Assembly: GCF_026241095.1 (NCBI RefSeq)
Contig: NZ_JAPFGB010000006.1
Coordinates: forward strand, 1-64,000
Source: Saccharopolyspora sp. NFXS83
GTDB taxonomy: Bacteria; Actinomycetota; Actinomycetes; Mycobacteriales; Pseudonocardiaceae
Direction: 5' to 3'
Length of the DNA stretch: 64,000 nucleotides
Shown here: piece by piece, positions 1 to 64,000 of the stretch
How the letters are laid out: each line of letters starts with the position of its first letter
How positions within the stretch are numbered: position 1 is the stretch's first letter
Made by a program: the position numbers and the translations under genes
The notes under the pieces: generated by a model
Databases searched by the model: none
Told to the model about the DNA's origin: nothing
What the model saw: the letters and a program-made list of their open reading frames with translations, nothing else

Positions 1-1
1 C

Positions 2-739
2 TACGACACCCGCGACCTCAACCGCCCACCGCGCACCCTCGAACTGCCCGGCACCCCCACCACCCTGCGCACCACCCCCGACGGCCACCTGCTCGCGCCC
101 CAGCCCGACGCCGACCTCGTCGCCCGCATCGACCCGGCCACCGCCACCGCCGAGCAACTCCGCTACCCCGGCGGCCCCCTCGACGCCACCACCGTCCCCG
201 GCGGACTCGTCGTCGCCCTGCGCGCGGGCAACACCATCGCCCTGCCCAACGGCACCCGGGCCACCGGCTTCCAACGCCCCGCCGAACTGCTCACCCTCAA
301 CGGCGAAGTCCACGTCCTCGACACCCTCACCACCTCGCTGACCCCCATCGACATCACCACCGGCGACAAGCAACCCGCCCTGCGCGCGGGCACCGGCGCC
401 ACCCACACCACCGCCGACCGCTACGGCCGCGTCCTCACCATCGACACCCGAGGCCAAGAACTCCTCGCCTTCGACACCAAGCCGCTGATCATGAAACAGC
501 GCTACCCCGTCCCCGGCGCCCCCTACGGCCTCGCCTACGACCCCGCCCGCGACCTCGCCTGGATCACCCTCACCGCGACCAACGAACTCGTCGGCTACGA
601 CATCGCGGGCGGCGAACCCCGCGAAGTGCACCGCATGCCCACCGTCGAACAACCCGACTCCGTGACCGTCGACCCCGCAACCGGGCACGTCTACGTCGCC
701 TCGGCAACCGGGGCAGGACTACAGGTGGTGACGCCATGA
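2..739 (+). CDS. Beta-propeller-like protein, 3' part only
   Basis: The reading frame is open from the first base, so the true start lies before the window; about 245 residues are visible. The visible part is built of short Thr/Asp/Gly-rich strand-turn units such as LLAFDTK, LVGYDIAGG and HVYVASATG, as in YncE/NHL-type beta-propellers. Phrases like 'ITLTATNELVGYDIAGG' fit a repeated-blade fold. No catalytic motif is seen. The stop overlaps the next gene's ATG (ATGA), so the two are probably co-translated. A signal peptide or lipobox cannot be judged because the N-terminus is missing. Substrate and role are unknown. Confidence 0.75.
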   Translation, partial: YDTRDLNRPPRTLELPGTPTTLRTTPDGHLLAPQPDADLVARIDPATATAEQLRYPGGPLDATTVPGGLVVALRAGNTIALPNGTRATGFQRPAELLTLNGEVHVLDTLTTSLTPIDITTGDKQPALRAGTGATHTTADRYGRVLTIDTRGQELLAFDTKPLIMKQRYPVPGAPYGLAYDPARDLAWITLTATNELVGYDIAGGEPREVHRMPTVEQPDSVTVDPATGHVYVASATGAGLQVVTP

Positions 740-1008
740 GCGACGAACGGGACCCCGAAACCTCTTCCCTGCCCGCCCCCGCCACCCGCGGGGCGCGGGA
801 CGTCGGCTGGACCGACGACAAGTGGGAATACCGCCCGCTGCGGCTACCCCCCGGCATCACCCGGCCCAGCGCCGCCACCCAGCTGAGCATCCACGCCGAG
901 TTCTCCGGCTGGGAGCTGTCCCGGGTGCTGCTCTACTCCGACGGCAGCCGCAAGATCTGGCTCCGCCGCAAGCGCAGCACCCCCGGCATCCCCGAACTGC
1001 TCACCTGA
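736..1008 (+). CDS. DUF5703 family protein
   Basis: A 90-residue protein. Its core, WEYRPLRLPPG followed by SIHAEFSGWELSRVLLYSDGSRKIWLRRK, matches my recollection of the actinobacterial DUF5703 family (function unknown). The N-terminal 30 residues are low-complexity. It starts at the ATG overlapping the upstream stop by four bases, so it is the second gene of an operon with the propeller-like gene. It is small, basic at its C-terminus and has no membrane segment. Confidence 0.8.
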   Translation: MSDERDPETSSLPAPATRGARDVGWTDDKWEYRPLRLPPGITRPSAATQLSIHAEFSGWELSRVLLYSDGSRKIWLRRKRSTPGIPELLT

Positions 1009-1046
1009 CCCCTCGTGCAAGATCACCGGGACCTCCACCACGGAAA

Positions 1047-1062
1047 GGTGCGGGCGCGCACC
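1047..1062. terminator. Weak hairpin after the DUF5703 gene
   Basis: GGTGCG and CGCACC pair around a four-base GGCG loop, 38 bases after the DUF5703 stop. A six-pair stem without a T tract is only a weak terminator candidate. Confidence 0.3.
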
Positions 1063-1151
1063 CGCCTCGTCGATGATGCTCACCCCCGTGCGCTCGCCGG
1101 TCTGGATCCGGCGGTGCGGCCGGGATGACGAGAAGTGGCCGAACCCGGGAC

Positions 1152-1373
1152 GGTGGGACGATCGACTGGGACCTGATAGCCCAGCACTACGACCAGATCG
1201 CGAAGAACACCACCGCTCTGCGCCCGGACACGGCCGAGGCCGAGCAGGTCCTGCGCCGGTTCACCCGGGGATGACCCCGGCACCCGACGTACCGGGCGGT
1301 CGAGGCGCCGGGCCGGGCGGTGCGCATCTCGTTCGTCTGCGACCACGCCCTACCTCATGAGGGGCTCCACCCC
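1152..1373 (+). pseudogene. Remnant of a Tn3-family transposase
   Basis: One frame reads TIDWDLIAQHYDQIAKNTTAL, RPDTAEAEQVLRRFTRG, a TGA stop at 1272-1274, then PRHPTYRAVEAPGRAVRISFVCD. This resembles the C-terminal half of Tn3-type transposases of actinomycetes (recalled: IDWDLIAQQYDQ.., FTRGGPKHPTYRA.., LGRAVRTIFVCDYL). The stop stands where the family has Gly, in the same frame, so it is a nonsense change rather than a frameshift. Nothing of the rest of the transposase, terminal repeats or resolvase is visible. The remnant runs a few bases into the 3' end of the SDR gene on the other strand, so that gene's last residues may derive from the insertion. Confidence 0.6.
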
Positions 1374-2231
1374 GAGGAGGGCCGCGGTTCTGGTGTAGAC
1401 GGTCCGGGCGAGAGCGTCGTTCAGGGCCAGGCGCGAAGGGGTGTCCGGCTGGGACTCGCTGAAGAAACCGCCGCTGGGGCGCGGCGCGGGCGAAGCACCG
1501 GCAAGCCAGACCGGGGTCCGCACGCCTTCGTCCGGAGTGATCGCGAACGGACGGAACAGCGGAGCGGTCAGCCGCATCAGACCGCCGGCGTTGCTGTTCA
1601 TCGCGGTGCCCTTGACCATGCCGGGATTGGCGTTGTAAACGCTCATGCCCGCAGGCAGGCGATGCGCGAGTCCTCGCGCGGCCAGGAGGCTGACGAGTTT
1701 GCTCGTCCCATAGACGTTGATCTGGTTGAAGAAGCGCTTGCTCCACGACGTTCCCGCGACATCCGGATCGGTGGCATCGAGCTTGCCGCGCTTTTCCACG
1801 AACGAGGACATGTTGATGATCCGCGCTTCGGGAGTCAGTGCTCCTTCGGCCAGGAGGGCGTGGGTGAGCAGGAACGGGGCGTGGTGGTTGAGCGCGTAGG
1901 TGCGTTCCACGCCGTCCGGTGTCTGCTCGTATCGGGGGAATGCCGCTCCCGCATTGTTGATGAGGACGCCCACCGGGTGTCCGTCGGCGGCCAGTTCCGC
2001 TGCCAGTGCCCGTACCTGCGACCACTGCCCCAGGTCAGCGGTGTACGTCCTCGGCGGTGCCGCGTCACTGCCCGCAGGGACGAGACCGCGCAGGCTGTCG
2101 GCGGCAGCCCGGGTGCGCGGCGCGTCCCGGCCGACGAGGACGACGCTCTGACCGGCCTTGACCAGATGGCGTGCCGTCACCAGGCCCAGACCTGAGGCTC
2201 CGCCCGTGATGACCGCGGTCCCGCTGCTCAT
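1350..2231 (-). CDS. SDR-family NAD(P)-dependent oxidoreductase
   Basis: A 293-residue cytoplasmic short-chain dehydrogenase. The cofactor-binding motif TGGASGLG is at residues 9-16, the NNAG motif follows about 80 residues later, and the active site is YGTSK, with a Ser-rich stretch before it. Length and motif order fit classical/atypical SDRs of the retinol-dehydrogenase-like group. The substrate cannot be told. Its ATG overlaps the stop of the MarR gene (ATGA), so it is the regulator's co-transcribed target. The last residues abut the transposase remnant and may not be the ancestral end. Confidence 0.88.
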   Translation of the reverse strand: MSSGTAVITGGASGLGLVTARHLVKAGQSVVLVGRDAPRTRAAADSLRGLVPAGSDAAPPRTYTADLGQWSQVRALAAELAADGHPVGVLINNAGAAFPRYEQTPDGVERTYALNHHAPFLLTHALLAEGALTPEARIINMSSFVEKRGKLDATDPDVAGTSWSKRFFNQINVYGTSKLVSLLAARGLAHRLPAGMSVYNANPGMVKGTAMNSNAGGLMRLTAPLFRPFAITPDEGVRTPVWLAGASPAPRPSGGFFSESQPDTPSRLALNDALARTVYTRTAALLGVEPLMR

Positions 2232-2701
2232 TGCTGCTCCTTCTTCACGGCGCCCTCGACGCCGGCGGCCTCACCCGTCGGGCGGGGGCCGTCGACCACT
2301 TCGCGAAGAAGCGCGTGCAGGCGCAGCCTGCTTTCGCGGTCGAGCAGGGCGAACGGTGAGTTCTCGGTGGTGTGCCGGATGACGCGATCGCGCAGCGCGC
2401 ATCCCTCGGAGGTCAGCTGGATGACTTTCGCGCGGCGGTCGACGGGGTGGGGGACACGGCGGACCAGGCCGCGCTTCTCCAGCCGGTCGATCATCGACGT
2501 GGCGGTCGAGGCGTCGCACTGCAGGAGGTCGCCCAGACGGCCCGCGGTCATCTCGCGCCCGCGACTCAGCCGCCACAGCACATCGGTTTGAGCGTCGGTC
2601 AGCCCCGTTTCCCGGGCCAGCTCCTTGAGTTCGGCATGCACCTGGGTGCGGATCGCGAACAGGCAGTCGTAAAGCTCTTCGGTCAGCTGCCGATCATCCA
2701 T
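2228..2701 (-). CDS. MarR-family transcriptional regulator
   Basis: 157 residues beginning MDDRQLTEELYDCLFAIR. The winged-helix core is visible: LTDAQTDVLWRLSRG, MTAGRLGDLLQCDASTATSMIDRLEKRGLVRR (recognition helix), then the wing VPHPVDRRAKVIQLT. MarR proteins bind palindromes as dimers and usually release on small aromatic ligands. The ATG at 2701 was chosen because a -10-like TACCGT ends seven bases upstream, suggesting a leaderless mRNA; upstream ATGs in frame would lie inside the promoter. It is the first gene of a two-gene operon with the SDR, and the palindrome in its promoter suggests autoregulation. Confidence 0.85.
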   Translation of the reverse strand: MDDRQLTEELYDCLFAIRTQVHAELKELARETGLTDAQTDVLWRLSRGREMTAGRLGDLLQCDASTATSMIDRLEKRGLVRRVPHPVDRRAKVIQLTSEGCALRDRVIRHTTENSPFALLDRESRLRLHALLREVVDGPRPTGEAAGVEGAVKKEQQ

Positions 2702-2707
2702 GAACAC

Positions 2708-2739
2708 ACGGTACATGGAAAACCCAATCATTGGACAAT
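2708..2739 (-). promoter_or_regulatory. marR promoter with palindromic operator
   Basis: Reading the minus strand: TTGTCC (2738-2733) as -35, 19 bases, TACCGT (2713-2708) as -10, then six bases to the ATG. The perfect palindrome CCAATCATTGG (2724-2734) and the overlapping ATTG-GA-CAAT (2730-2739) sit over the -35 and spacer. Their size and A/T-rich arms fit a MarR operator. Confidence 0.55.
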
Positions 2740-3070
2740 CCATGCACTGCGTCTTCTCGGTGCGACGGACCGGCCCGCCCTGGCGCTCCCGGATGCAGCG
2801 ACCCGACCCTGGAAACGACCCTTTCCCGGAACGAGCCCAAGAACGAGTGGCACGAGCGGTCCGGATCGCCGCTCCACCGAAGGCGCCCCGGCTGGCAAAG
2901 CCCTGCACGCAGCCACTCCGGCGCTGCACGTCCGCTCGCCGCAGCTACACGAGAACAGGTCGGGTCGAGGTCCATTCCGGTGCACTGAAGGTATCGACGG
3001 CGTGGCGGGAGTGCGATCTACACCACTCCCCAGGACCATCGGCCGTACCCTCCCGACACCCGAAGTACTA
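2740..3070. other. Gap between marR and the 53-residue ORF
   Basis: No open frame here has actinomycete-like third-position G+C and a ribosome site. The long frames crossing it are antisense shadows. It must hold the promoter of the small plus-strand gene, but I see no convincing -35/-10 pair. Confidence 0.5.
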
Positions 3071-3080
3071 GGAGCAGACA

Positions 3081-3242
3081 GTGGAACCCGCCGAGCGAGA
3101 CCGGGCCGACGCCCTCGACTCCCCCAGCGGGAGCGTGCACACCCTCATGCCGGAAGCCGCCATCCCCGCGCAGCACCGGCAGCCGTGGCCCTGCGACCTC
3201 GAAGAAGCCGACGAGAGCCACCTGATCCGCGGCTACGACTGA
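3081..3242 (+). CDS. Small hypothetical protein (53 aa)
   Basis: The GTG at 3081 is preceded by GGAG (3071-3074) at six bases. The frame encodes 53 residues starting VEPAERDRADALDSPSG and ending ESHLIRGYD. Third codon positions are about 89% G or C, as in the surrounding real genes. The protein is acidic, has one Cys, no membrane segment and no family I recognise. It stands alone between the marR promoter and a convergent tetR, separated from the latter by a strong hairpin. Confidence 0.5.
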   Translation: MEPAERDRADALDSPSGSVHTLMPEAAIPAQHRQPWPCDLEEADESHLIRGYD

Positions 3243-3346
3243 GCGCCGCGCGGCCTCGAAGGCGGTGCTGAAACGGCCCACGACCGCCGAGCCCGCATCG
3301 CTCGGCGGCCCGCTCCCCGTCTGAGCTTCGTCGCGTTGTTTCGTTC

Positions 3347-3365
3347 CGCTGAATTCGATTCAGCG
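3347..3365. terminator. Bidirectional terminator hairpin
   Basis: CGCTGAAT and ATTCAGCG pair perfectly (8 bp) around TCG. It lies between the small plus-strand gene and the convergent tetR, so it can serve both. Confidence 0.6.
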
Positions 3366-3445
3366 AGCACTGAACAAACGGATCCGATGAAGTTCATGCG
3401 GCATGCCAGAGCGGAGGCGATTTATGACACTAAGTGCCGCTACTG

Positions 3446-4165
3446 TCAGGCCTCGGGCAGGTCCCGGAGCGCCTCCTCCAGCTGCTTGAGGACCGCCGCG
3501 GCCGGCGCCCCGGTGCGCACGACGCCGACGACGACGTCATCACCCGCGCCCTCCCAGGCCGAGGACAAACCGGTGCGGACGACCGCCAATGCCCCGCGCA
3601 GCCGGGTGCGCGCGTCGAGCTCCGCCCCGCTCTTGAGCCATTCCCGCAGCACCTGGTTGTGCGCGGCCACGATCGCCGCCGCGGCCACCGCCGCCCGCAG
3701 CGCCCCGTCCTCCTCGTCCGCGTAGCGACCCCGCAGGTAGCGGGCGAACGCCCGCTGGTAGCCGTCGGTGCTGGCGATCTCCTTGTCCCGCAACGACGAC
3801 ACCTGCCGGGTGAGCGCGAAGCGCTGCAGCGACACCTCGGGCTCGGCGAGGTAGGTGTCCAGCACCTCCTCGGCGGCCCGGCTCACCAACAGCAGCGGCT
3901 CCCCGTCGCCGGCGGCGCCCTCCAGGAACTCCGCGACGTCGGCGAGCCGCTCCTCGTGATCACCGAAGACGGCGTCCTCCTTGGACCGGAAGTACCGGAA
4001 GAAGGTGCGCCTGCCGACGCCCGCCGCCTCGGCGATCTGATCCACCGTGGTCGCCTCGAACCCGTTCGCCGCGAACAGGTCCAGCGCCGCCAGCGACACC
4101 GTCCCGCGAATCCGGCGACGGCCCTGCGGAGTGCGACCGGCTCGCGGTCTCGGCTGCTCGGACAT
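3446..4165 (-). CDS. TetR-family transcriptional regulator
   Basis: 239 residues from MSEQPRPRAG. The N-terminal DNA-binding domain is clear: SLAALDLFAANGFEATTVDQIAEAAGVGRRTFFRYFRSKEDAVF, with the RTFFRYF recognition helix. The C-terminal ligand domain is unassigned. It is divergent from an acyl-CoA dehydrogenase gene, with an inverted repeat between the two starts, so it probably represses itself and that enzyme in response to an acyl-CoA or fatty acid (inference). A -10-like TATATT ends six bases before the ATG, suggesting a leaderless message. Confidence 0.88.
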   Translation of the reverse strand: MSEQPRPRAGRTPQGRRRIRGTVSLAALDLFAANGFEATTVDQIAEAAGVGRRTFFRYFRSKEDAVFGDHEERLADVAEFLEGAAGDGEPLLLVSRAAEEVLDTYLAEPEVSLQRFALTRQVSSLRDKEIASTDGYQRAFARYLRGRYADEEDGALRAAVAAAAIVAAHNQVLREWLKSGAELDARTRLRGALAVVRTGLSSAWEGAGDDVVVGVVRTGAPAAAVLKQLEEALRDLPEA

Positions 4166-4171
4166 GGCCGA

Positions 4172-4197
4172 AATATACCCACCCTGATTGTAGGTGG
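4172..4197 (-). promoter_or_regulatory. tetR promoter and probable operator
   Basis: On the minus strand TATATT (4177-4172) lies six bases from the tetR ATG. Just upstream, CCACC (4179-4183) and GGTGG (4193-4197) form an inverted repeat with nine bases between, suitable for a TetR dimer and shared by both divergent genes. Confidence 0.5.
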
Positions 4198-4311
4198 CAC
4201 TGCGTGCCGTTAGGATTCCGGCGAACGAGGATGCGGCGGGGCAGCAGCCCACGCACCCGGATCCGGCGATCACCACGACCCCAGCGGCACGCTGGAGACG
4301 GGAGGCAAGCG

Positions 4312-5469
4312 GTGAACCCGAACTTCGAGACCTACCGGCTGGCCGACGAGCACGACGCCCTGCGCGAAGCGGTGCGCGCACTCGCCGAGAAGGAGATCGC
4401 GCCGCACGCCGCCGACGTCGACGAGCAGGAGCGCTACCCCCAGGAAGCGCTCGACGCCCTGGTCAAGGCCGGTTTCGCCGCCGTGCACGTGCCCGAGGCC
4501 TACGGCGGCGAGGGCGCCGACTCCATCGCCACCTGCATCGTCATCGAGGAAGTCGCCCGCGTCTGCGCCTCGTCCTCGCTGATCCCCGCGGTGAACAAGC
4601 TCGGCACCATGCCGATCATCCTGTCCGGCTCCGAGGACCTGAAGAAGAAGGTCCTCGGCGACCTGGCCGCGGGCAACGCCACCGCCTCCTACGCGCTGTC
4701 CGAGCGCGAAGCCGGCTCCGACGCGGGCTCCATGAAGACCCGCGCCCACCGCGACGGCGACAACTGGGTGCTCAACGGCAGCAAGTGCTGGATCACCAAC
4801 GGCGGCGTGTCCAGCTGGTACACCGTCATGGCCGTGACCGACCCCGACAAGGGCGCCAACGGCATCAGCGCGTTCGTCGTGCACAAGGACGACCCGGGCT
4901 TCGTGGTCGGCCCGAAGGAGAAGAAGCTCGGCATCAAGGGCTCGCCCACCGTGGAGCTCTACTTCGAGGACTGCACCATCCCCGGCGACCGCATCATCGG
5001 TGAGCCCGGCACCGGCTTCAAGACCGCGCTGCGCACCCTCGACCACACCCGTCCCACCATCGGCGCCCAGGCCATCGGCATCGCCCAGGGCGCGCTGGAC
5101 GCGGCGATCGACTACGTCAAGGAGCGCAAGCAGTTCGGCAAGTCCATCAGCGACTTCCAGGGCGTGCAGTTCATGCTCGCCGACATGGCGATGAAGATCG
5201 AAGCCGCCCGGCACATGGTCTACATCTCCGCGGCCCGCGCCGAGCGCGGTGAAGGCAACCTCGGGTTCATCTCCGCCGCGGCGAAGTGCTTCGCCTCCGA
5301 CGTGGCCATGGAGGTCACCACCGACGCCGTGCAGCTGTTCGGCGGCGCCGGCTACACCCGCGACTTCCCTGTCGAGCGCATGATGCGCGACGCCAAGATC
5401 ACCCAGATCTACGAGGGCACCAACCAGATCCAGCGCATGGTGATGGCGCGGGCGCTGCTCAAGGGCTGA
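4312..5469 (+). CDS. Acyl-CoA dehydrogenase
   Basis: 385 residues, the usual length. It catalyses FAD-dependent alpha,beta-desaturation of an acyl-CoA, passing electrons to ETF. Visible family signatures are YALSEREAGSDAGSMKTRA (FAD/substrate loop), WITNGG, the RKQFGKSISDFQ helix, and the C-terminal AVQLFGGAGYTRDFPVERMMRDAKITQIYEGTNQIQR, where the Glu of YEGT is the expected catalytic base. The GTG at 4312 was chosen because GGAGG lies six bases upstream. Its place opposite a TetR suggests substrate-controlled expression. Short- or medium-chain specificity is likely but cannot be fixed. Confidence 0.92.
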   Translation: MNPNFETYRLADEHDALREAVRALAEKEIAPHAADVDEQERYPQEALDALVKAGFAAVHVPEAYGGEGADSIATCIVIEEVARVCASSSLIPAVNKLGTMPIILSGSEDLKKKVLGDLAAGNATASYALSEREAGSDAGSMKTRAHRDGDNWVLNGSKCWITNGGVSSWYTVMAVTDPDKGANGISAFVVHKDDPGFVVGPKEKKLGIKGSPTVELYFEDCTIPGDRIIGEPGTGFKTALRTLDHTRPTIGAQAIGIAQGALDAAIDYVKERKQFGKSISDFQGVQFMLADMAMKIEAARHMVYISAARAERGEGNLGFISAAAKCFASDVAMEVTTDAVQLFGGAGYTRDFPVERMMRDAKITQIYEGTNQIQRMVMARALLKG

Positions 5470-5499
5470 TCCCGCGAGGCGATCCGAGCACTCCCGAAC

Positions 5500-5530
5500 C
5501 TGTGGCCCCCGGCGACGCCGGGGGCCACAG
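5500..5530. terminator. Strong terminator hairpin
   Basis: A perfect 14-bp stem (CTGTGGCCCCCGGC with its complement) closes a three-base GAC loop, 30 bases after the acyl-CoA dehydrogenase stop. It isolates this gene from doxX. Confidence 0.8.
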
Positions 5531-5634
5531 GCGTGTCGGGACCTGGAATGCCCGCCGCCGAGGTCGCCCGCACACTGAACTTCCCAGACACCTCTCCGAC
5601 GCCGCACCAGCGCCGCGACATCCGGGGGAGCTCC

Positions 5635-6072
5635 ATGGACATCGCACGAGACCTGTTCGCCTTCATCGCCCGGCTCGCCATCGGCATCGTGCTCATCGCC
5701 CACGGCGTGCAGAAGTTCTTCGGACTCGGCATGCCGATGATCAGCGAAGCTTTCGGGCGGCTGGGCATCCCGCTGCCCACGATCGCCGCCTGGTTCACCG
5801 TGCTCGTCGAGATCGTCGGCGGAACGCTGCTCGTCCTCGGCCTGCTGCTGCCGATCGTCGGAGTGCTCGTCGCGCTGCTCATGGCAGGCGCGGCCTGGTT
5901 CGTGCACCTGCCCCACGGGCTGTTCAGCCCCAACGGCTACGAACTGGTGCTGGTCATCGGAGTCGCCGCGCTCGCCCTCGGGTTCAACGGCGGGCGCTGG
6001 TCGATCGACCACGGAGTGCTGAGCCGCTTCACCGGCCGCCGCCGGCCGAGCGCGGCGGGCGACGGGCGCTGA
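5635..6072 (+). CDS. DoxX family membrane protein
   Basis: 145 residues with four membrane segments: LFAFIARLAIGIVLIAHGVQKFF, TIAAWFTVLVEIVGGTLLVLGLLL, GVLVALLMAGAAWFVHLP and ELVLVIGVAALALGF. The 'R..IGIVLIAHGVQKFFG' start and 'E.VGG.LLVLG' are typical of DoxX/DUF417-like proteins, integral membrane proteins of mostly unclear function linked to thiol or oxidative stress in some actinobacteria. GGGGGAG lies four bases before the ATG. It is convergent, seven bases away, with the DUF1232 gene. Confidence 0.85.
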   Translation: MDIARDLFAFIARLAIGIVLIAHGVQKFFGLGMPMISEAFGRLGIPLPTIAAWFTVLVEIVGGTLLVLGLLLPIVGVLVALLMAGAAWFVHLPHGLFSPNGYELVLVIGVAALALGFNGGRWSIDHGVLSRFTGRRRPSAAGDGR

Positions 6073-6079
6073 CCGGGAG

Positions 6080-6556
6080 TCAGTCCTCCTCCGAACCGCC
6101 GACCGCGCGCTGCCGGGCGATCTGGTTGCCCGCCTCCGCGTAGAGGCTCGTCACCAGCCAGGCACCGACGCCGATGTCATCGGTGATCCCCACCAGCGGC
6201 AGCAGATCCGGGATCACGTCGATCGGCCAGATCAAGTACAGCACCCCGGCCAGCCACAGCACCGTCTGATACCGCGGCACCGCCGCCTCCCCGCCGCGCC
6301 ACGGCGCCGCGATCATCGACGGGATCGCGCGCAGCCGCTGAACCGGCCCACCGGTGCCGGGCGCCGACGTCGCGACCCGGCGGGCCGCCCGCAGCGGAGC
6401 GAGCCTGCGGCGCACCCGCGCCACCACTCCGGCCACCAGGACCCCGATCCCGGCCGCGATCAGGCCACCGGGCAGCAGCCACCACTGCCCGCTCCAATCC
6501 CCGACCCCGAGCGCGATCAAGCCCGCCAGCACGAGCACTCCACCCACGGCGATCAT
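6080..6556 (-). CDS. DUF1232 (YkvA-like) membrane protein
   Basis: 158 residues. Two N-terminal hydrophobic helices (IAVGGVLVLAGLIALGVG and WWLLPGGLIAAGIGVLVAGVVA) are followed by a basic linker and the DUF1232 signature LYLIWPIDVIPDLLPLVGITDDIG, a helix-turn-helix hairpin of unknown function. The ATG at 6556 has GGAGAGG eight bases upstream and was preferred to the GTG at 6565, whose ribosome site would be too close. It is divergent from murJ with about 160 bases between. Confidence 0.8.
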   Translation of the reverse strand: MIAVGGVLVLAGLIALGVGDWSGQWWLLPGGLIAAGIGVLVAGVVARVRRRLAPLRAARRVATSAPGTGGPVQRLRAIPSMIAAPWRGGEAAVPRYQTVLWLAGVLYLIWPIDVIPDLLPLVGITDDIGVGAWLVTSLYAEAGNQIARQRAVGGSEED

Positions 6557-6714
6557 GGCGCACACCTCTCCGCCGCACCGACGATCGTGCGGACGGCCAC
6601 CAGCCTGTCACGAACCGGCACCGGCGCTCACCCGCCCGGTGAACCGGGACGCGAGCCTTCCTGATCCGTGCCACAGTCGCCGAGGGCACGGATCAGGGGA
6701 CGGTTGGGGGCACC

Positions 6715-8334
6715 GTGGTCGAACAGGCCGAATCAGCACGCCGGCCACCGTCGCTGGCACGGGCGGGCGGCACGATGGCCATCGCCACCATCGTCAGCCG
6801 CATCACCGGCCTGGCCGCGAAGGTCGTGCTGGTCGCCGTCCTCGGGCTCGGCATGGTCAACGACTCCTACACGGTCGCCAACACCTTGCCGACCGTGGTC
6901 AACGAACTCCTGCTCGGCGGCGTGCTCACCAGCGTCGCCGTCCCGCTTCTCGTGCGGGCGCAGCAGCGCGGGGAACGCGACGGCGAGTCCTACGCGCAGT
7001 GGCTGATCACCACGGGTGGGGTGCTGATGGCAGCCGCCACCGTCCTGGCCGTGGCCGCCGCCCCCCTGCTCACCGCCCTCTACCTCGGCGCGGACACCCG
7101 CGCGAACACGGCGCTGACCACCGCGTTCGCCTACCTGCTGCTGCCCGCGATCCTCTTCTACGGCCTCTCCGCGCTGCTGTCGGCGGTGCTCAACGCGCGG
7201 CACGTGTTCGGACCGCCCGCCTGGGCACCGGTGCTCAACAACGTGGTCGTGCTCGCCACCGCGGGAGTGTTCGTGCTGCTTCCCGGCACGATCTCGCTCG
7301 ACCCGGTGCGCATGGGCGAGCCGAAGCTGCTGGTGCTCGGCATCGGCACCGCGCTCGGCATCGTCGCGCAGAGCCTCGTGGTGGCCGTCGCGTTGCGCCG
7401 CACCGGGTTCCGGTACCGCTGGCGGTGGGGCTGGGACCACCGGCTCGGCGAGTTCGCCTCCCTCGCGGGATGGGTCGTGCTCTACACCCTGATCAGCCAG
7501 CTCGGCATGATCGTCACCACCAGGGTCGGCGCGCAGGGCACCGAAGGCAGCGTCGCCACCTTCACCTACGCCTGGCTGCTGTCCCAGGTGCCCTACGGGG
7601 TGCTCGGCGTGTCCCTGCTGACCGCTCTCATGCCGCGCATCAGCCGTTCCGCCACCGACCCGGACTCCCGCGAGTTCGTCTCCGACCTCTCCCTGGGCAC
7701 CCGGATGAGCGCGGTGCTGCTGCTGCCGATCAGCGCGCTCATGCTGGTCGCGGGCGGCTCGCTCGGCATCGCGTTCTTCTCGCTGGGCAACAACGGCATC
7801 GCCGCCGCCGACCGCCTGGGCGCCACCATCGGCGTGTGCGCGCTGGGCATCGTGCCGTTCGCGATCACCATGCTGCAGCTGCGCGCCTTCTACGCGATGA
7901 AGGACGCCCGCACCCCCACCATCATCAACCTGATCATGGTCGGCTTCCGCACCGCGCTGTGCTACCTGTTCCTCGCGACCACGGACCCGCAGGACCTCGT
8001 GGTGGGCGTCGCGCTGGCCATGTCGCTGAGCTTCGTGGTCGGCGCCCTCGTCGGGCAGTTCTGGCTGAGCGCGCGGGTCGGCGGCATCCGCACCCGCCGC
8101 ACCGGGCTCAGCATCCTGCGCGCGCTCGCCGTCACCGCCGTGGCCTGCTGCTGCGCCGTCGCCGCCGACGCCGCCATCAGCGCCGCGCTCGGCACCACCG
8201 GAGTGATCGCCGGTGCCTGGCTCACGCTCGTCGTCGACGGCGTCGTCGTGCTCGCCGTCAGCTTCGGGGGCCTGCTGCTGGTCAAAGCCCCGGAGATGGA
8301 ACCCGTGCGGGCCGCCCTGCAGCGCCGCCGCTGA
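6715..8334 (+). CDS. murJ: Lipid II flippase MurJ (MviN family)
   Basis: 539 residues, the length of the core 14-helix MOP-superfamily flippase that moves lipid II across the cytoplasmic membrane for peptidoglycan synthesis. Family features seen: ATIVSRITGLAAKVVLVAVLG, VANTLPTVVNELLLGGVLTSVAVPLLVRA, a long series of hydrophobic helices, and LRAFYAMKDARTPTIINL (the conserved RxxYAxxDxxTP of MurJ). It lacks the cytoplasmic pseudokinase extension of mycobacterial MviN, so it may be a second, core-only paralogue. It starts at a GTG with a TTGGGGG ribosome site. It is convergent with gatD, whose stop is the next base. Confidence 0.85.
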   Translation: MVEQAESARRPPSLARAGGTMAIATIVSRITGLAAKVVLVAVLGLGMVNDSYTVANTLPTVVNELLLGGVLTSVAVPLLVRAQQRGERDGESYAQWLITTGGVLMAAATVLAVAAAPLLTALYLGADTRANTALTTAFAYLLLPAILFYGLSALLSAVLNARHVFGPPAWAPVLNNVVVLATAGVFVLLPGTISLDPVRMGEPKLLVLGIGTALGIVAQSLVVAVALRRTGFRYRWRWGWDHRLGEFASLAGWVVLYTLISQLGMIVTTRVGAQGTEGSVATFTYAWLLSQVPYGVLGVSLLTALMPRISRSATDPDSREFVSDLSLGTRMSAVLLLPISALMLVAGGSLGIAFFSLGNNGIAAADRLGATIGVCALGIVPFAITMLQLRAFYAMKDARTPTIINLIMVGFRTALCYLFLATTDPQDLVVGVALAMSLSFVVGALVGQFWLSARVGGIRTRRTGLSILRALAVTAVACCCAVAADAAISAALGTTGVIAGAWLTLVVDGVVVLAVSFGGLLLVKAPEMEPVRAALQRRR

Positions 8335-9060
8335 TCACTTCGGGTTGCGGGCGCGCATCCTGCTGCGTTCGACGCGCAGCGCGGCGAGCTCCTCAGGCTC
8401 GGCGATGGGCTGCAGCGGAGCCCCCACCGCCCAGCCCAGCAGCAGGTCCGCCAGCGCCGGATTGCGCGCCAGGATCGGGCCGTGCAGGTAGGTGCACACG
8501 ACGTGCCCGCGCACCACGCCCTCCGCGCGTTCGGGCCCGTTGCCGATCCCGCGGGTGACCCGCCCCAACGGCATCGACCCCGCCCCCAACCGGGTCCGGC
8601 CCAGGTGGTTCTCGAAGCCGGTGAGCATGCCGACCCCGGCGAGCAAGCAGTCCGTCGTCACCTCGCCGATCGCCCGCTCCCCCGCTGGTTCGGTGACCGC
8701 GTCGACCAGCCCGAGCCCCTCGTGACGCACTCCGTCGCCCGTGGTGAACTCCGTGCCCAGCACTTGGAGGCCACCGCAGATCCCCAGCACCGGTGCACCG
8801 CGGGCCGCGGCGCGCTGCAGGCCCGGCGACCGGGACAGCACCCGCATCGCCGCGGTCTGCGCCACGTCCTCACCGCCGCCGAGCAGGTACACGTCGCAGG
8901 AATCGGGCACCGCCGCGGAGGAGGACAGCACGGTGACCGTCTCGGACGGGATGCCCCGCCAGTGCAGCCGCCGCTCCAGCACCAGCATGTTCCCGCGATC
9001 CCCGTAGGTGCCCAGCAGGTCCGGCAGCACCAGCGCGATCCGCACGCCCTCGGCGCTCAT
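8335..9060 (-). CDS. gatD: Lipid II isoglutaminyl synthase, glutaminase subunit GatD
   Basis: 241 residues, class I (CobQ-like) glutamine amidotransferase. It supplies ammonia to MurT for amidating the alpha-carboxyl of the D-Glu in lipid II. The nucleophile is Cys95 in VLGICGGLQVLG and the catalytic His193 lies in CTYLHGPILARNP; both positions closely match the known S. aureus enzyme. The ATG overlaps the murT stop by four bases, so the two are translated together and form the GatD/MurT complex. Its stop is adjacent to the end of convergent murJ. Confidence 0.9.
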   Translation of the reverse strand: MSAEGVRIALVLPDLLGTYGDRGNMLVLERRLHWRGIPSETVTVLSSSAAVPDSCDVYLLGGGEDVAQTAAMRVLSRSPGLQRAAARGAPVLGICGGLQVLGTEFTTGDGVRHEGLGLVDAVTEPAGERAIGEVTTDCLLAGVGMLTGFENHLGRTRLGAGSMPLGRVTRGIGNGPERAEGVVRGHVVCTYLHGPILARNPALADLLLGWAVGAPLQPIAEPEELAALRVERSRMRARNPK

Positions 9061-10478
9061 CGGGCCACGCTCCGGCTCAGCAGGTCGCGGAACGCGGTGT
9101 AGTTCGCGACCACGTCCGGTTCCAGCCCGCTGCGGACCAGCGCGTCCTGCGCGGTGGCGGCCACCTCGCAGGACACCCCCGCGTACCGCAACCGCACCGC
9201 CAGATCCAATCCCCGGTCCCCCGTCACCAGCACCGACCGCCCCCGCAGCGCCTCGAAGTCCACGTCCCACAACCACGACACGTCGTAGCCGTCGGCTTCC
9301 CTGCTGTTCACCGCCAGGATCAGCGGGCGGTCGTGCCCGGAGACGAGGTCGAGCATCTCCAGCCAGCTCGCCGGGTTCTTCGCCAGCAGCAACCGCACCA
9401 CCCGGTCGTCGAGCAGCACCGTCGAGTAGCGCCCGCTGGCTTGGCGGAGGTCCGCGACGCGGCGCAGCACCTCAGCTGGATCGCAGCCGAGCTCGACCGC
9501 CGCCGCCACGGCGAACGTGGCGTTGATCCGGTTCACGTGCCCGGGAAGCGCCAGGTTCAGCTCGTGTTCCGCGCCGTCCGGCCCGATCACGCCCGTCTCG
9601 GTGACCGTCCAGTCGGCCTCCGGGCGCGTCAGTCCGCACTCGCAGCGCCAGGGCCCGTCGAGGTCGGTGATGAACGCTCCGCAGCGCGGGCAGTTCAGCG
9701 CGTCGTGCATCCACCGCGCACCGCCGGACACCCAGGTCACCGACGGGTGCCCGGCGCCGATCGAGACGATGTTCGGGTCGTCGCGGTTGGCCACCACGCG
9801 CGTCTGCGGTGCCCGTTCCAGCGCGGTGCGCAGGCTGCGCTGCACGGTGCGGATCTCGCCGACCCGGTCCATCTGGTCCCTGCTGAGGTTGAGCAGCAGG
9901 ATCACCGAGGGGGCGAACTCCGCGGTGACCTGGGCGAGGTGCAGCTCGTCGACCTCCAGCGCGGCGAACGGCGCCGAGAGGTCCGTCATCAGCGCCGCCA
10001 CGTGCCCGTCGAGCATGTTGGCGCCGGTGACGTTGCTGGTGGCCGCTCCGCGGCTGCGCAACGCATCCGCGACGAGCGCGGTCGTGGTGGTCTTGCCGTT
10101 GGTCCCGGTGATCATGACGATCCGGCGGCCGGCGGCGAGCCTGGCGAGCAGTCCGGGTTGCAGGCTCAGCGCGAGCCTGCCGCCGATCATGCCGCCGCTG
10201 CCCAGGCGCAACCGCCGCGACATGCTCGCCACGACCCGCCCGGCACCGAGCGCCAACGACGTCCGCAGCGGACTGCCTGGTGCCGGCGGCGACGGATGCG
10301 GTGGGGCGATCACTCGCCACGGCGCGATCGGTTCGGTCGACGTGGACGGGTCGGGTGACGTCGGCGGGCTGTCGGCTTCGCGAGGCCGCGGGGTCGTCAC
10401 TCCGCCCGCAGTGGCCCGTTCGCCGTCGGCCTCGCCCTGCTCCGTCGTCCGATCGCCGTCCCTTCTGGTTCCGGTCAT
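9057..10478 (-). CDS. murT: Lipid II isoglutaminyl synthase, Mur-ligase subunit MurT
   Basis: 473 residues. The Mur-ligase P-loop MITGTNGKTTT is followed by the MurT-specific zinc ribbon CPRCG....CECG and the C-terminal DUF1727 region (LLAKNPASWLEMLDL...). MurT activates the D-Glu carboxylate of lipid II with ATP; GatD delivers ammonia. The first roughly 70 residues are a Pro/Ser/Thr-rich, apparently disordered tail not expected in the family, which normally begins near LRTSLALGAGRVVASMSRRL. The ATG at 10478 is nevertheless well supported by an AAGGGGGAG ribosome site seven bases away. Confidence 0.9.
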   Translation of the reverse strand: MTGTRRDGDRTTEQGEADGERATAGGVTTPRPREADSPPTSPDPSTSTEPIAPWRVIAPPHPSPPAPGSPLRTSLALGAGRVVASMSRRLRLGSGGMIGGRLALSLQPGLLARLAAGRRIVMITGTNGKTTTTALVADALRSRGAATSNVTGANMLDGHVAALMTDLSAPFAALEVDELHLAQVTAEFAPSVILLLNLSRDQMDRVGEIRTVQRSLRTALERAPQTRVVANRDDPNIVSIGAGHPSVTWVSGGARWMHDALNCPRCGAFITDLDGPWRCECGLTRPEADWTVTETGVIGPDGAEHELNLALPGHVNRINATFAVAAAVELGCDPAEVLRRVADLRQASGRYSTVLLDDRVVRLLLAKNPASWLEMLDLVSGHDRPLILAVNSREADGYDVSWLWDVDFEALRGRSVLVTGDRGLDLAVRLRYAGVSCEVAATAQDALVRSGLEPDVVANYTAFRDLLSRSVAR

Positions 10479-10534
10479 TCGTCACTCCCCCTTGACGAAC
10501 AGCGGTGGTGCGGTGGCCGGTCGCCGGCTTCACC

Positions 10535-10729
10535 TCACTGCCGCGGGACCAGGGGGTCGGCCAGGTCCGACCTGCTCACCACCCTCGCCCGCCGCTTCGA
10601 CAGTGTGGCCCGCCGTCGGCGATACAGCGCGACGAATCCGAGCAGGCCACCGGCGGTCAAGGTCACCGCGCCGACCTCCCCGTGCGTGCTCAGCGCCTCG
10701 GCCAACACCACCTGATGCGCGGAGGACAT
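10535..10729 (-). CDS. Small single-pass membrane protein (64 aa)
   Basis: Starts at ATG 10729 with AAGGAGGTG about ten bases upstream. Sixty-four residues with one membrane helix, GAVTLTAGGLLGFVALY, followed by a strongly basic tail RRRRATLSKRRARVVSR, predicting an N-out/C-in topology. It lies 56 bases upstream of murT on the same strand, so it may be the first gene of a murT-gatD operon. No family recognised. Confidence 0.5.
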   Translation of the reverse strand: MSSAHQVVLAEALSTHGEVGAVTLTAGGLLGFVALYRRRRATLSKRRARVVSRSDLADPLVPRQ

Positions 10730-10929
10730 GACTGCGAAGCACCTCCTTCCCCGGGTCGGCTGAGTTCGATGCCAGGTGACCCCCCATCGTCCGAGTCCGG
10801 CGGTCACGGACCGGGTCGGACATGCCGGGGCGTCACCCGGCCGAGCTGCGCGTTCCGGTCGTCCGTGGTGATCGCGGGCGGCTGCGCTCATCCGGCGATC
10901 AGGAGTCGAACCTCACTAGGCTCGAAGTC

Positions 10930-10956
10930 GCGTCCGGTGCCGAGACCACCGGACGC
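10930..10956 (+). promoter_or_regulatory. Hairpin in leader of the 35-aa ORF
   Basis: GCGTCCGGTG and CACCGGACGC pair perfectly (10 bp) around a seven-base loop. A -10-like TAGGCT (10917-10922) ends seven bases before it, so a transcript from that site would begin with this hairpin. No recognisable -35. Confidence 0.35.
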
Positions 10957-11024
10957 GGTGCCCGCGGCGTGGATGCGACCGAGTCCGCCGGTGCTTCCTC
11001 CGAGGCCCTTCCGGGAGTTCTGCG

Positions 11025-11132
11025 ATGGCCCAGTACCTGGTGCTGTTCCTGTTGGGCGCGGTGGCGCTGGCAGGCGTCTGGTGGACGGTGTGGGACGTCC
11101 GATCCGACCTGCGCCGCAGGCGGCTGAAGTAG
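11025..11132 (+). CDS. Tiny membrane peptide (35 aa)
   Basis: ATG 11025 with CGGGAG eight bases upstream. The 35 residues are MAQYLVLFLLGAVALAGVWW plus TVWDVRSDLRRRRLK: one hydrophobic helix then a basic tail. Only two of the codons end in A or T, as expected for a real gene here. Too short for most gene callers. It is divergent from the 64-residue membrane protein, and the similar architecture suggests related envelope roles (inference). Confidence 0.45.
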   Translation: MAQYLVLFLLGAVALAGVWWTVWDVRSDLRRRRLK

Positions 11133-11180
11133 GGCCCCCTCCGCGCTCGCAGCGAGTTCTTTCGTTGTGTTTGCAGGGCG

Positions 11181-11201
11181 TTAATTTCATTCGACACTGA
11201 A
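11181..11201 (+). repeat. 21-bp AT-rich motif, copy 1
   Basis: TTAATTTCATT followed by CGACACTGAA; 20 of 21 bases match the sequence at 44523-44543. It lies between the ends of two convergent genes. A CGCT-CGC-AGCG mini-hairpin lies 26 bases before it. In this copy TTCATTC and GAATGAA form an inverted repeat with a six-base loop (11186-11205). Confidence 0.6.
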
Positions 11202-11262
11202 TGAATCGTGACTGTAGAGAAATTACGGCGAGCTCGGTGGCGGGGAAGACGCCTGTGGAGGG

Positions 11263-13611
11263 CTACTCCGTGTGGAGGCCTTCAGAACTCATGGCGCGGG
11301 ACAACGCGGGAGCGGTCAGCGCGGTCACGACCAGCACGGACACCGCGGCGAAGCTCAGCACCACGCCCATCCCCGCCAGGTCGAACACCGGGTAGTTCTC
11401 GAACAGCGTCACGATGAGCAACGTCCCCAGCCCCAGCCCGATCGGCACCGCGAGCACCGCCGTGAGCAGCATCGGCACCGCGTTCTGCAGGAACGCCGAC
11501 CACACGAGGGTGCTGCGCCGCGCGCCGACCGCCCCGAGCACCGCCATCGGCCGGGTCCGCTCCTGGATCTGCTCGATCGCGGTGACCAGCAGGCTGCAGC
11601 CGATGAGGGAGAAGGTCACCAGCGCCCCGAGCAGCAACGCGTACTTGACCGCGCGGACCTGCTGCACGGTGTCTTCCCGGTTCTGGACGTCGGAGGTGGA
11701 GAAGACCGAGCCGCTGCTCAGGTTCGCGGCCACCACGTTGCGCACCGATTCCAGCAGCTCCGGTGAGACCGCCTCATCGACCTCGACGTCCATCCACACC
11801 GAGCGCATCTCCATCGGGATGCCGGTGGCCGCGCCGGGCGTCAGGACCAGCTCCGAGTTCTGCAGCTCGTCGGTGATCACCTCGATGTCCTGCACCGGCG
11901 GGATCACCCAGGCCACCGTGCCGGCGCCGTTGGCGTTGGAGCCGCGGCCCGAGATCTCCCACAGCTGGCCCTCCCGCATCGGCGGATCAGCCGGAGCTTC
12001 GGCGTCGGTCTCCCCCCGCCCGTCCTCGGTGCGGTAGGCGGTCCCGTCCGCGCAGCCCCCGACCTGGGCCGACCTGGTGATCGTGTCGCAGTCCACGATC
12101 ATCACGGAACGCGACGCGTCGTCCGATCCTCTCGACAGGCTCGCGGAGTGCCCGCCGTGCGCGGCCCGCACGCCGGGCAGGGACCTGATCTCGGCGAGGG
12201 AGGCCGTGAGCCCGTCCCGGCCGCTCAGATCCTCGCTGGCCGACACGTTGATCCCAGGTTCCCGCACCGTCGCGCGGTCGTCGTACATCGCCGCCTCAAT
12301 CGAGGCCACCAAGGTCTGAAGGCCGATCACGCCGGTGAGCACCACGGCGATGGCGCTCACCGAACGGGCGGCGGTGCCGCTGGTGAAGTGCAGCCTGCGC
12401 AGCGCGAGCTGCCACGCCACCGGTCCTCCGCGCGACAGGCGGGCCAGTGCGTCCACGGTCCACGGCAGCAGCAGCGGGACGGACACGAGGACAAGCGTGA
12501 TCGAACCGATCAGCACGTACGCGAACAGGCCGTCCTGGCTCCACCGCACCGCAGCGGTCAGGACGATTCCCGCCACGCCGAGGACCAGCGGCACGCACCG
12601 CACCCACAGCCGCCGACGCGCCGGCATGCCGTGGCGGACCCAGCGCAGCGGGTCCCGGACCGCTCCGCGCAGCGACGACAACGCGATGATCACCGTCATC
12701 GCCGGTACCCCGGCGGTGATCAAGATGGCGAGCCACCACACCGGAGCGAAGTCGGCGACGGCGACCAGGTCCGCGACGACCTCCAGGTTCCCGGCGACCG
12801 CACGACAGGTCAAGAACATCGCCCATCCCGCGACGACCCCGGCGAGCGCCCCTACGAGGCTTTCCCCCGACGCGATCCGGCGCACCTGCCGAGCACCGGC
12901 ACCCACCAACCGGAGGGCGGCGAGCCGCCGCTGCCGGGCGGCTTCCGCGAGGCGGGCCGTGCTCACCACGAACACGATCACCGGCAGCAGCAGGACGCAG
13001 ATACCCATCAGCCACATCAGCCAGGCGTCCTGCGAGATGGTGCGGGTGTTGCTGTTCTCCCCGAAGCGCTCGTCGACGCGGTAAGTGGCGTTCCACTCGG
13101 TCAGGTCGGCGGTGCCCGCGTAGTAGTACAGCTCGCCGGGAGCCAGCAGGCCCGCGTCGCCGATGTGGCCGACGATGCGTCCGTCCAGCCGCTGCCGCAG
13201 CAGTTCGGAATCGGGTTGGGCGAGCAGCTCCCCGAGGGCCGGGGACACCACCAGCTCGCCGGGCCCGGGTAAGCGGTGCAGCCCCGCGGGCACCGGTGCG
13301 TCCGGCCGCTGCGCCTGCACCCGCATGCCTCGGATGCGCTCGTCGCGGAACGAGGTCGACCCGTCCGCGCCCAGCACCGCGGCGGGGATCTCAGTGGTCG
13401 CGCTGCTGGTGGACTGCATCTCGCGTCCAACGGACCGGGCGTTCCTGCCGTCGAGCCACGTCGGCAGCGCCGCGCTCGCCAGCAGGACGGCGACGCCGAC
13501 GCCGACGCCGACGGTCATCAGCGCGAGGCGCCCCCAGGGGGTGTGGCGATCGCCGATGGCGAGCCGGACTCCGAGCACGAGGTCGGTGGCCCAGGTGCGC
13601 AGCCTGCTCAT
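11263..13611 (-). CDS. ABC transporter permease (FtsX/MacB type)
   Basis: 782 residues. A first membrane helix (LALMTVGVGVGVAVLLASAAL) precedes a large extracytoplasmic domain. A block of three to four helices around residues 250-400 follows, then a second helix at AIAVVLTGVIGLQTLVASIEAA, a second outside domain, and a final FtsX domain (YALLLGALVTFSLIGCSLLVTAIEQIQERTRPMAVLGAVGA). This duplicated FtsX layout is typical of actinomycete lipoprotein/antibiotic-type exporters. Its ATG overlaps the ATPase stop (ATGA). The cargo is unknown, and no two-component system is adjacent. Confidence 0.85.
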   Translation of the reverse strand: MSRLRTWATDLVLGVRLAIGDRHTPWGRLALMTVGVGVGVAVLLASAALPTWLDGRNARSVGREMQSTSSATTEIPAAVLGADGSTSFRDERIRGMRVQAQRPDAPVPAGLHRLPGPGELVVSPALGELLAQPDSELLRQRLDGRIVGHIGDAGLLAPGELYYYAGTADLTEWNATYRVDERFGENSNTRTISQDAWLMWLMGICVLLLPVIVFVVSTARLAEAARQRRLAALRLVGAGARQVRRIASGESLVGALAGVVAGWAMFLTCRAVAGNLEVVADLVAVADFAPVWWLAILITAGVPAMTVIIALSSLRGAVRDPLRWVRHGMPARRRLWVRCVPLVLGVAGIVLTAAVRWSQDGLFAYVLIGSITLVLVSVPLLLPWTVDALARLSRGGPVAWQLALRRLHFTSGTAARSVSAIAVVLTGVIGLQTLVASIEAAMYDDRATVREPGINVSASEDLSGRDGLTASLAEIRSLPGVRAAHGGHSASLSRGSDDASRSVMIVDCDTITRSAQVGGCADGTAYRTEDGRGETDAEAPADPPMREGQLWEISGRGSNANGAGTVAWVIPPVQDIEVITDELQNSELVLTPGAATGIPMEMRSVWMDVEVDEAVSPELLESVRNVVAANLSSGSVFSTSDVQNREDTVQQVRAVKYALLLGALVTFSLIGCSLLVTAIEQIQERTRPMAVLGAVGARRSTLVWSAFLQNAVPMLLTAVLAVPIGLGLGTLLIVTLFENYPVFDLAGMGVVLSFAAVSVLVVTALTAPALSRAMSSEGLHTE

Positions 13612-14309
13612 CGTGCGGTCTCCTCCAGCAGCGTCCGGCCATCGCGGATCACGACCTCCCGGTCGGCGTAGGAGGCGACGCTCGGTTCGTGGGTCACCAG
13701 GACCACGGCGCTGCCCGATTCGGCGGCGGTCTCCGCGAGCAGCCGCATCACCTGCTCGCCCCCGACGGAGTCGAGCGCGCCCGTCGGCTCGTCGGCGAAG
13801 ATCACCGCTGGGTCGGCCACCAAGGCGCGGGCCAGCGCGGCGCGCTGGCCCTGCCCGCCGGAGATCTCGCCGGGGCGCTTGTCGGATTGTCCGGCCACGT
13901 CGAGCTTCTCCGCCCATTCGCGGGCGCGGGCCTCCGCCTTGCGGCGGGCGACGCCGTTGAGCCGCAGCGGCAGCGCGATGTTCTCCAGCACGCTCAGTTC
14001 GGGGACGAGCTGGCCGAACTGGAAGACGAAGCCGAATTCGCTGCGCCGCAGCGCGCTGCGCTCGTCGTCGGTCATCGCGGTGACGTCCCGGCCGCGGAAG
14101 CGGACCGTGCCCGACTCGGGGGCGACCACTCCGGCCAGGCAGTGCAGCAACGTCGACTTCCCGGAGCCGGACGAGCCGACGACGGCGACGACCTCACCCG
14201 CGTCGATCGCGAGCTGGGCTCCGCGCAGCGCTGGGGTGGGCCCGAAAGAGCAGACCAGGTCGGTGCCGGTGAGCATCGATTCGGTCCCGGACCTCGACGC
14301 GGCGGTCAT
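13608..14309 (-). CDS. ABC transporter ATP-binding protein
   Basis: 233 residues, MacB/LolD-like. Walker A is GSSGSGKST, the signature is ISGGQGQRAALARAL, Walker B is AVIFADEPTGALD, and the switch His is in LVTHEPS. It powers the permease encoded immediately downstream with a four-base overlap. The ATG has GAGGAG six bases upstream. Confidence 0.92.
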   Translation of the reverse strand: MTAASRSGTESMLTGTDLVCSFGPTPALRGAQLAIDAGEVVAVVGSSGSGKSTLLHCLAGVVAPESGTVRFRGRDVTAMTDDERSALRRSEFGFVFQFGQLVPELSVLENIALPLRLNGVARRKAEARAREWAEKLDVAGQSDKRPGEISGGQGQRAALARALVADPAVIFADEPTGALDSVGGEQVMRLLAETAAESGSAVVLVTHEPSVASYADREVVIRDGRTLLEETAR

Positions 14310-14607
14310 GATGATTCTCCTCGTGCGAACTGACGTGTCGGGCCTGCCGCCGATCGAGGACGCTCATGTCCGGCGCGCGGTCGAGTGGGCAGGCCACGCG
14401 GGACGCCTCACGCTACGACGGTGTCCACAACGCCACGGCAGGCACCGGGTAGCGAGAGGGTTTTCCCTTGACGGTGAGCGATCCGGATACCGCTCGGCCA
14501 GGGCCGGCGGTCTCGGGACCAGGCGTGGCCGGTCAACGAGCTCCGGCCGATCAAGCATGGGCGAACCCTACACGGCGGGCCGGTGCGGTCCGGGCGGTTT
14601 CGGAAGA
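14310..14607. other. Gap between ABC operon start and nrfD stop
   Basis: 298 bases without a credible gene. It must contain the ABC operon promoter on the minus strand and the 3' end of the formate dehydrogenase message. I find no strong hairpin or paired -35/-10. Confidence 0.4.
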
Positions 14608-15534
14608 TCACCCGGACTCGGTGCGGGAGAGCCGGTCCCGCTGCGGGACGACCGTGTACTTCGGGTCCCGCGCCGAGACGCGGCCGGCTTCGAAGATGCC
14701 GTAGCGGGTGGCGGCCCCGGCGACTCCCAGGCACAGTCCCGCGACCGCCGCGACCCGCCGGTCCCGGCCCGCCACCGCGGTCGCCGCCGCTCCCGCGAAG
14801 GTCAACGCCTTCGCCGCCCGCAGCACCTTGCCCGGCGTGCCCGTGCGGTAGGCCTCGGCGACGAGCCCGAGGTCGCGGAGCATGAGTTCCTCCGCGCCCA
14901 GTTCCAGCGCCGCACCCGCGACCGCCATGCGCCGCGCGGGGCCCGCTTCGCCGACGGGGACGCTCAGCAGCGCGATGCCGCCCGCGGTGGACACGGCGCT
15001 GCCCGCGAACACGAACGGCAGTTCCCGATGCACCTCGTGCCAGCCGGGCACGGCGGTGTCGGCGAGCAGCACCGCCGTGTAGGTCGTCATCGCGGGCGCG
15101 ACCAGACCCGAGACCAGCCCGCTGAGCCTGCCGAGCCCGGGCAGCAGCCCGGTGACCTCGCTGGCGGCGGCGGCAGCGGCCACCCCGGAGAACGGCGCGA
15201 GGATCCAGGAGCCGACGCTCAGCGGCGAGGTCGGTTTGAACACCCGCAGCATGTGCAGGAACCGGGCGGGCCTGCCCAGGTCGTGGATGAGCGCGACGAC
15301 GCTGGCCCCCGCTCCGGTCGCCGCGGCCAGCCGCCCGGCCGCGCGGAGCCGAGGCCGCCCCGTCAGGTCGGCCAGCGCCGCCATGGTGGCGGAGGCTCCG
15401 GCCAGGCCGCCGAGGAACAGGTAGGCGGGGACGTCCGGCACCTTCCACGTCGGGGTCTTGATGATCTGGCGGCCGTAGTACGAGCGGAACTCGGCGTCCG
15501 GGACGATCGATTCGCCGCCGCGGCGCCTGCCCAT
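14608..15534 (-). CDS. nrfD: NrfD-like membrane anchor of formate dehydrogenase
   Basis: 308 residues, polytopic membrane protein of the NrfD/PsrC family that links an FeS subunit to the quinone pool. The conserved motifs TPTWKVPDVPAYLFLGGLAGASA, HDLGRPARFLHMLRVFKPTSPLSVGSWIL and PAMTTYTAVLLADTAVPGWHE are all present. About eight membrane helices. Its ATG overlaps the fdhB stop (ATGA), making it the third gene of fdhA-fdhB-nrfD. It replaces the cytochrome b subunit of enterobacterial formate dehydrogenase-N. Confidence 0.88.
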   Translation of the reverse strand: MGRRRGGESIVPDAEFRSYYGRQIIKTPTWKVPDVPAYLFLGGLAGASATMAALADLTGRPRLRAAGRLAAATGAGASVVALIHDLGRPARFLHMLRVFKPTSPLSVGSWILAPFSGVAAAAAASEVTGLLPGLGRLSGLVSGLVAPAMTTYTAVLLADTAVPGWHEVHRELPFVFAGSAVSTAGGIALLSVPVGEAGPARRMAVAGAALELGAEELMLRDLGLVAEAYRTGTPGKVLRAAKALTFAGAAATAVAGRDRRVAAVAGLCLGVAGAATRYGIFEAGRVSARDPKYTVVPQRDRLSRTESG

Positions 15535-16448
15535 CACCGGCGCCTTCCGACGAAGCAGGCCGCGATGACGGCCGCAGCAGCACCGGCGGCGGCCCCGGCG
15601 TGGCGCCACATCGACGGCAGGTCCCGGGTGGTCACCACCGGGTCCGGCGGCAGGCCGTACACCTCGGGTTCGTCGAGCAGCAGGAAGAAGGCGCCATCTC
15701 CCCCGACGCCGTCCTCCGGTTCGTGTCCGTAGAGCCGCGCGCCGGTCTCGCCGCGTTCGTGCAGCTCGTCGACGCGCAGCGCGGCGCGTTCGCGGAGCTC
15801 GTCGAGCGGCCCGAACTGGATGGACTCGGTCGGGCACGCCGTGGCGCAGGCCGGGGCGAGTCCGGCGCCGAGCCGGTCCTGGCACATCGTGCACTTGAAC
15901 GCGCCGCCGTCGCCGGGCCGGATGTCGATCACCCCGTAGGGGCAGGCGGGCACGCAGTAGCCGCAACCGTTGCAGATGTCGTCCTGGACGAACACGGTGC
16001 CGTGCTCGGTGCGGATCAACGCACCGGTCGGGCAGACGTCGAGGCAGGCGGCGTGGGTGCAGTGCTTGCACACGTCCGACGACATCAGCCACCGCACGCC
16101 GCCTGCCTCGTGCGCGGCGTCCTCGCCGGGCGGTGCCATGCCGGGCAGGCCGAGGTCGGTGGTGGTCACCTCCTGCTCGACGAACGCCACGTGCCGCCAG
16201 GTGCTCGCGCCGAGGTCCCCGGTGTTGTCGTAGGACATGCCGGTGAGCTCCAGGCCGTCCTCGGGCAGCAGGTTCCACTCCTTGCACGCGACCTCGCACG
16301 CCTTGCAGCCGATGCACACGCTGGTGTCGGTGAAGAATCCGACGCGCTCGGGGTGGTCGGCGTACCCGGCGTCGGCGGCGGGGTCGGCCAGCGGGCCGCT
16401 GAGGCGGTGCTGCTCGGTCCGGTCGGCCACGCGTCGCTCCCTTCTCAT
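15534..16448 (-). CDS. fdhB: Formate dehydrogenase iron-sulfur subunit
   Basis: 304 residues. Four ferredoxin-type cysteine clusters are seen: CIGCKACEVACKEW, CKHCTHAACLDVCPTGAL, CNGCGYCVPACPYGV and CTMCQDRL...CATACP. They suggest four [4Fe-4S] centres passing electrons from FdhA to NrfD. A hydrophobic C-terminal helix (WRHAGAAAGAAAAVIAACFVG) probably anchors it to the membrane. It overlaps fdhA upstream and nrfD downstream by four bases each. Confidence 0.9.
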   Translation of the reverse strand: MRRERRVADRTEQHRLSGPLADPAADAGYADHPERVGFFTDTSVCIGCKACEVACKEWNLLPEDGLELTGMSYDNTGDLGASTWRHVAFVEQEVTTTDLGLPGMAPPGEDAAHEAGGVRWLMSSDVCKHCTHAACLDVCPTGALIRTEHGTVFVQDDICNGCGYCVPACPYGVIDIRPGDGGAFKCTMCQDRLGAGLAPACATACPTESIQFGPLDELRERAALRVDELHERGETGARLYGHEPEDGVGGDGAFFLLLDEPEVYGLPPDPVVTTRDLPSMWRHAGAAAGAAAAVIAACFVGRRR

Positions 16449-19400
16449 CGCCCGCTCTCGCGGGGGTCGTCGGCGTGTTCGGTCCCGGTGCGCTCGGTGA
16501 TGCCCGCCCGCCTGCGGTACTCGGCGACGTAGGCGGCGAGCGCCGGCCCGCGCGGACGGCGGCCGGGCCGGATGTCGCAGGTGCCCGCCTTCGTCTCCAT
16601 GATGTGCACGTTGGGGTCCAAGGACACGCCGATCAGCTCGTTCGCGGCGTCCCCGGTGGTGAGCCCGTTCGGCCCCCAGTGCCAGGGCAGCCCGATCTGG
16701 TGCAGGGTGCGGTCCCCGAAGCGCAGCGGCCGGATCCGGCGGGTCACCAGCACCCGGCCTTCGATGGCGCTGCGGGCGGTGACGACGGTGGCCCAGCCGA
16801 GGTGGTCGAGCCCGCGTTCGGCGGCCAGTTCCGGGGAGACCTCCAGGAACATCGCGGGGGCGAGCTCGGAGAGGTGGTGCAGCCAGCGGCTCATGCCGCC
16901 CGCGGTGTGGTGCTCGGTGAGCCGGAACGTGGTGAACACGTACGGGTAGACCTCAGCGCCGGGTTCGGCTCCGCTGGGCTGGTAGCGGTTCTCCGGGCGC
17001 TGGTAGGTCTGCCGGGCGGGGTTGCGCTGCTGATGGGCGTGCAGCGGATTGGCCAGCGGCGATTCCTGCGGTTCGTAGTGCGCGGGCAGCGGGCCGTCGA
17101 CGAGCCCGGCGGGGACGTAGAGCCAGCCCCTGCCGTCGCTCTGCATGATGAACGGGTCGGTGCCCGCGATCCCCGCGGGCCCGGTGGCGTCGTCGGTGGG
17201 CCGGTAGTCGGGGCTCTTGCCCTTGTCGAAGTCGGGCACGTCGTGCCCGGTCCACTCCCCCGCGTCGGCGTCCCACCAGACGTAGGCCTTGCGCTCGCTC
17301 CACGGCCTGCCCCGCGGGTCGGCGGAGGCGCGGTTGTAGAGGGTGCGCCGGTTCGCGGGCCACGCCCAGCCCCACTCGGGGGCGACCCAGCTCTGCTCGC
17401 GGCCGGGTTTGCGGCGGGCGGACTGGTTGATCTCGTCGGCGAACACGCCGCTGTAGATCCAGCAGCCGCACGAGGTGGACCCGTCCGGTCTCAGCGCGGT
17501 GTACCCGGACAGCGCGGCCCCGGTCTCGTCGGTGCCGTTGATCTCGCGCAGCACCGCCGCCGCGCTCGGCTCGTCCAGCTCGCCGTGCGTCGGGTAGTCC
17601 CAGGTGAGGTCCAGCAGCACGCGGTCGTCGGCGCGCTGCCGCGCGCTGCGCTGCGGCTGCCGTTCGGTGAGCTTGTCCCGGAGCCTGCGGCCGAGGTGGT
17701 AGTAGAACCAGAGGTCGCTTCGCTGGTCGTCGCGCGGTTCGACGGCCTTGTGGTGCCACTGCAGCAGCCGCTGGGTGTTGGTGAAGGTGCCGTCCTTCTC
17801 GGTGTGCGCGGCGGCGGGCAGGAAGAACACCTCGGTGCCGATGTCCGCCGTGGACAGTTCGCCGCTCTCGATCTCCGGGCCGTCGCGCCAGAACGTCGCG
17901 GTCTCGATCATGTTGAGGTCGCGGATCACCAGCCAGTCCAGGTTGGCCAGCCCCAGCCGCTGCTGGCGGGAGTTCGCGGTGCCCACCGCCGGGTTCTCGC
18001 CGATGACGAAGTAGCCCTTGACCTTCCCGTCGATCTGGTCCACGACGGTCTGGAAGCTGCCGTGATCACCGGTGAGCCGGGGCAGGTCGCCGAAGCGGAA
18101 GTCGTTGTCCGCGGTCGCCGTCTCGCCCCACCAGGCCTTGAGCAGGCTCACCACGTAGGACCGCATGTTCCCCCAGTAGCCGCGCGCGCCCTCGTCCTGC
18201 GCGACGAACGCGTCCAGGTCGTGGTCGGTGTGCGCGTGCGGCATCGGGATGTAGCCGGGCAGCAGGTTGAACAACGTGGGGATGTCGGTGGAGCCCTGGA
18301 TGCTGGCGTGTCCGCGCAGCGCGAGGATCCCGGCGCCGGGGCGTCCGATGTTGCCCAGCAGCAGCTGCAGGATCGAGGCGGCGCGGATGTACTGGACGCC
18401 GACGGTGTGATGCGTCCAGCCGACCGCGTAGGCGATGGTGCTGGTGCGCTCGCGGCCGGAGTTGGCGGTCAGCGCCTCTGCGACGCGCAGGAACTCCGCC
18501 GCCGGGACGCCGCAGACCTGCTCGACCATGTCCGGGGTGTAGCGGGCGAAGTGCTTGCGCAGCAGCTGGAACACGCACCGCGGGTGCCGCAGCGTCGGGT
18601 CGGTCTCCGGTTCGCCGTGGTAGACGGGACCGCCGGAACCCGCGCGCTCCGGTCCGCTCCTGGCCCGTTCCCTGCCGTGCGGGGTGGACTTCGGTTCGCC
18701 GCGGCCGGGTGAGTTCTCCGGGCCGTGCCCGGAGACCGCGGGCACGGCCTCGGTCCCCTCGTACTGCCAGCTCGCCGGGTCGTAGGCGCCTTCGGTGGCG
18801 TCGAACCCGGAGAACACGCCGTCGAGGTCCTCGGTGTCCTCGAACTCCTCGCCGACGATCATCGCGGCGTTCGTGTAGTTCACGACGTAGTCGTGGAAGT
18901 AGGCGTCGTTCTCCAGCACGTGGTGGATCAGCCCGCCGAGGAACGCGATGTCACTGCCCGCGCGCAACGGCACGTGCCGGTCGGCGACGGCCGAGGTGCG
19001 GGTGAACCGCGGATCCACGTGGATCACCGTGGCGCCACGGCGCTTGGCCTCCATCACCCACTGGAATCCGACCGGGTGCGCCTCGGCCATGTTGGAGCCC
19101 TGGATGAGGATGCAGTCGGCGTTGGCCAGGTCCTGCAGGAAGGTCGTGGCCCCTCCGCGCCCGAACGAGGTCCCCAGACCGGGAACCGTGGAGGAGTGTC
19201 AAATGCGCGCCTGGTTCTCCACCTGGATCGCGCCCAGGGCGGTGTAGAGCTTCTTCATGAGGTAGTTCTCCTCGTTGTCGAGGGTCGCTCCTCCGAGGCT
19301 CGCGATGCCCATGGTGCGCTGCAGCCGCCGACCTTGATCGTCGGCTCGCTCCCAGGTGGCGTCCCGCGTGGCCAGCACGCGGTCGGCGATCATGTCCAGC

Positions 19401-19759
19401 GCGGTGTCGAGGTCCAGGTCCTCCCAGTCGGTGCCGTGCGGGCGCCGGTAGCGGACCTTGGTCTGCCTACCGGGTGAGGTGACCAGCTCGCGGCTCGCGG
19501 AGCCCTTCGGGCACAGCCTGCCGCGGCTGATCGGTGAGTCCGGGTCGCCCTCGATCTGGGTGATCTCGCCGTCGCGCACGAAGACCTGCTGCCCGCAGCC
19601 CACCGCGCAGTACGGGCACACCGAGCGCACGACCTCGTCGGCCTGCTCGGTGCGGGCGCGGAGATCCTCGGTGCGGCGGGACCGGGCGGCGGTGCCGCGT
19701 CCGAGCGGGTCGGAGCCGGTGAGCTGGCGGACCAGCGGCCAGTTCAGCCACTGCGGCAT
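16445..19759 (-). CDS. fdhA: Selenocysteine-containing formate dehydrogenase alpha subunit
   Basis: The gene is read through an in-frame UGA (19201-19199) as selenocysteine 187, giving 1104 residues. Catalyses formate oxidation to CO2 at a bis-MGD molybdenum or tungsten centre; Sec is the metal ligand and is followed by His188 (QARI-Sec-HSSTVPG), as in this enzyme family. A [4Fe-4S] site is formed by Cys48, Cys51, Cys55 and Cys83. Downstream of the UGA the frame continues with GTSFGRGGATTFLQDLANAD and GSNMAEAHPVGFQWVMEAK, which no stop-terminated gene would conserve. The ATG at 19759 has GGGGGAGGAG eight bases upstream and was preferred to the one at 19816. No Tat signal is visible, so the active site probably faces the cytoplasm. 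Automated callers will split this gene in two. Confidence 0.93.
19169..19187 (-). promoter_or_regulatory. SECIS-like hairpin for fdhA UGA
   Basis: On the minus strand GGUUCCC-GGUCU-GGGGACC folds into a seven-pair stem (one G-U) with a GGUCU loop, starting 11 bases after the UGA. E. coli fdhF, as I recall it, has GGUUGCAGGUCUGCACC at the same 11-base distance, with the same GGU-U stem base and GGUCU loop recognised by SelB. Confidence 0.8.
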
Positions 19760-19785
19760 CGGCGAACTCCTCCCCCGACGACGAC

Positions 19786-19821
19786 GGCGGGTGCCCGTTG
19801 GTCTCCCATCGGACACCCGCC
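19786..19821 (-). terminator. Hairpin between MFS gene and fdhA
   Basis: GGCGGGTGTCC and GGGCACCCGCC pair over 11 positions (one G-U) with a 14-base loop, between the MFS stop (19856) and the fdhA ATG (19759). It can end the exporter message or act in the fdhA leader. Confidence 0.5.
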
Positions 19822-19855
19822 GCGTGATCAGCGCAAGCCGGTTCGTGCTCGTCGG

Positions 19856-21532
19856 TCAGCCGCCGACGTTCTCGGCGGGCCGGTCGTCGTCGCGCTCGGC
19901 GGTGGATTCGGCCGGGGTGTCGGCGTGGGCCGTCTTGCGGGGCATCCAGATCCAGGCGACCAGCGCGGCGGCCAGGATCAGCCCGGCACCGGCGAGGTTC
20001 GCGAACCGCATGCCGCCCATCCAGGACACCATGACCTCCTGGGCGAGGGCCGCGCCCTGCTGCCCGAGGGAGGCGGCGACCTGCAGGCCACCGGGCAGTG
20101 ATTCCTTCGCCATCGCCTGGGCCTCGGGCGGGAGGTCGGCGATGGCGGGCCCCAACCGGGTCGAGTAGGCGCTGCCCAGGACGCTGCCGAGCACGGCGAC
20201 GCCCAGCGAGGCGCCGACCTCGCGGGTCACGTCGTTGGTGGCCGAGCCCATGCCCGCCCGCGCCCGCGGCACGTTGGCCATCAGCTGGTCGGTGGCCGGG
20301 GCCATCGCCAGCGACATGCCGCCCGAGGTCAGTGCCAGCGGCAGCAGCAGGTTCAGGTAGCCGGAGTCCACGGTCAGCGTGCTCAGCCCGGCCATGCCGC
20401 ACGCGGCGAGCACCAGGCCGGTGGCGATGGTGGCGCGCGGCCCGAAGCGGGCGACGATGCCGGCGACCTGCGGGGCGACCAGCACCATCATCACCGACAT
20501 CGGCAGCATGGCCACCGAGGAGCCCAGCGGCGAGTAGCCGAACACCAGGATCAGCGTCTGGCTCAGCGAGAAGAACACGCCGATCATCGCGAAGAACACC
20601 AGCGTCAGCGCCACCGCCGAGGAGGAGAACCCGGCGTTGCGGAACAGGTTCACGTCCAGCATCGGGTCCTTCGCCCGGCGCTCCCACAGCACGAACAGCC
20701 CGACCAGCACCAGGCCCGCCGCGACCATGATCAGCGTGCGCGGGGCGGTCCAGCCGACGTGCTGGGCGTCGATGAGGCCGTAGACGACGACCGTGATGCC
20801 CGCGGTGGACAGGATCGCGCCGCCGATGTCGATGCCGCCGTGGCCGCCTTCGACGGGAGCGGCGCTGCCCGCGTTCTTCGGCACGTACCGGACGCCCGCG
20901 ATGACGGCGACCACCACGACCGGGATGTTGATCGCGAACACGGCGTGCCAGGTGGTGAACTCCAGCAGCAGCCCGGCGATCACGGGGCCGAGCGCGGTTC
21001 CCGCGCCGGAGACCGCGGCCCACACCCCGACCGCCTTGGTGCGCTCCGAACTGGGGAACACGCTGGTCAGGATGGACAACGTCACCGGCATGATCATCGA
21101 GGCGCCGAGGCCGAGCAGGCCGCGGGCGGCGATCAGCTCGGCGCTGGAGGCCACGAACAGCCACACGTACAGCGAGACGGCCCCGAACAGGATCAGGCCT
21201 GCCTGCAGCATCACCTTGCGCCCGTAGCGGTCGGCGAGCGTGGAGGTGGTGAACAGCAGTCCCGCGAACACCAGCGCGTAGGCGTTGCTGAACCACTGCT
21301 GGTCCGACAGCGACGAGCCGAGGTCCTGGGACAGGAACGGCAGTGCGACGCCGAGGGAGGTGTTCGCCAGCATCGTGGCCGACAGCGCCAGGCACAGCAC
21401 CAGCAAGGTGGCCCAGCGGCTGCGGTACACCCGCAGGTCGATGCCGTCGGCGATGGCGCGGCGCTCGCCTTCGGTGACCGGGCCGTCAGCGGTGGGATGC
21501 GCACCGCCCGACTCGGGGTGGGAACCGGACAC
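19856..21532 (-). CDS. MFS transporter, DHA2 (14-helix) drug exporter type
   Basis: 558 residues, proton-driven efflux pump of the EmrB/QacA type. The family motif A region is LADRYGRKVMLQAGL, motif C-like sequence is GAGTALGPVIAGLLLE, and about 14 membrane helices alternate through the chain. The start was set at GTG 21532, six bases after AAGGAG; the upstream GTG at 21550 would place that ribosome site inside the gene. It is divergent from a TetR gene with a perfect inverted repeat over its promoter, so it is most likely induced by its own substrate. Confidence 0.88.
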   Translation of the reverse strand: MSGSHPESGGAHPTADGPVTEGERRAIADGIDLRVYRSRWATLLVLCLALSATMLANTSLGVALPFLSQDLGSSLSDQQWFSNAYALVFAGLLFTTSTLADRYGRKVMLQAGLILFGAVSLYVWLFVASSAELIAARGLLGLGASMIMPVTLSILTSVFPSSERTKAVGVWAAVSGAGTALGPVIAGLLLEFTTWHAVFAINIPVVVVAVIAGVRYVPKNAGSAAPVEGGHGGIDIGGAILSTAGITVVVYGLIDAQHVGWTAPRTLIMVAAGLVLVGLFVLWERRAKDPMLDVNLFRNAGFSSSAVALTLVFFAMIGVFFSLSQTLILVFGYSPLGSSVAMLPMSVMMVLVAPQVAGIVARFGPRATIATGLVLAACGMAGLSTLTVDSGYLNLLLPLALTSGGMSLAMAPATDQLMANVPRARAGMGSATNDVTREVGASLGVAVLGSVLGSAYSTRLGPAIADLPPEAQAMAKESLPGGLQVAASLGQQGAALAQEVMVSWMGGMRFANLAGAGLILAAALVAWIWMPRKTAHADTPAESTAERDDDRPAENVGG

Positions 21533-21571
21533 GACGTTCTCCTTGATCACAGGCGTACGGCTTGCCGGTCC

Positions 21572-21608
21572 ACGTTATGTCATGACTGCCATTTGTCACT
21601 CATGACAT
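21572..21608 (-). promoter_or_regulatory. Exporter promoter with TetR operator
   Basis: Minus strand: GTGACA (21599-21594), 16 bases, TAACGT (21577-21572). A perfect inverted repeat, ATGTCATGA (21577-21585) with TCATGACAT (21600-21608), spans it. The left arm contains the palindrome GTCATGAC. On the plus strand TTGACG (21618-21623), 18 bases and AACCTT (21642-21647) form the tetR promoter just beyond. Confidence 0.65.
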
Positions 21609-21653
21609 CAGTCACCGTTGACGTTCCCCGAACTCCGGGCGAACCTTGGTCGC

Positions 21654-22313
21654 ATGACCGCCGCCCCCGTGTCCCCCGCCGAGCCCGCCGACCGCAGGCG
21701 GCGCCGGACCGCGCGCACCCGCGCGGGCATCGAGGAGGCGGCGTTGCGGCTGTTCACCGAACAGGGCTTCGACGCCACCACCGTGGAGCAGATCGCCGAG
21801 GCCGCCGACATCGCGCCGCGCACCTTCTTCCGCCACTTCCCCAGCAAGGACGCCGTCCTGTTCGGCGACCCGCTGCGCGAGCAGGAGCGGCTGCGCGAGG
21901 TGCTGCTCGCCCGGCCCGCCGGGGAACACCCGATGCGCAAGCTCGCCGCGGCCATGTTCGACACGGCCCACCGCATCCAGGCCGACCGCCAACAGCACCT
22001 GATGCGCGCGCAGCTGCTGGATTCGCTGGAGGCCACCGGGGACTACGAGTCGCACCTGATGCACCGGCGCTGGGTGCACGACGTGGCCGCCGCGCTCGCC
22101 GAGCACTGCGGCGACGGTTCCTGCCCGGAACCCCGGCTCTACACGTGGGCGATGCTGATGATGACGTGCTTCGGCTCGGCGATGCGGGAATGGCTGGTGT
22201 GCACCGACGGCACCTCGCTGCCGGTGATCCTCGCGGGTCTCCTCGACGAGACGACCGCGGGCATGCGGACGGTCGCCGAGGAGACCGGCGCCGCGTTCAC
22301 GGGTGCAGGCTGA
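21654..22313 (+). CDS. TetR-family regulator of the adjacent MFS exporter
   Basis: 219 residues. DNA-binding domain GIEEAALRLFTEQGFDATTVEQIAEAADIAPRTFFRHFPSKDAVLF. The C-terminal domain has an MftR-like helix bundle (AAMFDTAHRIQADRQQHLMRAQLLDS). The ATG at 21654 was chosen over the TTG at 21618 because the latter is the promoter's -35 element; the -10-like AACCTT ends six bases before the ATG, so the message is probably leaderless. Its 3' end overlaps the convergent DUF2000 gene by 17 bases. Confidence 0.87.
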   Translation: MTAAPVSPAEPADRRRRRTARTRAGIEEAALRLFTEQGFDATTVEQIAEAADIAPRTFFRHFPSKDAVLFGDPLREQERLREVLLARPAGEHPMRKLAAAMFDTAHRIQADRQQHLMRAQLLDSLEATGDYESHLMHRRWVHDVAAALAEHCGDGSCPEPRLYTWAMLMMTCFGSAMREWLVCTDGTSLPVILAGLLDETTAGMRTVAEETGAAFTGAG

Positions 22314-22707
22314 GCCCCTTGCACACCTTGTCGACGGCGTTGCGCCCTTCGTGCAGCGCGACCCCCACCAGGTCCAGGTCCGCCGTGGGCACGGCGCGCA
22401 CGGCCGCCCGGTTGTCCTCGTCGTTGCCGGTGCGGAACATGTCCGCGGTGTAGACGGCGAGCCGCATGTCCCGGTCCAGCGCCTCGCGGTGCACCTGCGC
22501 GAGCTCCTCGGTGGTCGCCGCGTAGACCAGCACCGGCTTGCCCAGCAGCGGCAGGTACCCGACGTCGTCGGCGTCGGCGTAGGGCTCCCCGACGAGTCCG
22601 GGGTGCGCGGCGGTGATGCCGCTGATCAGGAACGCGGTCACGTTCAACCGCTGCCAGTCGGCGAGGTCCTTGCGGACGACGACGGCGATCTTGGTCCGTG
22701 CTGCCAT
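22297..22707 (-). CDS. DUF2000 family protein
   Basis: 136 residues, cytoplasmic. It begins KIAVVVRKDLADWQRLNVTAFLISGI and continues with DVGYLPLLGKPVLVYAATTEEL and LAVYTADMF; this is the whole DUF2000 domain (function unknown). It is divergent from an AraC regulator, a pairing I recall as common for this family, so that regulator probably controls it. Its last bases overlap the tetR 3' end on the other strand. Confidence 0.82.
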   Translation of the reverse strand: MAARTKIAVVVRKDLADWQRLNVTAFLISGITAAHPGLVGEPYADADDVGYLPLLGKPVLVYAATTEELAQVHREALDRDMRLAVYTADMFRTGNDEDNRAAVRAVPTADLDLVGVALHEGRNAVDKVCKGLSLHP

Positions 22708-22790
22708 GAGCGCATCGTGCGGTGGTCGTGCCGCTGGGGTCTTGAACGCTGGTGCGCGAGTCCGCGGCGAGCCCGGGGCAGACTGGTGGG

Positions 22791-23639
22791 GTGCGAGACG
22801 AGCTCGAATGGATCCACTACCGGCGCCGGCCGGACACGTCGCTGGAGGCGATGCACGCGTTCTTCCGCGACCACACCTACGAGCGCCACAGCCACGACGC
22901 GTACTCGTTCGGCGTGACCGAGACCGGGGCGCAGACGTTCCGCTGCCGGGGCGCGGCGCGCACCAGCGCGGCGGGCATGGTGATGGCGTTCAACCCGGAC
23001 GAGACCCACGACGGCCACTCCGCCATCGCGGAGGGCTTCACCTACCGCATCGTCCACATCGGACCGGAGGTCGTCGCGGAGGTGCTGGCCGACGCCGCCG
23101 GGGACGCCGCGGGTGCGCTGCCGCTGTTCGCCGAACCGGTGCTGCACGATCCGCTGCTGGCGCGTGCCGTGAGCGACCTCAACCGCACGCTGCTCGACGA
23201 GGAGAGCGCGCTCACCCGCGACGAGGCGGTGCGCCGCACCGTGTACGCGATGGTGCGGCGCGGCTCGCTGCACGCGCCGCCGATCGACTGGGAACCCGCG
23301 GTGCGCCCCGTTCCGGCCGGGGTGCGGGCGGCGCGGGACTACCTGCACGCGCACGTCGCCGACGACTTCTCCGCGCAGCGCCTCGCCGAGGTCTCCGGGT
23401 GCAGCCGGTTCGCGCTCAGCCGCGCGTTCACCGCGGCGCACGGCCTCGCCCCCGGCGCCTACCAGCGGCAACTGCGGCTGCGGGAGGCGCGGCGGCTGTT
23501 GGGGCTCGGTGCCGGTGCCGCCGAGGCCGCGGCGCGGTCCGGGTTCGCCGACCAGGCGCATCTGACGCGCTGGTTCCGCCGCTGCTACGGGATCACCCCG
23601 GGCGCTTTCCGCGCCGGTCGTCTCAGCGCCCGGCGGTGA
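22791..23639 (+). CDS. AraC-family transcriptional regulator
   Basis: 282 residues. An N-terminal cupin-type sensor (YERHSHDAYSFGVTETGAQTFRCRG, with GMVMAFNPDETHDG) is followed by a C-terminal double helix-turn-helix: DDFSAQRLAEVSGCSRFALSRAFTAAHGLAPGAYQRQLRLREARRLL and AAARSGFADQAHLTRWFRRCYGITPGAFR. Start at GTG 22791 (VRDELEWIHYRR) with GGTGGG just upstream; a GTG at 22752 is possible. Divergent from the DUF2000 gene and probably its regulator. Confidence 0.87.
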   Translation: MRDELEWIHYRRRPDTSLEAMHAFFRDHTYERHSHDAYSFGVTETGAQTFRCRGAARTSAAGMVMAFNPDETHDGHSAIAEGFTYRIVHIGPEVVAEVLADAAGDAAGALPLFAEPVLHDPLLARAVSDLNRTLLDEESALTRDEAVRRTVYAMVRRGSLHAPPIDWEPAVRPVPAGVRAARDYLHAHVADDFSAQRLAEVSGCSRFALSRAFTAAHGLAPGAYQRQLRLREARRLLGLGAGAAEAAARSGFADQAHLTRWFRRCYGITPGAFRAGRLSARR

Positions 23640-23650
23640 GGCGACCGGGT

Positions 23651-24673
23651 TCAGCGCACCGCGATCAGGTGTTCGCCGCGCGGGACGAGTTCGCCGACGA
23701 CGGGGGCTCCGGGGATCTCGCCCGCGATCAGCAGGCCGCCGGAGGTCTGCGCGTCGGCCAGCAGCAGCGCCGTGTCCTCGTCGATCCCGTCGAGGTCGCA
23801 GTGCGGGCGCACCCAGTCGAGGTTGCGCCGGGTGCCGCCGCTGACGTGGCCGTCGCGCAGCGCCTCCCGCGCCCCGTCCAGGTAGGGCACCGCCGCCGGG
23901 TCGAGCACCGCGGAGACGTCGCTGGCCCTGGCCAGCTTCATGAGGTGGCCGAGCAGCCCGAAACCGGTCACGTCGGTGGCGCACCGCGCGCCCGCCTCCC
24001 GCGCGGCGGCGGAGGCGGCGGCGTTGAGCTCGGTCATCGCCGCCACCGCCTGCGGGAAGACCTCCCCGGTGGCCTTGTGCCGGGTGTTGAGCACTCCGAT
24101 GCCCAGCGGTTTCGTCAGCGACAGCGGCGTGCCCGGCCGGCCGGAGTCGTTGCGCAGCAGCGCTTCCGGGTCGCCGATGCCGGTGACCGCCATGCCGTAC
24201 TTGGGTTCCGGGTCGTCAACGCTGTGCCCACCCGCGACGGGACAGCCCGCGAGCACGCCGACGTCGAGACCACCGCGCAGCACCTCGCGGGCGAGCTCCA
24301 GCGGGAGCAGATCGCGCGGCCAGCACAGCAGGTTCACCGCGAGCACCGGCCGGGCACCCATCGCGTACACGTCGGACAGCGCGTTGGCCGCGGCGATGCG
24401 GCCCCAGTCGTAGGCGTCGTCGACGACCGGGGTGAAGAAGTCCGCGGTGCTCATCACCGCGTGCCCACCGGGGGTGCCGTCGGGCGCCGAGCCGATGCGG
24501 ACCGCCGCGGCGTCGTCGCCGTGGTCCAGCCCGACGAGCAACGTCGGATCGGCCACCGCCCGCAGGTCGGCGACCATGCTCTCCAGCTCACCGGGTGGGA
24601 TCTTGCACGCGCAGCCCCCTCCGTGCGCGTACTGCGTGAGCCGGTACCGGGCGGGCGCGTCGAGTTCCGTCAC
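23651..24673 (-). CDS. selD: Selenide, water dikinase (selenophosphate synthetase)
   Basis: 340 residues. Makes selenophosphate from selenide and ATP, the selenium donor for SelA. The glycine-rich active loop is HGGGCACKIPP, with Cys21 at the reactive position (not Sec, as in some organisms) and Lys24. Further signatures are LLVGLDHGDDAAAVRI, MSTADFFTPVVDDAYDWGRIAAANALSDVYAMGA and TDVTGFGLLGHLMKLA. GTG 24673 was chosen because a -10-like TACGGT ends seven bases upstream (leaderless); ATG 24709 is the alternative. It serves the selenoprotein FdhA encoded 4 kb away. Confidence 0.93.
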   Translation of the reverse strand: MTELDAPARYRLTQYAHGGGCACKIPPGELESMVADLRAVADPTLLVGLDHGDDAAAVRIGSAPDGTPGGHAVMSTADFFTPVVDDAYDWGRIAAANALSDVYAMGARPVLAVNLLCWPRDLLPLELAREVLRGGLDVGVLAGCPVAGGHSVDDPEPKYGMAVTGIGDPEALLRNDSGRPGTPLSLTKPLGIGVLNTRHKATGEVFPQAVAAMTELNAAASAAAREAGARCATDVTGFGLLGHLMKLARASDVSAVLDPAAVPYLDGAREALRDGHVSGGTRRNLDWVRPHCDLDGIDEDTALLLADAQTSGGLLIAGEIPGAPVVGELVPRGEHLIAVR

Positions 24674-24745
24674 CTCACCGACCGTAGTGCGCCTGATCGC
24701 AGGGAGCATCCACCGCCGCCCCGGTTCGCTCGTCCGGAACGAGGA

Positions 24746-25007
24746 TCAAGGGGCCTCGACGGGCAGCTGCAGGTACGGGGCGTCCTCCGCACCGGTGTGG
24801 ACGACGTGCTCGCCGCAGTGGCACGGCACGTAGTCGCGGGTTCCGGGCATGATCGCCCCCAGCTCGTCGCGCGTGCTGATGACCAGCCGGAGCTGCTCGC
24901 CGGGGGGTGGAACACCAGGCCGATCGGGAACAGGTCGACGTCGAGGTCGACGATCTCGCCGGGGCTCAGCTTCGCGATCCGGTCAGAAGCCGTGCACGGC
25001 AACGGTC
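24746..25007 (-). pseudogene. C-terminal remnant of a CocE/NonD-type hydrolase
   Basis: The minus strand reads DRIAKLSPGEIVDLDVDLFP, then IGLVFHP. After a frameshift in the C6 run (G6 on the plus strand at 24902-24907) it continues with GEQLRLVIS, a short stretch, then GAIMPGTRDYVPCHCGEHVV and ends PYLQLPVEAP. This resembles the beta-sandwich C-terminal end of X-Pro dipeptidyl-peptidase/CocE-type alpha/beta hydrolases. The rest of the gene, including the catalytic domain, is gone. It sits between selD and the flavin monooxygenase gene. Confidence 0.55.
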
Positions 25008-26198
25008 CTAGCGGCGGATGATCGTGGACAGCGGAGGGAGGTGGCCGGTGAGCTCGTAGCCGCCGACGTAGACGTTCTTCGCATCGGTCGGATCGTGCGA
25101 GGCGAAGGTGCGGGCGTTGCGCCAGAAGCGGTCGTACCGGTGGGCGTGGGAGGTGCTGCGCGCGCCGGTGACCTCGTGGATCTCGGTGGCGGCGGCGAGG
25201 GAGGCTTCGACGGCGGCGACCTTGGCGCGGAAGCAGTCGGCGGTCACGGCGTCCCCGTCTTCGCCGTCCTCGGAGGTCTCGAGCGAATCCGCCGCGTCGT
25301 GCAGCAACGCCCGGGAGGCCGCGAGCCCGCTGGAGAGCGCGCCGACGCGGCGCAGGACCAGCGGGTCCTCGGCCGGGGTGGCGAACCGGGGTAGCGAGCC
25401 GCGCTTCATGGTGCGCGCGTGCCGCACGAGGGCGTCCAGCGCGCCGTCGCCGATGCCCTGCATCAACGCCGCGTGCAGCAGCATCACCGCCGCCAGGAAG
25501 ACCTGCGATGGCGACTCCTCGGCCGGCCGGTGCCACCCGTCGGGCACGAAGACGTCCCGGTAGGTGATCGTCTGGCTGCGGGTGCCGCGCTGGCCCATGT
25601 TGTCCCAGTCGTCGTGCGGCTCGACCTGGTCGTGGTTCAGGTCCACCAGGACCTGGTGCGCGGACCGCTCCCCTTCCAGCAGGCAACCGACCAGGGCCGT
25701 GCCCCGGCCACCGCTGTTGGAGTTGAAGGTCTTGGTGCCGCTGAGCACCACTCCGCCTTCGACCGGCCGAGCAGTCACGCGGCCCGGTCCCCCCGTTTCC
25801 GCCACGGAGGACACGAAGCGCAGGTCGTCGTCGAGCATCCGGCGGGCGAGCTCGGCGCGGGTCGCCTCCGGGAAGGCGCTGCCGGGGCCGAACAGCTCGC
25901 GGGCCACCAAGGCGGTGGTGAGCCAGTTCTGCCCGGTGGGCCCGTCGCCCGCGCTGATCTCCCGAACCGCGCGGATGAGCGCGCCCCACCCGCCGCGTTC
26001 CGTCCCGTCCCACAACCCACCGCGTTCGGCGGGAACGACCAGGCGAACCGCGCCCGACTCGGCCAGCAGCGCCATGTTGGCGGCGGGGTCCGCGTTGTCG
26101 CGGTCGGCGGCGAAACCGCCCTCGGCCAGCTCGCCTCGGCGTTCGCGGATCGCGGCCAGCAAGGCGCGGACCTCCGCGGCGCTCTCCGGTGTCGGCAT
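25008..26198 (-). CDS. Acyl-CoA-dehydrogenase-fold flavin monooxygenase
   Basis: 396 residues. The fold is that of acyl-CoA dehydrogenases, but the C-terminal motif HAHRYDRFWRNARTFASHDP and the absence of the YEGTNQIQR tail point to the DszC/SfnB group. Those enzymes use reduced flavin from a partner reductase to oxygenate sulfur or nitrogen compounds. FNSNSGGRGTALVGCLLEG lies in the flavin domain. GGGGG lies seven bases before the ATG. It is divergent from a TetR gene, with a palindrome over its own start region. The substrate is unknown. Confidence 0.75.
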   Translation of the reverse strand: MPTPESAAEVRALLAAIRERRGELAEGGFAADRDNADPAANMALLAESGAVRLVVPAERGGLWDGTERGGWGALIRAVREISAGDGPTGQNWLTTALVARELFGPGSAFPEATRAELARRMLDDDLRFVSSVAETGGPGRVTARPVEGGVVLSGTKTFNSNSGGRGTALVGCLLEGERSAHQVLVDLNHDQVEPHDDWDNMGQRGTRSQTITYRDVFVPDGWHRPAEESPSQVFLAAVMLLHAALMQGIGDGALDALVRHARTMKRGSLPRFATPAEDPLVLRRVGALSSGLAASRALLHDAADSLETSEDGEDGDAVTADCFRAKVAAVEASLAAATEIHEVTGARSTSHAHRYDRFWRNARTFASHDPTDAKNVYVGGYELTGHLPPLSTIIRR

Positions 26199-26218
26199 GT
26201 GTGCCCCCTACAAAATGT

Positions 26219-26270
26219 GAATGCGAATTCTCGTTCTCAATACTAGTGGCGCATCGGCGCCCCTTGTCAA
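26219..26270 (-). promoter_or_regulatory. Monooxygenase promoter and operator
   Basis: Minus strand: TTGACA (26270-26265), 19 bases, TAGTAT (26245-26240). The imperfect palindrome GAATGCGAATTCTCGTTC (26219-26236; 14 of 18 symmetric, centre GAATTC) covers the expected transcription start, a standard place for TetR repression. Confidence 0.55.
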
Positions 26271-26308
26271 GGACGGTCACCACGAGAGCCGCCGATACGA
26301 TGCGGGCC

Positions 26309-26944
26309 ATGACCGACGAGCCGGATCGCCAGGCGCACTACCGGGAACCTCGGCAGGCCCGCAGCGCCGCGACCCTGGCCCGCGTGCTGCGGGCGGCAGA
26401 GGAACTCGTCACCGCGGTCGGCCTGGACGAGATGACGATCGGCGGCGTCGCCGAACGCGCAGGCACCTCGGTCGGCTCGATCTACCGCCGCTTCGCCGGC
26501 AAGGAGCAGCTGGTCGCCGCCCTGACCGAGCGGATGCTGGAACGACGCGAGGCCTACCTCGCCGAGCGGTTGCGCGCGGCCGAACCGTCGCTGTCCGGAG
26601 TGCTCGACGCCTACGCGCACGCGCTGCTGCGGTCCTTCACCGACACCAGCAGCGTGTTCCCCGACCTGCTGCGGGCCCGCGAGGTCGACGTGATGGACCG
26701 CGGCGCCCGCACCATCGCCGAAGTCCACCGCCTCCTGCTGGATGCGGCGGCCCCCTACTCCGCCGAGATCCGCCGCTCGAACCCGGAGCAGGCGCTGGAC
26801 ACCGCGGCGCGCGTGCTGCTCGGCGCCTGCTTCCACAACTCGGTTCGCCCCGACCGCCCCGCCGACGATGCCGCCCAGAGCCGCTACGCGGACGAACTCA
26901 GCGACATGGCGCTCGCTTACCTGCTCACCCCTGACCGGCGCTGA
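26309..26944 (+). CDS. TetR-family transcriptional regulator
   Basis: 211 residues. DNA-binding domain RVLRAAEELVTAVGLDEMTIGGVAERAGTSVGSIYRRFAGKEQLVAAL; ligand domain unassigned. ATG 26309 follows a -10-like TACGAT (26296-26301) by seven bases, so the message is probably leaderless; ATG 26300 overlaps that element. It is divergent from the flavin monooxygenase and most likely controls it. Confidence 0.86.
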   Translation: MTDEPDRQAHYREPRQARSAATLARVLRAAEELVTAVGLDEMTIGGVAERAGTSVGSIYRRFAGKEQLVAALTERMLERREAYLAERLRAAEPSLSGVLDAYAHALLRSFTDTSSVFPDLLRAREVDVMDRGARTIAEVHRLLLDAAAPYSAEIRRSNPEQALDTAARVLLGACFHNSVRPDRPADDAAQSRYADELSDMALAYLLTPDRR

Positions 26945-27007
26945 GCGCCGCGCGCTGGCCGGGCGGACGGTTCCGGGCGTAGGTTGGCGGCGCCTGGAGC
27001 GGGTGAG

Positions 27008-27100
27008 GGAGGCGTCAGGGCGCCTGGTGGCCCCCGCGGTCTTCAAAACCGACGTGGCCGAGCACCTCGGTCAGGCGGGTTCGATTCCCGTCCGCCTCCG
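27008..27100 (+). tRNA. selC: tRNA-Sec (anticodon UCA)
   Basis: The acceptor strands GGAGGCG and CGCCTCC enclose a long D arm, an anticodon loop CTTCAAA with TCA at 27043-27045, and a very long extra arm. The extra arm pairs TGGCCGAG with CTCGGTCA over eight positions (one G-U, three-base loop). The T arm is CGGG-TTCGATT-CCCG. A UCA anticodon with this large variable arm is diagnostic of tRNA-Sec. The discriminator is G27100, followed by CCG, so the CCA end must be added enzymatically. The eighth acceptor pair (T-C) and one D-stem position (C-C) are mismatched. Confidence 0.92.
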
Positions 27101-27171
27101 CCGCTCCCCCGCCGCACCCCGCGACGACAGGTCCGTCGGGAGTCCGCACGACCGGGGCTTACCATGCCGGT

Positions 27172-27567
27172 GTGGGGATCAAGCGGCCCAATCCGGCATG
27201 GTGGCTGTATTACCAGTACGGCGGCACCCTGCCCGAGCCCTACCGCGAGTGGGTGCTGCGGGATGCGACGTGCTCGACCTGGGTGCTGCGCGTCTGCGTG
27301 CGCGGGATGCTGCACGTCCTGCCGCTGGTCGCCTTGATGTTCGGAGGCCTGTACTGGGCCGGTGGGTCCTGGCCGATCGCGCTGGGCTCGGTGCTGCTCG
27401 GGGTGCTGGTGGTGCTGCGGATCGTGCTGACCAGCTCGGTCGAGAGCGTCGACGCGCGGCTGAGCAGGCACGGCTTCCCGCCCGGTCACGCTTCGGCGGT
27501 GCGCAACCGGATGGACGCCGAGGCCGCGGCTCGCTACCGCGCCGTGTGGCGCGGTGAGCAGCGGTGA
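27172..27567 (+). CDS. DUF5313 family membrane protein
   Basis: 131 residues. RPNPAWWLYYQYGGTLPEPYREWVLRDATCSTWVLR matches the actinobacterial DUF5313 family as I recall it. Two membrane helices follow (MLHVLPLVALMFGGLYWAGG and WPIALGSVLLGVLVVLRIVLT), then a basic tail. Function unknown. GTG 27172 lies six bases after a -10-like TACCAT, so it is probably leaderless. It separates selC from selA, but nothing links it to selenium. Confidence 0.78.
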   Translation: MGIKRPNPAWWLYYQYGGTLPEPYREWVLRDATCSTWVLRVCVRGMLHVLPLVALMFGGLYWAGGSWPIALGSVLLGVLVVLRIVLTSSVESVDARLSRHGFPPGHASAVRNRMDAEAAARYRAVWRGEQR

Positions 27568-27626
27568 GCTCCGGCCCGGGATCGCGTCGATAGCGGATCT
27601 TCACGGCGGCTCCTAAGCTGCGCCGC

Positions 27627-28913
27627 ATGGACGCGCGGCGCCGGATTCCCGCCACCGACCGGGTGCTCGACGATCCGGTGCTGGCGGGCGCGGTCGAACG
27701 ACTCGGACGGGACGTGGTGCGCACCGTCGTCCACGACGCCCAGCGCCGGGCCCGGCACGGAGATCTCGCCCCGGAGCGGGTGATCGCCGCCGCGCGGGAG
27801 GCGCTGCCCGGATCGGCGGGCGGCCTGCGGCGAGTCGTCAACGCGTGCGGGGTGCTGCTGCACACCAACCTCGGCCGCGCTCCCCTCTCGGACGCGGCGG
27901 TGGAGGCGGTGCGCGCGGCGGCGGGCACCACCGACGTGGAGCTCGACCTCGACACCGGCCGCCGCGGTCCGCGCGGACGAGCGGCGTGCGGGGCGCTGAC
28001 CGAGGCGGTGCCGGCGGCCGAGGACGCGCACGTGGTCAACAACGGCGCCGCCGCGCTCGCCCTGGCGGCCACCGCGCTCGCGGCGGGCCGCGAGATCGTG
28101 CTGGCCCGCGGTGAACTGGTGGAGATCGGCGACGGCTTCCGCATCCCCGACCTGCTCACCTCCACCGGGGCGCGGCTGCGGGAGGTCGGCACCACCAACC
28201 GGGTCCGGTTCGAGGACTACCGGGACGCGATCGGGCCGGAGACGGGGTTCGTGCTGAAGGTGCACCCGTCGAACTTCCGCATCACCGGGTTCACCTCGCA
28301 GGTCCCGGTCGCCGCGCTGCGGGAGCTGCCGGTTCCGGTGATCGCCGACATCGGTTCCGGGCTGCTGCGGGCGCATCCGGTGCTGCCGGACGAACCCGAC
28401 GCGCAGCGCACCCTCGCCGACGGGGCCGACCTGGTGACGGCCAGCGGGGACAAGCTGCTCGGCGGGCCGCAGGCCGGGCTGCTGCTCGGGTCGGCGGACC
28501 TGGTGCAGCGGCTCAAGCGGCATCCGCTGGCGCGGGCGCTGCGGGTCGACAAGCTCACCCTCGCCGCGCTGGAGGCCAGCGTGCGCGGCCCGGCCACGCC
28601 CACCGCGCAAGCGTTGGACCGCTCCGAAGCCGACCTGCTCGACCGCGCTCGGCGGCTCGCGGCGAGCCTGCGGGAACGCGGGATCGACGCCGATGCGCGC
28701 ACGAGCACGGCCACCGTCGGCGGCGGCGGGGCGCCGGGAGTCGAGCTGCCGAGCGCCTCGGTGACGCTGCCGCCCCGGTACGCCGCAGCGCTGCGCACCG
28801 GGCGGACTCCGGTGCTGGCCCGGGTCGAGCACGGGCAGTGCCTGCTGGACCTCTACGCCGTGGCGCCCGCCGACGACGCCGTGCTGCTCGACGCCGTCGC
28901 GGCGGTGGGCTGA
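27627..28913 (+). CDS. selA: L-seryl-tRNA(Sec) selenium transferase
   Basis: 428 residues, PLP enzyme that converts Ser-tRNA-Sec to Sec-tRNA-Sec using selenophosphate. N-terminal VVNACGVLLHTNLGRAPLS is the SelA signature; the PLP lysine is Lys276 in TASGDKLLGGPQAG; KVHPSNFRITGF and IADIGSG also match. A -10-like TAAGCT ends seven bases before the ATG (leaderless). The stop overlaps the selB ATG (TGATG), so selA and selB are coupled. Confidence 0.94.
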   Translation: MDARRRIPATDRVLDDPVLAGAVERLGRDVVRTVVHDAQRRARHGDLAPERVIAAAREALPGSAGGLRRVVNACGVLLHTNLGRAPLSDAAVEAVRAAAGTTDVELDLDTGRRGPRGRAACGALTEAVPAAEDAHVVNNGAAALALAATALAAGREIVLARGELVEIGDGFRIPDLLTSTGARLREVGTTNRVRFEDYRDAIGPETGFVLKVHPSNFRITGFTSQVPVAALRELPVPVIADIGSGLLRAHPVLPDEPDAQRTLADGADLVTASGDKLLGGPQAGLLLGSADLVQRLKRHPLARALRVDKLTLAALEASVRGPATPTAQALDRSEADLLDRARRLAASLRERGIDADARTSTATVGGGGAPGVELPSASVTLPPRYAAALRTGRTPVLARVEHGQCLLDLYAVAPADDAVLLDAVAAVG

Positions 28914-30679
28914 TGCACGTGCTCGCCACCGCCGGGCACGTCGACCACGGCAAGTCGACGCTGCTGCGGCTGCTCACCGGGATGGAACCCGACCGCTGGT
29001 CGCAGGAGCGCGAACGCGGCATGACGATCGACCTCGGGTTCGCCTGGACCACCATCGGCGAGCAGACGCTGGCGTTCGTCGACGTGCCCGGGCACGAGCG
29101 GTTCGTGCCGAACATGCTCGCGGGCATCGGCCCGGTACCGGCGGTGCTGTTCGTGGTGGCCGCCGACGAGGGCTGGCAGCCGCAGTCTGCGGAGCACCTG
29201 GACGCGCTGCACGCGCTGGGAGTGCGCCACGGGTTGCTCGTGGTGACCCGCTGCGACCTGGCCGACCCCTCCGACGCGACCGAGCAGGCCCGGCGGCGGC
29301 TGCGGGAATCGGCGCTGGGCGAGCTGCCCGCGGTGCACGTGAGCGGGCGCACCGGCGCCGGCCTGGCTCGGCTGCGCTGCGCGTTGTCCGAGCTCGCGGG
29401 GCGGCTGCCCGCACCGGATTCCGCGGCGGCGGTGCGGTTGTGGATCGATCGGGCGTTCACGATCCGCGGCGCGGGCACCGTGGTCACCGGGACGCTCGCC
29501 GCCGGCTCGCTGCGCACCGGGGACCGCCTGCGGCTGCACCCCGGCGGGCAGGAAGTGGCGGTGCGGGCGCTGCAATCGCTGGGCGAGCCGGTGGACGAGG
29601 CGTCGGCCGTGGCGAGGGTGGCGGTGAACCTGCGCGGCGTGCCGCTGGAGCAGGTGCGGCGCGGGCACGCGCTGCTCACCGCTGGCACGTGGCTGAGCAG
29701 CGACCTGCTCGACGTGCGGCTGTGCGACCGCGTCGCCGCCGGCCTGCCCCGGCAGCTGGTGCTGCACCTCGGTTCGGCCGCCGTCGCGGTGCGCGTCCGG
29801 CCGCTGGGAGAGGACACCGCTCGGCTGTCGCTGCGAGAGCCGCTGCCGGTGCGCATCGGCGACCGGGTGCTGCTGCGCGATCCCGGCGCCCACCACGTCG
29901 CCGGGGGCGCCGTGCTGCTCGACGTGCGCCCGCGCCCGCTGCGGCGGCGGGGTGCGGCGCGGGAGCGGGCGCGGGAGCTCGCGGGCATGGACGGCGTTCC
30001 CGACGGTGCGGGGGAACTGCGGCGCCGCCGGGTCGTGCGCGGCGCGGAGCTGCGCGCGATGGGCGCGGAGGCCCCGGCGAGTGCGCCGGAAGCGGCCGGG
30101 TGGGTGCTCGATCCGGCGCACCGCGACGAGCTGGCCGACCGGCTGGTGCGGCTGCTCGACGATCACCGCGAACGACAGCCGCTGGCCGACGGCCTGCCCG
30201 CCGAAGCGGCTCGGCGCGAACTCGCGCTGCCGGATGCGGCGTTGCTGGACGTGCTGCTGCGCGCCGGTCCCGCCCGCGAGATCCGCACCGGAGGTGGGCG
30301 GTTGCGGCTCGGCGCCGCGCCCTGGCCGCCGGAGGTGGCCACCGCGCTGGAGCGCCTGCGCGGGATGCTGACCGACGATCCGTTCGCGGCCCCCACCGCC
30401 GCCGAGCTCGCCGAACTGGGCTTGGGCGCCGAGCCGCTGGCCGCCGCCGTCCGCGCCGGAGAACTGCTGCGGCTCGCACCGGGTGTCGTACTGCTGCCGG
30501 GAGCCGAGCGGCGAGCGCTCGACGTGCTGCGGCGCCTGCCCGAACCGTTCACCCTCTCCGCTGCCCGCCAGGCGCTCGGCACCTCCCGCCGCGTGGCCGT
30601 CCCGCTCCTGGAGCTGCTCGCCCGCGAGGGCCGCACCGAACACCTCCCCGACGGCACCCACCGAGTCCGCCCGGACTGA
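28913..30679 (+). CDS. selB: Selenocysteine-specific elongation factor
   Basis: 588 residues. Delivers Sec-tRNA-Sec to ribosomes halted at a SECIS hairpin. GTPase motifs: G1 GHVDHGKST at residues 8-16, G3 DVPGHE at 57-62, G4 TRCDL. Beta-barrel domains 2 and 3 follow (FTIRGAGTVVTGTLAAGSL is the SelB hallmark). The C-terminal 230 residues, rich in Arg and Leu, are the winged-helix repeats that bind SECIS RNA. Start at the ATG overlapping the selA stop. Confidence 0.94.
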   Translation: MHVLATAGHVDHGKSTLLRLLTGMEPDRWSQERERGMTIDLGFAWTTIGEQTLAFVDVPGHERFVPNMLAGIGPVPAVLFVVAADEGWQPQSAEHLDALHALGVRHGLLVVTRCDLADPSDATEQARRRLRESALGELPAVHVSGRTGAGLARLRCALSELAGRLPAPDSAAAVRLWIDRAFTIRGAGTVVTGTLAAGSLRTGDRLRLHPGGQEVAVRALQSLGEPVDEASAVARVAVNLRGVPLEQVRRGHALLTAGTWLSSDLLDVRLCDRVAAGLPRQLVLHLGSAAVAVRVRPLGEDTARLSLREPLPVRIGDRVLLRDPGAHHVAGGAVLLDVRPRPLRRRGAARERARELAGMDGVPDGAGELRRRRVVRGAELRAMGAEAPASAPEAAGWVLDPAHRDELADRLVRLLDDHRERQPLADGLPAEAARRELALPDAALLDVLLRAGPAREIRTGGGRLRLGAAPWPPEVATALERLRGMLTDDPFAAPTAAELAELGLGAEPLAAAVRAGELLRLAPGVVLLPGAERRALDVLRRLPEPFTLSAARQALGTSRRVAVPLLELLAREGRTEHLPDGTHRVRPD

Positions 30680-30694
30680 ATCGCGGTCTCCCCG

Positions 30695-30724
30695 CGTCCT
30701 GCCGGCGGCGAAGCCGACGAGCAC
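30695..30724 (-). repeat. Fragment of the intergenic hairpin repeat
   Basis: The minus strand matches 27 of 30 bases of the 3' end of the repeat copy at 62.3 kb (CGGCTTCGCCGCCGGCAGGACG is shared over its length in two parts: CGGCTTCGCCG and CCGGCAGGACG). The long first stem is absent. It lies in the selB-ku gap. Confidence 0.5.
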
Positions 30725-30811
30725 CCTCCGCCCACCCCTGCGATCAGCTCGGCGGCGGCGCATCGTGGGGTGGTGGCGGGCCGGGTTGCCCGGCGGTGAG
30801 GGAGGCACGTC

Positions 30812-31750
30812 ATGGCGCGCAAGATCTGGACGGGTTCGATCAACTTCGGCCTGGTCACCATCCCGGTCGGCCTGTACGCGGCCACCGAGGACCACAGCCC
30901 CTCGTTCCACCAGTACCAGCGCGGCACCACCGACCGGGTCCGCTACAAGCGGGTCAACGAGCGCACCGGCGACGAGGTCGACTACGGCGAGATCGTGAAG
31001 GGCCGCGAGGTCGAGGGCGTGCTCGTCACCGTCGACCAGCAGGAGCTCGACGAGATCGCGCCCGGCCGTTCCCGCACCATCGACATCACCTCGTTCGTGG
31101 ACCTCGACGAGATCGACCCGGTGTACTTCCAGCGCACCTACTGGCTCGCGCCGAACGCGAAGGAGAACCACCGGCCCTACGACCTGCTTCGCCGCGCCAT
31201 GGAGCAGACCAACCAGGTGGGCATCGCGAGATTCGTGCTGCGCGGCAAGGAATACCTCACCGCGGTGCGCGCCGACGAGACGGCGCTGGCGCTGAACACC
31301 TTGTTCTTCGACGACGAGATCCGCGAACCCGGCGAGATCATCGGTGACGCCGGCGGCGCCGCGCCCTCGGACAAGGAGATCCAGATGGCCGAGACGGTCA
31401 TCGAGTCGATGACCGGCGAGTGGCGCCCGGAGGAGTACGAGGACACCTACACCGAGCGCGTCGAACGACTCCTGGCCGACAAGGCCCGCGGCGTGAGCCC
31501 CGAGGCGGCGGAGGAACCCGCCCAGGCGACCGACGTCATCGACCTCACCGACGCGTTGCGCCGCAGCGTCGAACAGGCCCGCGACAAGCGCGGGGGCAAG
31601 GCGAAGGGCGACGACCTCGGCGAGCTGAACAAGGGCGAGCTGGACAAGCGGGCCAAGGAGCTCGGCGTCCGCGGCCGGTCGAAGATGAACCGCTCCGACC
31701 TCGAAGCGGCGGTGCGCGACGCCGCTTCCGGTTCCCGAGCGGCCTCGTGA
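30812..31750 (+). CDS. ku: Non-homologous end joining protein Ku
   Basis: 312 residues. Bacterial Ku homodimer that rings DNA ends and recruits LigD. N-terminal ARKIWTGSINFGLVTIPVGLYAAT and YKRVNERTGDEVDYGEIVKG are typical, as is GIARFVLRGKEYLTAVRA. After an acidic linker there is a C-terminal Rho_N/SAP-like segment, LNKGELDKRAKELGVRGRSKMNRSDLEAAVRDA, which probably contacts DNA. GTGAGGGAGG precedes the ATG. The LigD polymerase gene starts 11 bases later. Confidence 0.93.
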   Translation: MARKIWTGSINFGLVTIPVGLYAATEDHSPSFHQYQRGTTDRVRYKRVNERTGDEVDYGEIVKGREVEGVLVTVDQQELDEIAPGRSRTIDITSFVDLDEIDPVYFQRTYWLAPNAKENHRPYDLLRRAMEQTNQVGIARFVLRGKEYLTAVRADETALALNTLFFDDEIREPGEIIGDAGGAAPSDKEIQMAETVIESMTGEWRPEEYEDTYTERVERLLADKARGVSPEAAEEPAQATDVIDLTDALRRSVEQARDKRGGKAKGDDLGELNKGELDKRAKELGVRGRSKMNRSDLEAAVRDAASGSRAAS

Positions 31751-31760
31751 GGCGGCGGAC

Positions 31761-32666
31761 GTGTCCTCGCGGGTGAGCGTCCGCGTCGAGGACCGCGAGC
31801 TGACGCTGTCCAACCTGGACAAGGTGCTCTACCCGGCCGCCGGGTTCCGCAAGCGCGACGTGATCGACTACTACCGGCGGGTCGCCCCAGTGCTGCTGCC
31901 GCACCTGCGGGGTCGCGCGGTGACCCTGATCCGGTTCCCGGACGGCGTGGATTCGGGTTCGTTCTTCGAGAAGAACGTCTCCCGGCACGCCCCGGACTGG
32001 GTGCCGACGGCGCGGCTGGTCAGCGGAGCCGACGGATCCGGTTCGGCGGTCAACCACCACGTGCTCATCCGCGACCTGCCGACCCTGGTGTGGACGGCGA
32101 ACCTCGCTGCGCTGGAACTGCACGTTCCGCAGTGGACGGTCGGTGAGGACGACTCCCGCAACACCCCGGACCTGCTGGTGTTCGACCTCGATCCCGGCCC
32201 GCCCGCGACGATCGTCGAGTGCTGCCGGGCCGCGGAGCTGCTCCACGAGCGGCTGCGCGCCGACGGCCTGCGGGTGTACCCGAAGACCAGCGGCGCCAAG
32301 GGGATGCAGCTCTACTGCCCGGTGCGCACCGAGGAATCCGACCGCACCTCCGCCTACGCGAAGGAGCTCGCGCTGCGGCTGGCCGCCGACCACCCCGACG
32401 CGCTGCTGGCGAAGATGAGCCGAGCCGCCCGCACCGGCAAGGTCTTCCTGGACTGGAGCCAGAACAACACCGCGAAGACCACGGTCGCGCCGTACTCGCT
32501 GCGCGCCCGCGACCAGCCCACCGCGTCCACCCCGATCACCTGGGACGAGGTGCGTTCCTGCCGCGACCCGAGCGACCTGCGGTTCACCGCCGAGGACGTG
32601 CTGCGGCGGGTGGAGCGCGACGGCGACCTGCTCGCCGACCTGCACACCGATCCGCACCCGCTGTGA
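31761..32666 (+). CDS. LigD polymerase/primase domain, stand-alone
   Basis: 301 residues, archaeo-eukaryotic-primase-type polymerase that fills gaps during end joining with Ku. LTLSNLDKVLYPAAGFRKRDVIDYY begins the domain; the metal-binding aspartates are in VFDLDPG; YPKTSGAKGMQLYCPV and RTGKVFLDWSQNNTAKTTVAPYSLR are family signatures. There is no ligase or nuclease domain, so the ATP-dependent ligase must be encoded elsewhere. Starts at GTG 31761, in operon with ku. Confidence 0.9.
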   Translation: MSSRVSVRVEDRELTLSNLDKVLYPAAGFRKRDVIDYYRRVAPVLLPHLRGRAVTLIRFPDGVDSGSFFEKNVSRHAPDWVPTARLVSGADGSGSAVNHHVLIRDLPTLVWTANLAALELHVPQWTVGEDDSRNTPDLLVFDLDPGPPATIVECCRAAELLHERLRADGLRVYPKTSGAKGMQLYCPVRTEESDRTSAYAKELALRLAADHPDALLAKMSRAARTGKVFLDWSQNNTAKTTVAPYSLRARDQPTASTPITWDEVRSCRDPSDLRFTAEDVLRRVERDGDLLADLHTDPHPL

Positions 32667-32731
32667 TCCGGTACGGCGCGCATTCCCGTCCGCGCCGATC
32701 TGTGGGATGCCGCATACGCCAGGCCCGCCGC

Positions 32732-32758
32732 GGAATGCTCATCCGGACGCTCCGTGTT
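32732..32758 (+). promoter_or_regulatory. SigR/SigH-like promoter of clpC-type gene
   Basis: GGAAT (32732-32736), 19 bases, GTT (32756-32758), about 60 bases before the Clp ATG. This fits the thiol-stress sigma factor consensus of actinomycetes (GGAAT-N18/19-GTT), which controls clp genes there. Confidence 0.45.
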
Positions 32759-32816
32759 TGAGGCGGTGATACCCGCGGGAAGACAACGAGGAGTTTCTCG
32801 GACTAGAGAGGTGACC

Positions 32817-35342
32817 ATGACCGGCTTCTTCGGTTCCGGAGGGTTCGGTTCGAGCCCGTTCGACGACTTCCTGGCCCGCTACCTCTCCGGCGGAGACGGC
32901 CCGCAGCAACCGCAGCGCGTCGACCTGACCCGCTTGATGAGCGGGCACGCGCAGGACATGGTGGCCGCCGCCGCGCGCTGCACCGTCGAACACGGTGGCC
33001 GCGACCTGGACACCCACCACCTGCTGTGGGCCGCGACCCGCTCGGAGACGACCAGGGGCATGCTGGAACGCGCCGGGGCGGATCCGGACGCGCTCGGCAG
33101 GCAGATCGAGCAGCAGCTGCCCGAGGGCGAGGCCGTCGACCTGCCTCCGGCGCTGACCCCCGCCTCCAAGCGCACCCTGCTGGAGTCGCACCAGATCGCC
33201 CGCGCGGTCGGCGCCTCCTACATCGGCCCGGACCACCTGCTGCTGGCGCTGGCCGCGAACCCCGACTCCCGCGCCGGACGGCTGCTGGCCGCCGCGCACG
33301 TCACGCTGGAATCGCTGCAGGCGGCTCCGGCCGACCCCGCGCAGTCCCGCCAGCACGACTCCGCCGAGACGTCGAGCACGCCGACGCTGGAGCAGTTCGG
33401 CCAGGACCTCACCGCCCGCGCCCGCGACGGCGGGCTGGACCCGGTGATCGGCCGCGACGAGGAGATCGAGCAGACGGTCGAAGTGCTCTCGCGGCGCACC
33501 AAGAACAACCCGGTGCTCATCGGCGAGGCGGGCGTCGGCAAGACCGCGGTCGTCGAGGGCCTCGCGGCCCGCATCGTCGACGGCCAGGTGCCGGACACGC
33601 TCAAGGACAAGCGGGTCGTGCAGCTGGACCTCTCCGGTGTCGTCGCCGGCACCCGGTACCGCGGCGACTTCGAGGAGCGGATGAACAAGCTGCTCGACGA
33701 GATCAGCCAGCACCGCGACCAGCTGGTGATCTTCATCGACGAGCTGCACACCGTGGTCGGCGCGGGCGGCTCGGACGGCGCGGTGGACGCGGGCAACATG
33801 CTCAAGCCGAAGCTGGCGCGCGGCGAACTGCACGTCGTCGGCGCCACCACCCTCGACGAGTACCGCAAGAACATCGAGAAGGACGCCGCGCTGGAGCGCC
33901 GCTTCCAGCCGATCACGGTGGACGAGCCCAGCGTCGCCGACACCGAGCGCATCATCTGCGGCCTGCGGGACCGCTACGAGGCCCACCACCAGGTGCGGTT
34001 CAGCGACGACGCGATCCGGGCCGCCGCCGAGCTCGCCGACCGCTACATCACCGACCGGTTCCTGCCGGACAAGGCGATCGACCTGATCGACCAGGCCGGG
34101 GCGCGCAAGCGGTTGCGGACCGGGACCCCGGACACCGACCTGCGCGAACTGGAGCAGCGCTACGACGAGCTGGCCAGGGACAAGGCGCAGGCCATCGCCG
34201 AGGAGGACTACGAGCGCGCCGCGGGGCTGCGCGACGAGCTCATCGGGGTGCGCGACCACATCCGCTCCCAGCGGCAGGGCAACAGCGGCATCGCGGTGGT
34301 CGGCCGGGCGGAGATCGCCGACGTCGTCTCCCGCGCCACGGGCATCCCCGCCACCCAGCTCACCGAGGAGGAGAAGAGCCGCCTCATGAAGCTGGAGGAT
34401 CAGCTGCACAAGCGGGTCGTCGGCCAGGACGAGGCGGTGCACGCCATCTCCCGCGCGGTGCGGCGTTCCCGCACCGGCATGGGCGATCCGCACCGGCCGG
34501 TCGGCACGTTCCTGTTCCTCGGGCCCACCGGCGTCGGCAAGACGGAGCTGGCGCGGGCGCTAGCCGAGTCGCTGTTCGGCGACCAGGACCGGATGGTGCG
34601 GCTGGACATGAGCGAGTTCCAGGAGGCGCACACCGCCAGCAGGCTGGTGGGTTCGCCGCCCGGCTACGTCGGCTACGGCGAGGCGGGCCAGCTCACCGAG
34701 TCGGTGCGGCGGCGCCCGTACTCGGTGGTCCTGCTCGACGAGATCGAGAAGGCCCATCCGGACGTGTTCAACACGCTGCTGCAGGTGCTCGACGACGGCC
34801 GGCTCACCGACGGGCAAGGTCGCACGGTTGACTTCACCAACACGGTGATGATCATGACGAGCAACCTGGGTTCGGACATCATCTCGCAGCGCTCCGGGGT
34901 GCTCGGGTTCTCCAGCCGGGATCAGGAGCAGGCCGACGAACCGGCCCGCGAGCGGCTGATGGCGCGGCTGCGGGAATCGTTCCGGCCCGAGTTCCTCAAC
35001 CGGATCGACGAGGTCGTGGTGTTCCGCAGGCTGGACACCGACCAGCTGCACCGGATCACCGAGCTGCTGCTCGGCGACACCCGGCAGCGGCTGCACACCC
35101 AGGACATCGAGGTCGACTTCAGCAACTCCGCGGTGGATTGGATCACCGAGCACGGCCACCAGCCCGACTACGGGGCACGGCCGCTGCGGCGCACGATCCA
35201 GCGCGAGGTCGACGACTCGATCTCGGAGCTGCTGCTGGAGGGCAGGCTCGGTGAGGGCCAGCGGGTCGAGGTGGACACCTCCGGCGACCGGCTGACCTTC
35301 GAGATCCGGCCGGCCCTGGAGGCGGGCGCCGGGACGTCCTGA
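32817..35342 (+). CDS. ClpC-type AAA+ ATPase
   Basis: 841 residues, Clp protease ATP-binding subunit or disaggregase. Gly/Phe-rich leader, then a double Clp-N domain (residues about 40-170), AAA1 with Walker A GEAGVGKT and Walker [10 protein letters not shown], a UVR-like middle ([18 protein letters not shown]), and AAA2 with [36 protein letters not shown] and [10 protein letters not shown]. The short middle region argues for ClpC/ClpE rather than ClpB. ATG 32817 has GAGAGG six bases upstream. It appears to be a single-gene unit, ended by a strong terminator. Confidence 0.88.
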
Positions 35343-35357
35343 TCCGGGAACGCCGAT

Positions 35358-35386
35358 CCGCTCCCGCACTTCCGGTGCGGGAGCGG
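35358..35386 (+). terminator. Terminator after the Clp ATPase
   Basis: CCGCTCCCGCAC and GTGCGGGAGCGG form a perfect 12-bp stem with loop TTCCG, 16 bases after the stop. Confidence 0.8.
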
Positions 35387-35489
35387 ACGCGCGTGCAGGG
35401 GGGGCGGACCGTCCGCACCCGCGCGAGACGGCGTGAGACCGTCGCGCCCGGTGCGGTGACGTTCGCGGTCATCCGGCAGCTCGACCAGT

Positions 35490-35534
35490 CCCATCGGCAC
35501 GGAGGGTGACTATTCGGTGCCGATGGGTTACTCT
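35490..35534 (+). promoter_or_regulatory. Promoter and inverted repeat before the 6C-like RNA
   Basis: GTGACT (35506-35511), 17 bases, TACTCT (35529-35534) form a promoter pointing at the double hairpin. The perfect 11-bp inverted repeat CCCATCGGCAC (35490-35500) / GTGCCGATGGG (35517-35527) flanks the -35, one arm upstream and one between -35 and -10, as for a regulator binding site. Confidence 0.5.
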
Positions 35535-35540
35535 GTGGTC

Positions 35541-35612
35541 ACCGTCGCACTTCCCCCTCGTGCGGCGAGGGACGCCCAGGGCTTGAACCCCCAGCAAGCC
35601 CTGGGCGTCATT
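35541..35612 (+). ncRNA. 6C-like small RNA candidate
   Basis: Two hairpins in tandem. The first pairs 35543-35550 with 35560-35567 (8 bp, one G-U), with loop TTCCCCCTC. The second is a perfect 15-bp stem (GACGCCCAGGGCTTG, 35571-35585, with 35595-35609) and loop AACCCCCAG. Both nine-base loops carry CCCCC, and a T/C-rich tail follows. Two stem-loops with C-tract loops define the actinobacterial 6C RNA; here the tracts have five Cs rather than six or more. A promoter lies just upstream and no reading frame fits. Confidence 0.55.
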
Positions 35613-35741
35613 CCTTCCCACGAACCGCGCGGCACCCGACGGCCGAGGGCTGCGGCGCACCGATGCTGATCCCGCCCGGTCTCCCCGCAGCCGGGACGCA
35701 TTTCCCCACCGCACCGGAAAAGTCTCACCGAGCGAGCGGGT

Positions 35742-36221
35742 TCACTCCGCCAGCCGCGCCGGGAAACCGCCGGTGGCGATCGGGCCCCAGTCGTCGATGG
35801 TGACGCGGATCAGCGACTTGCCCTGCTTGCGCATCGCCTCCCGGTACTCCTCCCAATCCGGGTGCTCACCGGAGATGCTGCGGAAGTAGTCCACCAGCGG
35901 CTCCACGCTCTCCGGCTGATCGATGACCTCGGCTCGCCCGTCGACCTGCACCCAAGCTCCGTTGAACTCGTCGGAGAGCACGCACACCGACACCTGCTCC
36001 GCGCGCCGGGCGTTGACGGTCTTGGCCCGATCCGGGTAGGTCGAGATCACGATGCGACCCTCGGAGTCGACGCCGCACGTCACCGGGGAGATCTGCGGAC
36101 GTCCGCTGCCGCGTTCGGTGACCAGCAGGGCGTGGTGGCGAGGGCGGAGGAACTCCAGCAGTTCCGGCCGCTCGACGCGCTTGTTGGTGGCGATGGTGGG
36201 AGCCACGGCGGTCCTTCCCAT
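35742..36221 (-). CDS. PPOX-class F420-dependent oxidoreductase
   Basis: 159 residues, split-barrel flavin/deazaflavin-binding protein. LLEFLRPRHHALLVTERGSGRPQISPVTCGVDSEGRIVISTYPDRAKTVNARR is the characteristic N-terminal half of the F420-binding PPOX group of actinobacteria, and DWEEYREAMRKQGKSLIRVTIDDWGP the C-terminal half. Probably reduces a small molecule using F420H2; the substrate is unknown. Confidence 0.82.
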   Translation of the reverse strand: MGRTAVAPTIATNKRVERPELLEFLRPRHHALLVTERGSGRPQISPVTCGVDSEGRIVISTYPDRAKTVNARRAEQVSVCVLSDEFNGAWVQVDGRAEVIDQPESVEPLVDYFRSISGEHPDWEEYREAMRKQGKSLIRVTIDDWGPIATGGFPARLAE

Positions 36222-36567
36222 GACGATCGTGCTTTCCGGACTGTTCGGCGGCGAACCTACCTCAGCACCCCGACGGGCCGTCTCGCGAGCCGAGTCACCG
36301 ATGTGACGTAATGGGACGCACCTGTCGATATCTCGCTAATGATTCCCCCTTCCTCACGCGCCATGTGAGTGACGAAAGACCCTGCGATCTGCGTGCGGAC
36401 CCCCGTAACCTGGCTGCGGCGACACGGCTCGGACGACGCCCGGGCCGGACGGTGCGGGGGCACCGGACGCCGCCGGACTGGGGAGCGGTGACGGCCATTC
36501 GGGCCGTCCCGCAGCATCACCGCACTCGCGCGCCCGGCCATCACCTGCCGGGCGGCGGAATCGGGAG
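36222..36567. other. Divergent promoter region, no gene
   Basis: A candidate plus-strand promoter is GTGACG (36303-36308), 18 bases, GATATC (36327-36332), leaving a leader of over 200 bases before the 36568 gene. A frame at 36311-36571 overlaps that gene's ATG, but its codons do not favour G/C at the third position, so I do not call it. Confidence 0.4.
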
Positions 36568-37212
36568 ATGACGTTGCCGAGGATCGACACGGTCGCACGG
36601 GAATTCCTGCGCTACCTCTACGCCGAGGACCACTTCCGGCCCGAGGTCGCGGCATTCCTGGACAGCGCGCAGGCCGGCGCGCTCGCGCCGGCACCGGACC
36701 GCGCGGAACTCGGCGCGGTCGTCGACTCCCTGCGCGGCGAGGAACTCGTGGCCACCGGCGCGGAACACGCCGACGGGCTGCCGCTGCGCGCCGGGCTCAC
36801 CGGCTCCGGTCTGATCTGCGTGAGCGAACACGACGGGGACCTGCGCGCGTGGCGGGAAGCGGCCGGGGTGGCAGTGTTGACCGCGCGGGCCCCGACGGTG
36901 ATCGCGCCGCGCCGATCGGCCGAGCCGACGACCGTGCCGCCGGACTCGCTGGACGGGATCGCCCGCGTCGCCAAGGTGTGCCTGCTGGCGCTGCCCACGG
37001 TGCACGCCCGCTACGGCGAGGACGAACTCGTGCAGCGGACCGCCCAGCGGCTGTGGGAGGCGGCGCGCAGCGCCCGGCCGGACCCGCGGCGGGTGCGGAC
37101 GCTGGCGTCGAAGCTGCGCGGGGAACTCGCGACCGGGTCGATGGCGAACACGCTGGGCGTGGTGCTGCTGGACAGCCTCGACGAAGCCGTCCGGGAGGCG
37201 CAGCTGCCCTGA
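36568..37212 (+). CDS. Hypothetical protein (214 aa)
   Basis: 214 residues, soluble, without cysteine clusters or membrane helices. The middle segment (LICVSEHDGDLRAWREAAGVAVLTARAPTVIAP) looks like an alpha/beta domain, and the C-terminal half is helical (RYGEDELVQRTAQRLWEAARSARPDPRRVRTLASKLRGEL). I do not recognise the family. The ATG has only CGGGAG directly adjacent, so the start is uncertain. The next gene lies 153 bases downstream on the same strand. Confidence 0.65.
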   Translation: MTLPRIDTVAREFLRYLYAEDHFRPEVAAFLDSAQAGALAPAPDRAELGAVVDSLRGEELVATGAEHADGLPLRAGLTGSGLICVSEHDGDLRAWREAAGVAVLTARAPTVIAPRRSAEPTTVPPDSLDGIARVAKVCLLALPTVHARYGEDELVQRTAQRLWEAARSARPDPRRVRTLASKLRGELATGSMANTLGVVLLDSLDEAVREAQLP

Positions 37213-37365
37213 CCCCGCGCCACGAACTCGCCGCGCACCGCGCGAAGCGGCGCCCGGACGTCGAACCGGACGTCCCGACCCGGCGAACCGCGCGGCGAGG
37301 CAGTTCTTACGGAACTAGAACCGTCACCCGCCGGAACCACCGATCCAGGCGCGCGACGGCTACGA

Positions 37366-38982
37366 ATGGACGGTGTGAACACGAAATCCATGCACCGTCT
37401 GCGCCTCCCGGTGGCGGCGTGGTGCGGAGTCCTGGCGGCTGCGGTCGCGCTGGGCGCCGGTCACCTGCTCGCCGCCCTCCTCGAACCCCGCTCCTCGCCG
37501 TTCCTGGCGGTGGGCAACTCGGCGATCGACCTCACCCCGGAACCGGTGAAGCAGTTCGCCATCCGCACCTTCGGCCAGTCCGACAAGGTCGCCCTGCTGG
37601 GCGGGATGGCGATCGTCATCGCACTGCTGGCCGCCGCGGCCGGCCTGCTCTCGCGCCGCGACGCGCGGCCCGGAGTCGTGCTCATCGGCACGTTCGGGCT
37701 GCTCGGGGTGGCCGCGGTGCTGTCCCGGCCCGACGTGGGCGCACTGGGGGTGCTCGCACCGCTCGTGGCCGCGCTGGCGGGCATCGCGGCGTTCCGGTTG
37801 CTGCACCGCACCGCCCTCGCGGCGAACCCCGCCGCTCCCCCTCCACGCACCCGGCACGACCCGCACGACACCCTGGAAGAGCCCTTCGACCCCGAGCTGC
37901 TCGCCGAAACCGGGAGCCCGGATCGGCGCCGGTTCCTGGCGTCCTCCGTCGCGGTGGCCGCCACCGCCGGGCTCACCGGCGCGGCCGGCTCCCTGCTGAC
38001 CGGCGGCCGGGACGCCGAGGCGTCGCGGCGCACCGTCGCGCAAGCCCTCGGCTCCTCCCCCGCCCGGACCGTGCCCGCCGGAGCCGACTTCGCCTCCGCC
38101 GGCACCCCGTCGTTCCTCACCGCGAACCGCGACTTCTACCGCATCGACACCGCGCTGAGCATCCCGCGCGTCGAGCTCGCCGACTGGCGGCTGCGGGTGC
38201 ACGGCATGGTGGACCGGGAACTCGACCTCGGCTTCGCCGGACTGCGACGATTCCCGCAGGTCACCAGGACGATCACGATGACCTGCGTGTCCAACGACGT
38301 CGGCGGGCCCTACATCTCCACCGCCGAGTTCACCGGCGTCCTCATCCGCGACGTGCTGCTGGCCGCCGGGGTCCGCCCCGGATCCGAGCAGGTGTTCAGC
38401 ACCAGCGTCGACGGGTTCACCGCGGGCACGCCGGTGGAGGCGCTGCTCGACGCCGAACGCGGCGCCCTGCTGGCCTACGGGATGAACGGCGAACCGCTGC
38501 CCGCCGAACACGGCTTCCCCGTCCGCATGGTCACCCCCGGCCTCTACGGCTACGTGTCGGCGACGAAGTGGCTCACCGACCTCGAACTCACCACCTTCGA
38601 CAAGCCCGCCTACTGGATCGAGCGCGGCTGGGGGCGATTCGGGCCGATCAAGGTCCAGTCCCGCATCGACCGCCCCGGCGGCTTCGGCCGCATCCCCGCC
38701 GGGCGCACCACCGTCGCGGGCATCGCCTGGGCACAGCCCATCGGCATCGACCGCGTCGAAGTCCGCGTCGACCGCGGGCCGTGGCAGGAAGCGCAGCTGT
38801 CCACCGAGGTCAACCGGCAGACCTGGCGGATGTGGCGCACCGACGTCGACCTCGCGCCGGGCGGGCACACCATCGAATGCCGCGCCACCGACCACGACGG
38901 CACCACCCAGACACCGGAACGCGCCCCCGTCCTGCCGGACGGCGCAACCGGCTGGCACTCGGTGTTCTGCACCGCCCGCTGA
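37366..38982 (+). CDS. Membrane-anchored molybdopterin oxidoreductase (sulfite-oxidase fold)
   Basis: 538 residues. About four membrane helices occupy the first 160 residues. A linker with an internal twin-Arg-like SPDRRRFLASSVAVAATAGLTGAAG follows, then an extracytoplasmic molybdenum-cofactor domain. The Mo ligand is the Cys in TITMTCVSNDVGG; GFPVRMVTPGLYGYVSATKWL and YWIERGWGRFGPIKVQSRID follow. A C-terminal Mo-co dimerisation domain completes a sulfite-oxidase/YedY-like enzyme. Substrate unknown. ATG 37366 or GTG 37375 could be the start. Confidence 0.85.
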   Translation: MDGVNTKSMHRLRLPVAAWCGVLAAAVALGAGHLLAALLEPRSSPFLAVGNSAIDLTPEPVKQFAIRTFGQSDKVALLGGMAIVIALLAAAAGLLSRRDARPGVVLIGTFGLLGVAAVLSRPDVGALGVLAPLVAALAGIAAFRLLHRTALAANPAAPPPRTRHDPHDTLEEPFDPELLAETGSPDRRRFLASSVAVAATAGLTGAAGSLLTGGRDAEASRRTVAQALGSSPARTVPAGADFASAGTPSFLTANRDFYRIDTALSIPRVELADWRLRVHGMVDRELDLGFAGLRRFPQVTRTITMTCVSNDVGGPYISTAEFTGVLIRDVLLAAGVRPGSEQVFSTSVDGFTAGTPVEALLDAERGALLAYGMNGEPLPAEHGFPVRMVTPGLYGYVSATKWLTDLELTTFDKPAYWIERGWGRFGPIKVQSRIDRPGGFGRIPAGRTTVAGIAWAQPIGIDRVEVRVDRGPWQEAQLSTEVNRQTWRMWRTDVDLAPGGHTIECRATDHDGTTQTPERAPVLPDGATGWHSVFCTAR

Positions 38983-39016
38983 CGGGACCCACGTCCGGGG
39001 CCTGAGCAGGAGGTCG

Positions 39017-39113
39017 GGTGGCGGAACCTCAGCGTTCTTCTCCGCACGCGTCGTCCCCGCGAGAAGAACGCTGAGAACCCGCGGGTGATCGCTGCTCGCG
39101 GCTTCGCCGCTGA
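39017..39113 (+). repeat. Intergenic hairpin repeat, copy A
   Basis: GGTGGCGGAAC leads into CTCAGCGTTCTTCTC (39028-39042), which pairs perfectly over 15 bases with 39061-39075, then AACCCGCGGG and a second hairpin GCGGC-TTC-GCCGC (39098-39110). Shared flanks with the copies at 52.9 and 62.3 kb; the inner stem sequence differs but remains paired. Confidence 0.75.
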
Positions 39114-39167
39114 CAGGGCGGGGAGCGAACGGGGCCTCTCGGGCCCGGGAACTCACCTGGAGGAAGC

Positions 39168-40200
39168 ATGCACGTGCTGGTCACCGGTGGCGCGGGCTTC
39201 ATCGGGTCGCACATCGCCGACCTGCTGGTCGCGCGGGGACATTCGGTGCGGCTGCCCGACGCGCTGCTGCCCGCCGCGCTGGCGCACCCGGCTATCTCGG
39301 CGAGCACGAACTCGTCATCGGCGACGTCCGGGATCCTGAGGTGCTGCGCGCGGCTCTGCCCGATGTGGACGTGGTGTGCCACCAAGCCGCGATGGTCGGG
39401 CTCGAAGCCGGGATGGCCGACATGCCGGACTACGTGGCGCACAACGACCTCGGCACCGCGCATCTGCTCACCGCCATGACCGAAGCGGGCATCGGACGGC
39501 TCGTGCTCGCCAGGTCGATGGTCGTCTACGGCGAAGGCCGCTACCTGTGCCCCGCCCACGGCGTCGTGCGGCCCGGCCCGCGCACCGCGGACGACCTCGA
39601 CGCGGCGTCTTCGAACCGCGCTGCCCCACCTGCGACGGCCTGCTCGAACCGGGCACCGTTCCCGAGGACGCCCCGGTCGATCCCCGCAACACCTACGCCA
39701 CCACCAAGCTCCCCCAGGAACACCTCGCCGCGGTGTGGGCCCGCAACACCGGCGGATCCGCCGTGAGCCTGCGCTGCCACAGCGTGTACGGGCCGCGGAT
39801 GCCGCGCAACACCCCCTACGCGGGAGTGGCCTCGTTGTTCCGCTCCGCGCTGGCCCGCGGGGAGGCGCCGCGGATCTTCGAGGACGGCGGGCAGCGCCGC
39901 GACTTCGTGCACGTGCGCGACATCGCCGCCCCCGACCTCGCCGCGATGCGACGCGAGGAACCCGGATTCGCCGCCTACAACGCGTGCTCCGGGCGACCGC
40001 GCACCATCGGCGACATGGCGACCGCGCTGGCCGAGGCGGCGGACGGCCCGGCGCCGATCACCACCGGGAACTACCGGCTCGGCGACGTCCGCCACATCAT
40101 GGCCGATCCGCGCCGCGCGACCGAGGAGATCGGGTTCCACGCCCAGGCCGGGTTCGCCGAAGGGATGCGGGAGTTCGACACCGCGGCGTTGCGCGCCTGA
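39168..40200 (+). pseudogene. NAD-dependent epimerase/dehydratase, two frameshifts
   Basis: The gene starts MHVLVTGGAGFIGSHIADLL with an intact Rossmann motif. At about 39281 (CTGG.CGC) a base is missing and the frame moves to GYLGEHELVIGDVRDPEVLR..MVVYGEGRYLCPAHG. At 39604-39605 (GCGG.CGTC) another base is missing and it moves to FEPRCPTCDGLLEPG, then YATTKLPQEHLA (YxxxK catalytic motif) and ends YNACSGRPRTIGDM...FDTAALRA. Restoring one G at each site gives a full-length extended SDR of about 344 residues. Both sites look like GGG reduced to GG, so sequencing or assembly error is as likely as true decay. Confidence 0.8.
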
Positions 40201-40428
40201 CCTGCTCGGTCCGCGCAGAGGCCGGGCGCTCCGGGTGGTCACCGCCCAGCCGATTTCCCCGCCGACCGGGCGGGCGCGACCAACGCCCCACCCGAGAGGC
40301 GGGCAATTCCGGAGAACTTCCGGAAAAAGTCCAACCGAGACCAATCCGCTGCGGCGGGTGCGCCGAATACCTGGTGAGGCCAAGGGATCCGCGCCCCGCG
40401 AGATCCCTGAAATCCAGGAGGACACAGC

Positions 40429-41098
40429 ATGCGGATCCGCCGACGCACCACCGCGATCACCGGCACCGCCGCCGCACTCGCACTCGCACTCGCCCTCTCC
40501 GCGTGCGGGCAGGGCGAGCAGGACGGCGCGGAACCGGCCGCGCAGCAGCCGGCTCCCGCCCCCGCCGAGCCGCAGCCCGCGGCCGACGGCGTCACGACCG
40601 CCGACGACGTGTTCGGACCCGGCTGCGCCCAGGTGCCCACCGACCCGAACGACCCCGGCTCCGTGCAGGGCGTGGTCGACGACCCGGTGGGCACCGCCGC
40701 GAGCAACAACCCGCTGCTGACCAAGCTCACCGCCGCCGTCCAGGCCGCCGGGCTCGGCGACACCCTGAACAAGGCCGACATGCCCTACACCATGTTCGCG
40801 CCCCGCCGACCCCGCGTTCGACGCCCTCCCGAAGGACACGCTCGACGCGCTGCTCACCGCCCTGGCGAAGAAGCAGCAGCTCACCGACATCCTGACCTAC
40901 CACGTGGTGCCGCAGCGGATGGACGCCAACGGCCTCGCGCAGGCCAAGACGGTGCCGACCGCGCAAGGAGGGCAGCTCACCATCGAGGGATCCGGGGACA
41001 ACCTGAAGGTCAACGGCGCCTCGGTGCTGTGCGGCAACGTTCCCACCGCCAACGCCACCGTGTTCGTCGTCGACAACGTCCTGATGCCCGGCCAGTGA
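40429..41098 (+). pseudogene. Fasciclin-domain lipoprotein, one frameshift
   Basis: Starts with a lipoprotein signal (MRIRRRTTAITG...ALALALSACGQ; lipobox LSAC), a Pro/Ala-rich linker and the beginning of a FAS1 domain (VQGVVDDPVGTAASNNPLLTKLTAAVQAAGLGDTLNKADMPYTMFAP). An extra C in the run at 40801-40804 shifts the frame; in the next frame FAS1 continues with DPAFDALPKDTLDALLTALAKK, ILTYHVVPQRMDANG and ends ATVFVVDNVLMPGQ. Without the extra C the protein is about 222 residues, like the MPT70/83 group of cell-surface proteins. Real loss or sequence error cannot be told apart here. Confidence 0.8.
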
Positions 41099-41162
41099 CG
41101 GGTGCGGCTCGGGCGATGTCCCCGTCCCGCCCGAGCCCGGGCCACCCGGGTGGCCCGGCACA

Positions 41163-41196
41163 CGTGCGGGCAGCGCTGCCGAGCGCTGCCCGCACG
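41163..41196. terminator. Strong terminator after fasciclin gene
   Basis: CGTGCGGGCAGCGCT (41163-41177) pairs perfectly over 15 bases with 41182-41196 around a GCCG loop, between the fasciclin stop and crtB. Confidence 0.8.
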
Positions 41197-41217
41197 ACGT
41201 GTGCTTCGATCTCCTCT

Positions 41218-42216
41218 GTGGACGTTGCGAGCGGGTTTTTCCGGCGCCCCGGCCGAGATCCATCGCCGACGGCGCGGCGCGAGCTGGACGCCGCCGGCCT
41301 CCAGGACCCGGCGCTGCGCGCCGCCTACGGCCGCTGCCGCGAACTCCACGCCCAGCACGGCCGCACCTACTTCCTCGCGACCCGCCTGCTGCCCCCGGCG
41401 CGCAGGCCGGCCGTGCACGCGCTCTACGGCTTCGCCCGCTGGGTCGACGACGTGGTCGACTCTCCCGGCGCCGCGGACGGAGACCGCGACGCGGAACTCG
41501 CCCGGATCGACACCGCGCTGCACCGCGCGCTCACCGGCGGGCCAGTGGACCGCCCCGTGCTTGCCGCCGTCGCCGACACCGCCCGCCGGTACCGGCTCCC
41601 GGCGGCGCTGTTCACCGACTTCATGCGCTCCATGCGGATGGACCTGCGGGTCACCGGCTACCCGGACCGGGCCGCGCTCGACGAGTACGTGCACGGCTCC
41701 GCCGGAGTCATCGGGCTGCAGGTGCTGCCGGTGCTCGGCACCGCCACGCGGGAGGCGGCGGCGCCGCACGCGGCCACGCTCGGGCACGCCTTCCAGCTCA
41801 CCAACTTCCTGCGCGATGTCGGCGAGGACCTCGACCGCGGCCGGGTGTACCTGCCCGCCGACGAGCTCGCCGCGTTCGGCGTGGACGCAGACCGGCTGCG
41901 CTGGTGCCGCCGCACCGGACGCCCGGACGGCCCGGTGCGGCGTGCGCTGGGCGACCAGGTCGCCCGCACCCGCGCGCTGTACCGGCAGGCCGAAGCCGGG
42001 ATCCCCATGCTCGATCCGGTGGCGCGGCCGTGCGTGGCCACCGCGCACGTGCTCTACGGCGAGATCCTGGACCGCGTGGTGGAGTCCGGGTACCGGGTGT
42101 TCGGCGCGCGCCTCGCGGTGCCCACCGGCAGGCGCCTCGCAGTGGCGGCCCCGGCGCTGCTGTCCGCGGGCGCCGCCCGAGCCCGCACCACCACGCAGGG
42201 GAGGAACCGGCGATGA
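41218..42216 (+). CDS. crtB: Phytoene/squalene synthase family protein
   Basis: 332 residues. Head-to-head condensation of two prenyl diphosphates, here most likely two GGPP to phytoene. The two Asp-rich motifs are ARWVDDVVD and NFLRDVGEDLDRGRVYLP; HGRTYFLATRLLPPARRPAVHALYGFAR is the N-terminal signature. The GTG at 41218 gives VDVASGFFRRPG; no good ribosome site is seen and an upstream ATG (41116) would run through the terminator. First gene of a block with the methyltransferase (ATGA overlap) and crtU. Confidence 0.85.
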   Translation: MDVASGFFRRPGRDPSPTARRELDAAGLQDPALRAAYGRCRELHAQHGRTYFLATRLLPPARRPAVHALYGFARWVDDVVDSPGAADGDRDAELARIDTALHRALTGGPVDRPVLAAVADTARRYRLPAALFTDFMRSMRMDLRVTGYPDRAALDEYVHGSAGVIGLQVLPVLGTATREAAAPHAATLGHAFQLTNFLRDVGEDLDRGRVYLPADELAAFGVDADRLRWCRRTGRPDGPVRRALGDQVARTRALYRQAEAGIPMLDPVARPCVATAHVLYGEILDRVVESGYRVFGARLAVPTGRRLAVAAPALLSAGAARARTTTQGRNRR

Positions 42217-42917
42217 GCACCGACGTCACCGCGCTGTTCGACCGAGGCGGGCGCGACTACGACGCGCTGGTCGCCGCCAACCCCGGCTACCACCGGGACC
42301 TCGCCCGCTCCGCGCGGCGGCTCGGGATCGCGGGCGGCGGGCAGGGCCTGCGGCTGCTCGACGTCGGCTGCGGGACCGGGGCCTCCACCCGCGCACTGCA
42401 CGAGGTGTTCCCCGACGCGTCCATCACCGCGGTCGACGGATCCGCGCGCATGCTGGCCCGAGCGCGCGAAAAGGCGTGGCCGGCCACGGTGCGCTTCGTG
42501 CACGCCGACGCACGCCGCCTGCCCGAGGCCGGGGTGCGCGGCCCGTTCGACGGGATCCTCGCCGCGTACCTGGTGCGCAACCTTCCCGAGCCGGACGCCG
42601 GGCTGCGGCTGCTGCGCGACCTGCTCCGCCCCGGCGCTCCGCTGGCCGTGCACGACTACTCGCTGCCGCGTCGGAAGGCGGACCGGTTGCTGTGGCACGC
42701 GGTCTGCTGGTCGGTGATCATCCCGGCCGGGCGGTGCGTCACCGGCGACGCCTCGCTGTACCGCTACCTGTGGCGCAGCGTGCTCGATTTCGATTCCCCA
42801 CCTCGCTTCGAGGCGCGGCTGCGGCAGGCGGGGTTCGACCGGGTGCGCCGCGAACCGATGTCCGGTTGGCAGCGCACGCTCACCCACACGTTTCTCGGAG
42901 TCCGTCCCGATGCGTGA
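42213..42917 (+). CDS. SAM-dependent methyltransferase, CrtT-like
   Basis: 234 residues. Class I fold with the SAM motif LRLLDVGCGTGASTRAL, acidic strand end ITAVDGS, and FVHADARRLP; residues after 150 (RRKADRLLWHAVCWSVIIPAGRCVTGDASLYRYLWRSV) resemble carotenoid-cluster methyltransferases. GAGGA lies nine bases before the ATG. It overlaps crtB by four and crtU by eight bases, so the three are translationally linked. Homologues near crtU in streptomycetes are called CrtT; the exact substrate is not settled here. Confidence 0.75.
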   Translation: MSTDVTALFDRGGRDYDALVAANPGYHRDLARSARRLGIAGGGQGLRLLDVGCGTGASTRALHEVFPDASITAVDGSARMLARAREKAWPATVRFVHADARRLPEAGVRGPFDGILAAYLVRNLPEPDAGLRLLRDLLRPGAPLAVHDYSLPRRKADRLLWHAVCWSVIIPAGRCVTGDASLYRYLWRSVLDFDSPPRFEARLRQAGFDRVRREPMSGWQRTLTHTFLGVRPDA

Positions 42918-44427
42918 CCCGCGTGCCGTGCGCCATCCCGGTCATCCCGGCGCGGACCGGCCCGCCACCGCCACGCCCCGCGTCGTCGTGATCGGCGGCG
43001 GCATCGCCGGGCTCTCCGCCGCGGCCTGCCTGCGAGATCGGACCGTGGACGTGGTGCTGCTGGAACGCGAGCACCACCTCGGCGGGCGGGTCGGCGGCTG
43101 GAGCACGACGCTCCGGGACGGCTCCGCGGTGCCGATGAACCGGGGCTTCCACGCCTTCTTCCGCCAGTACTACAACCTGCGCGGCCTGCTGCGCCGCGCG
43201 GACCCGGAGCTCACCGGGCTCGTCGCGCTGCCCGAGTACCCGCTGCTGAGCGCGGACGGCCGCATCGACACCTTCGCCGGGCTGCCGCGGTCCCCGCCGT
43301 GGAACGCGCTGGGCTTCGTCGCGCGCAGCCCCACCTTCCGGTGGCGCGACGTCCTGCGGATGAACCTGCGCGAGGCCGCGACGCTCGCCGACGTGCGCAT
43401 CCCCGGCGGCTACGGGCGGCTCGACGAGATCGACGCCGCCGAGTACCTGCGCCGCATCGGGTTCCCCGAGGCCGCTCGCCACCTGGCGTTCGAAGTGTTC
43501 TCCCGCAGCTTCTTCGCCCCGCCCACCGACCTGTCGGCGGCCGAGCTGGCGCTGATGTTCCACCTGTACTTCCTCGGCTCCAGCGAAGGTCTGCTGTTCG
43601 ACGTTGCCGCGGACTCCTTCCCCGCCGCGCTGTGGGACCCGCTGCGCGACCACCTCGACGAGCGCGGCGTGCGGTTCCGCCTGGGCACCGCCGTGGAGTC
43701 GGTGTCGCACGAGGGGCCGCGCGAGTTCGCGGTGCACCTCGCCGACGGCGGGTCGATCGGTGCGGACGCCGTGGTGCTCGCGACGGACCTCGGCTCGGCG
43801 CAGCGGATCGTGCGGCGCTCCCCCGCGCTGGCACATCGCGATTGGCGGGAGCGGGTCGGGTCGGCGCGCACCGCGCCGCCATTCCTCGTCTCGCGGTTCT
43901 GGCTGGACCGCCCGGTGGCCGGGCACCGGCACGCCTTCCTCGGCACCAGCGGGTTCGGGCCGGTGGACAACATCAGCGTGCTGGAGCGCTACGAGCGCAG
44001 CGCGGCGCGGTGGGCCCGCGAGCACGACGGCTCGGTGGTGGAGGTGCACTGCTACGCGCTGCCCGCCGACGCCACGGTGGACGGGCTGCGGGCGCAGACC
44101 CTCGAACAGCTGCACCGGGTGTACCCGGAGACCGCCGCGGCCCAGGTCGTCGACGAACGGCACGAACTGCGCTCCGACTGCCCGCTGTCCCCGCCCGGCG
44201 GTTTCGGGCTGCGACCGTCGATCAGCACCCCCGAACCGGCGCTGGTGCTCGCCGGGGACCACGTGCGGGTCGATCTGCCGGTGGCGCTGATGGAGCGCGC
44301 CGCGACCAGCGGCATGCTCGCCGCGAACCGGCTGCTGCGCTCGTGGGGACTGCGCGGGCACGACGTGTGGAGCGTGCCCGTTCGCGGTCGCTCCCCGCTG
44401 CTCCGCGCAGCCGCGCGCTGGGCCTGA
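42910..44427 (+). CDS. crtU: CrtU-type carotene desaturase/methyltransferase
   Basis: 505 residues. FAD Rossmann motif RVVVIGGGIAGLSAAACL, EREHHLGGRVGGW, then MNRGFHAFFRQYYNLRGLLRR, FPEAARHLAFEVFSRSFF and ELALMFHLYFLGSSEGLLFDV. These match my recollection of the streptomycete CrtU family, which turns the ionone rings of beta-carotene into aromatic rings (isorenieratene). No C-terminal truncation. Cyclase, desaturase and GGPP synthase genes are not in this window. Confidence 0.75.
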   Translation: MRDPRAVRHPGHPGADRPATATPRVVVIGGGIAGLSAAACLRDRTVDVVLLEREHHLGGRVGGWSTTLRDGSAVPMNRGFHAFFRQYYNLRGLLRRADPELTGLVALPEYPLLSADGRIDTFAGLPRSPPWNALGFVARSPTFRWRDVLRMNLREAATLADVRIPGGYGRLDEIDAAEYLRRIGFPEAARHLAFEVFSRSFFAPPTDLSAAELALMFHLYFLGSSEGLLFDVAADSFPAALWDPLRDHLDERGVRFRLGTAVESVSHEGPREFAVHLADGGSIGADAVVLATDLGSAQRIVRRSPALAHRDWRERVGSARTAPPFLVSRFWLDRPVAGHRHAFLGTSGFGPVDNISVLERYERSAARWAREHDGSVVEVHCYALPADATVDGLRAQTLEQLHRVYPETAAAQVVDERHELRSDCPLSPPGGFGLRPSISTPEPALVLAGDHVRVDLPVALMERAATSGMLAANRLLRSWGLRGHDVWSVPVRGRSPLLRAAARWA

Positions 44428-44522
44428 GCCGGATCGGTCGGGGTGGTCGTCCGCTCGCCCACTTCGTCCGGTCTTCGATCCCTCCCCGCTCCGAGCGGTC
44501 GTTGTTCTTCGAGATCAGAGCA

Positions 44523-44543
44523 TTAATTTCATTCCACACTGAA
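44523..44543 (+). repeat. 21-bp AT-rich motif, copy 2
   Basis: TTAATTTCATT followed by CCACACTGAA; differs from the 11181 copy at one base. A CCGCT-CCG-AGCGG mini-hairpin (44486-44498) lies 24 bases before it, mirroring copy 1. It too lies between convergent genes (crtU and the Rieske gene). Confidence 0.6.
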
Positions 44544-44603
44544 GCCCTAGTGTTCAGGAACATGTCCGGGCGCGGGCAGGTGCTGCTCGGGTCGTGCCGT
44601 GGA

Positions 44604-45602
44604 TCAGGAGTTCGGGCGGGTGCGCAGCCGGTACCTGCGTTCGGCGTAGGCCAGGTCGTCGCGCCACAACCGCAGCGCGGCCCACCGCATCAGTGGCCGA
44701 ACCACGCCCGCCGCCGGCAACGCCGCGCGGAATCCCGGGCGCGCCGAGTGCGCCGCGATCGCTTCGATCACCGCCGTCGTCGGGCGCCCCGCCGAGTTCC
44801 GGCCCAGCGGCGTCGCGTGCGTCTCCACGACGCTGCCCACGCCCTCCCCCGCCACGATGCGCATCACGATCGTGCGCGGTTCCGGGACGCTGAACGTGGC
44901 CCGCACCGGCACCCCGATTCCCCGCGCCAACCGGAACGACACCGCCACCTCGAACTCGTCGTCCTCGTCCGGATCCGGGGTGCGCAGCACGGTCAGGTTC
45001 GCGAACGAGTACGGGTGGAACCACGAGCCGTGCCACGGGTCGAGTCGGTTCGCCACGACGTCCTGCGCCTCGCACTCCCCGATCGCCGTGGCGACCGCGT
45101 GAATGCTCCGACCCGGCGCAGGGCGCCGCGGCAGCACCGGGGCGGACAGCGGCGGCTCACCGCCGACGGCGTCGAGCCGGACCCAGACGAGCACTCCGTC
45201 GTCGTGCGCGGGAAACGCGGGCCACCTCGGAGAGCTCTCGCCCAGGCACATCCCGTGCCAGCGGCACACCAGCCGACCCCGGTGCACCCGCGCCTCGCTC
45301 AGCGGCGCGCCCAAGTGCGGGCAGGCCCCCGGTCCGATGTGGAGCGCTCCGCGCCCGTCCCGCCACGCGACCAGCTCCACCCCCGCCACGGTGCGCCCGA
45401 AGGGTCGGTCGCCGGTGATCTCCAGGCTCCCGGCGAGCACGAACCAGTTCCCCGACGGCCGCTCCAGCGCCCGCCGCAGCGCGGCGTCGATGAGCTCCGG
45501 ACGTGCCTGCCGCCAGGTGCCCTCCTGCTCGGCCCACCGCGGCGCCCTGATCCGGCGCAGCGGCAGGCGTTCGCGGAATGCCCGTCGGTCCTGAGCGGTC
45601 AT
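44604..45602 (-). CDS. Rieske [2Fe-2S] protein of the DUF5914 type
   Basis: 332 residues. The Rieske ligands are in GACPHLGAPL (Cys, His) and LVCRWHGMCLG (Cys, His), about residues 93-118. A C-terminal domain of about 190 residues matches the DUF5914 proteins that accompany crtU in actinomycetes. It probably acts as an oxygenase or electron carrier on an aromatic or keto-carotenoid. Convergent with crtU; the start is ATG 45602 with AAGGGGGGC upstream. Confidence 0.72.
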   Translation of the reverse strand: MTAQDRRAFRERLPLRRIRAPRWAEQEGTWRQARPELIDAALRRALERPSGNWFVLAGSLEITGDRPFGRTVAGVELVAWRDGRGALHIGPGACPHLGAPLSEARVHRGRLVCRWHGMCLGESSPRWPAFPAHDDGVLVWVRLDAVGGEPPLSAPVLPRRPAPGRSIHAVATAIGECEAQDVVANRLDPWHGSWFHPYSFANLTVLRTPDPDEDDEFEVAVSFRLARGIGVPVRATFSVPEPRTIVMRIVAGEGVGSVVETHATPLGRNSAGRPTTAVIEAIAAHSARPGFRAALPAAGVVRPLMRWAALRLWRDDLAYAERRYRLRTRPNS

Positions 45603-45789
45603 GGCGCCCCCCTTCGCTCAGCGGTGCAGAGTAGCCGCGAACGACCGCCGCGAGCCCGCGTCCGATCCGTCAGCGCACCGAGATTCCACCGATCGCGCAG
45701 CCGAAACCCGCCGCATCACGACGAACGGGTGTGCCAGCGCCCGCAACCGGGTAACGCGGAACCGGAACGACCCCGTTGGAGGAGGCCTC

Positions 45790-46125
45790 ATGCCTGCAGG
45801 CGCGAACCGCAAGCAGGAGCGGCAGTACGAGCACATCAAGTCCAACGCCGAGCAGCACGGCAGCAGCGAACGCCGGGCGAAGGAGATCGCGGCCCGGACC
45901 GTGAACAAGGAGCGGGCCCAGCAGGGCCAGGCGAAGCAGCGCAGCAGGACGTCGGTCCACGACATCTCACCGGAACGCCGCGGCGGGCTGCGCTCCGGCA
46001 ACCGCACCGGGCCCCTCGGGCGGACGAAGGCCCAGCTGTACCAGGACGCGCGGCGGGCCGGGATCGACGGCCGCTCGAAGATGAGCAAGGCCGAACTGGA
46101 ACGAGCGCTGTCGTCGCGGAGCTGA
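45790..46125 (+). CDS. Small basic Rho_N-like protein
   Basis: 111 residues. Starts at ATG 45790, four bases after GGAGGAGG. The first half is a charged helix (RKQERQYEHIKSNAEQHGSSERRAKEIAARTVNKERA); the second ends LGRTKAQLYQDARRAGIDGRSKMSKAELERAL, a Rho_N/SAP-like motif also seen at the end of Ku in this window. Related proteins are usually labelled 'plasmid stabilization protein', a name with little evidence. Probably a nucleic-acid binder. Confidence 0.75.
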   Translation: MPAGANRKQERQYEHIKSNAEQHGSSERRAKEIAARTVNKERAQQGQAKQRSRTSVHDISPERRGGLRSGNRTGPLGRTKAQLYQDARRAGIDGRSKMSKAELERALSSRS

Positions 46126-46141
46126 GCGTTCCCGCGTTGCC

Positions 46142-46207
46142 GAGTGGCGGGACCTCGGCCGGTTCCTCGACTGATCCCCGCGTCTCCCCGAGGAATCGAC
46201 TGGGAAC
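46142..46207 (+). repeat. Degenerate relative of the hairpin repeat (copy E)
   Basis: GAGTGGCGGGACCTC resembles the repeat's lead-in, followed by TTCCTCG and CGAGGAA arms 19 bases apart and GGGAACTCG. The outer part of the stem no longer pairs. Similar position, between a gene end and a gap. Confidence 0.3.
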
Positions 46208-46262
46208 TCGTTGAGCCGCCGGTGCCGCGCGTGGTCGCGCCGGAACGGAGGACCCGGCCGGA

Positions 46263-46706
46263 TCAGTCGCGGTGGTCGGCCTCTTCCGCGATGGCGGCTG
46301 CGGCGGCTTTGGCGCAGTTGCCCAGGTCTTCGGCCGCCGCCGCGGCTTGGTCCAGCGCCACGTGGGCTTCGCTCGGACGGGCGGTGCCCGGAGTGGCGTA
46401 GCGGTGCGCGAGGCCGTCGAGCACCAGCGCGAGGCGGTGGCCGCGGACCGCGACGTCGAGCAACGCGTCCCGCGCCGAGAGGTCCGCGGGCTCGGTGGCG
46501 GGTTCGGTGCGGGCGCCCGGAATGGCGGTCGCCTCGCCCGTGCGCCGCGCGCCGTCGAGCGCGCCACCGATCTCCTCGCGAGCCCGGACCGCGTCGTCGA
46601 CCGCCGCGCCGGTCGATCTCGGACGCCGTGCGGGTCCCGGTTCGCCCCCGCCGGGTCGTCCGGAGTTCCGGTCCCCTTCTCCTCCTGCGGCGTTGCCTGT
46701 GCTCAT
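46263..46706 (-). CDS. Hypothetical protein (147 aa)
   Basis: Starts at ATG 46706 (MSTGNAAGGEGD) with GGGGGA nine bases upstream. A disordered, Gly/Arg/Pro-rich first half is followed by an Ala-rich helical second half (HVALDQAAAAAEDLGNCAKAAAAAIAEEA). I recognise no family. The direct repeat TGACCGGTT (46766-46774 and 46784-46792) lies 60-85 bases upstream and may be a regulator site. Confidence 0.55.
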   Translation of the reverse strand: MSTGNAAGGEGDRNSGRPGGGEPGPARRPRSTGAAVDDAVRAREEIGGALDGARRTGEATAIPGARTEPATEPADLSARDALLDVAVRGHRLALVLDGLAHRYATPGTARPSEAHVALDQAAAAAEDLGNCAKAAAAAIAEEADHRD

Positions 46707-46914
46707 CTGTGCCGTCCCCCCGAGCGATCGCGTGCGGACTTCGCCGACGATCACCCCATCGTGCTTGACCGGTTCAGCACACCTGACCGGTTGCGCGAGG
46801 ATTACCCGGATCGGGGGAACGACACACGTGCCGCGGAGGGCACGACGGTGCGGCGAGCACGCCGAAGCGCACTCGCCGCACCTTCCGGATCACGCCCGCA
46901 ACGCGGGAGCCGGA

Positions 46915-48084
46915 TCATGGAGCCTGCACGAGACCCGCGCCGATGTCGGTCGACGCGAGCGGGAGCCGCCGCGCGCTCTGCGCGAGGCGGGCCCACAGTC
47001 CCCAGGCCCGCTCCTGGTGCTGCTGGGCCAGCAGCGCGGCGACGCCGGCGACGTGCGGAGTCGCCATGCTGGTGCCGCTGATCTTGCGGTAGCGCTCCTG
47101 GCCCGGCCAGCTGGAGTACACGTCGACCCCGGGTCCGACCACGTCGACCTGCCCGATCTGGTCGACCGTGCCGGAGGAGAAGTCGGCGATGGCGCCCTGC
47201 TCGTCCACGGCCCCCACGGCGAGGATCGACGGGCAGTTCGCCGGGTGGCCCACCGGCGCGATGCTCCCGGCGGAGCGCTGGCTCTCGTTGCCGGCCGCGG
47301 CGACGATCAGGGTGCCGCGCTGGATCGCTCGTTGCGCGACCCGCTCGAACGCGTCGGAGAACGGCTGGCCCGGCTGGGTCGCCGCGCCCAGCGACATCGA
47401 CACGACCGAACATCCGTTGGAGATGGCCCACTGGATGCCGGAGAGGATTCCGCTGTCCCCGCCGGAACCGTCGTCGCCGAGCACCTTGCCCGCGTAGATC
47501 GAGGCTTCGGACGCGATGCCGTAGCCCGGACCGGACTGGGTGCCGCGCGGCCCGCACGCGGTGCCGATGCAGTGCGTCCCGTGGCCGTGGCCGTCCTGGA
47601 CGTCCTGGCCGTCCACGAAGGACGCGGTGACGACGTCGCGGCCCGCGAAGTCGGGGTGCGCCTGGTCGAACCCGGTGTCGAGCACGGCCACCCGGATCCC
47701 GGCCCCGGTGGGGGCGCTGCGGTCGGCGCGGACGGCCCGCAGGCCCCAGGTGACCTCGCCGTCGGCGGGCGGCTGCGGTGATCCGATGGCGAACACCTTG
47801 CGCTCGGCCTCGATGGCCGCCAGCGGCGTGCCGCGTTCGCGCACGGAGTTCTGCAGCGCGGCGATCTGGTCCTCGGCGGCGTCGATGAGGGCGACGCCGA
47901 GTTCGTGCAGGACGACGCCTCCCGCGCCGCTGAAGAGTTCGCCTGGTCCGGCACCGGCCGCGTCGGCGGTGCTGGCGGTGCGGATCCCGGCGAGCCGGGT
48001 GAGTTCCCGGGCGCCGAGCACGGTCGCGTCGTCCTCCAGCAGGACCAGATAGCGCCCCGTGGTTCCGTTCGCGGCTGTCGTCAT
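46915..48084 (-). CDS. Subtilisin-like S8 serine protease
   Basis: 389 residues. Catalytic triad Asp136 (AVLDTGFD), His168 (HGHGTHC), Ser339 (SGTSMATPH); the oxyanion Asn266 is in AAAGNES. There is no signal peptide: the chain begins MTTAANGTTGRYLVLLED, and an N-terminal domain of about 100 residues could be an inhibitor-like propeptide. It is either intracellular or exported by an unusual route. ATG 48084 has AAGGGGG six bases upstream; the longer frame to 48138 lacks one. Confidence 0.9.
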   Translation of the reverse strand: MTTAANGTTGRYLVLLEDDATVLGARELTRLAGIRTASTADAAGAGPGELFSGAGGVVLHELGVALIDAAEDQIAALQNSVRERGTPLAAIEAERKVFAIGSPQPPADGEVTWGLRAVRADRSAPTGAGIRVAVLDTGFDQAHPDFAGRDVVTASFVDGQDVQDGHGHGTHCIGTACGPRGTQSGPGYGIASEASIYAGKVLGDDGSGGDSGILSGIQWAISNGCSVVSMSLGAATQPGQPFSDAFERVAQRAIQRGTLIVAAAGNESQRSAGSIAPVGHPANCPSILAVGAVDEQGAIADFSSGTVDQIGQVDVVGPGVDVYSSWPGQERYRKISGTSMATPHVAGVAALLAQQHQERAWGLWARLAQSARRLPLASTDIGAGLVQAP

Positions 48085-48447
48085 GATCGCCCCCTTGCTC
48101 TCGGTGAAACGTGCCCCATGAGGTAACCCCCGCCACACCCGTCACGGCAAGACGCCGGTCGTGTGTGGATCAGCAGCCGAATTTCCCTTTATCGAGCGGA
48201 AAATCGCACCCTTCCACCGTGCCGAGTGACCCCTGATCGGCGCCTCGGACACGGAGAGTTCCGTTCCTGCTCGATCACGTTCCGTTCGCTGCGACCCGGT
48301 GAGCCCGCGACTGTCCGCCGCCGGACGGGTGAATCGGGGGTTCCGGCCGACGAGCCGTTCATCGCACACTGGAGGAACCGGGTCACCGGAGTGCGAAGCC
48401 GTCCTTCCGCCGCCGAGCGCGACGGACCACACCAGCCGAGGTGGCGC
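48085..48447. other. Divergent promoter region, no gene
   Basis: 363 bases between the protease and uspA starts. It has an A/T-rich patch (AATTTCCCTTTATCGAGCGG around 48180-48200) but no convincing -35/-10 pair. No frame shows coding character. Confidence 0.4.
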
Positions 48448-48873
48448 ATGGGCAGCACGACCGAGAACGTGATCATCGTGGGAGTCGACGGTTCCGAGCC
48501 GTCCCGCGCGGCGCTGCGCTGGGCGTTGCGGCAGGCCGAGCTCACCGGCGCCACCGTGCGCGCGGTGGTGGCCTGGGAGTACCCGGCGTTCTACAGCTGG
48601 GAGGGCGGCCCGATGCCGCCGGACGACTTCCAGGACGCCGCGCAGCGCAACATGAACGACGCCGTGGACGTGGTCACCGGCGGCGGCGCCGGAGTGGAAC
48701 GCGTGGTGGCGCACGGGCACTCGGCGCAGGCGCTGCTGGAAGCCGCCGACGGCGCCCAGCTGCTGGTGGTCGGCAGCCGGGGGCACGGGGGCTTCTACCG
48801 CACGTTGCTGGGTTCGGTGAGCCAGCGGTGCGCGGTGCACGCCAAGTGCCCGGTGGTCATCGTCCGCGAGTGA
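48448..48873 (+). CDS. Universal stress protein (UspA family)
   Basis: 141 residues, single Usp domain: VIIVGVDGSEPSRAALRWALRQAELTGA at the start and the ATP-binding GSRGHGGFYRTLLGSVSQ near the end. ATP-binding type, cytoplasmic, expected in stress or stationary phase. ATG 48448 has GAGGTGG three bases upstream. Confidence 0.88.
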   Translation: MGSTTENVIIVGVDGSEPSRAALRWALRQAELTGATVRAVVAWEYPAFYSWEGGPMPPDDFQDAAQRNMNDAVDVVTGGGAGVERVVAHGHSAQALLEAADGAQLLVVGSRGHGGFYRTLLGSVSQRCAVHAKCPVVIVRE

Positions 48874-48934
48874 GCGCGCGGGGCGCGGCGAATTCGATGT
48901 CGCCGACGGCGCGCGGCGACTAGCGTCGTCGCCC

Positions 48935-49927
48935 GTGAGCGACGAGAAGATCTTGGTCACCGGAAGCGCCGGACACCTCGGGGAGGCGCTGGTCCGCAGC
49001 GTCCGCGCCGAAGGCCGCGAGGTCGTCGGGCTCGACGTCCTGGAGTCGCGGTTCACCACCGTCACCGGGTCGATCACCGACCGGGAGGTGCTGCGCCGCT
49101 GCCTGGACGGCGTGACGGGCGTGCTGCACGCCGCGACGCTGCACAAACCGCACGTGAGCTCGCACGACCGGCAGGCGTTCGTGGACACCAACGTCTCCGG
49201 AACCCTGGCGCTGCTGGAGGAATCGGCCGCGGCCGGGGTGCGCGGCTTCGTGTTCACCAGCAGCACCAGCGCGTTCGGCCGCGCTCTCACGCCCGCGGCG
49301 GACGAGCCCGCCGCGTGGATCACCGAGGACGTGGCTCCGGTGCCGCGCAACATCTACGGCGTCACCAAGATCGCCGCCGAGCAGGTGTGCGAGCTGGTCC
49401 ACCGCGACCTGGGGCTGCCGGTGGTGGTGCTGCGGACCTCGCGGTTCTTCCCGGAGGACGACGACCGGGACGAGGTGCGCGCCGCCTACGACGGGCTCAA
49501 CACGAAGGTGAACGAGTTCCTGTACCGGCGGGTCGAGCTGCAGGACGCGGTGGACGCGCACCGCCTCGCGCTGGCGCGGGCGCCGCAGCTCGGGTTCGGG
49601 CGCTACATCGTCAGCGCCACTCCCCCGTTCGCGCGGGAGGATCTGGCTCAGCTGCGGTCCGACGCGCCCGCCGTGGTGCGGCGGCTGTTCCCGGACCACG
49701 TGGCGGAGTTCGACCGCCGCGGCTGGCGCATGTTCCCCGGCCTGGACCGGGTGTACGTCAACGACCGCGCCCGCGCCGACCTCGGCTGGACTCCCCGGTT
49801 CGACTTCCGGCACGTGCTGGACCTGGTGCGCGCCGACGAGGACATCCGCAGCCCGCTGGCCCGCGCCGTCGGCGCCAAGGGGTACCACCGGCACCCGCAC
49901 GGGGTGTACACGACTCGTTCCCGGTGA
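48935..49927 (+). CDS. NAD-dependent epimerase/dehydratase family protein
   Basis: 330 residues, extended SDR. Rossmann VTGSAGHLGEALV near the N-terminus, STSAFG, and catalytic YGVTK. The sequence FFPEDDDRDEVRAAYDGLNTKVNEFLYRRVELQDAVDAH is typical of a sugar-epimerase-like actinobacterial group. GTG 48935 follows a -10-like TAGCGT (48921-48926) by eight bases, suggesting a leaderless message. Substrate unknown. Confidence 0.83.
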   Translation: MSDEKILVTGSAGHLGEALVRSVRAEGREVVGLDVLESRFTTVTGSITDREVLRRCLDGVTGVLHAATLHKPHVSSHDRQAFVDTNVSGTLALLEESAAAGVRGFVFTSSTSAFGRALTPAADEPAAWITEDVAPVPRNIYGVTKIAAEQVCELVHRDLGLPVVVLRTSRFFPEDDDRDEVRAAYDGLNTKVNEFLYRRVELQDAVDAHRLALARAPQLGFGRYIVSATPPFAREDLAQLRSDAPAVVRRLFPDHVAEFDRRGWRMFPGLDRVYVNDRARADLGWTPRFDFRHVLDLVRADEDIRSPLARAVGAKGYHRHPHGVYTTRSR

Positions 49928-49934
49928 CGTCCCG

Positions 49935-51014
49935 TCACAGCCCTTTGAAGGGGTGGGCGGTGGCGAGCAGCACCGCGGTCTCGCCGGGAGCGATGCGGTC
50001 GTGCAACGAGCGCAGTGCGGGCAGCACGATCGCGCTGGCGCCTTCGAGCAGGATCCCGTTGCGGGCCAAGCCGATCCGGGCCTGCTCGACCCCGGTGTCG
50101 ACGACGACCGCAACGCCCCCGGTGTCCTCCAGGACGCGCAGGGCCTGCAGCGTCGTGGAGTCGCCACCGATGGACGGCGTCGCCGCGGCGTCGCCCGCGA
50201 AGGAGTCGTGCACGCCCGCCCCGGCGAGCACCGCGCGCAGGCGCGGGAACGGTTCGACCAGGTGGATGCGCGGGCAGGGCCGACCGTGGCGCCGCGCCAT
50301 CTCGCGCAGCCCGAGGTAGGTGCCGTAGGCGAGGTCGCCGCGCGCGGTGGGCAGCAGCACGTGGTCCGGGACCCGCCCCAGCACCTCGACGATCTCCCAC
50401 CCGATCGGCCGCATCGCGTCGACGCCGTAGGGGCTGCTGCCCACGACGGGACGCGCGTAGTTCGTCACCGGCAACCGCACCGGGTCGGCGCCGTGGTCAC
50501 GCACGAATTCCCAGCGCTGCTCGGCGGTGTCGAACACGTGCAGCCGGGCGCCGGTGTCGCGCACCGCGTCGCTGATCGCGGTGGGCACGTCACGGGTGAC
50601 CGCGAGGTCGCAGCCGAGTCCGTAGGCGGCGGCGTAGGCGGCCAGCGACACGGCCGCGTTGCCGGAGGACGCCGCCACCACCGACTCGTACCCGGCCGCG
50701 GCGGCGCGGCCCACCGCTCCCCAGCTGAAGCGGTCCTTGTGCGAGCCGGTGGGGTTGGCCGACTCGTTCTTGACCCACACCTCGACGCCGTCCGGGGCGA
50801 GCCCGGCGGGCAGCGGGAACAGCGGGGTACCGCCCTCGCCGAGGGTCCGCGCCCCGTTCAGCGCGAGTTCCCCGACCGGGTCGCCGTCGTAGCGGCAGCG
50901 CAGGTTCGCCGGGGAGCCCTGCTCCAGGCAGCGCGGGCAGCCCGCGGTGTGGTCGGCCACCGGGTACGCCCGCCCGCAGCGCAGGCACACGAGGTCGGTG
51001 AGGCGGTCGTTCAT
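49935..51014 (-). CDS. Threonine-synthase-like PLP enzyme
   Basis: 359 residues. A zinc-ribbon start (CLRCG...CPRC) precedes a fold-type II PLP domain: NESANPTGSHKDRFSWG with the Schiff-base Lys, AASSGNAAVSLAAYAAAYG for phosphate, and LPTARGDLAYGTYLG. Threonine synthases have this ribbon; an uncharacterised beta-elimination or racemase-like enzyme is also possible. ATG 51014 has GAGG five bases upstream; ATG 51059 is an alternative. Confidence 0.75.
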   Translation of the reverse strand: MNDRLTDLVCLRCGRAYPVADHTAGCPRCLEQGSPANLRCRYDGDPVGELALNGARTLGEGGTPLFPLPAGLAPDGVEVWVKNESANPTGSHKDRFSWGAVGRAAAAGYESVVAASSGNAAVSLAAYAAAYGLGCDLAVTRDVPTAISDAVRDTGARLHVFDTAEQRWEFVRDHGADPVRLPVTNYARPVVGSSPYGVDAMRPIGWEIVEVLGRVPDHVLLPTARGDLAYGTYLGLREMARRHGRPCPRIHLVEPFPRLRAVLAGAGVHDSFAGDAAATPSIGGDSTTLQALRVLEDTGGVAVVVDTGVEQARIGLARNGILLEGASAIVLPALRSLHDRIAPGETAVLLATAHPFKGL

Positions 51015-51160
51015 GACGACCTCGGGGGCGGGGGTCCCCGCAGGGACTGCGTGGGGCATGCGCGGGCTCACGATCGGTAGGGCGGGTCGAGGGGCTCCCG
51101 CACACCTTAGGAGCCCGGTCGTCGGCGCGTTCCCGCCGACGCGTCGCTCCTGCCCCGCTC

Positions 51161-51199
51161 GGTCCGCGACCCGGCCGCACCCCGGCCGGGTCGCGGACC
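51161..51199 (-). terminator. Terminator after arylsulfotransferase gene
   Basis: GGTCCGCGACCCGGCC and its complement pair perfectly over 16 bases with a seven-base loop, directly downstream of the minus-strand stop at 51206. Confidence 0.85.
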
Positions 51200-51205
51200 G
51201 CGGCG

Positions 51206-52723
51206 TCAGCTCACCGCGACCGCCGGGGAGGTGCCGAGCACCGCGCCCTCGCGGTCCAGCGCCTGCACGCCGACGAACGCGGCGCCACCGGGGACGTCCA
51301 CCTTGGTCTCGAACCCGGCGCGCTCGGCGTCCTGCACCGGGGTCAGGTTCGCTTCGTCCGGCCCGGTCAGCACCCGCCAGCCCGTGACCTCGGTCGCCCC
51401 GTTCCAGCTGGCGTACACGCTCGTCACGCCATCGCCCGCCTGCCCGGCCACGGCGGGCGCGTCGAGCGGCTTGCCGACCCACGCCGACCGGAACGAGCGG
51501 TACGAGGTGATGGAGTCGACGAACTTGCCGTGGAAGAGCGCCGTCCCGTCCTCGTCGAACTCGGTGAAGTACGGTTCGCCGCCCCACCCGACGAACACGT
51601 GGCCGTTGGCGAGGATCTGCGTGTTGCCCTGGTTCGGCGCGAGCAGCCCTTCGGGGCTCTCGTTGCTGCGCACCACTTCGGCGGTGCGCGCCGTCTCGTC
51701 CACGGCGAGGGTGAGCGCGCGGGACTTCCCGCGGCCGGGTGCGGCGGCGGCGTTGTCGAACAGGCTGATGGCGCCGTCGGCCTGCCGCCGGCAGTCGTGC
51801 TGCCAGGCGAACGGCGCGTCCGGCCCCATCTCGAAGTCGCTCTTCTTGCCGTTGAGCCGCCAGTTGACCCGGCCGGTGGCGCGGTCGATCCGGTACACGG
51901 CGTGCGTGCAGCGGGCCGAGACGAGCAGCGCGTCACCGTCTTCGCAGACCGCGTTGAGGTGGATGTAGTCGAACCACTCCTCCGGGTCCTTCGGGACGGG
52001 GTAGAAGGACTCGTCCAGCGTCACGTGCTCCAGGCTGCGCCACTCGAACACGAGGTCGCCGGTGGCGATGTCGATCTCCTGGATGACGCCTTCGAGGACC
52101 TTCGAGTCCGGCGCCCCGCCGATGGGGGTGGTGTCGGCGCGCACCTCGGAGTAGACGATCACCAGCGCGGTGCCGCGCGGGGTGATCACGAACTCGTGCA
52201 TGTCGCCCTGCAGGCCGTTGGCCGGGCTGACCGTGGCGATCCGCTCGTAGTTCTCGTCGAGCACCACGAACCGGCCCTCACCGAAGCCCGGCGGGATGTG
52301 GATCGCGCCCTCCCACCAGGTCAGCACCGGTTTCCCCTGGTACTGCTGGACTTTCATGTCGGCGATGACGCCTTCGGCCGGCGGGGAGAACCACACCGGC
52401 TGACCGAGGTCGTCCATGATCAGCGCACCGGGCTGGAAGTCGGCCCGCGGGGCGGGTGCCGCCGCGTTGAGCTTGTTGGCCCCGGCGGGGGTGAGCAGCA
52501 CGTAGCCGGGCTCGACGCCCGCGGCGGGGGTGGTGATCTCCACCTGCGGCGGGTTCAGGTCGGGGCGGCTCACGAAGGTGTGGCCCGCGCGGGTTCCGGC
52601 ACGCGGCGCGGCGGCGGCGACCGCGGCGGTTCCGGTGCTCACGAGCGCGGGCACGGCCGCGGCAGCGGCCATCATGCGCAGCACGCTGCGCCGCCCCACG
52701 GCGGGGTTGGGGGTGGTCGTCAT
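51206..52723 (-). CDS. Arylsulfotransferase (ASST) family protein
   Basis: 505 residues. A Tat signal (GRRSVLRMMAAAAAVPALVSTG, cleavage near AAAAP) exports it. The mature part is a six-bladed propeller-like chain with VWFSPPAEGVIADMKVQQYQGKPVLTWWEG, GDMHEFVITPRGTALVIVYSE, DYIHLNAV and WQHDCRRQADGAISLFDN; the His residues in these motifs are typical of the ASST fold. ASST enzymes transfer sulfate between phenols without PAPS. It ends the sulfur module with its own terminator; the next gene upstream is a PAPS-type sulfotransferase. Confidence 0.82.
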   Translation of the reverse strand: MTTTPNPAVGRRSVLRMMAAAAAVPALVSTGTAAVAAAAPRAGTRAGHTFVSRPDLNPPQVEITTPAAGVEPGYVLLTPAGANKLNAAAPAPRADFQPGALIMDDLGQPVWFSPPAEGVIADMKVQQYQGKPVLTWWEGAIHIPPGFGEGRFVVLDENYERIATVSPANGLQGDMHEFVITPRGTALVIVYSEVRADTTPIGGAPDSKVLEGVIQEIDIATGDLVFEWRSLEHVTLDESFYPVPKDPEEWFDYIHLNAVCEDGDALLVSARCTHAVYRIDRATGRVNWRLNGKKSDFEMGPDAPFAWQHDCRRQADGAISLFDNAAAAPGRGKSRALTLAVDETARTAEVVRSNESPEGLLAPNQGNTQILANGHVFVGWGGEPYFTEFDEDGTALFHGKFVDSITSYRSFRSAWVGKPLDAPAVAGQAGDGVTSVYASWNGATEVTGWRVLTGPDEANLTPVQDAERAGFETKVDVPGGAAFVGVQALDREGAVLGTSPAVAVS

Positions 52724-52806
52724 CGGTCGGCTCCTCGGAATTTCGGTGACCTGCTGAAGAACCGGCCGCGCGGGGGCACGGGCGCGAGTGCCGTCGTCCC
52801 GGTCTT

Positions 52807-52945
52807 CTCAGCGGCGAAGCCGCTGAGCGGTGACCAGCTGAGCACGACGACCACCGGCGGGTCCTCAGCGGCCCTCTCGTGCGGAGGACGATTCCTCGTG
52901 GCGGAGGAAGCGATCCCGCGGCGGGAGGACCGCTGAGGTTCCGCT
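52807..52945 (-). repeat. Intergenic hairpin repeat, copy B
   Basis: Minus strand: GCGGAAC, then CTCAGCGGTCCTCCC (52937-52923) pairing with 52878-52864 (one G-U, one mismatch), then GACCCGCCGG and a second hairpin CTCAGCGGC-TTC-GCCGCTGAG (52827-52807). The inner loop has its own TTCCTC/GAGGAA stem. It lies between two sulfur genes, in their orientation. Confidence 0.7.
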
Positions 52946-52983
52946 GTCCGGCCCCTGCGCGAACCGGTTCGAGCGAAGCCTTC

Positions 52984-53646
52984 TCAGGCGGTCGTGAACG
53001 GAGAGGGGAATTTGCCCTCGGATTGCACCTTTTCCGCGAGGTCGCGGATCGAGGCGCTGTCGTTGATGTGCGGGAAGTCCTCCGCGGGCACGTCGACGCC
53101 GAAGAAGTCGCACAGCGGCTCCCAGCCCTGGCCGACCTGGTATTCCAGCAGCCGGTCGGCGGGCACGGCGGCGCGGACCTCGGCGTTGTGCCGTTCGAAG
53201 ACCTCGATGGCGTGGGCGCGGTCCTCGAACCGGCCGCCGAAGGCGCCGTTCCAGATCATCCGCTCGATGGTGGGGCGCAGCTTCGTGGTGAACGCGTCGT
53301 CGGCGTCGCCGGGCGGGTCCTGCACGAACTGGTAGATCGTGTTGTAGGTGCTGTCGTACCAGCGCTCCGGGTCGCGCGTGGTCAGCAGGACCTTGGCGTC
53401 GGGGTAGGCCGCCATCAGCTCCCGCCAGAACGTGCAGCCCGGCCAGTCCACAGTGGACTCGTAGCCGCCGAGAACCTGGTCCCAGTCGACCGGGCCGTCC
53501 AGGGCGCGGGCCCAGTCCTGCATCCGCTCGGGTTCCGCGATGACCTCGAACATGTGGTAGCACGGCCCGAAGCCGAGGTGCTCCAGCGCCGATTTGATCG
53601 ACGCCGTCCCGGTGCGGCCGAACCCGGCCCCGATGATCTTCACCAT
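52984..53646 (-). CDS. PAPS-dependent sulfotransferase family protein
   Basis: 220 residues. The 5'-phosphosulfate loop is GAGFGRTGTASIKSALEHLG at the N-terminus; the 3'-phosphate binding region is VLLTTRDPERWYDST. The WPGCTFWRELMAAYPDAKVLLTTRD pattern is typical of short bacterial sulfotransferases related to polysaccharide or small-molecule sulfation. Lies 62 bases after cysN on the same strand, directly beside the PAPS-making genes. Confidence 0.83.
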   Translation of the reverse strand: MVKIIGAGFGRTGTASIKSALEHLGFGPCYHMFEVIAEPERMQDWARALDGPVDWDQVLGGYESTVDWPGCTFWRELMAAYPDAKVLLTTRDPERWYDSTYNTIYQFVQDPPGDADDAFTTKLRPTIERMIWNGAFGGRFEDRAHAIEVFERHNAEVRAAVPADRLLEYQVGQGWEPLCDFFGVDVPAEDFPHINDSASIRDLAEKVQSEGKFPSPFTTA

Positions 53647-53708
53647 GGTGTTGCTCCTTGTTGTGCTCGCCCGAGCGGTCGGGCCTTCCCGCTGTCCCAG
53701 TGCGGACG

Positions 53709-54995
53709 TCAGCGCGCTTCGATGATCATCACCGCGCCGACGGTGGCATGCGTGGACTCGTCGATCAGCAACCCCCCACCGGTGAGCCGGTTGCGCTCGT
53801 AGGGGTCGCAGAACACCGGCTGCGCCAGCCGCAGCCCCACCTCGCCGATGTCGTTGAGCCCGAGCTCCCGCGCCGGATCGCGCCGCAGCGTGGTGACGTC
53901 GACCTGGTGGCGCACCTCGGTGACCAGGGCCTTGACGGTTCGCGTGGTGTGCTTGAGCAGCAGCCGCGCACCCGGCCGCAGCGCGGACTTCGCGCTCATC
54001 CAGCACACCCGCACCGACAGCTCCGTCGCCGCGGCGGGCGCGGCGTCCGGCGCGCACAGCAGATCACCGCGGCCCACGTCGATCTCGTCGGCCAGCCGCA
54101 CCGACACCGACTGCGGCGCCCGCGCCTCCGCGAGCGCGCCGTCCGCGGTGTCCAGCGAAGTCACCCTGGTGCGCAAGCCGGAGGGCAGGTGCAGCACCTC
54201 GGCGCCCTCGCGCACCCGGCCACCGCTGATCTGGCCCGCGTAGCCCCGGTAGTCCTGGCCCTGCGCGCGGATCACGTACTGCACCGGCAGCCGGAAGTCG
54301 CCCGCCGACCGGTCCTCGTCGATGTGCACCTGCTCCAGGTGCTCCAGCAGCGCCGGGCCGTCGTACCACGGCATCTCCGCGGACCGGTGCACCACGTTGT
54401 CGCCGCGCAGCGCCGAGATCGGGATGGCCGCGACGTCGCGCAGCTCCAGCTCGTCGGTGAAGCGGGCGAACTCCGCGGTGATCTCCTCGAACGCGCCCTG
54501 GCCGTAGCCGACGAGGTCCATCTTGTTCACCGCCAGCACCAGCCGCGGCACCCGCAGCAGCCCGGCCAGCACCGCGTGGCGGCGGCTCTGCTCGGTGAGC
54601 CCGTTGCGGGCGTCGACGAGCACGATCGCCAGGTCCGCGGTGGACGCCCCGGTGACCATGTTCCGGGTGTACTGGGCGTGGCCCGGGGTGTCGGCGATGA
54701 TGAACGCCCGGTGCGCGGTCTCGAAGTAGCGGTGCGCCACGTCGATGGTGATGCCCTGCTCGCGTTCCGCGCGCAGCCCATCGGTGACCATCGCCAGGTC
54801 GAGCACCTCGTCGCCGCGTTCCTTGCCCGCCAGCTCCAGCATCTCCAGCTGGTCGGCCAGCAGCGAGCGGGAGTCGTGCAGCAGCCTGCCGATCAAGGTG
54901 CTCTTGCCGTCGTCGACGGCACCGGCGGTGGCGAACCGCAGCAGGCTGTCGGCGGGCGCGAAGACCTGCTGCTCGGCGTCGGTGGACAGGCTCAT
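53709..54995 (-). CDS. cysN: Sulfate adenylyltransferase GTPase subunit
   Basis: 428 residues. EF-Tu-like GTPase that drives APS formation by CysD. G1 GAVDDGKST, effector region EREQGITIDVAHRYF, G3 DTPGHAQYTRNM, G4 NKMDLV, then two beta-barrel domains. Unlike mycobacterial CysNC it has no APS-kinase domain; that activity is in the separate cysC here. Its ATG overlaps the cysD stop by one base. Confidence 0.94.
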   Translation of the reverse strand: MSLSTDAEQQVFAPADSLLRFATAGAVDDGKSTLIGRLLHDSRSLLADQLEMLELAGKERGDEVLDLAMVTDGLRAEREQGITIDVAHRYFETAHRAFIIADTPGHAQYTRNMVTGASTADLAIVLVDARNGLTEQSRRHAVLAGLLRVPRLVLAVNKMDLVGYGQGAFEEITAEFARFTDELELRDVAAIPISALRGDNVVHRSAEMPWYDGPALLEHLEQVHIDEDRSAGDFRLPVQYVIRAQGQDYRGYAGQISGGRVREGAEVLHLPSGLRTRVTSLDTADGALAEARAPQSVSVRLADEIDVGRGDLLCAPDAAPAAATELSVRVCWMSAKSALRPGARLLLKHTTRTVKALVTEVRHQVDVTTLRRDPARELGLNDIGEVGLRLAQPVFCDPYERNRLTGGGLLIDESTHATVGAVMIIEAR

Positions 54996-55906
54996 CAGAA
55001 GTATCCCTCTCGCTTGCGGTCCTCCATCGACGCGGCGCTCGCGCGGTCGTCGGCGCGGGTCTGGCCCCGCTCGGTGACCTTCGTGGCGGCGATCTCGGCG
55101 ATCACCTCGGCGACCGTGGCCGCCGTGGAGGGCACCGCGCCGGTGCAGGTCATGTCGCCGATGGTGCGGAACCGCACGGACTTCTCGACCAGCGGCTCAT
55201 CCGGGTCGCGATGCACGAACGGGTTGTCGGCGAGGTACATGCCGTCGCGTTCGAAGACCTTGCGCCGGTGGGCGAAGTACAGGCCGGGCAGCTCCACCCC
55301 GTCCTGGTCGATGTAGGTCCAGATGTCGCGCTCGGTCCAGTTCGACAGCGGGAAGGCGCGCACGTTCTCGCCCTGCGAGATCAGCCCGTTGTAGAGGTTC
55401 CACAGCTCGGGGCGCTGGTTGCGCGGATCCCACTGGCCGAAGGCGTCCCGGAACGACAGCATCCGCTCCTTCGCCCGCGCCCGTTCCTCGTCGCGGCGGG
55501 CTCCGCCGAACAGCGCGTCGAACCGGTGCTCGCCGATGGCGTCGAGCAGCGTCACCGTCTGCGCCCGGTTGCGGCTCGCGCCGCGGCCTTCCTGCTCCAC
55601 GACGCGCCCGGCGTCGATGGAGTCCTGCACGGAGGCCACGACCAGGCGCACGCCGAGCTCCGCGGCCCGGCGATCCCGGAAGTCGAGCACCTCGTCGAAG
55701 TTGTGGCCCGTGTCGACGTGCAGCACCGGGAACGGGATCGGCGCGGGCCAGAACGCCTTCTCGGCCAACCGAAGCAGCACGGCGGAGTCCTTGCCGCCGG
55801 AGAACAGCAGCGTGGGCCGGTCGAACTCGGCCGCGACCTCGCGAATCAGGTGCAGTGCCTCGGATTCGAGGATGTCCAAGCGGGACAGTGCGGGTTCGGC
55901 GGGCAT
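54995..55906 (-). CDS. cysD: Sulfate adenylyltransferase subunit 2
   Basis: 303 residues, PP-loop ATP pyrophosphatase family; makes adenylylsulfate (APS) with CysN. PP-loop LLFSGGKDSAVLLRLA, HVDTGHNFDEVLDFRD, FGGARRDEERARAKER and FPLSNWTERDIWTYI are signatures. The C-terminal CTGAVPSTAATVAEVIAEI is also typical. It overlaps cysQ and cysN by one base each. Confidence 0.95.
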   Translation of the reverse strand: MPAEPALSRLDILESEALHLIREVAAEFDRPTLLFSGGKDSAVLLRLAEKAFWPAPIPFPVLHVDTGHNFDEVLDFRDRRAAELGVRLVVASVQDSIDAGRVVEQEGRGASRNRAQTVTLLDAIGEHRFDALFGGARRDEERARAKERMLSFRDAFGQWDPRNQRPELWNLYNGLISQGENVRAFPLSNWTERDIWTYIDQDGVELPGLYFAHRRKVFERDGMYLADNPFVHRDPDEPLVEKSVRFRTIGDMTCTGAVPSTAATVAEVIAEIAATKVTERGQTRADDRASAASMEDRKREGYF

Positions 55907-56682
55907 CACGAGCTCCCCTCGGGACGTGTCGCGGCCGAGCGGGACAACGCCGTCAGCAGCGGCTCGGCCAGTTCCGGACGGCACACCAGCAGGTCCGGCA
56001 ACCACGGGTCGGGCCGGTCGTAGACGAGCGGGGAACCGTCGAGGCGGCTGGTGTGCAGCCCGGCGGCGCGCGCGACGCCGATGGGGGCGGCGCTGTCCCA
56101 CTCGTACTGGCCGCCCGCGTGCACGTAGGCGTCGACGTCGCCGAGGACGACCGCGGCGATCTTCGCGCCAGCCGAGCCCATCGGCACCTGTTGCGCACCG
56201 ATGGCGGCGGCGACCTCGCCGACGAACTCCGGCGGGCGGCTGCGGCTCACCGCGATGCGCGGGGCGCCGGCCCGCTGCTCGGGCGGGTTCGGCGGTGCAC
56301 CGGTGTCGAGCACCAGCCCTCTGGCGGGCAGCGCGACGGCGGAGGCGAGCACGTCGTGGCCTGCGGCGAGCGCCACGTGCACGGCCCAGTCGGTGCGGCC
56401 GGGTTCGGAGAACTCCCTGGTGCCGTCGAGCGGATCCACGATCCACACCCGGCCCGCGGGTTCCCGCGCGGGCCCGGCCTCGCCGTGCTCGGAGAGCACC
56501 GCGTCGTCCGGGCGCTGCGCGGCGAGAGCGTTCACCAGCAACTCGTGCGCGGCGGCATCGCCCTCGTCGCCGAGGGTCTTGCCGTCCACTTCGGACCGTC
56601 TGCGCTCGCGGAGCTCCAGGAGGCACTGACCCGCCTCGTTCGCCAGCCGCGCGGCGAGTTCGTGATCATCGTCCGCCTTCAC
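55906..56682 (-). CDS. cysQ: 3'(2'),5'-bisphosphate nucleotidase CysQ
   Basis: 258 residues, Mg-dependent Li-sensitive phosphatase of the inositol monophosphatase superfamily. It removes PAP left after sulfate transfer. Metal site VWIVDPLDGTREF and second motif EWDSAAPIGVARAAG; SEHGE upstream supplies another ligand. GTG 56682 has AAGGAGG six bases upstream. It overlaps the permease (GTGA) and cysD. Confidence 0.9.
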   Translation of the reverse strand: MKADDDHELAARLANEAGQCLLELRERRRSEVDGKTLGDEGDAAAHELLVNALAAQRPDDAVLSEHGEAGPAREPAGRVWIVDPLDGTREFSEPGRTDWAVHVALAAGHDVLASAVALPARGLVLDTGAPPNPPEQRAGAPRIAVSRSRPPEFVGEVAAAIGAQQVPMGSAGAKIAAVVLGDVDAYVHAGGQYEWDSAAPIGVARAAGLHTSRLDGSPLVYDRPDPWLPDLLVCRPELAEPLLTALSRSAATRPEGSS

Positions 56683-57572
56683 CCGGTTCCTCCTTCTGCG
56701 CCGGCGTCGATTCGGTCTCCCGCCGGGGCCGGCGCCCGATCGCGGGAGAACTTCTCGGACGTCGTGATCGCCGCGGCCAACGCGACCACCGTCCCCAATG
56801 CGGCGGCCAGGGCCGCCCCCAGTCCGAGCAGCATCGAGCCGGTGACCGCGAGCATCCCGCCCAGCAGCACCCGCACCGGCCGGTCCGGGATCCGCGCCGA
56901 CAGCAGCGCTCCGGCGAGCACGCCCGGCAGCGACCCGGCCAGCAACGACCCCACGAGTCCGAAGTGGACCTCGCCGTGCAGCAGGTGTCCCAGCGCCGCG
57001 ACCAGCACCAGCGGGACCGCCTGGACCAGGTCGGTGCCGACCAGTCGAGCCGAGTTCATCGCCCGGTCGAGCAGCAGCAGGCACACGATGACGATCGAAC
57101 CGGAGCCGACCGAGGTGGTGCCGACGATGAATCCCGCGACCGCGCCCAGCAGCACCGTGGGCACCGGCCGCACCCGCTGCTCGCCGCTCGCGCTCCGGCC
57201 GCGGTCCAGGTACATCCGGACCACCAGCGTCGCCGCGGCCAGCAGCACCGCCACCGCGCTGACCGCCTTGAGCACCGTCCCGGTGCCCGCGCCCAGCGAC
57301 CCCGCCAGCACCGAGCCGATCGCCGCGCACGGCAGCGAACCGACGCACAGCAGCCCCACCGTCGGCAGGTGCACGGTGCGGCGGCGCAGGTGCACCGCGG
57401 CGCCCACCGGTTTCATCACGGCGCTCGCGACCAGGTCGGTGGACACCGCGGCCAGCGGTGGCACTCCGAACACCAGCGTCAGCAGCGGCATGGTGAGTGC
57501 TCCGCCGCCCATCCCGGTCAGCCCGACCAGCAACCCGGTCAGCAGACCGGTCAGGGTCACTCCCAGGTCCAC
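56679..57572 (-). CDS. TauE/SafE-family sulfite/sulfate permease
   Basis: 297 residues, about eight membrane helices. The N-terminal half has LTGLLVGLTGMGGGALTMPLLTLVFGVPPLAAVSTDL, the second half the repeated AGFIVGTTSVGSGSIVIVCLLLLDRAMNSARLVGTDL, the internal duplication of this family. Placed between cysC and cysQ, it probably imports sulfate or exports sulfite. GTG 57572 and GTG 57560 are both possible starts. Confidence 0.82.
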   Translation of the reverse strand: MDLGVTLTGLLTGLLVGLTGMGGGALTMPLLTLVFGVPPLAAVSTDLVASAVMKPVGAAVHLRRRTVHLPTVGLLCVGSLPCAAIGSVLAGSLGAGTGTVLKAVSAVAVLLAAATLVVRMYLDRGRSASGEQRVRPVPTVLLGAVAGFIVGTTSVGSGSIVIVCLLLLDRAMNSARLVGTDLVQAVPLVLVAALGHLLHGEVHFGLVGSLLAGSLPGVLAGALLSARIPDRPVRVLLGGMLAVTGSMLLGLGAALAAALGTVVALAAAITTSEKFSRDRAPAPAGDRIDAGAEGGTG

Positions 57573-59047
57573 GACCCCACCCAGCCCCGCTCCCGCAGCA
57601 GCGCCACGACCCGGCCGACGGCTTCGTCCTGGGACAGTCCGGAGGTGTCGAGCACCAGGTCGGCGTCGGCGGGCGCCTCGTAGGGCGCCGACACCCCGGT
57701 GAACTCGGGCAGCGCACCGGCGCGGGCCTTGCGGTACAGGCCCTTGCGGTCGCGGCGTTCGCACTCGCCGAGCGGGGTCGCCACGTACACCAGCACGAAC
57801 CCGCCGCATTCGGCGACCATCCGGCGCACCGCTTCCCGGTCGTCCTCGTAGGGCGCGATGGGCGCGCAGATCGCGGCACCGCCGTGGCGGGTCACCTCGG
57901 AGGCCACGAACCCGATCCGCCGCACGTTGCGGCTGCGGTCGGCGGCGGAGAACCCGAGGCCCTCGCACAGGGTGCGGCGCACGACGTCCCCGTCGAGCAG
58001 CGTCACCGCCCGGTGGTCGTGCTGGCTGAGCTCGTCGCGCAGCGCGCGGGCCAGGGTGGACTTGCCAGCGCCGGACAGCCCGGTGAACAGCACGGTGAAG
58101 CCGCGCTGATCCAGCGGCGGGTGCAGCCGCCGCTGCTGCTCGGCGATCTCCGGGGTGGTGAACCAGGACGGCAGCGGGGTGCCGTCGTCCAGGTGGGCGC
58201 GCAGTTCGCCGGTGCTCAGGCCGCCGCTCCCGCCGCCGGGCCGGACCTGCGCGGCGCGGGTCCAGCGGTCCCCGGAGTCGCGGAGCATCTCGGGCGGTTC
58301 GACCGCGGTGATCGGGGATCCGTCCACGTGCTGCTCGGTGATCAGGTGGGTCGCGCCGTAGGCGGTGGCGACCTGGGCGGCCAGCGCCGCGTCGCTGGAC
58401 GGGTCGGCGCGGCGCGCCAGCGGGACCGGGACGATCGTGGTGCCCGTCGGGAGCTGCGGGCGGGCGGCGAGCAGGGCCTGCACCAGGATCTCCGGCCGCG
58501 GCCCCGTCATCCGCGGGAGCAGCAGCACGTGCGCGTCGAGCTCGGCGGCGAGTTCGCGGACCTGCGCGAGTTCCCGGTGGTGCAACGGTGCGTCCGCCAC
58601 CAGTCCGAGCACCGGGCCCGCGGGCAGTCCCGCGCGGACCTCTGCCGCTGGTGGGCGCATCCGGCGCAGCGCTCCGCCGGGGGACGCAGCGGGCCGCAGC
58701 GGACCGGCGACGTGGCAGGTGGTGCCGTCCGACCAGGGGGCGATGTTGCGCAGCACCGCGACCGGCGCGCCTTCGGCGTCGCGCAGTTCGATCTCGTCGG
58801 CGGCGGCGACCTCGGCCGGGACCGGCAGCGTGATCGGCGCGGGCCACGGCGTCCCGTCGCTCAACCGCCGCCGGGTGCGCACCGATTCGGTCTCGGCCGC
58901 GTCCAGAAAACCCTCCAACGGCGGAAAAGCACCGTCGAGCAGCAGTTCCACATCGGACAGCTCAGCGGGTTCGGGGACCCAGCCCAGGACCATCACGTCC
59001 TCGGCGAGGTCGTCCGAACATTCAGGCTCCGCTCTGTTCGCGCTCAC
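57557..59047 (-). CDS. cysC: Adenylylsulfate kinase with ATP-sulfurylase-like N-terminus
   Basis: 496 residues. The C-terminal 170 residues are an APS kinase: GLSGAGKST, TLLDGDVVRRTLCEGLGFSAADRSRNVRRIGFVA and CERRDRKGLYRKARAG. The first 310 residues follow the PUA-like and sulfurylase domains of Met3/Sat proteins (LSDVELLLDGAFPPLEGFL), but the catalytic QxRNPxH is VADAPLHH and the GRDHA region is ATHLITE, so this part is probably inactive and regulatory. GTG 59047 has GAGG six bases upstream. It begins the module. Confidence 0.88.
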   Translation of the reverse strand: MSANRAEPECSDDLAEDVMVLGWVPEPAELSDVELLLDGAFPPLEGFLDAAETESVRTRRRLSDGTPWPAPITLPVPAEVAAADEIELRDAEGAPVAVLRNIAPWSDGTTCHVAGPLRPAASPGGALRRMRPPAAEVRAGLPAGPVLGLVADAPLHHRELAQVRELAAELDAHVLLLPRMTGPRPEILVQALLAARPQLPTGTTIVPVPLARRADPSSDAALAAQVATAYGATHLITEQHVDGSPITAVEPPEMLRDSGDRWTRAAQVRPGGGSGGLSTGELRAHLDDGTPLPSWFTTPEIAEQQRRLHPPLDQRGFTVLFTGLSGAGKSTLARALRDELSQHDHRAVTLLDGDVVRRTLCEGLGFSAADRSRNVRRIGFVASEVTRHGGAAICAPIAPYEDDREAVRRMVAECGGFVLVYVATPLGECERRDRKGLYRKARAGALPEFTGVSAPYEAPADADLVLDTSGLSQDEAVGRVVALLRERGWVGSWTWE

Positions 59048-59211
59048 ACGCACCTCTGTCCGCTGTTCGGGGCCGACTGGATCCATACCGTGGCCGAGAC
59101 GACCGTGCGGGAGAACCCCGGTGACCATTTCTCGCCAGATCGCGTTATTCCCACCACGGCCGGATCAATTCCACCGCAACTGCGCGTGAATTCCGGCATT
59201 GCTCGCGAACT

Positions 59212-62163
59212 TCACCGATCCTCCTCGGCATCCGCGCGCGGCAGCGTCGAGCGGAACGTGCGCACCCCCGGTCCCACCTCGAAGATCCCGCGGCCGTCCC
59301 GGATCCGGCTCGCCCCGGCGATCCGGCCGGGCACGTGCACCTGCGCCGTGGTGTTCGGCGGAATCCGCACGGTGAGGGTGAATTCCCGGCCGTCGCGCCC
59401 CCAACGGGACTCGACGCGACCGGCCGGAGTGGTGTAGTGGCCCTCGACCCAGCGCAGATCGCCCACGACCTTCGGCCGAATGCGCAGCGCCCGGAACCCG
59501 GCGGAACCCGCCACCTGGGCGATCCCGGCGAGTCCGGTGTGGAACCACTCGTCGAGCTGTGTGAGGATCATGTGGTTGAGCGAGTTCCGCATGTCCCACT
59601 GCTCCGGAATCGTCGTGAGCCCGCCCGGATTCGCCGCCGTGTCCCGCAAGAACGCCCCGTAGCTCGGCGCGACGTCCCGCCGGGACACCTCCCACAGCAC
59701 GTCGTCGCGGTCGGCGTCGCGCAGCGCCCGCACGACCGGGCCGAGCCCGAGGTGCCCCGCGCGCAGGTGCGGACCGTCCGGTGTGCGGATCCGTTCGACC
59801 AGCGCCGCCAGCACCCGCTCGCGTTCGGCCGAAGGAACGATTCCGGCATCCAGCGGCATCGCCTGCGCCGCTTGCGTCGCGCCCGCCTCGGTGCCGTCCC
59901 CGCTGTAGCGGCCGAGCTCCGGGAGGTAGAACCGTCGGTGGAACGCCGCGGCGATCTCGTCGGCGAGCTCGTCGAACTCCCGGTAATCCGCGTGATTCCC
60001 CAGAATTCGCGCCATCTCGGCCAGCGATCGGGCCGTGGCGTGGTATCCCCACGTCCCGGTCAGTTCACCGGAGGTCTCCTCCGCCGCGACCCAGTCGCCC
60101 AGCTCCCCCGTCACCAGGTTCCCGTGCGCCTTGCGGCGCCGCAGGTAGTCGAGGAAGGCGGTCATGTTCGGGTAGTGGTCCGCCATCGTGCGCGTGTCGC
60201 CGTAGATGCGGTGCAGCAGCCACGGCACCAGCACGATCGCGTTGCCCCAGTTGACCTCGTCGCCGAACGCGCCCCGGTAGCCCCAGTCGTAGACGGGTGC
60301 CTTCAGCGCCACGTTGCCGACGTCCGGGCCGCGTCCCGCCTGCCCTTCGGCGAGGTGGCGCTGCATCGTCGGCAGGTACGCGGCGAGGTCGAAGTGCCGG
60401 GACAGCACGCCCATCGGATGCGTGTAGTCGGCGCCGTAGGCCAGCTTCTCCCGCCCCGGGCAGTCGGTGAGCACCGACATCAGGTTGGACGCCACCGAGA
60501 AGTGCGCCATCCGGTGCAGCCGGTCGAGGCGTTCGTCGGAGGTGCGGACCGCTCCGGCGCGCGGCGCGTCCGCCCGCAGCTGCAGCCCGAGCACCTCGGG
60601 GCGCACCGGAGCCGTGACCTCGACGAACCTCATCGCGAAGTACTGGAACGACGGGCGCCACCGCTCCCCGCGCGGCAGCCCGCACGCCGTGTAGGTGTGC
60701 AGCACGTCGGTGCCGCGCTGATCGTTGCGGATCGAGGTCTGGTCCACGGTGCCGTCCGGGTGCAGCGACTCGCCGGGCCGCAGCGTCACGACCGTGCCCG
60801 GCGGCACCGGCGGCAGCCGCAGCTGCGGCCAGCCCGCGATGTTCTGCCCGAGGTCGAACACCCAGCGCCGCGCCGACACCTCGCGCACCGCGACCGGCCG
60901 CCACTCGCGGACGACGCGGACCGGCGGCGCCTGGCGCCACACGAGTTCCGTGGTGCCGTTCGGCGGGGTGGTGCGGACCGCGTCGACCCAGCCGGTGCGC
61001 GTGCCGTCGCGGCGGAGCGCGGACGCGGAGTGGTCGGCGCCGGGGAGGTCCCAGCCGGGCTGTTCGCGGCGGGCGTCGTGGTCGGTGCCGGAGAACCAGT
61101 TGTCGGTCACCACCGGGCCGAGCGCGACGCGCCAGTCCGGCCCGCTGACCACCGTGCGGCTCCCGTCCGAGCCGGTGATCTCCAACCGGGCGAGCAGCCG
61201 GGGCGAGACCGCCGCGCCCGCGGTCGGCTCCCATTCCGCGACCGGGTCGCCGGAGCCCACCACCGGGGCGCCCGCCGGATGCCCGTGCTCCAGCGGCGAG
61301 GTGATGATCAGTCCGCGGGCGTCGACGGTCGCGATCTGCCTGCTCTCCCAGCACTGCCGGGTGCCGACGGTGACCGACCCGCCGACGTGGTGCGCCTCGG
61401 GTTCGGCCACCCGGATCCGGTCGGCTCCCGGCTGCACGGGCACCAGCAGCGTCCCGGTGGCGGGTTCCTCGCTGGTCCACCACGAGTAGGCGTCGCGCGC
61501 ACCGCCGTTGGTGCCGCGCCGGTGCACGTGCGCGGTGCCGTGGCCGAGCGCGACGCCCAGGGTGTTCTCGCCGTCGTGCAGCAGCTCCGTCACGTCGTGC
61601 ACCCGGTGTTCGGCGGAGCGCTGGTAGTTCGAGTTGCCCGGCGCCAGCACCTCGTCGGTGACGGGTCGCCCGTTGAGGGTGACGACGTGGACGCCGAGCC
61701 CGCACACGTGCAGCCGCGCCCGGCTCACCGGTGCCCGCGCGGTGAACGACCGCGCGAAGATCGGCAGCGGATCGCCGGGTTCCCGCTCGGGGTGGGCGAT
61801 CCAGCTGGCCTCCGCCCAGTCGCACCGGGTGAGCAGGCCCAGCTCCCAGCAGGACCACTCGCTCCACGTCGACCAGTGGTCGTGCTCGTCGCGGACCCGC
61901 ACCCGCCAGCGAAGTCGTTGCCGGGCCGCCGGTTCCGGCCCGGCGTAGCGGACCTGGGCGAGGTCGGACTCGACGATCCCGGTGTCCCACCAGGCCGAAC
62001 CGCCCGGATCGGTGACCACCACGTGGTAGGCGGTCTGCGCACCGCCGGGCTCATCGTCCTCGGGCGCGAAGGACCAGCTGAGCACCGGCGCGAGGTCGTC
62101 AACTCCGAGCAGCGGCCCGGCCCGGCCGTCGATGCGCGGGTTCTCCGGGCGGATTCCGGTCAT
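59212..62163 (-). CDS. Alpha-L-rhamnosidase (GH78)
   Basis: 983 residues, inverting glycosidase releasing alpha-linked L-rhamnose. Domain order: beta-sandwich modules (ARLHVCGLGVHVVTLNGRPVTDEVLAPG), a linker with RRWVFDLGQNIAGW, then the (alpha/alpha)6 barrel with SVLTDCPGREKLAYGADY (catalytic Glu region) and WGYRGAFGDEVNWGNAIVLVPW, and a C-terminal beta domain. No signal peptide, so it works inside the cell on imported glycosides or on products. ATG 62163 has GGAG seven bases upstream; the longer frame to 62232 lacks one. Confidence 0.9.
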   Translation of the reverse strand: MTGIRPENPRIDGRAGPLLGVDDLAPVLSWSFAPEDDEPGGAQTAYHVVVTDPGGSAWWDTGIVESDLAQVRYAGPEPAARQRLRWRVRVRDEHDHWSTWSEWSCWELGLLTRCDWAEASWIAHPEREPGDPLPIFARSFTARAPVSRARLHVCGLGVHVVTLNGRPVTDEVLAPGNSNYQRSAEHRVHDVTELLHDGENTLGVALGHGTAHVHRRGTNGGARDAYSWWTSEEPATGTLLVPVQPGADRIRVAEPEAHHVGGSVTVGTRQCWESRQIATVDARGLIITSPLEHGHPAGAPVVGSGDPVAEWEPTAGAAVSPRLLARLEITGSDGSRTVVSGPDWRVALGPVVTDNWFSGTDHDARREQPGWDLPGADHSASALRRDGTRTGWVDAVRTTPPNGTTELVWRQAPPVRVVREWRPVAVREVSARRWVFDLGQNIAGWPQLRLPPVPPGTVVTLRPGESLHPDGTVDQTSIRNDQRGTDVLHTYTACGLPRGERWRPSFQYFAMRFVEVTAPVRPEVLGLQLRADAPRAGAVRTSDERLDRLHRMAHFSVASNLMSVLTDCPGREKLAYGADYTHPMGVLSRHFDLAAYLPTMQRHLAEGQAGRGPDVGNVALKAPVYDWGYRGAFGDEVNWGNAIVLVPWLLHRIYGDTRTMADHYPNMTAFLDYLRRRKAHGNLVTGELGDWVAAEETSGELTGTWGYHATARSLAEMARILGNHADYREFDELADEIAAAFHRRFYLPELGRYSGDGTEAGATQAAQAMPLDAGIVPSAERERVLAALVERIRTPDGPHLRAGHLGLGPVVRALRDADRDDVLWEVSRRDVAPSYGAFLRDTAANPGGLTTIPEQWDMRNSLNHMILTQLDEWFHTGLAGIAQVAGSAGFRALRIRPKVVGDLRWVEGHYTTPAGRVESRWGRDGREFTLTVRIPPNTTAQVHVPGRIAGASRIRDGRGIFEVGPGVRTFRSTLPRADAEEDR

Positions 62164-62276
62164 CGGCCACTCCAGCACATCGCCCCAGCGGTCATCGCCC
62201 TGTGTTCTACGCACCACCCCGGTCGCCGTCAATCGTCCACAGTGGAACTCTTCCTCCGCGGCTCGCCAGGCGGGAC

Positions 62277-62421
62277 GGGTGGCGGAACCTCAGTCGTCTT
62301 CTCGCTGCGGGGTCGATTTCCCCAGTGGCTCCATCGCTGTCCTCGCGAGAAGCCGACTGAGAACCCGCGGCGGGTCCTTCTGCTCTGGTGGCCGCTGCTC
62401 AGCGGCTTCGCCGCCGGCAGG
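62277..62421 (+). repeat. Intergenic hairpin repeat, copy C
   Basis: GGGTGGCGGAAC, then CTCAGTCGTCTTCTCGC (62289-62305) pairing with 62345-62361 over 17 bases (one mismatch), then AACCCGCGG and a second hairpin GCGGC-TTC-GCCGC (62402-62414). It fills most of the otherwise empty gap between the GH78 gene and the MFS gene. Confidence 0.75.
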
Positions 62422-62533
62422 ACGAAGATCGAACGCGCTGGCCGTGACGGGTGCCGCGCGGGGTGCCGCCGCCTATTCTCGGTGGGTCGGCGGCCCGCCG
62501 AGAAGGTTCCAGTCCGCTCCCGGAGAGGACCGC

Positions 62534-63994
62534 ATGAGCGCCCCGGACCCCACCGCCTCCATCCCGCTGGCCAGCCGCGCCGGTCGGTGGATCATCGTCG
62601 GCACCATCCTCGGCTCCGGAGTGGCGTTCCTGGACGGCTCGGTGGTGAACGTGGCGCTGCCCGCCATCGGGCGCGACACCGGCGGCGGGTTCGCCGTCCT
62701 GCAATGGGTGCTCGACGCCTACCTGCTCACGCTGAGCTCGCTGCTGCTGCTCGGCGGCGCGCTCGGGGACCGCTACGGCCGCCGCCGGGTGTTCCAGGCC
62801 GGGCTGGTCGTGTTCACCGCCGCCTCCCTCGGGTGCGGGCTCGCGCCCAGCGGGGAGGCGCTGATCGTGGCGCGGCTGGCGCAGGGCGTCGGCGGCGCGC
62901 TGCTGGTCCCCGGCAGCCTCGCGCTGATCAACTCCACCATCGCCGCCGCCGACCGGGGCCGCGCCGTGGGCACCTGGGCCGGGCTGACCGGGGTGTCCTC
63001 CGCGCTCGGGCCGTTCGTCGGGGGCTGGCTGGTCGACGCGGTGTCCTGGCGCTGGGTGTTCTTCATCAACGTGCCGCTGGCCGCGGTCGCCCTGTTCGTC
63101 ACCGCCAAGCACGTGCCGGAGACGCGCAGCGGCCACGCGGGCACCCCTGACCTGGCCGGGGCGGGCAGCGTGACGATCGGCCTCGCCGGCGCGATCTACG
63201 CGCTCATCGAGCTGCCCGCGCACGGCTGGAACCCGCTCACCGCGATCGCGCTGGCCGCCGGCATCGCCGGGCTCGTGGCGTTCCCGATCATCGAACTGCG
63301 CACCCGCGACCCGATCCTGCCGCTGAACCTGTTCTCCTCGCGGCAGTTCACCGGCGCGAACCTCACCACGTTCACCGTGTACGCCGCGCTCAGCGGCGCG
63401 CTGTTCCTGCTGTCGCTGCAACTGCAGCAGACGCTGGGCTACTCGGCGCTGCGCGCCGGGGTGGCCACGCTGCCGATCACCGTGATCATGCTGCTGATCT
63501 CGGGCCGGATGGGCGCGCTGGCCCAGCGCGCCGGACCGCGGCTGCCGATGACGATCGGCCCCTTCTGCTGCGCCGCGGGGCTGGCGCTGATGACGCTGGC
63601 GGTGCCGGGCTCCAGCTACCTCACCGGTGTGCTGCCCGGTGTCGTCGTGTTCGGCCTCGGACTGTCGATCACCGTCGCGCCGCTCACCTCCGCCGTGCTG
63701 GCCTCCGTCGAGCAGGACCGCGCCGGGGTGGCCTCCGGGGTGAACAACGCGATCTCCCGGCTGGCCGGGCTGGTCGCGGTGGCGGTGCTGCCGCTGGTGG
63801 CCGGGATGACCGAACCCGGCGGCACCGTCGGCGACGGCTTCGGGCTCGCGATGCTCATCTCAGCGGCGGTGTGCGCGCTGGGCGGCGTGCTGGCCTGGTG
63901 CACCGTCGGCACGCGGCGCGTCGAGGTGGAGCCGATGCCCCTCCCCGGCCTCAACCACGCGTGCCAAGACCCCTGCACCCGCGAACGCGCTTGA
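62534..63994 (+). CDS. MFS transporter, DHA2 (14-helix) exporter type
   Basis: 486 residues. Motif A-like LGDRYGRRRVFQAGL, motif C-like GVSSALGPFVGGWLVDAVSWRWVFFINVP, and about 14 helices, typical of EmrB/QacA-type efflux. LDGSVVNVALP in helix 1 carries the conserved Asp. ATG 62534 is preceded by CGGAGAGG at five bases. It is divergent from GH78, and no dedicated regulator is beside it. Confidence 0.88.
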   Translation: MSAPDPTASIPLASRAGRWIIVGTILGSGVAFLDGSVVNVALPAIGRDTGGGFAVLQWVLDAYLLTLSSLLLLGGALGDRYGRRRVFQAGLVVFTAASLGCGLAPSGEALIVARLAQGVGGALLVPGSLALINSTIAAADRGRAVGTWAGLTGVSSALGPFVGGWLVDAVSWRWVFFINVPLAAVALFVTAKHVPETRSGHAGTPDLAGAGSVTIGLAGAIYALIELPAHGWNPLTAIALAAGIAGLVAFPIIELRTRDPILPLNLFSSRQFTGANLTTFTVYAALSGALFLLSLQLQQTLGYSALRAGVATLPITVIMLLISGRMGALAQRAGPRLPMTIGPFCCAAGLALMTLAVPGSSYLTGVLPGVVVFGLGLSITVAPLTSAVLASVEQDRAGVASGVNNAISRLAGLVAVAVLPLVAGMTEPGGTVGDGFGLAMLISAAVCALGGVLAWCTVGTRRVEVEPMPLPGLNHACQDPCTRERA

Positions 63995-64000
63995 GCACTT

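Follow-up and report, generated by a model that had tools for sequence, protein, structure and literature searches.

The hairpin repeat described here is probably a family of non-autonomous mobile elements: a MITE of approximately 230–300 bp that has the ends of an IS5-family insertion sequence (IS) and carries a long imperfect hairpin whose arms are overwritten between copies. Two observations carry this reading. In S. rosea the family is a mobile repeat with IS5-type ends, and at old insertions common to sister species the hairpin arms have lost orthology as matched pairs.

The repeat was examined in a window of 64,000 nt (the whole stretch of DNA analysed, positions 1 to 64,000 of contig NZ_JAPFGB010000006.1 of Saccharopolyspora sp. 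NFXS83). A preliminary description of this DNA had placed copies A, B and C near 39.0, 52.9 and 62.3 kb, with B on the minus strand, and the sequence confirms all three. The left flank of copy A (38983–39016, plus strand) starts directly 3′ of the TGA of a gene with an oxidoreductase molybdopterin-binding domain (37366–38982). It is followed by the hairpin core (39017–39086, plus strand, 65.1 bits), which consists of the lead-in, the 5′ arm, a shortened inner part, the 3′ arm and CTGAGAACCCGCGGG. Here GGTGGCGGAACCTCAG occupies positions 39017–39032, the arms are CGTTCTTCTC and GAGAAGAACG, the exit is CTGAGAACCCGCGG, and CTCAG together with the arm forms 15 perfect pairs. A second small hairpin (GCGGCTTCGCCGC) with a CTGACAGG tail, at 39096–39117 on the plus strand, makes up a right part of type 1. 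The core of copy B (52853–52948, minus strand, 69.3 bits) lies approximately 35 nt 3′ of the TGA (52986–52984) of a sulfotransferase-domain gene (52984–54057, minus strand) and upstream of an arylsulfotransferase-like gene (51206–52723, minus strand); its second hairpin, TCAGCGGCTTCGCCGCTGA, is at 52807–52825 on the minus strand. Copy C has its core at 62278–62372 (plus strand, 95.4 bits) and its second hairpin, with a GGCAGG tail, at 62396–62422 (plus strand), and no sense ORF was called ending within 120 nt upstream of it. The stems contain no mismatch in A, two in B and one in C, as had been claimed, and the second hairpin (CGGCTTCGCCG) is present in all three copies. The lead-in and exit said to be shared are exact only in A and C; copy B has GGACAGCGGAACCTCAG and CTGAGGACCCGCCGG at these places.

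A covariance model built from 42 copies, C among them but not A or B, was used to search the window and recovered C (3.6e-18), B (1.1e-12) and A (9.2e-12). It also detected a fourth, decayed copy at 46143–46215 (plus strand, 38.5 bits, E 3.7e-6), behind the TGA (46123–46125) of an ORF without a Pfam match (45601–46125). The three copies are therefore real, but this one had been overlooked. A relic of a type-1 right part without the main hairpin was recognised by eye at 30687–30735 on the minus strand. The statement that no named RNA family fits the repeat holds: none reached its Rfam gathering score on the copies in the window, and four matches to one complete copy elsewhere in the genome (L010), obtained by allowing E values up to 1, all fell far below gathering. 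A literature search of titles and abstract starts, with subscription papers outside its reach, found nothing on this repeat. The sole Rfam family above gathering score in the window was tRNA-Sec (27008–27102, plus strand, 72 bits; ARAGORN anticodon tca), which points to a selenocysteine system in this actinobacterium. As a separate observation, the gene after copy A (39168–40200, plus strand) opens with a sequence resembling an NAD-dependent epimerase, but this starting frame soon departs from the family sequence and then meets a stop, while the frame 39376–40200 matches Epimerase and GDP_Man_Dehyd; either the gene is broken or there is a sequencing error.

The repeat is dispersed and intergenic, as first described. 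In the whole genome (6.9 Mb) the 16-mer GGTGGCGGAACCTCAG is found 81 times exactly and 165 times when up to one mismatch is allowed; the reversed pattern, used as a control in the same genome, has no match. Patterns of this type matched 320 times in the sister genome G370 and 226 times in G371. The preliminary description had proposed running a covariance model across related genomes, and further copies abound: the hairpin model matched 85 of 390 Pseudonocardiaceae genomes, in 15 of 46 genera, the scan scoring nine candidates per genome so that its per-genome copy numbers are lower bounds. Among the matches listed (80 of at least 110 stretches), the named genomes were many Saccharopolyspora species, two Amycolatopsis, one Halopolyspora and one Saccharomonospora. 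No plasmid matched the repeat.

On the reader's strand the element consists, in order, of a left end of approximately 36 nt, GGTGGCGGAACCTCAG, a variable arm of approximately 10 nt, the conserved CTGCGGGATC, an inner stem with a variable loop, GCTGTCCTCGC, the opposite arm, CTGAGAACCCGC and a right part. On each side an AAC separates GCGG/CCGC from CTCAG/CTGAG; it hardly varies and does not pair on this strand. In our own genus the right part was of type 1 (the CGGCTTCGCCG hairpin) in 34 of 73 copies and of type 2 (GACGTGGGCTATGCGC, often with tandem small hairpins) in 28, the other 11 being unassigned. Short forms without the main hairpin also occur (for example L069 and L083). In several type-2 copies (L008, L010, L032, L061 and others) runs of small, ACGGCCTTCGGCCGCAAGGC-like hairpins, variable in number, lie between the element and the next gene. 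Another copy (L143, 1814–1930) has a different sequence in place of the usual GCGAGGACAGC stretch (antisense strand) and extra stem bases. Draft contigs stop inside the hairpin at L009, L023, L026, L028 and L037, where assembly seems to break at the repeats.

Full-length copies were found in S. rosea, where the left end matched 322 times with up to three mismatches (control, 1) and both terminal repeats were present in 39 of the 67 copies examined (70 loci). Identical triplets flanked 24 of these 39 full copies and all were TNA (TCA 13, TGA 9, TTA 1, TAA 1); in the other 15 the flanking triplets were not identical. TNA was present on the left of 53 of the 67 copies. At one S. rosea locus (L245, reverse strand, ~1552–2514) an IS of approximately 0.96 kb lies inside a copy of the repeat, flanked by TCA. 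It ends in GTGCCTGTCTTTGATCTTGGG and its inverse, the outer bases of which match the ends of the repeat. The protein encoded by its open transposase frame matched DUF4096 (1.3e-27) and DDE_Tnp_1 (5e-23), the Pfam models on which the IS5 assignment rests; we take its finer grouping to be IS427/IS1031-like, with a TNA target. Nested copies, in which the repeat had inserted into another repeat at the TCA of CCTCAG, were seen at L156 and L166. Over 226 copies, the left terminal repeat was matched in 18, the right in 29 and both in 15, compared with 0–1 left and 0–5 right matches for three shuffled motif pairs. An alternative pair, GGTGGCGGAACCTC facing GAGGTTCCGCCACC, was rejected as the usual ends of the element: 201 sources had only seven such pairs, and the left end is 36 nt beyond this position.

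Among the congeners, G370 has an inverted copy in the slot of copy A, and in G368 and G369 this slot is empty; in G371 and G372 there was no element in the 420 nt compared, and the neighbouring gene is another one. These empty sites, together with the terminal repeats and TNA duplications of S. rosea, bear out the palindromic mobile repeat that had been listed as one option. The IS5 origin of the copies in the window's genus is carried over from relatives, because most of them lack recognisable terminal repeats; no right terminal repeat was seen in the type-2 copies inspected, some of them only in part. No close intact transposase was found in six genomes of this genus, where the best match was 63% over 51 residues (G369) and the other weak matches were four frames of 282 aa at 27% (G371) and one in our own genome with E 5e-5. 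The copies of this genus therefore look like relics that are still exchanging hairpins. Copies in S. hirsuta (L092, L103, L110, L132, L136) have, by eye, the same core between other ends (GCGATTTCAATG/GCGATTTCAATGAGG ... CATTGAAATCGC); the L245 IS does not explain these ends, and it is as if a second type of transposon carried the same core.

The repeat commonly lies close behind stop codons. An upstream sense ORF ended within 120 nt of 135 of the 226 copies, and in 102 of the 135 the stop was 25–44 nt before GGTGGCGG; in copies such as L184 and L084 the preserved left end, at −36, lies right at the stop codon. Gene context was taken from a crude ORF caller, and copies placed inside ORFs (8 of 104 in our own genome, 4 of 122 in others) are probably caller errors; no neighbour was called on one side of 10 copies in our own genome and 15 elsewhere. 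Between tandem genes the element was sense to the upstream gene in 24 cases and antisense in 13 in our own genome (p 0.1), and 51 versus 13 in other species (p 2e-6). The full-length copies of S. rosea showed no sense bias: a stop lay within 6 nt of the left end in 10 cases and of the right end in 10 (+E+ 5, -E- 8). The bias may therefore arise by retention, and it is compatible with selective retention behind genes. An end lies within 6 nt of a stop in 17 of the 39 full S. rosea copies, while in the window stops account for only ~13% of the permissive TNA sites (38/291), and in the S. rosea loci for 12% (142/1221), as far as crude ORF calls allow. Stops are thus hit above their share of TNA sites, which makes an extended target or selection likely; a TNA target may be insufficient by itself to account for the position. 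TGA would itself be a TNA target that survives the duplication, so that insertion at a stop would be harmless to the gene.

For a comparison of orthologous sites, 26 of the 42 eligible sites in our own genome were drawn at random and sought in G370, where all 26 gene ends were found. At 22 of them an element lay within 330 nt, 20 in the same orientation (L045 doubtfully) and two in the opposite one; at the remaining four there was none within 330 nt. Sixteen pairs had both arms readable in both genomes and were compared at 10 stem positions each. Among the 160 positions 97 were the same and 63 had changed: 48 on both arms with pairing present in each genome, 12 on a single arm, and three on both arms with a mismatch. 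In three of the 16 pairs (L029, L063, L086) the stem was kept or changed on one arm only. Orthologous pairs resembled each other more closely than mismatched pairs did in the left flank (0.765 versus 0.654) and the right part (0.794 versus 0.659), differences reached in 0 of 5000 shuffles each, and slightly so in the inner part (0.887 versus 0.854, p 0.002). For the arms no orthology signal was detected (0.675 versus 0.638, p = 0.13), although with 16 pairs a weak signal could escape. L081 illustrates this at a single locus: flanks and right part are nearly identical to those in G370 and the inner part has three single differences, but the stem is TGAGCC/GGCTCA in one genome and GTGGTC/GACCAC in the other, a change in four of six pairs. 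Four sites (of six prepared) compared in four congeners gave a similar picture, some being empty and some differing in right-part type. For the 26 sites in G370, a quick classification of right-part type was set aside, since it conflicted with the earlier assignment of L042 and with the alignment of L086. Thus the arms have lost orthology as matched pairs, at insertions old enough to be common to sister species.

The common stem types also differ between species (hand count). The stem TTGGTCTC occurred 11 times among 50 listed of the 226 G371 matches and in none of 66 in our own genome (hand count); in G370 it was found once among 100 listed of 320 matches and once in the complete list of 91 T-initial ones. 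Conversely, CTTCCTTC occurred five times among 100 listed of the 320 in G370, but not among 50 listed of the 226 in G371 or the 66 of our own genome. A replication-strand bias, suggested by a run of plus-strand matches among those listed for G370, was discarded, as the complete list of 91 has both strands throughout (53 and 38).

These results change how the covariation of the stem is to be read. The folding set comprised 184 unique sequences of 185 cores with a readable 3′ arm, of which 42, thinned by identity, entered alignment A1. Over 27 pairs, 91.8% of the cells in these 42 sequences could pair, and 171 cells had changed on both sides compared with 63.3 in shuffles, a value reached in none of 500. 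Covariation no greater than chance had been named beforehand as a test, and the fold is indeed conserved while the stem sequence changes. With partners slid by 1–3 columns there were at most 46 double-change cells; this control preserves relatedness, so descent alone does not explain the pairing, although a structure taken from the very sequences under test tends to score above its slid versions. The proposal that covariation by itself shows the fold to be kept is not supported in that form. At orthologous sites most replacements involve both arms together, and the flanks of these elements remain orthologous; joint inheritance of matched arm pairs therefore accounts for much of the covariation seen between copies. 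A pressure or process behind so many different but paired stems must nevertheless have existed.

Folding also differs between strands. Relative to the upstream gene, RNAalifold gave −33.3 for the antisense strand and −25.0 for the sense strand, and the minus strand was lower in 145 of 184 sequences. Mismatches read on the plus strand were A.C in 103 and G.T in 30 cases over 117 arm combinations, which favours the minus strand, but the own-genome combinations gave 25 versus 20 and a single position contributed 43 of the 103; this is weak evidence for a minus-strand fold. A higher model score on the minus strand was rejected as evidence, since the model had been built on that strand.

Copies thus appear to exchange their hairpins, probably through gene conversion, although fast compensatory evolution would give similar tables. 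An old insertion would stay at its site while other copies in the same genome, no donor among them having been identified, would overwrite its hairpin, a conversion that cleavage or stalling at the hairpin, once extruded, might initiate. Such overwriting would keep the arms paired and spread stem types within a species. Compensatory evolution in place, with the arms re-matched by selection or by template switching within the palindrome and without exchange between copies, would account for the 48 matched changes among 63, and palindrome repair by template switching occurs in bacteria. We nevertheless consider it unlikely: at L081 four of six stem pairs have changed between nearly identical flanks, nearly invariant unpaired stretches such as AAC/AAC have not been repaired to pairs, and stem types recur within species. 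Repeated independent insertion into the same stop codons, with no overwriting of old copies, would explain why the copy A slot is occupied in opposite orientations in two close genomes, as at 2 of the 26 tested sites, and why the type of right part differs at some sites (L061, L055, by eye). The common orientation at 20 of 26 sites and the orthology signal in the flanks on both sides make this distinctly improbable.

A structured RNA or 3′-end element, transcribed at mRNA ends as a terminating or protecting hairpin whose fold is kept by selection, agrees with the covariation above chance, with the sense orientation behind upstream genes and with the conservation of unpaired stretches inside the hairpin. 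We regard it as rather doubtful as an account of the family, because terminal repeats, TNA duplications and empty sites speak of mobility, the covariation is partly explained by joint inheritance of the arms, the better fold is antisense to the upstream gene, and the sense bias is absent from full-length S. rosea copies. An intrinsic terminator is further opposed by the exit sequence, CTGAGAACCCGCGG, with no T-run seen by eye after the hairpin. A REPIN-type element moved by a Y1 (RAYT-like) transposase would have the same anatomy, two inverted conserved 16-mers with a paired variable spacer, and Y1_Tnp was found in 25 of 85 element-bearing genomes compared with 38 of the 305 genomes in which no element matched (hand count). 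The other 60 of the 85 had no Y1_Tnp, however, nor did the element carriers G000 (our own genome), G370, G371 and G372, in a search whose controls were positive in 5 of 14 genomes and in which our own genome is 97.5% complete; in S. rosea there are IS5-type ends and TNA duplications instead. For the family this origin is very improbable, and for the present genome it is largely refuted. G368 and G369 are among the family members, in which Y1_Tnp is somewhat commoner with the repeat than without it.

The preferred reading, a MITE with exchanging hairpin arms, can be extended in two ways. More tentatively, the hairpin could be an exchangeable cassette, its stems overwritten as matched pairs far faster than the flanks diverge, driven by breakage or replication stalling at the hairpin, so that the set of gene-end hairpins turns over while their positions stay. 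As a candidate further step, for which the evidence leaves room, sense-oriented copies retained behind genes may now be working 3′-end elements.

By its ends and duplications the repeat is a MITE, and its anatomy is nearest to that of REPINs. It resembles IS5-family (IS427/IS1031-like) MITEs in sharing its outer ends with an IS, in its TNA duplications, in the lack of a transposase in the typical copy and in its many copies; unlike them, it has a conserved covarying hairpin, present in 15 of 46 genera of the family and apparently swapped at fixed sites. ERIC, Correia (CREE/NEMIS), BOX and RUP are likewise described as small intergenic palindromic mobile repeats, with other ends and other hosts. 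The idea of gene conversion between such repeats is not new: it was reportedly raised in 1988 by Higgins et al. for the evolution of REP sequences. REPINs have two invariant inverted 16-mers ~71–110 bp apart with compensatory changes between them (PMC3116915). The inverted 16-mers, the variable compensating spacer and the hundreds of copies are common to both (PMC3116915), but here there is no Y1 transposase, a relative has DDE-type ends with target duplications, and the element is longer and has more modules. In REP-RAYT systems a GTAG or CGTC tag reportedly stands at the foot of the hairpin (PMC3733652). The REP sequences of E. coli are also hairpins close behind stop codons (PMC12306157); they differ from the present repeat in sequence, organisms and mobility, and the orthologous sites used here give a direct test.

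It is common to take covariation among the copies of a repeat as proof that an RNA is functional, yet copies that overwrite each other can give the same pattern, and fold-preserving changes can come both from mutual overwriting and from selection for the fold. The orthologous sites show that matched arms can exchange as a unit, which calls for caution in repeat-based RNA discovery. With hundreds of marked sites and close complete genomes, the family also offers a tractable system in which gene conversion between dispersed short palindromes in bacteria can be measured.
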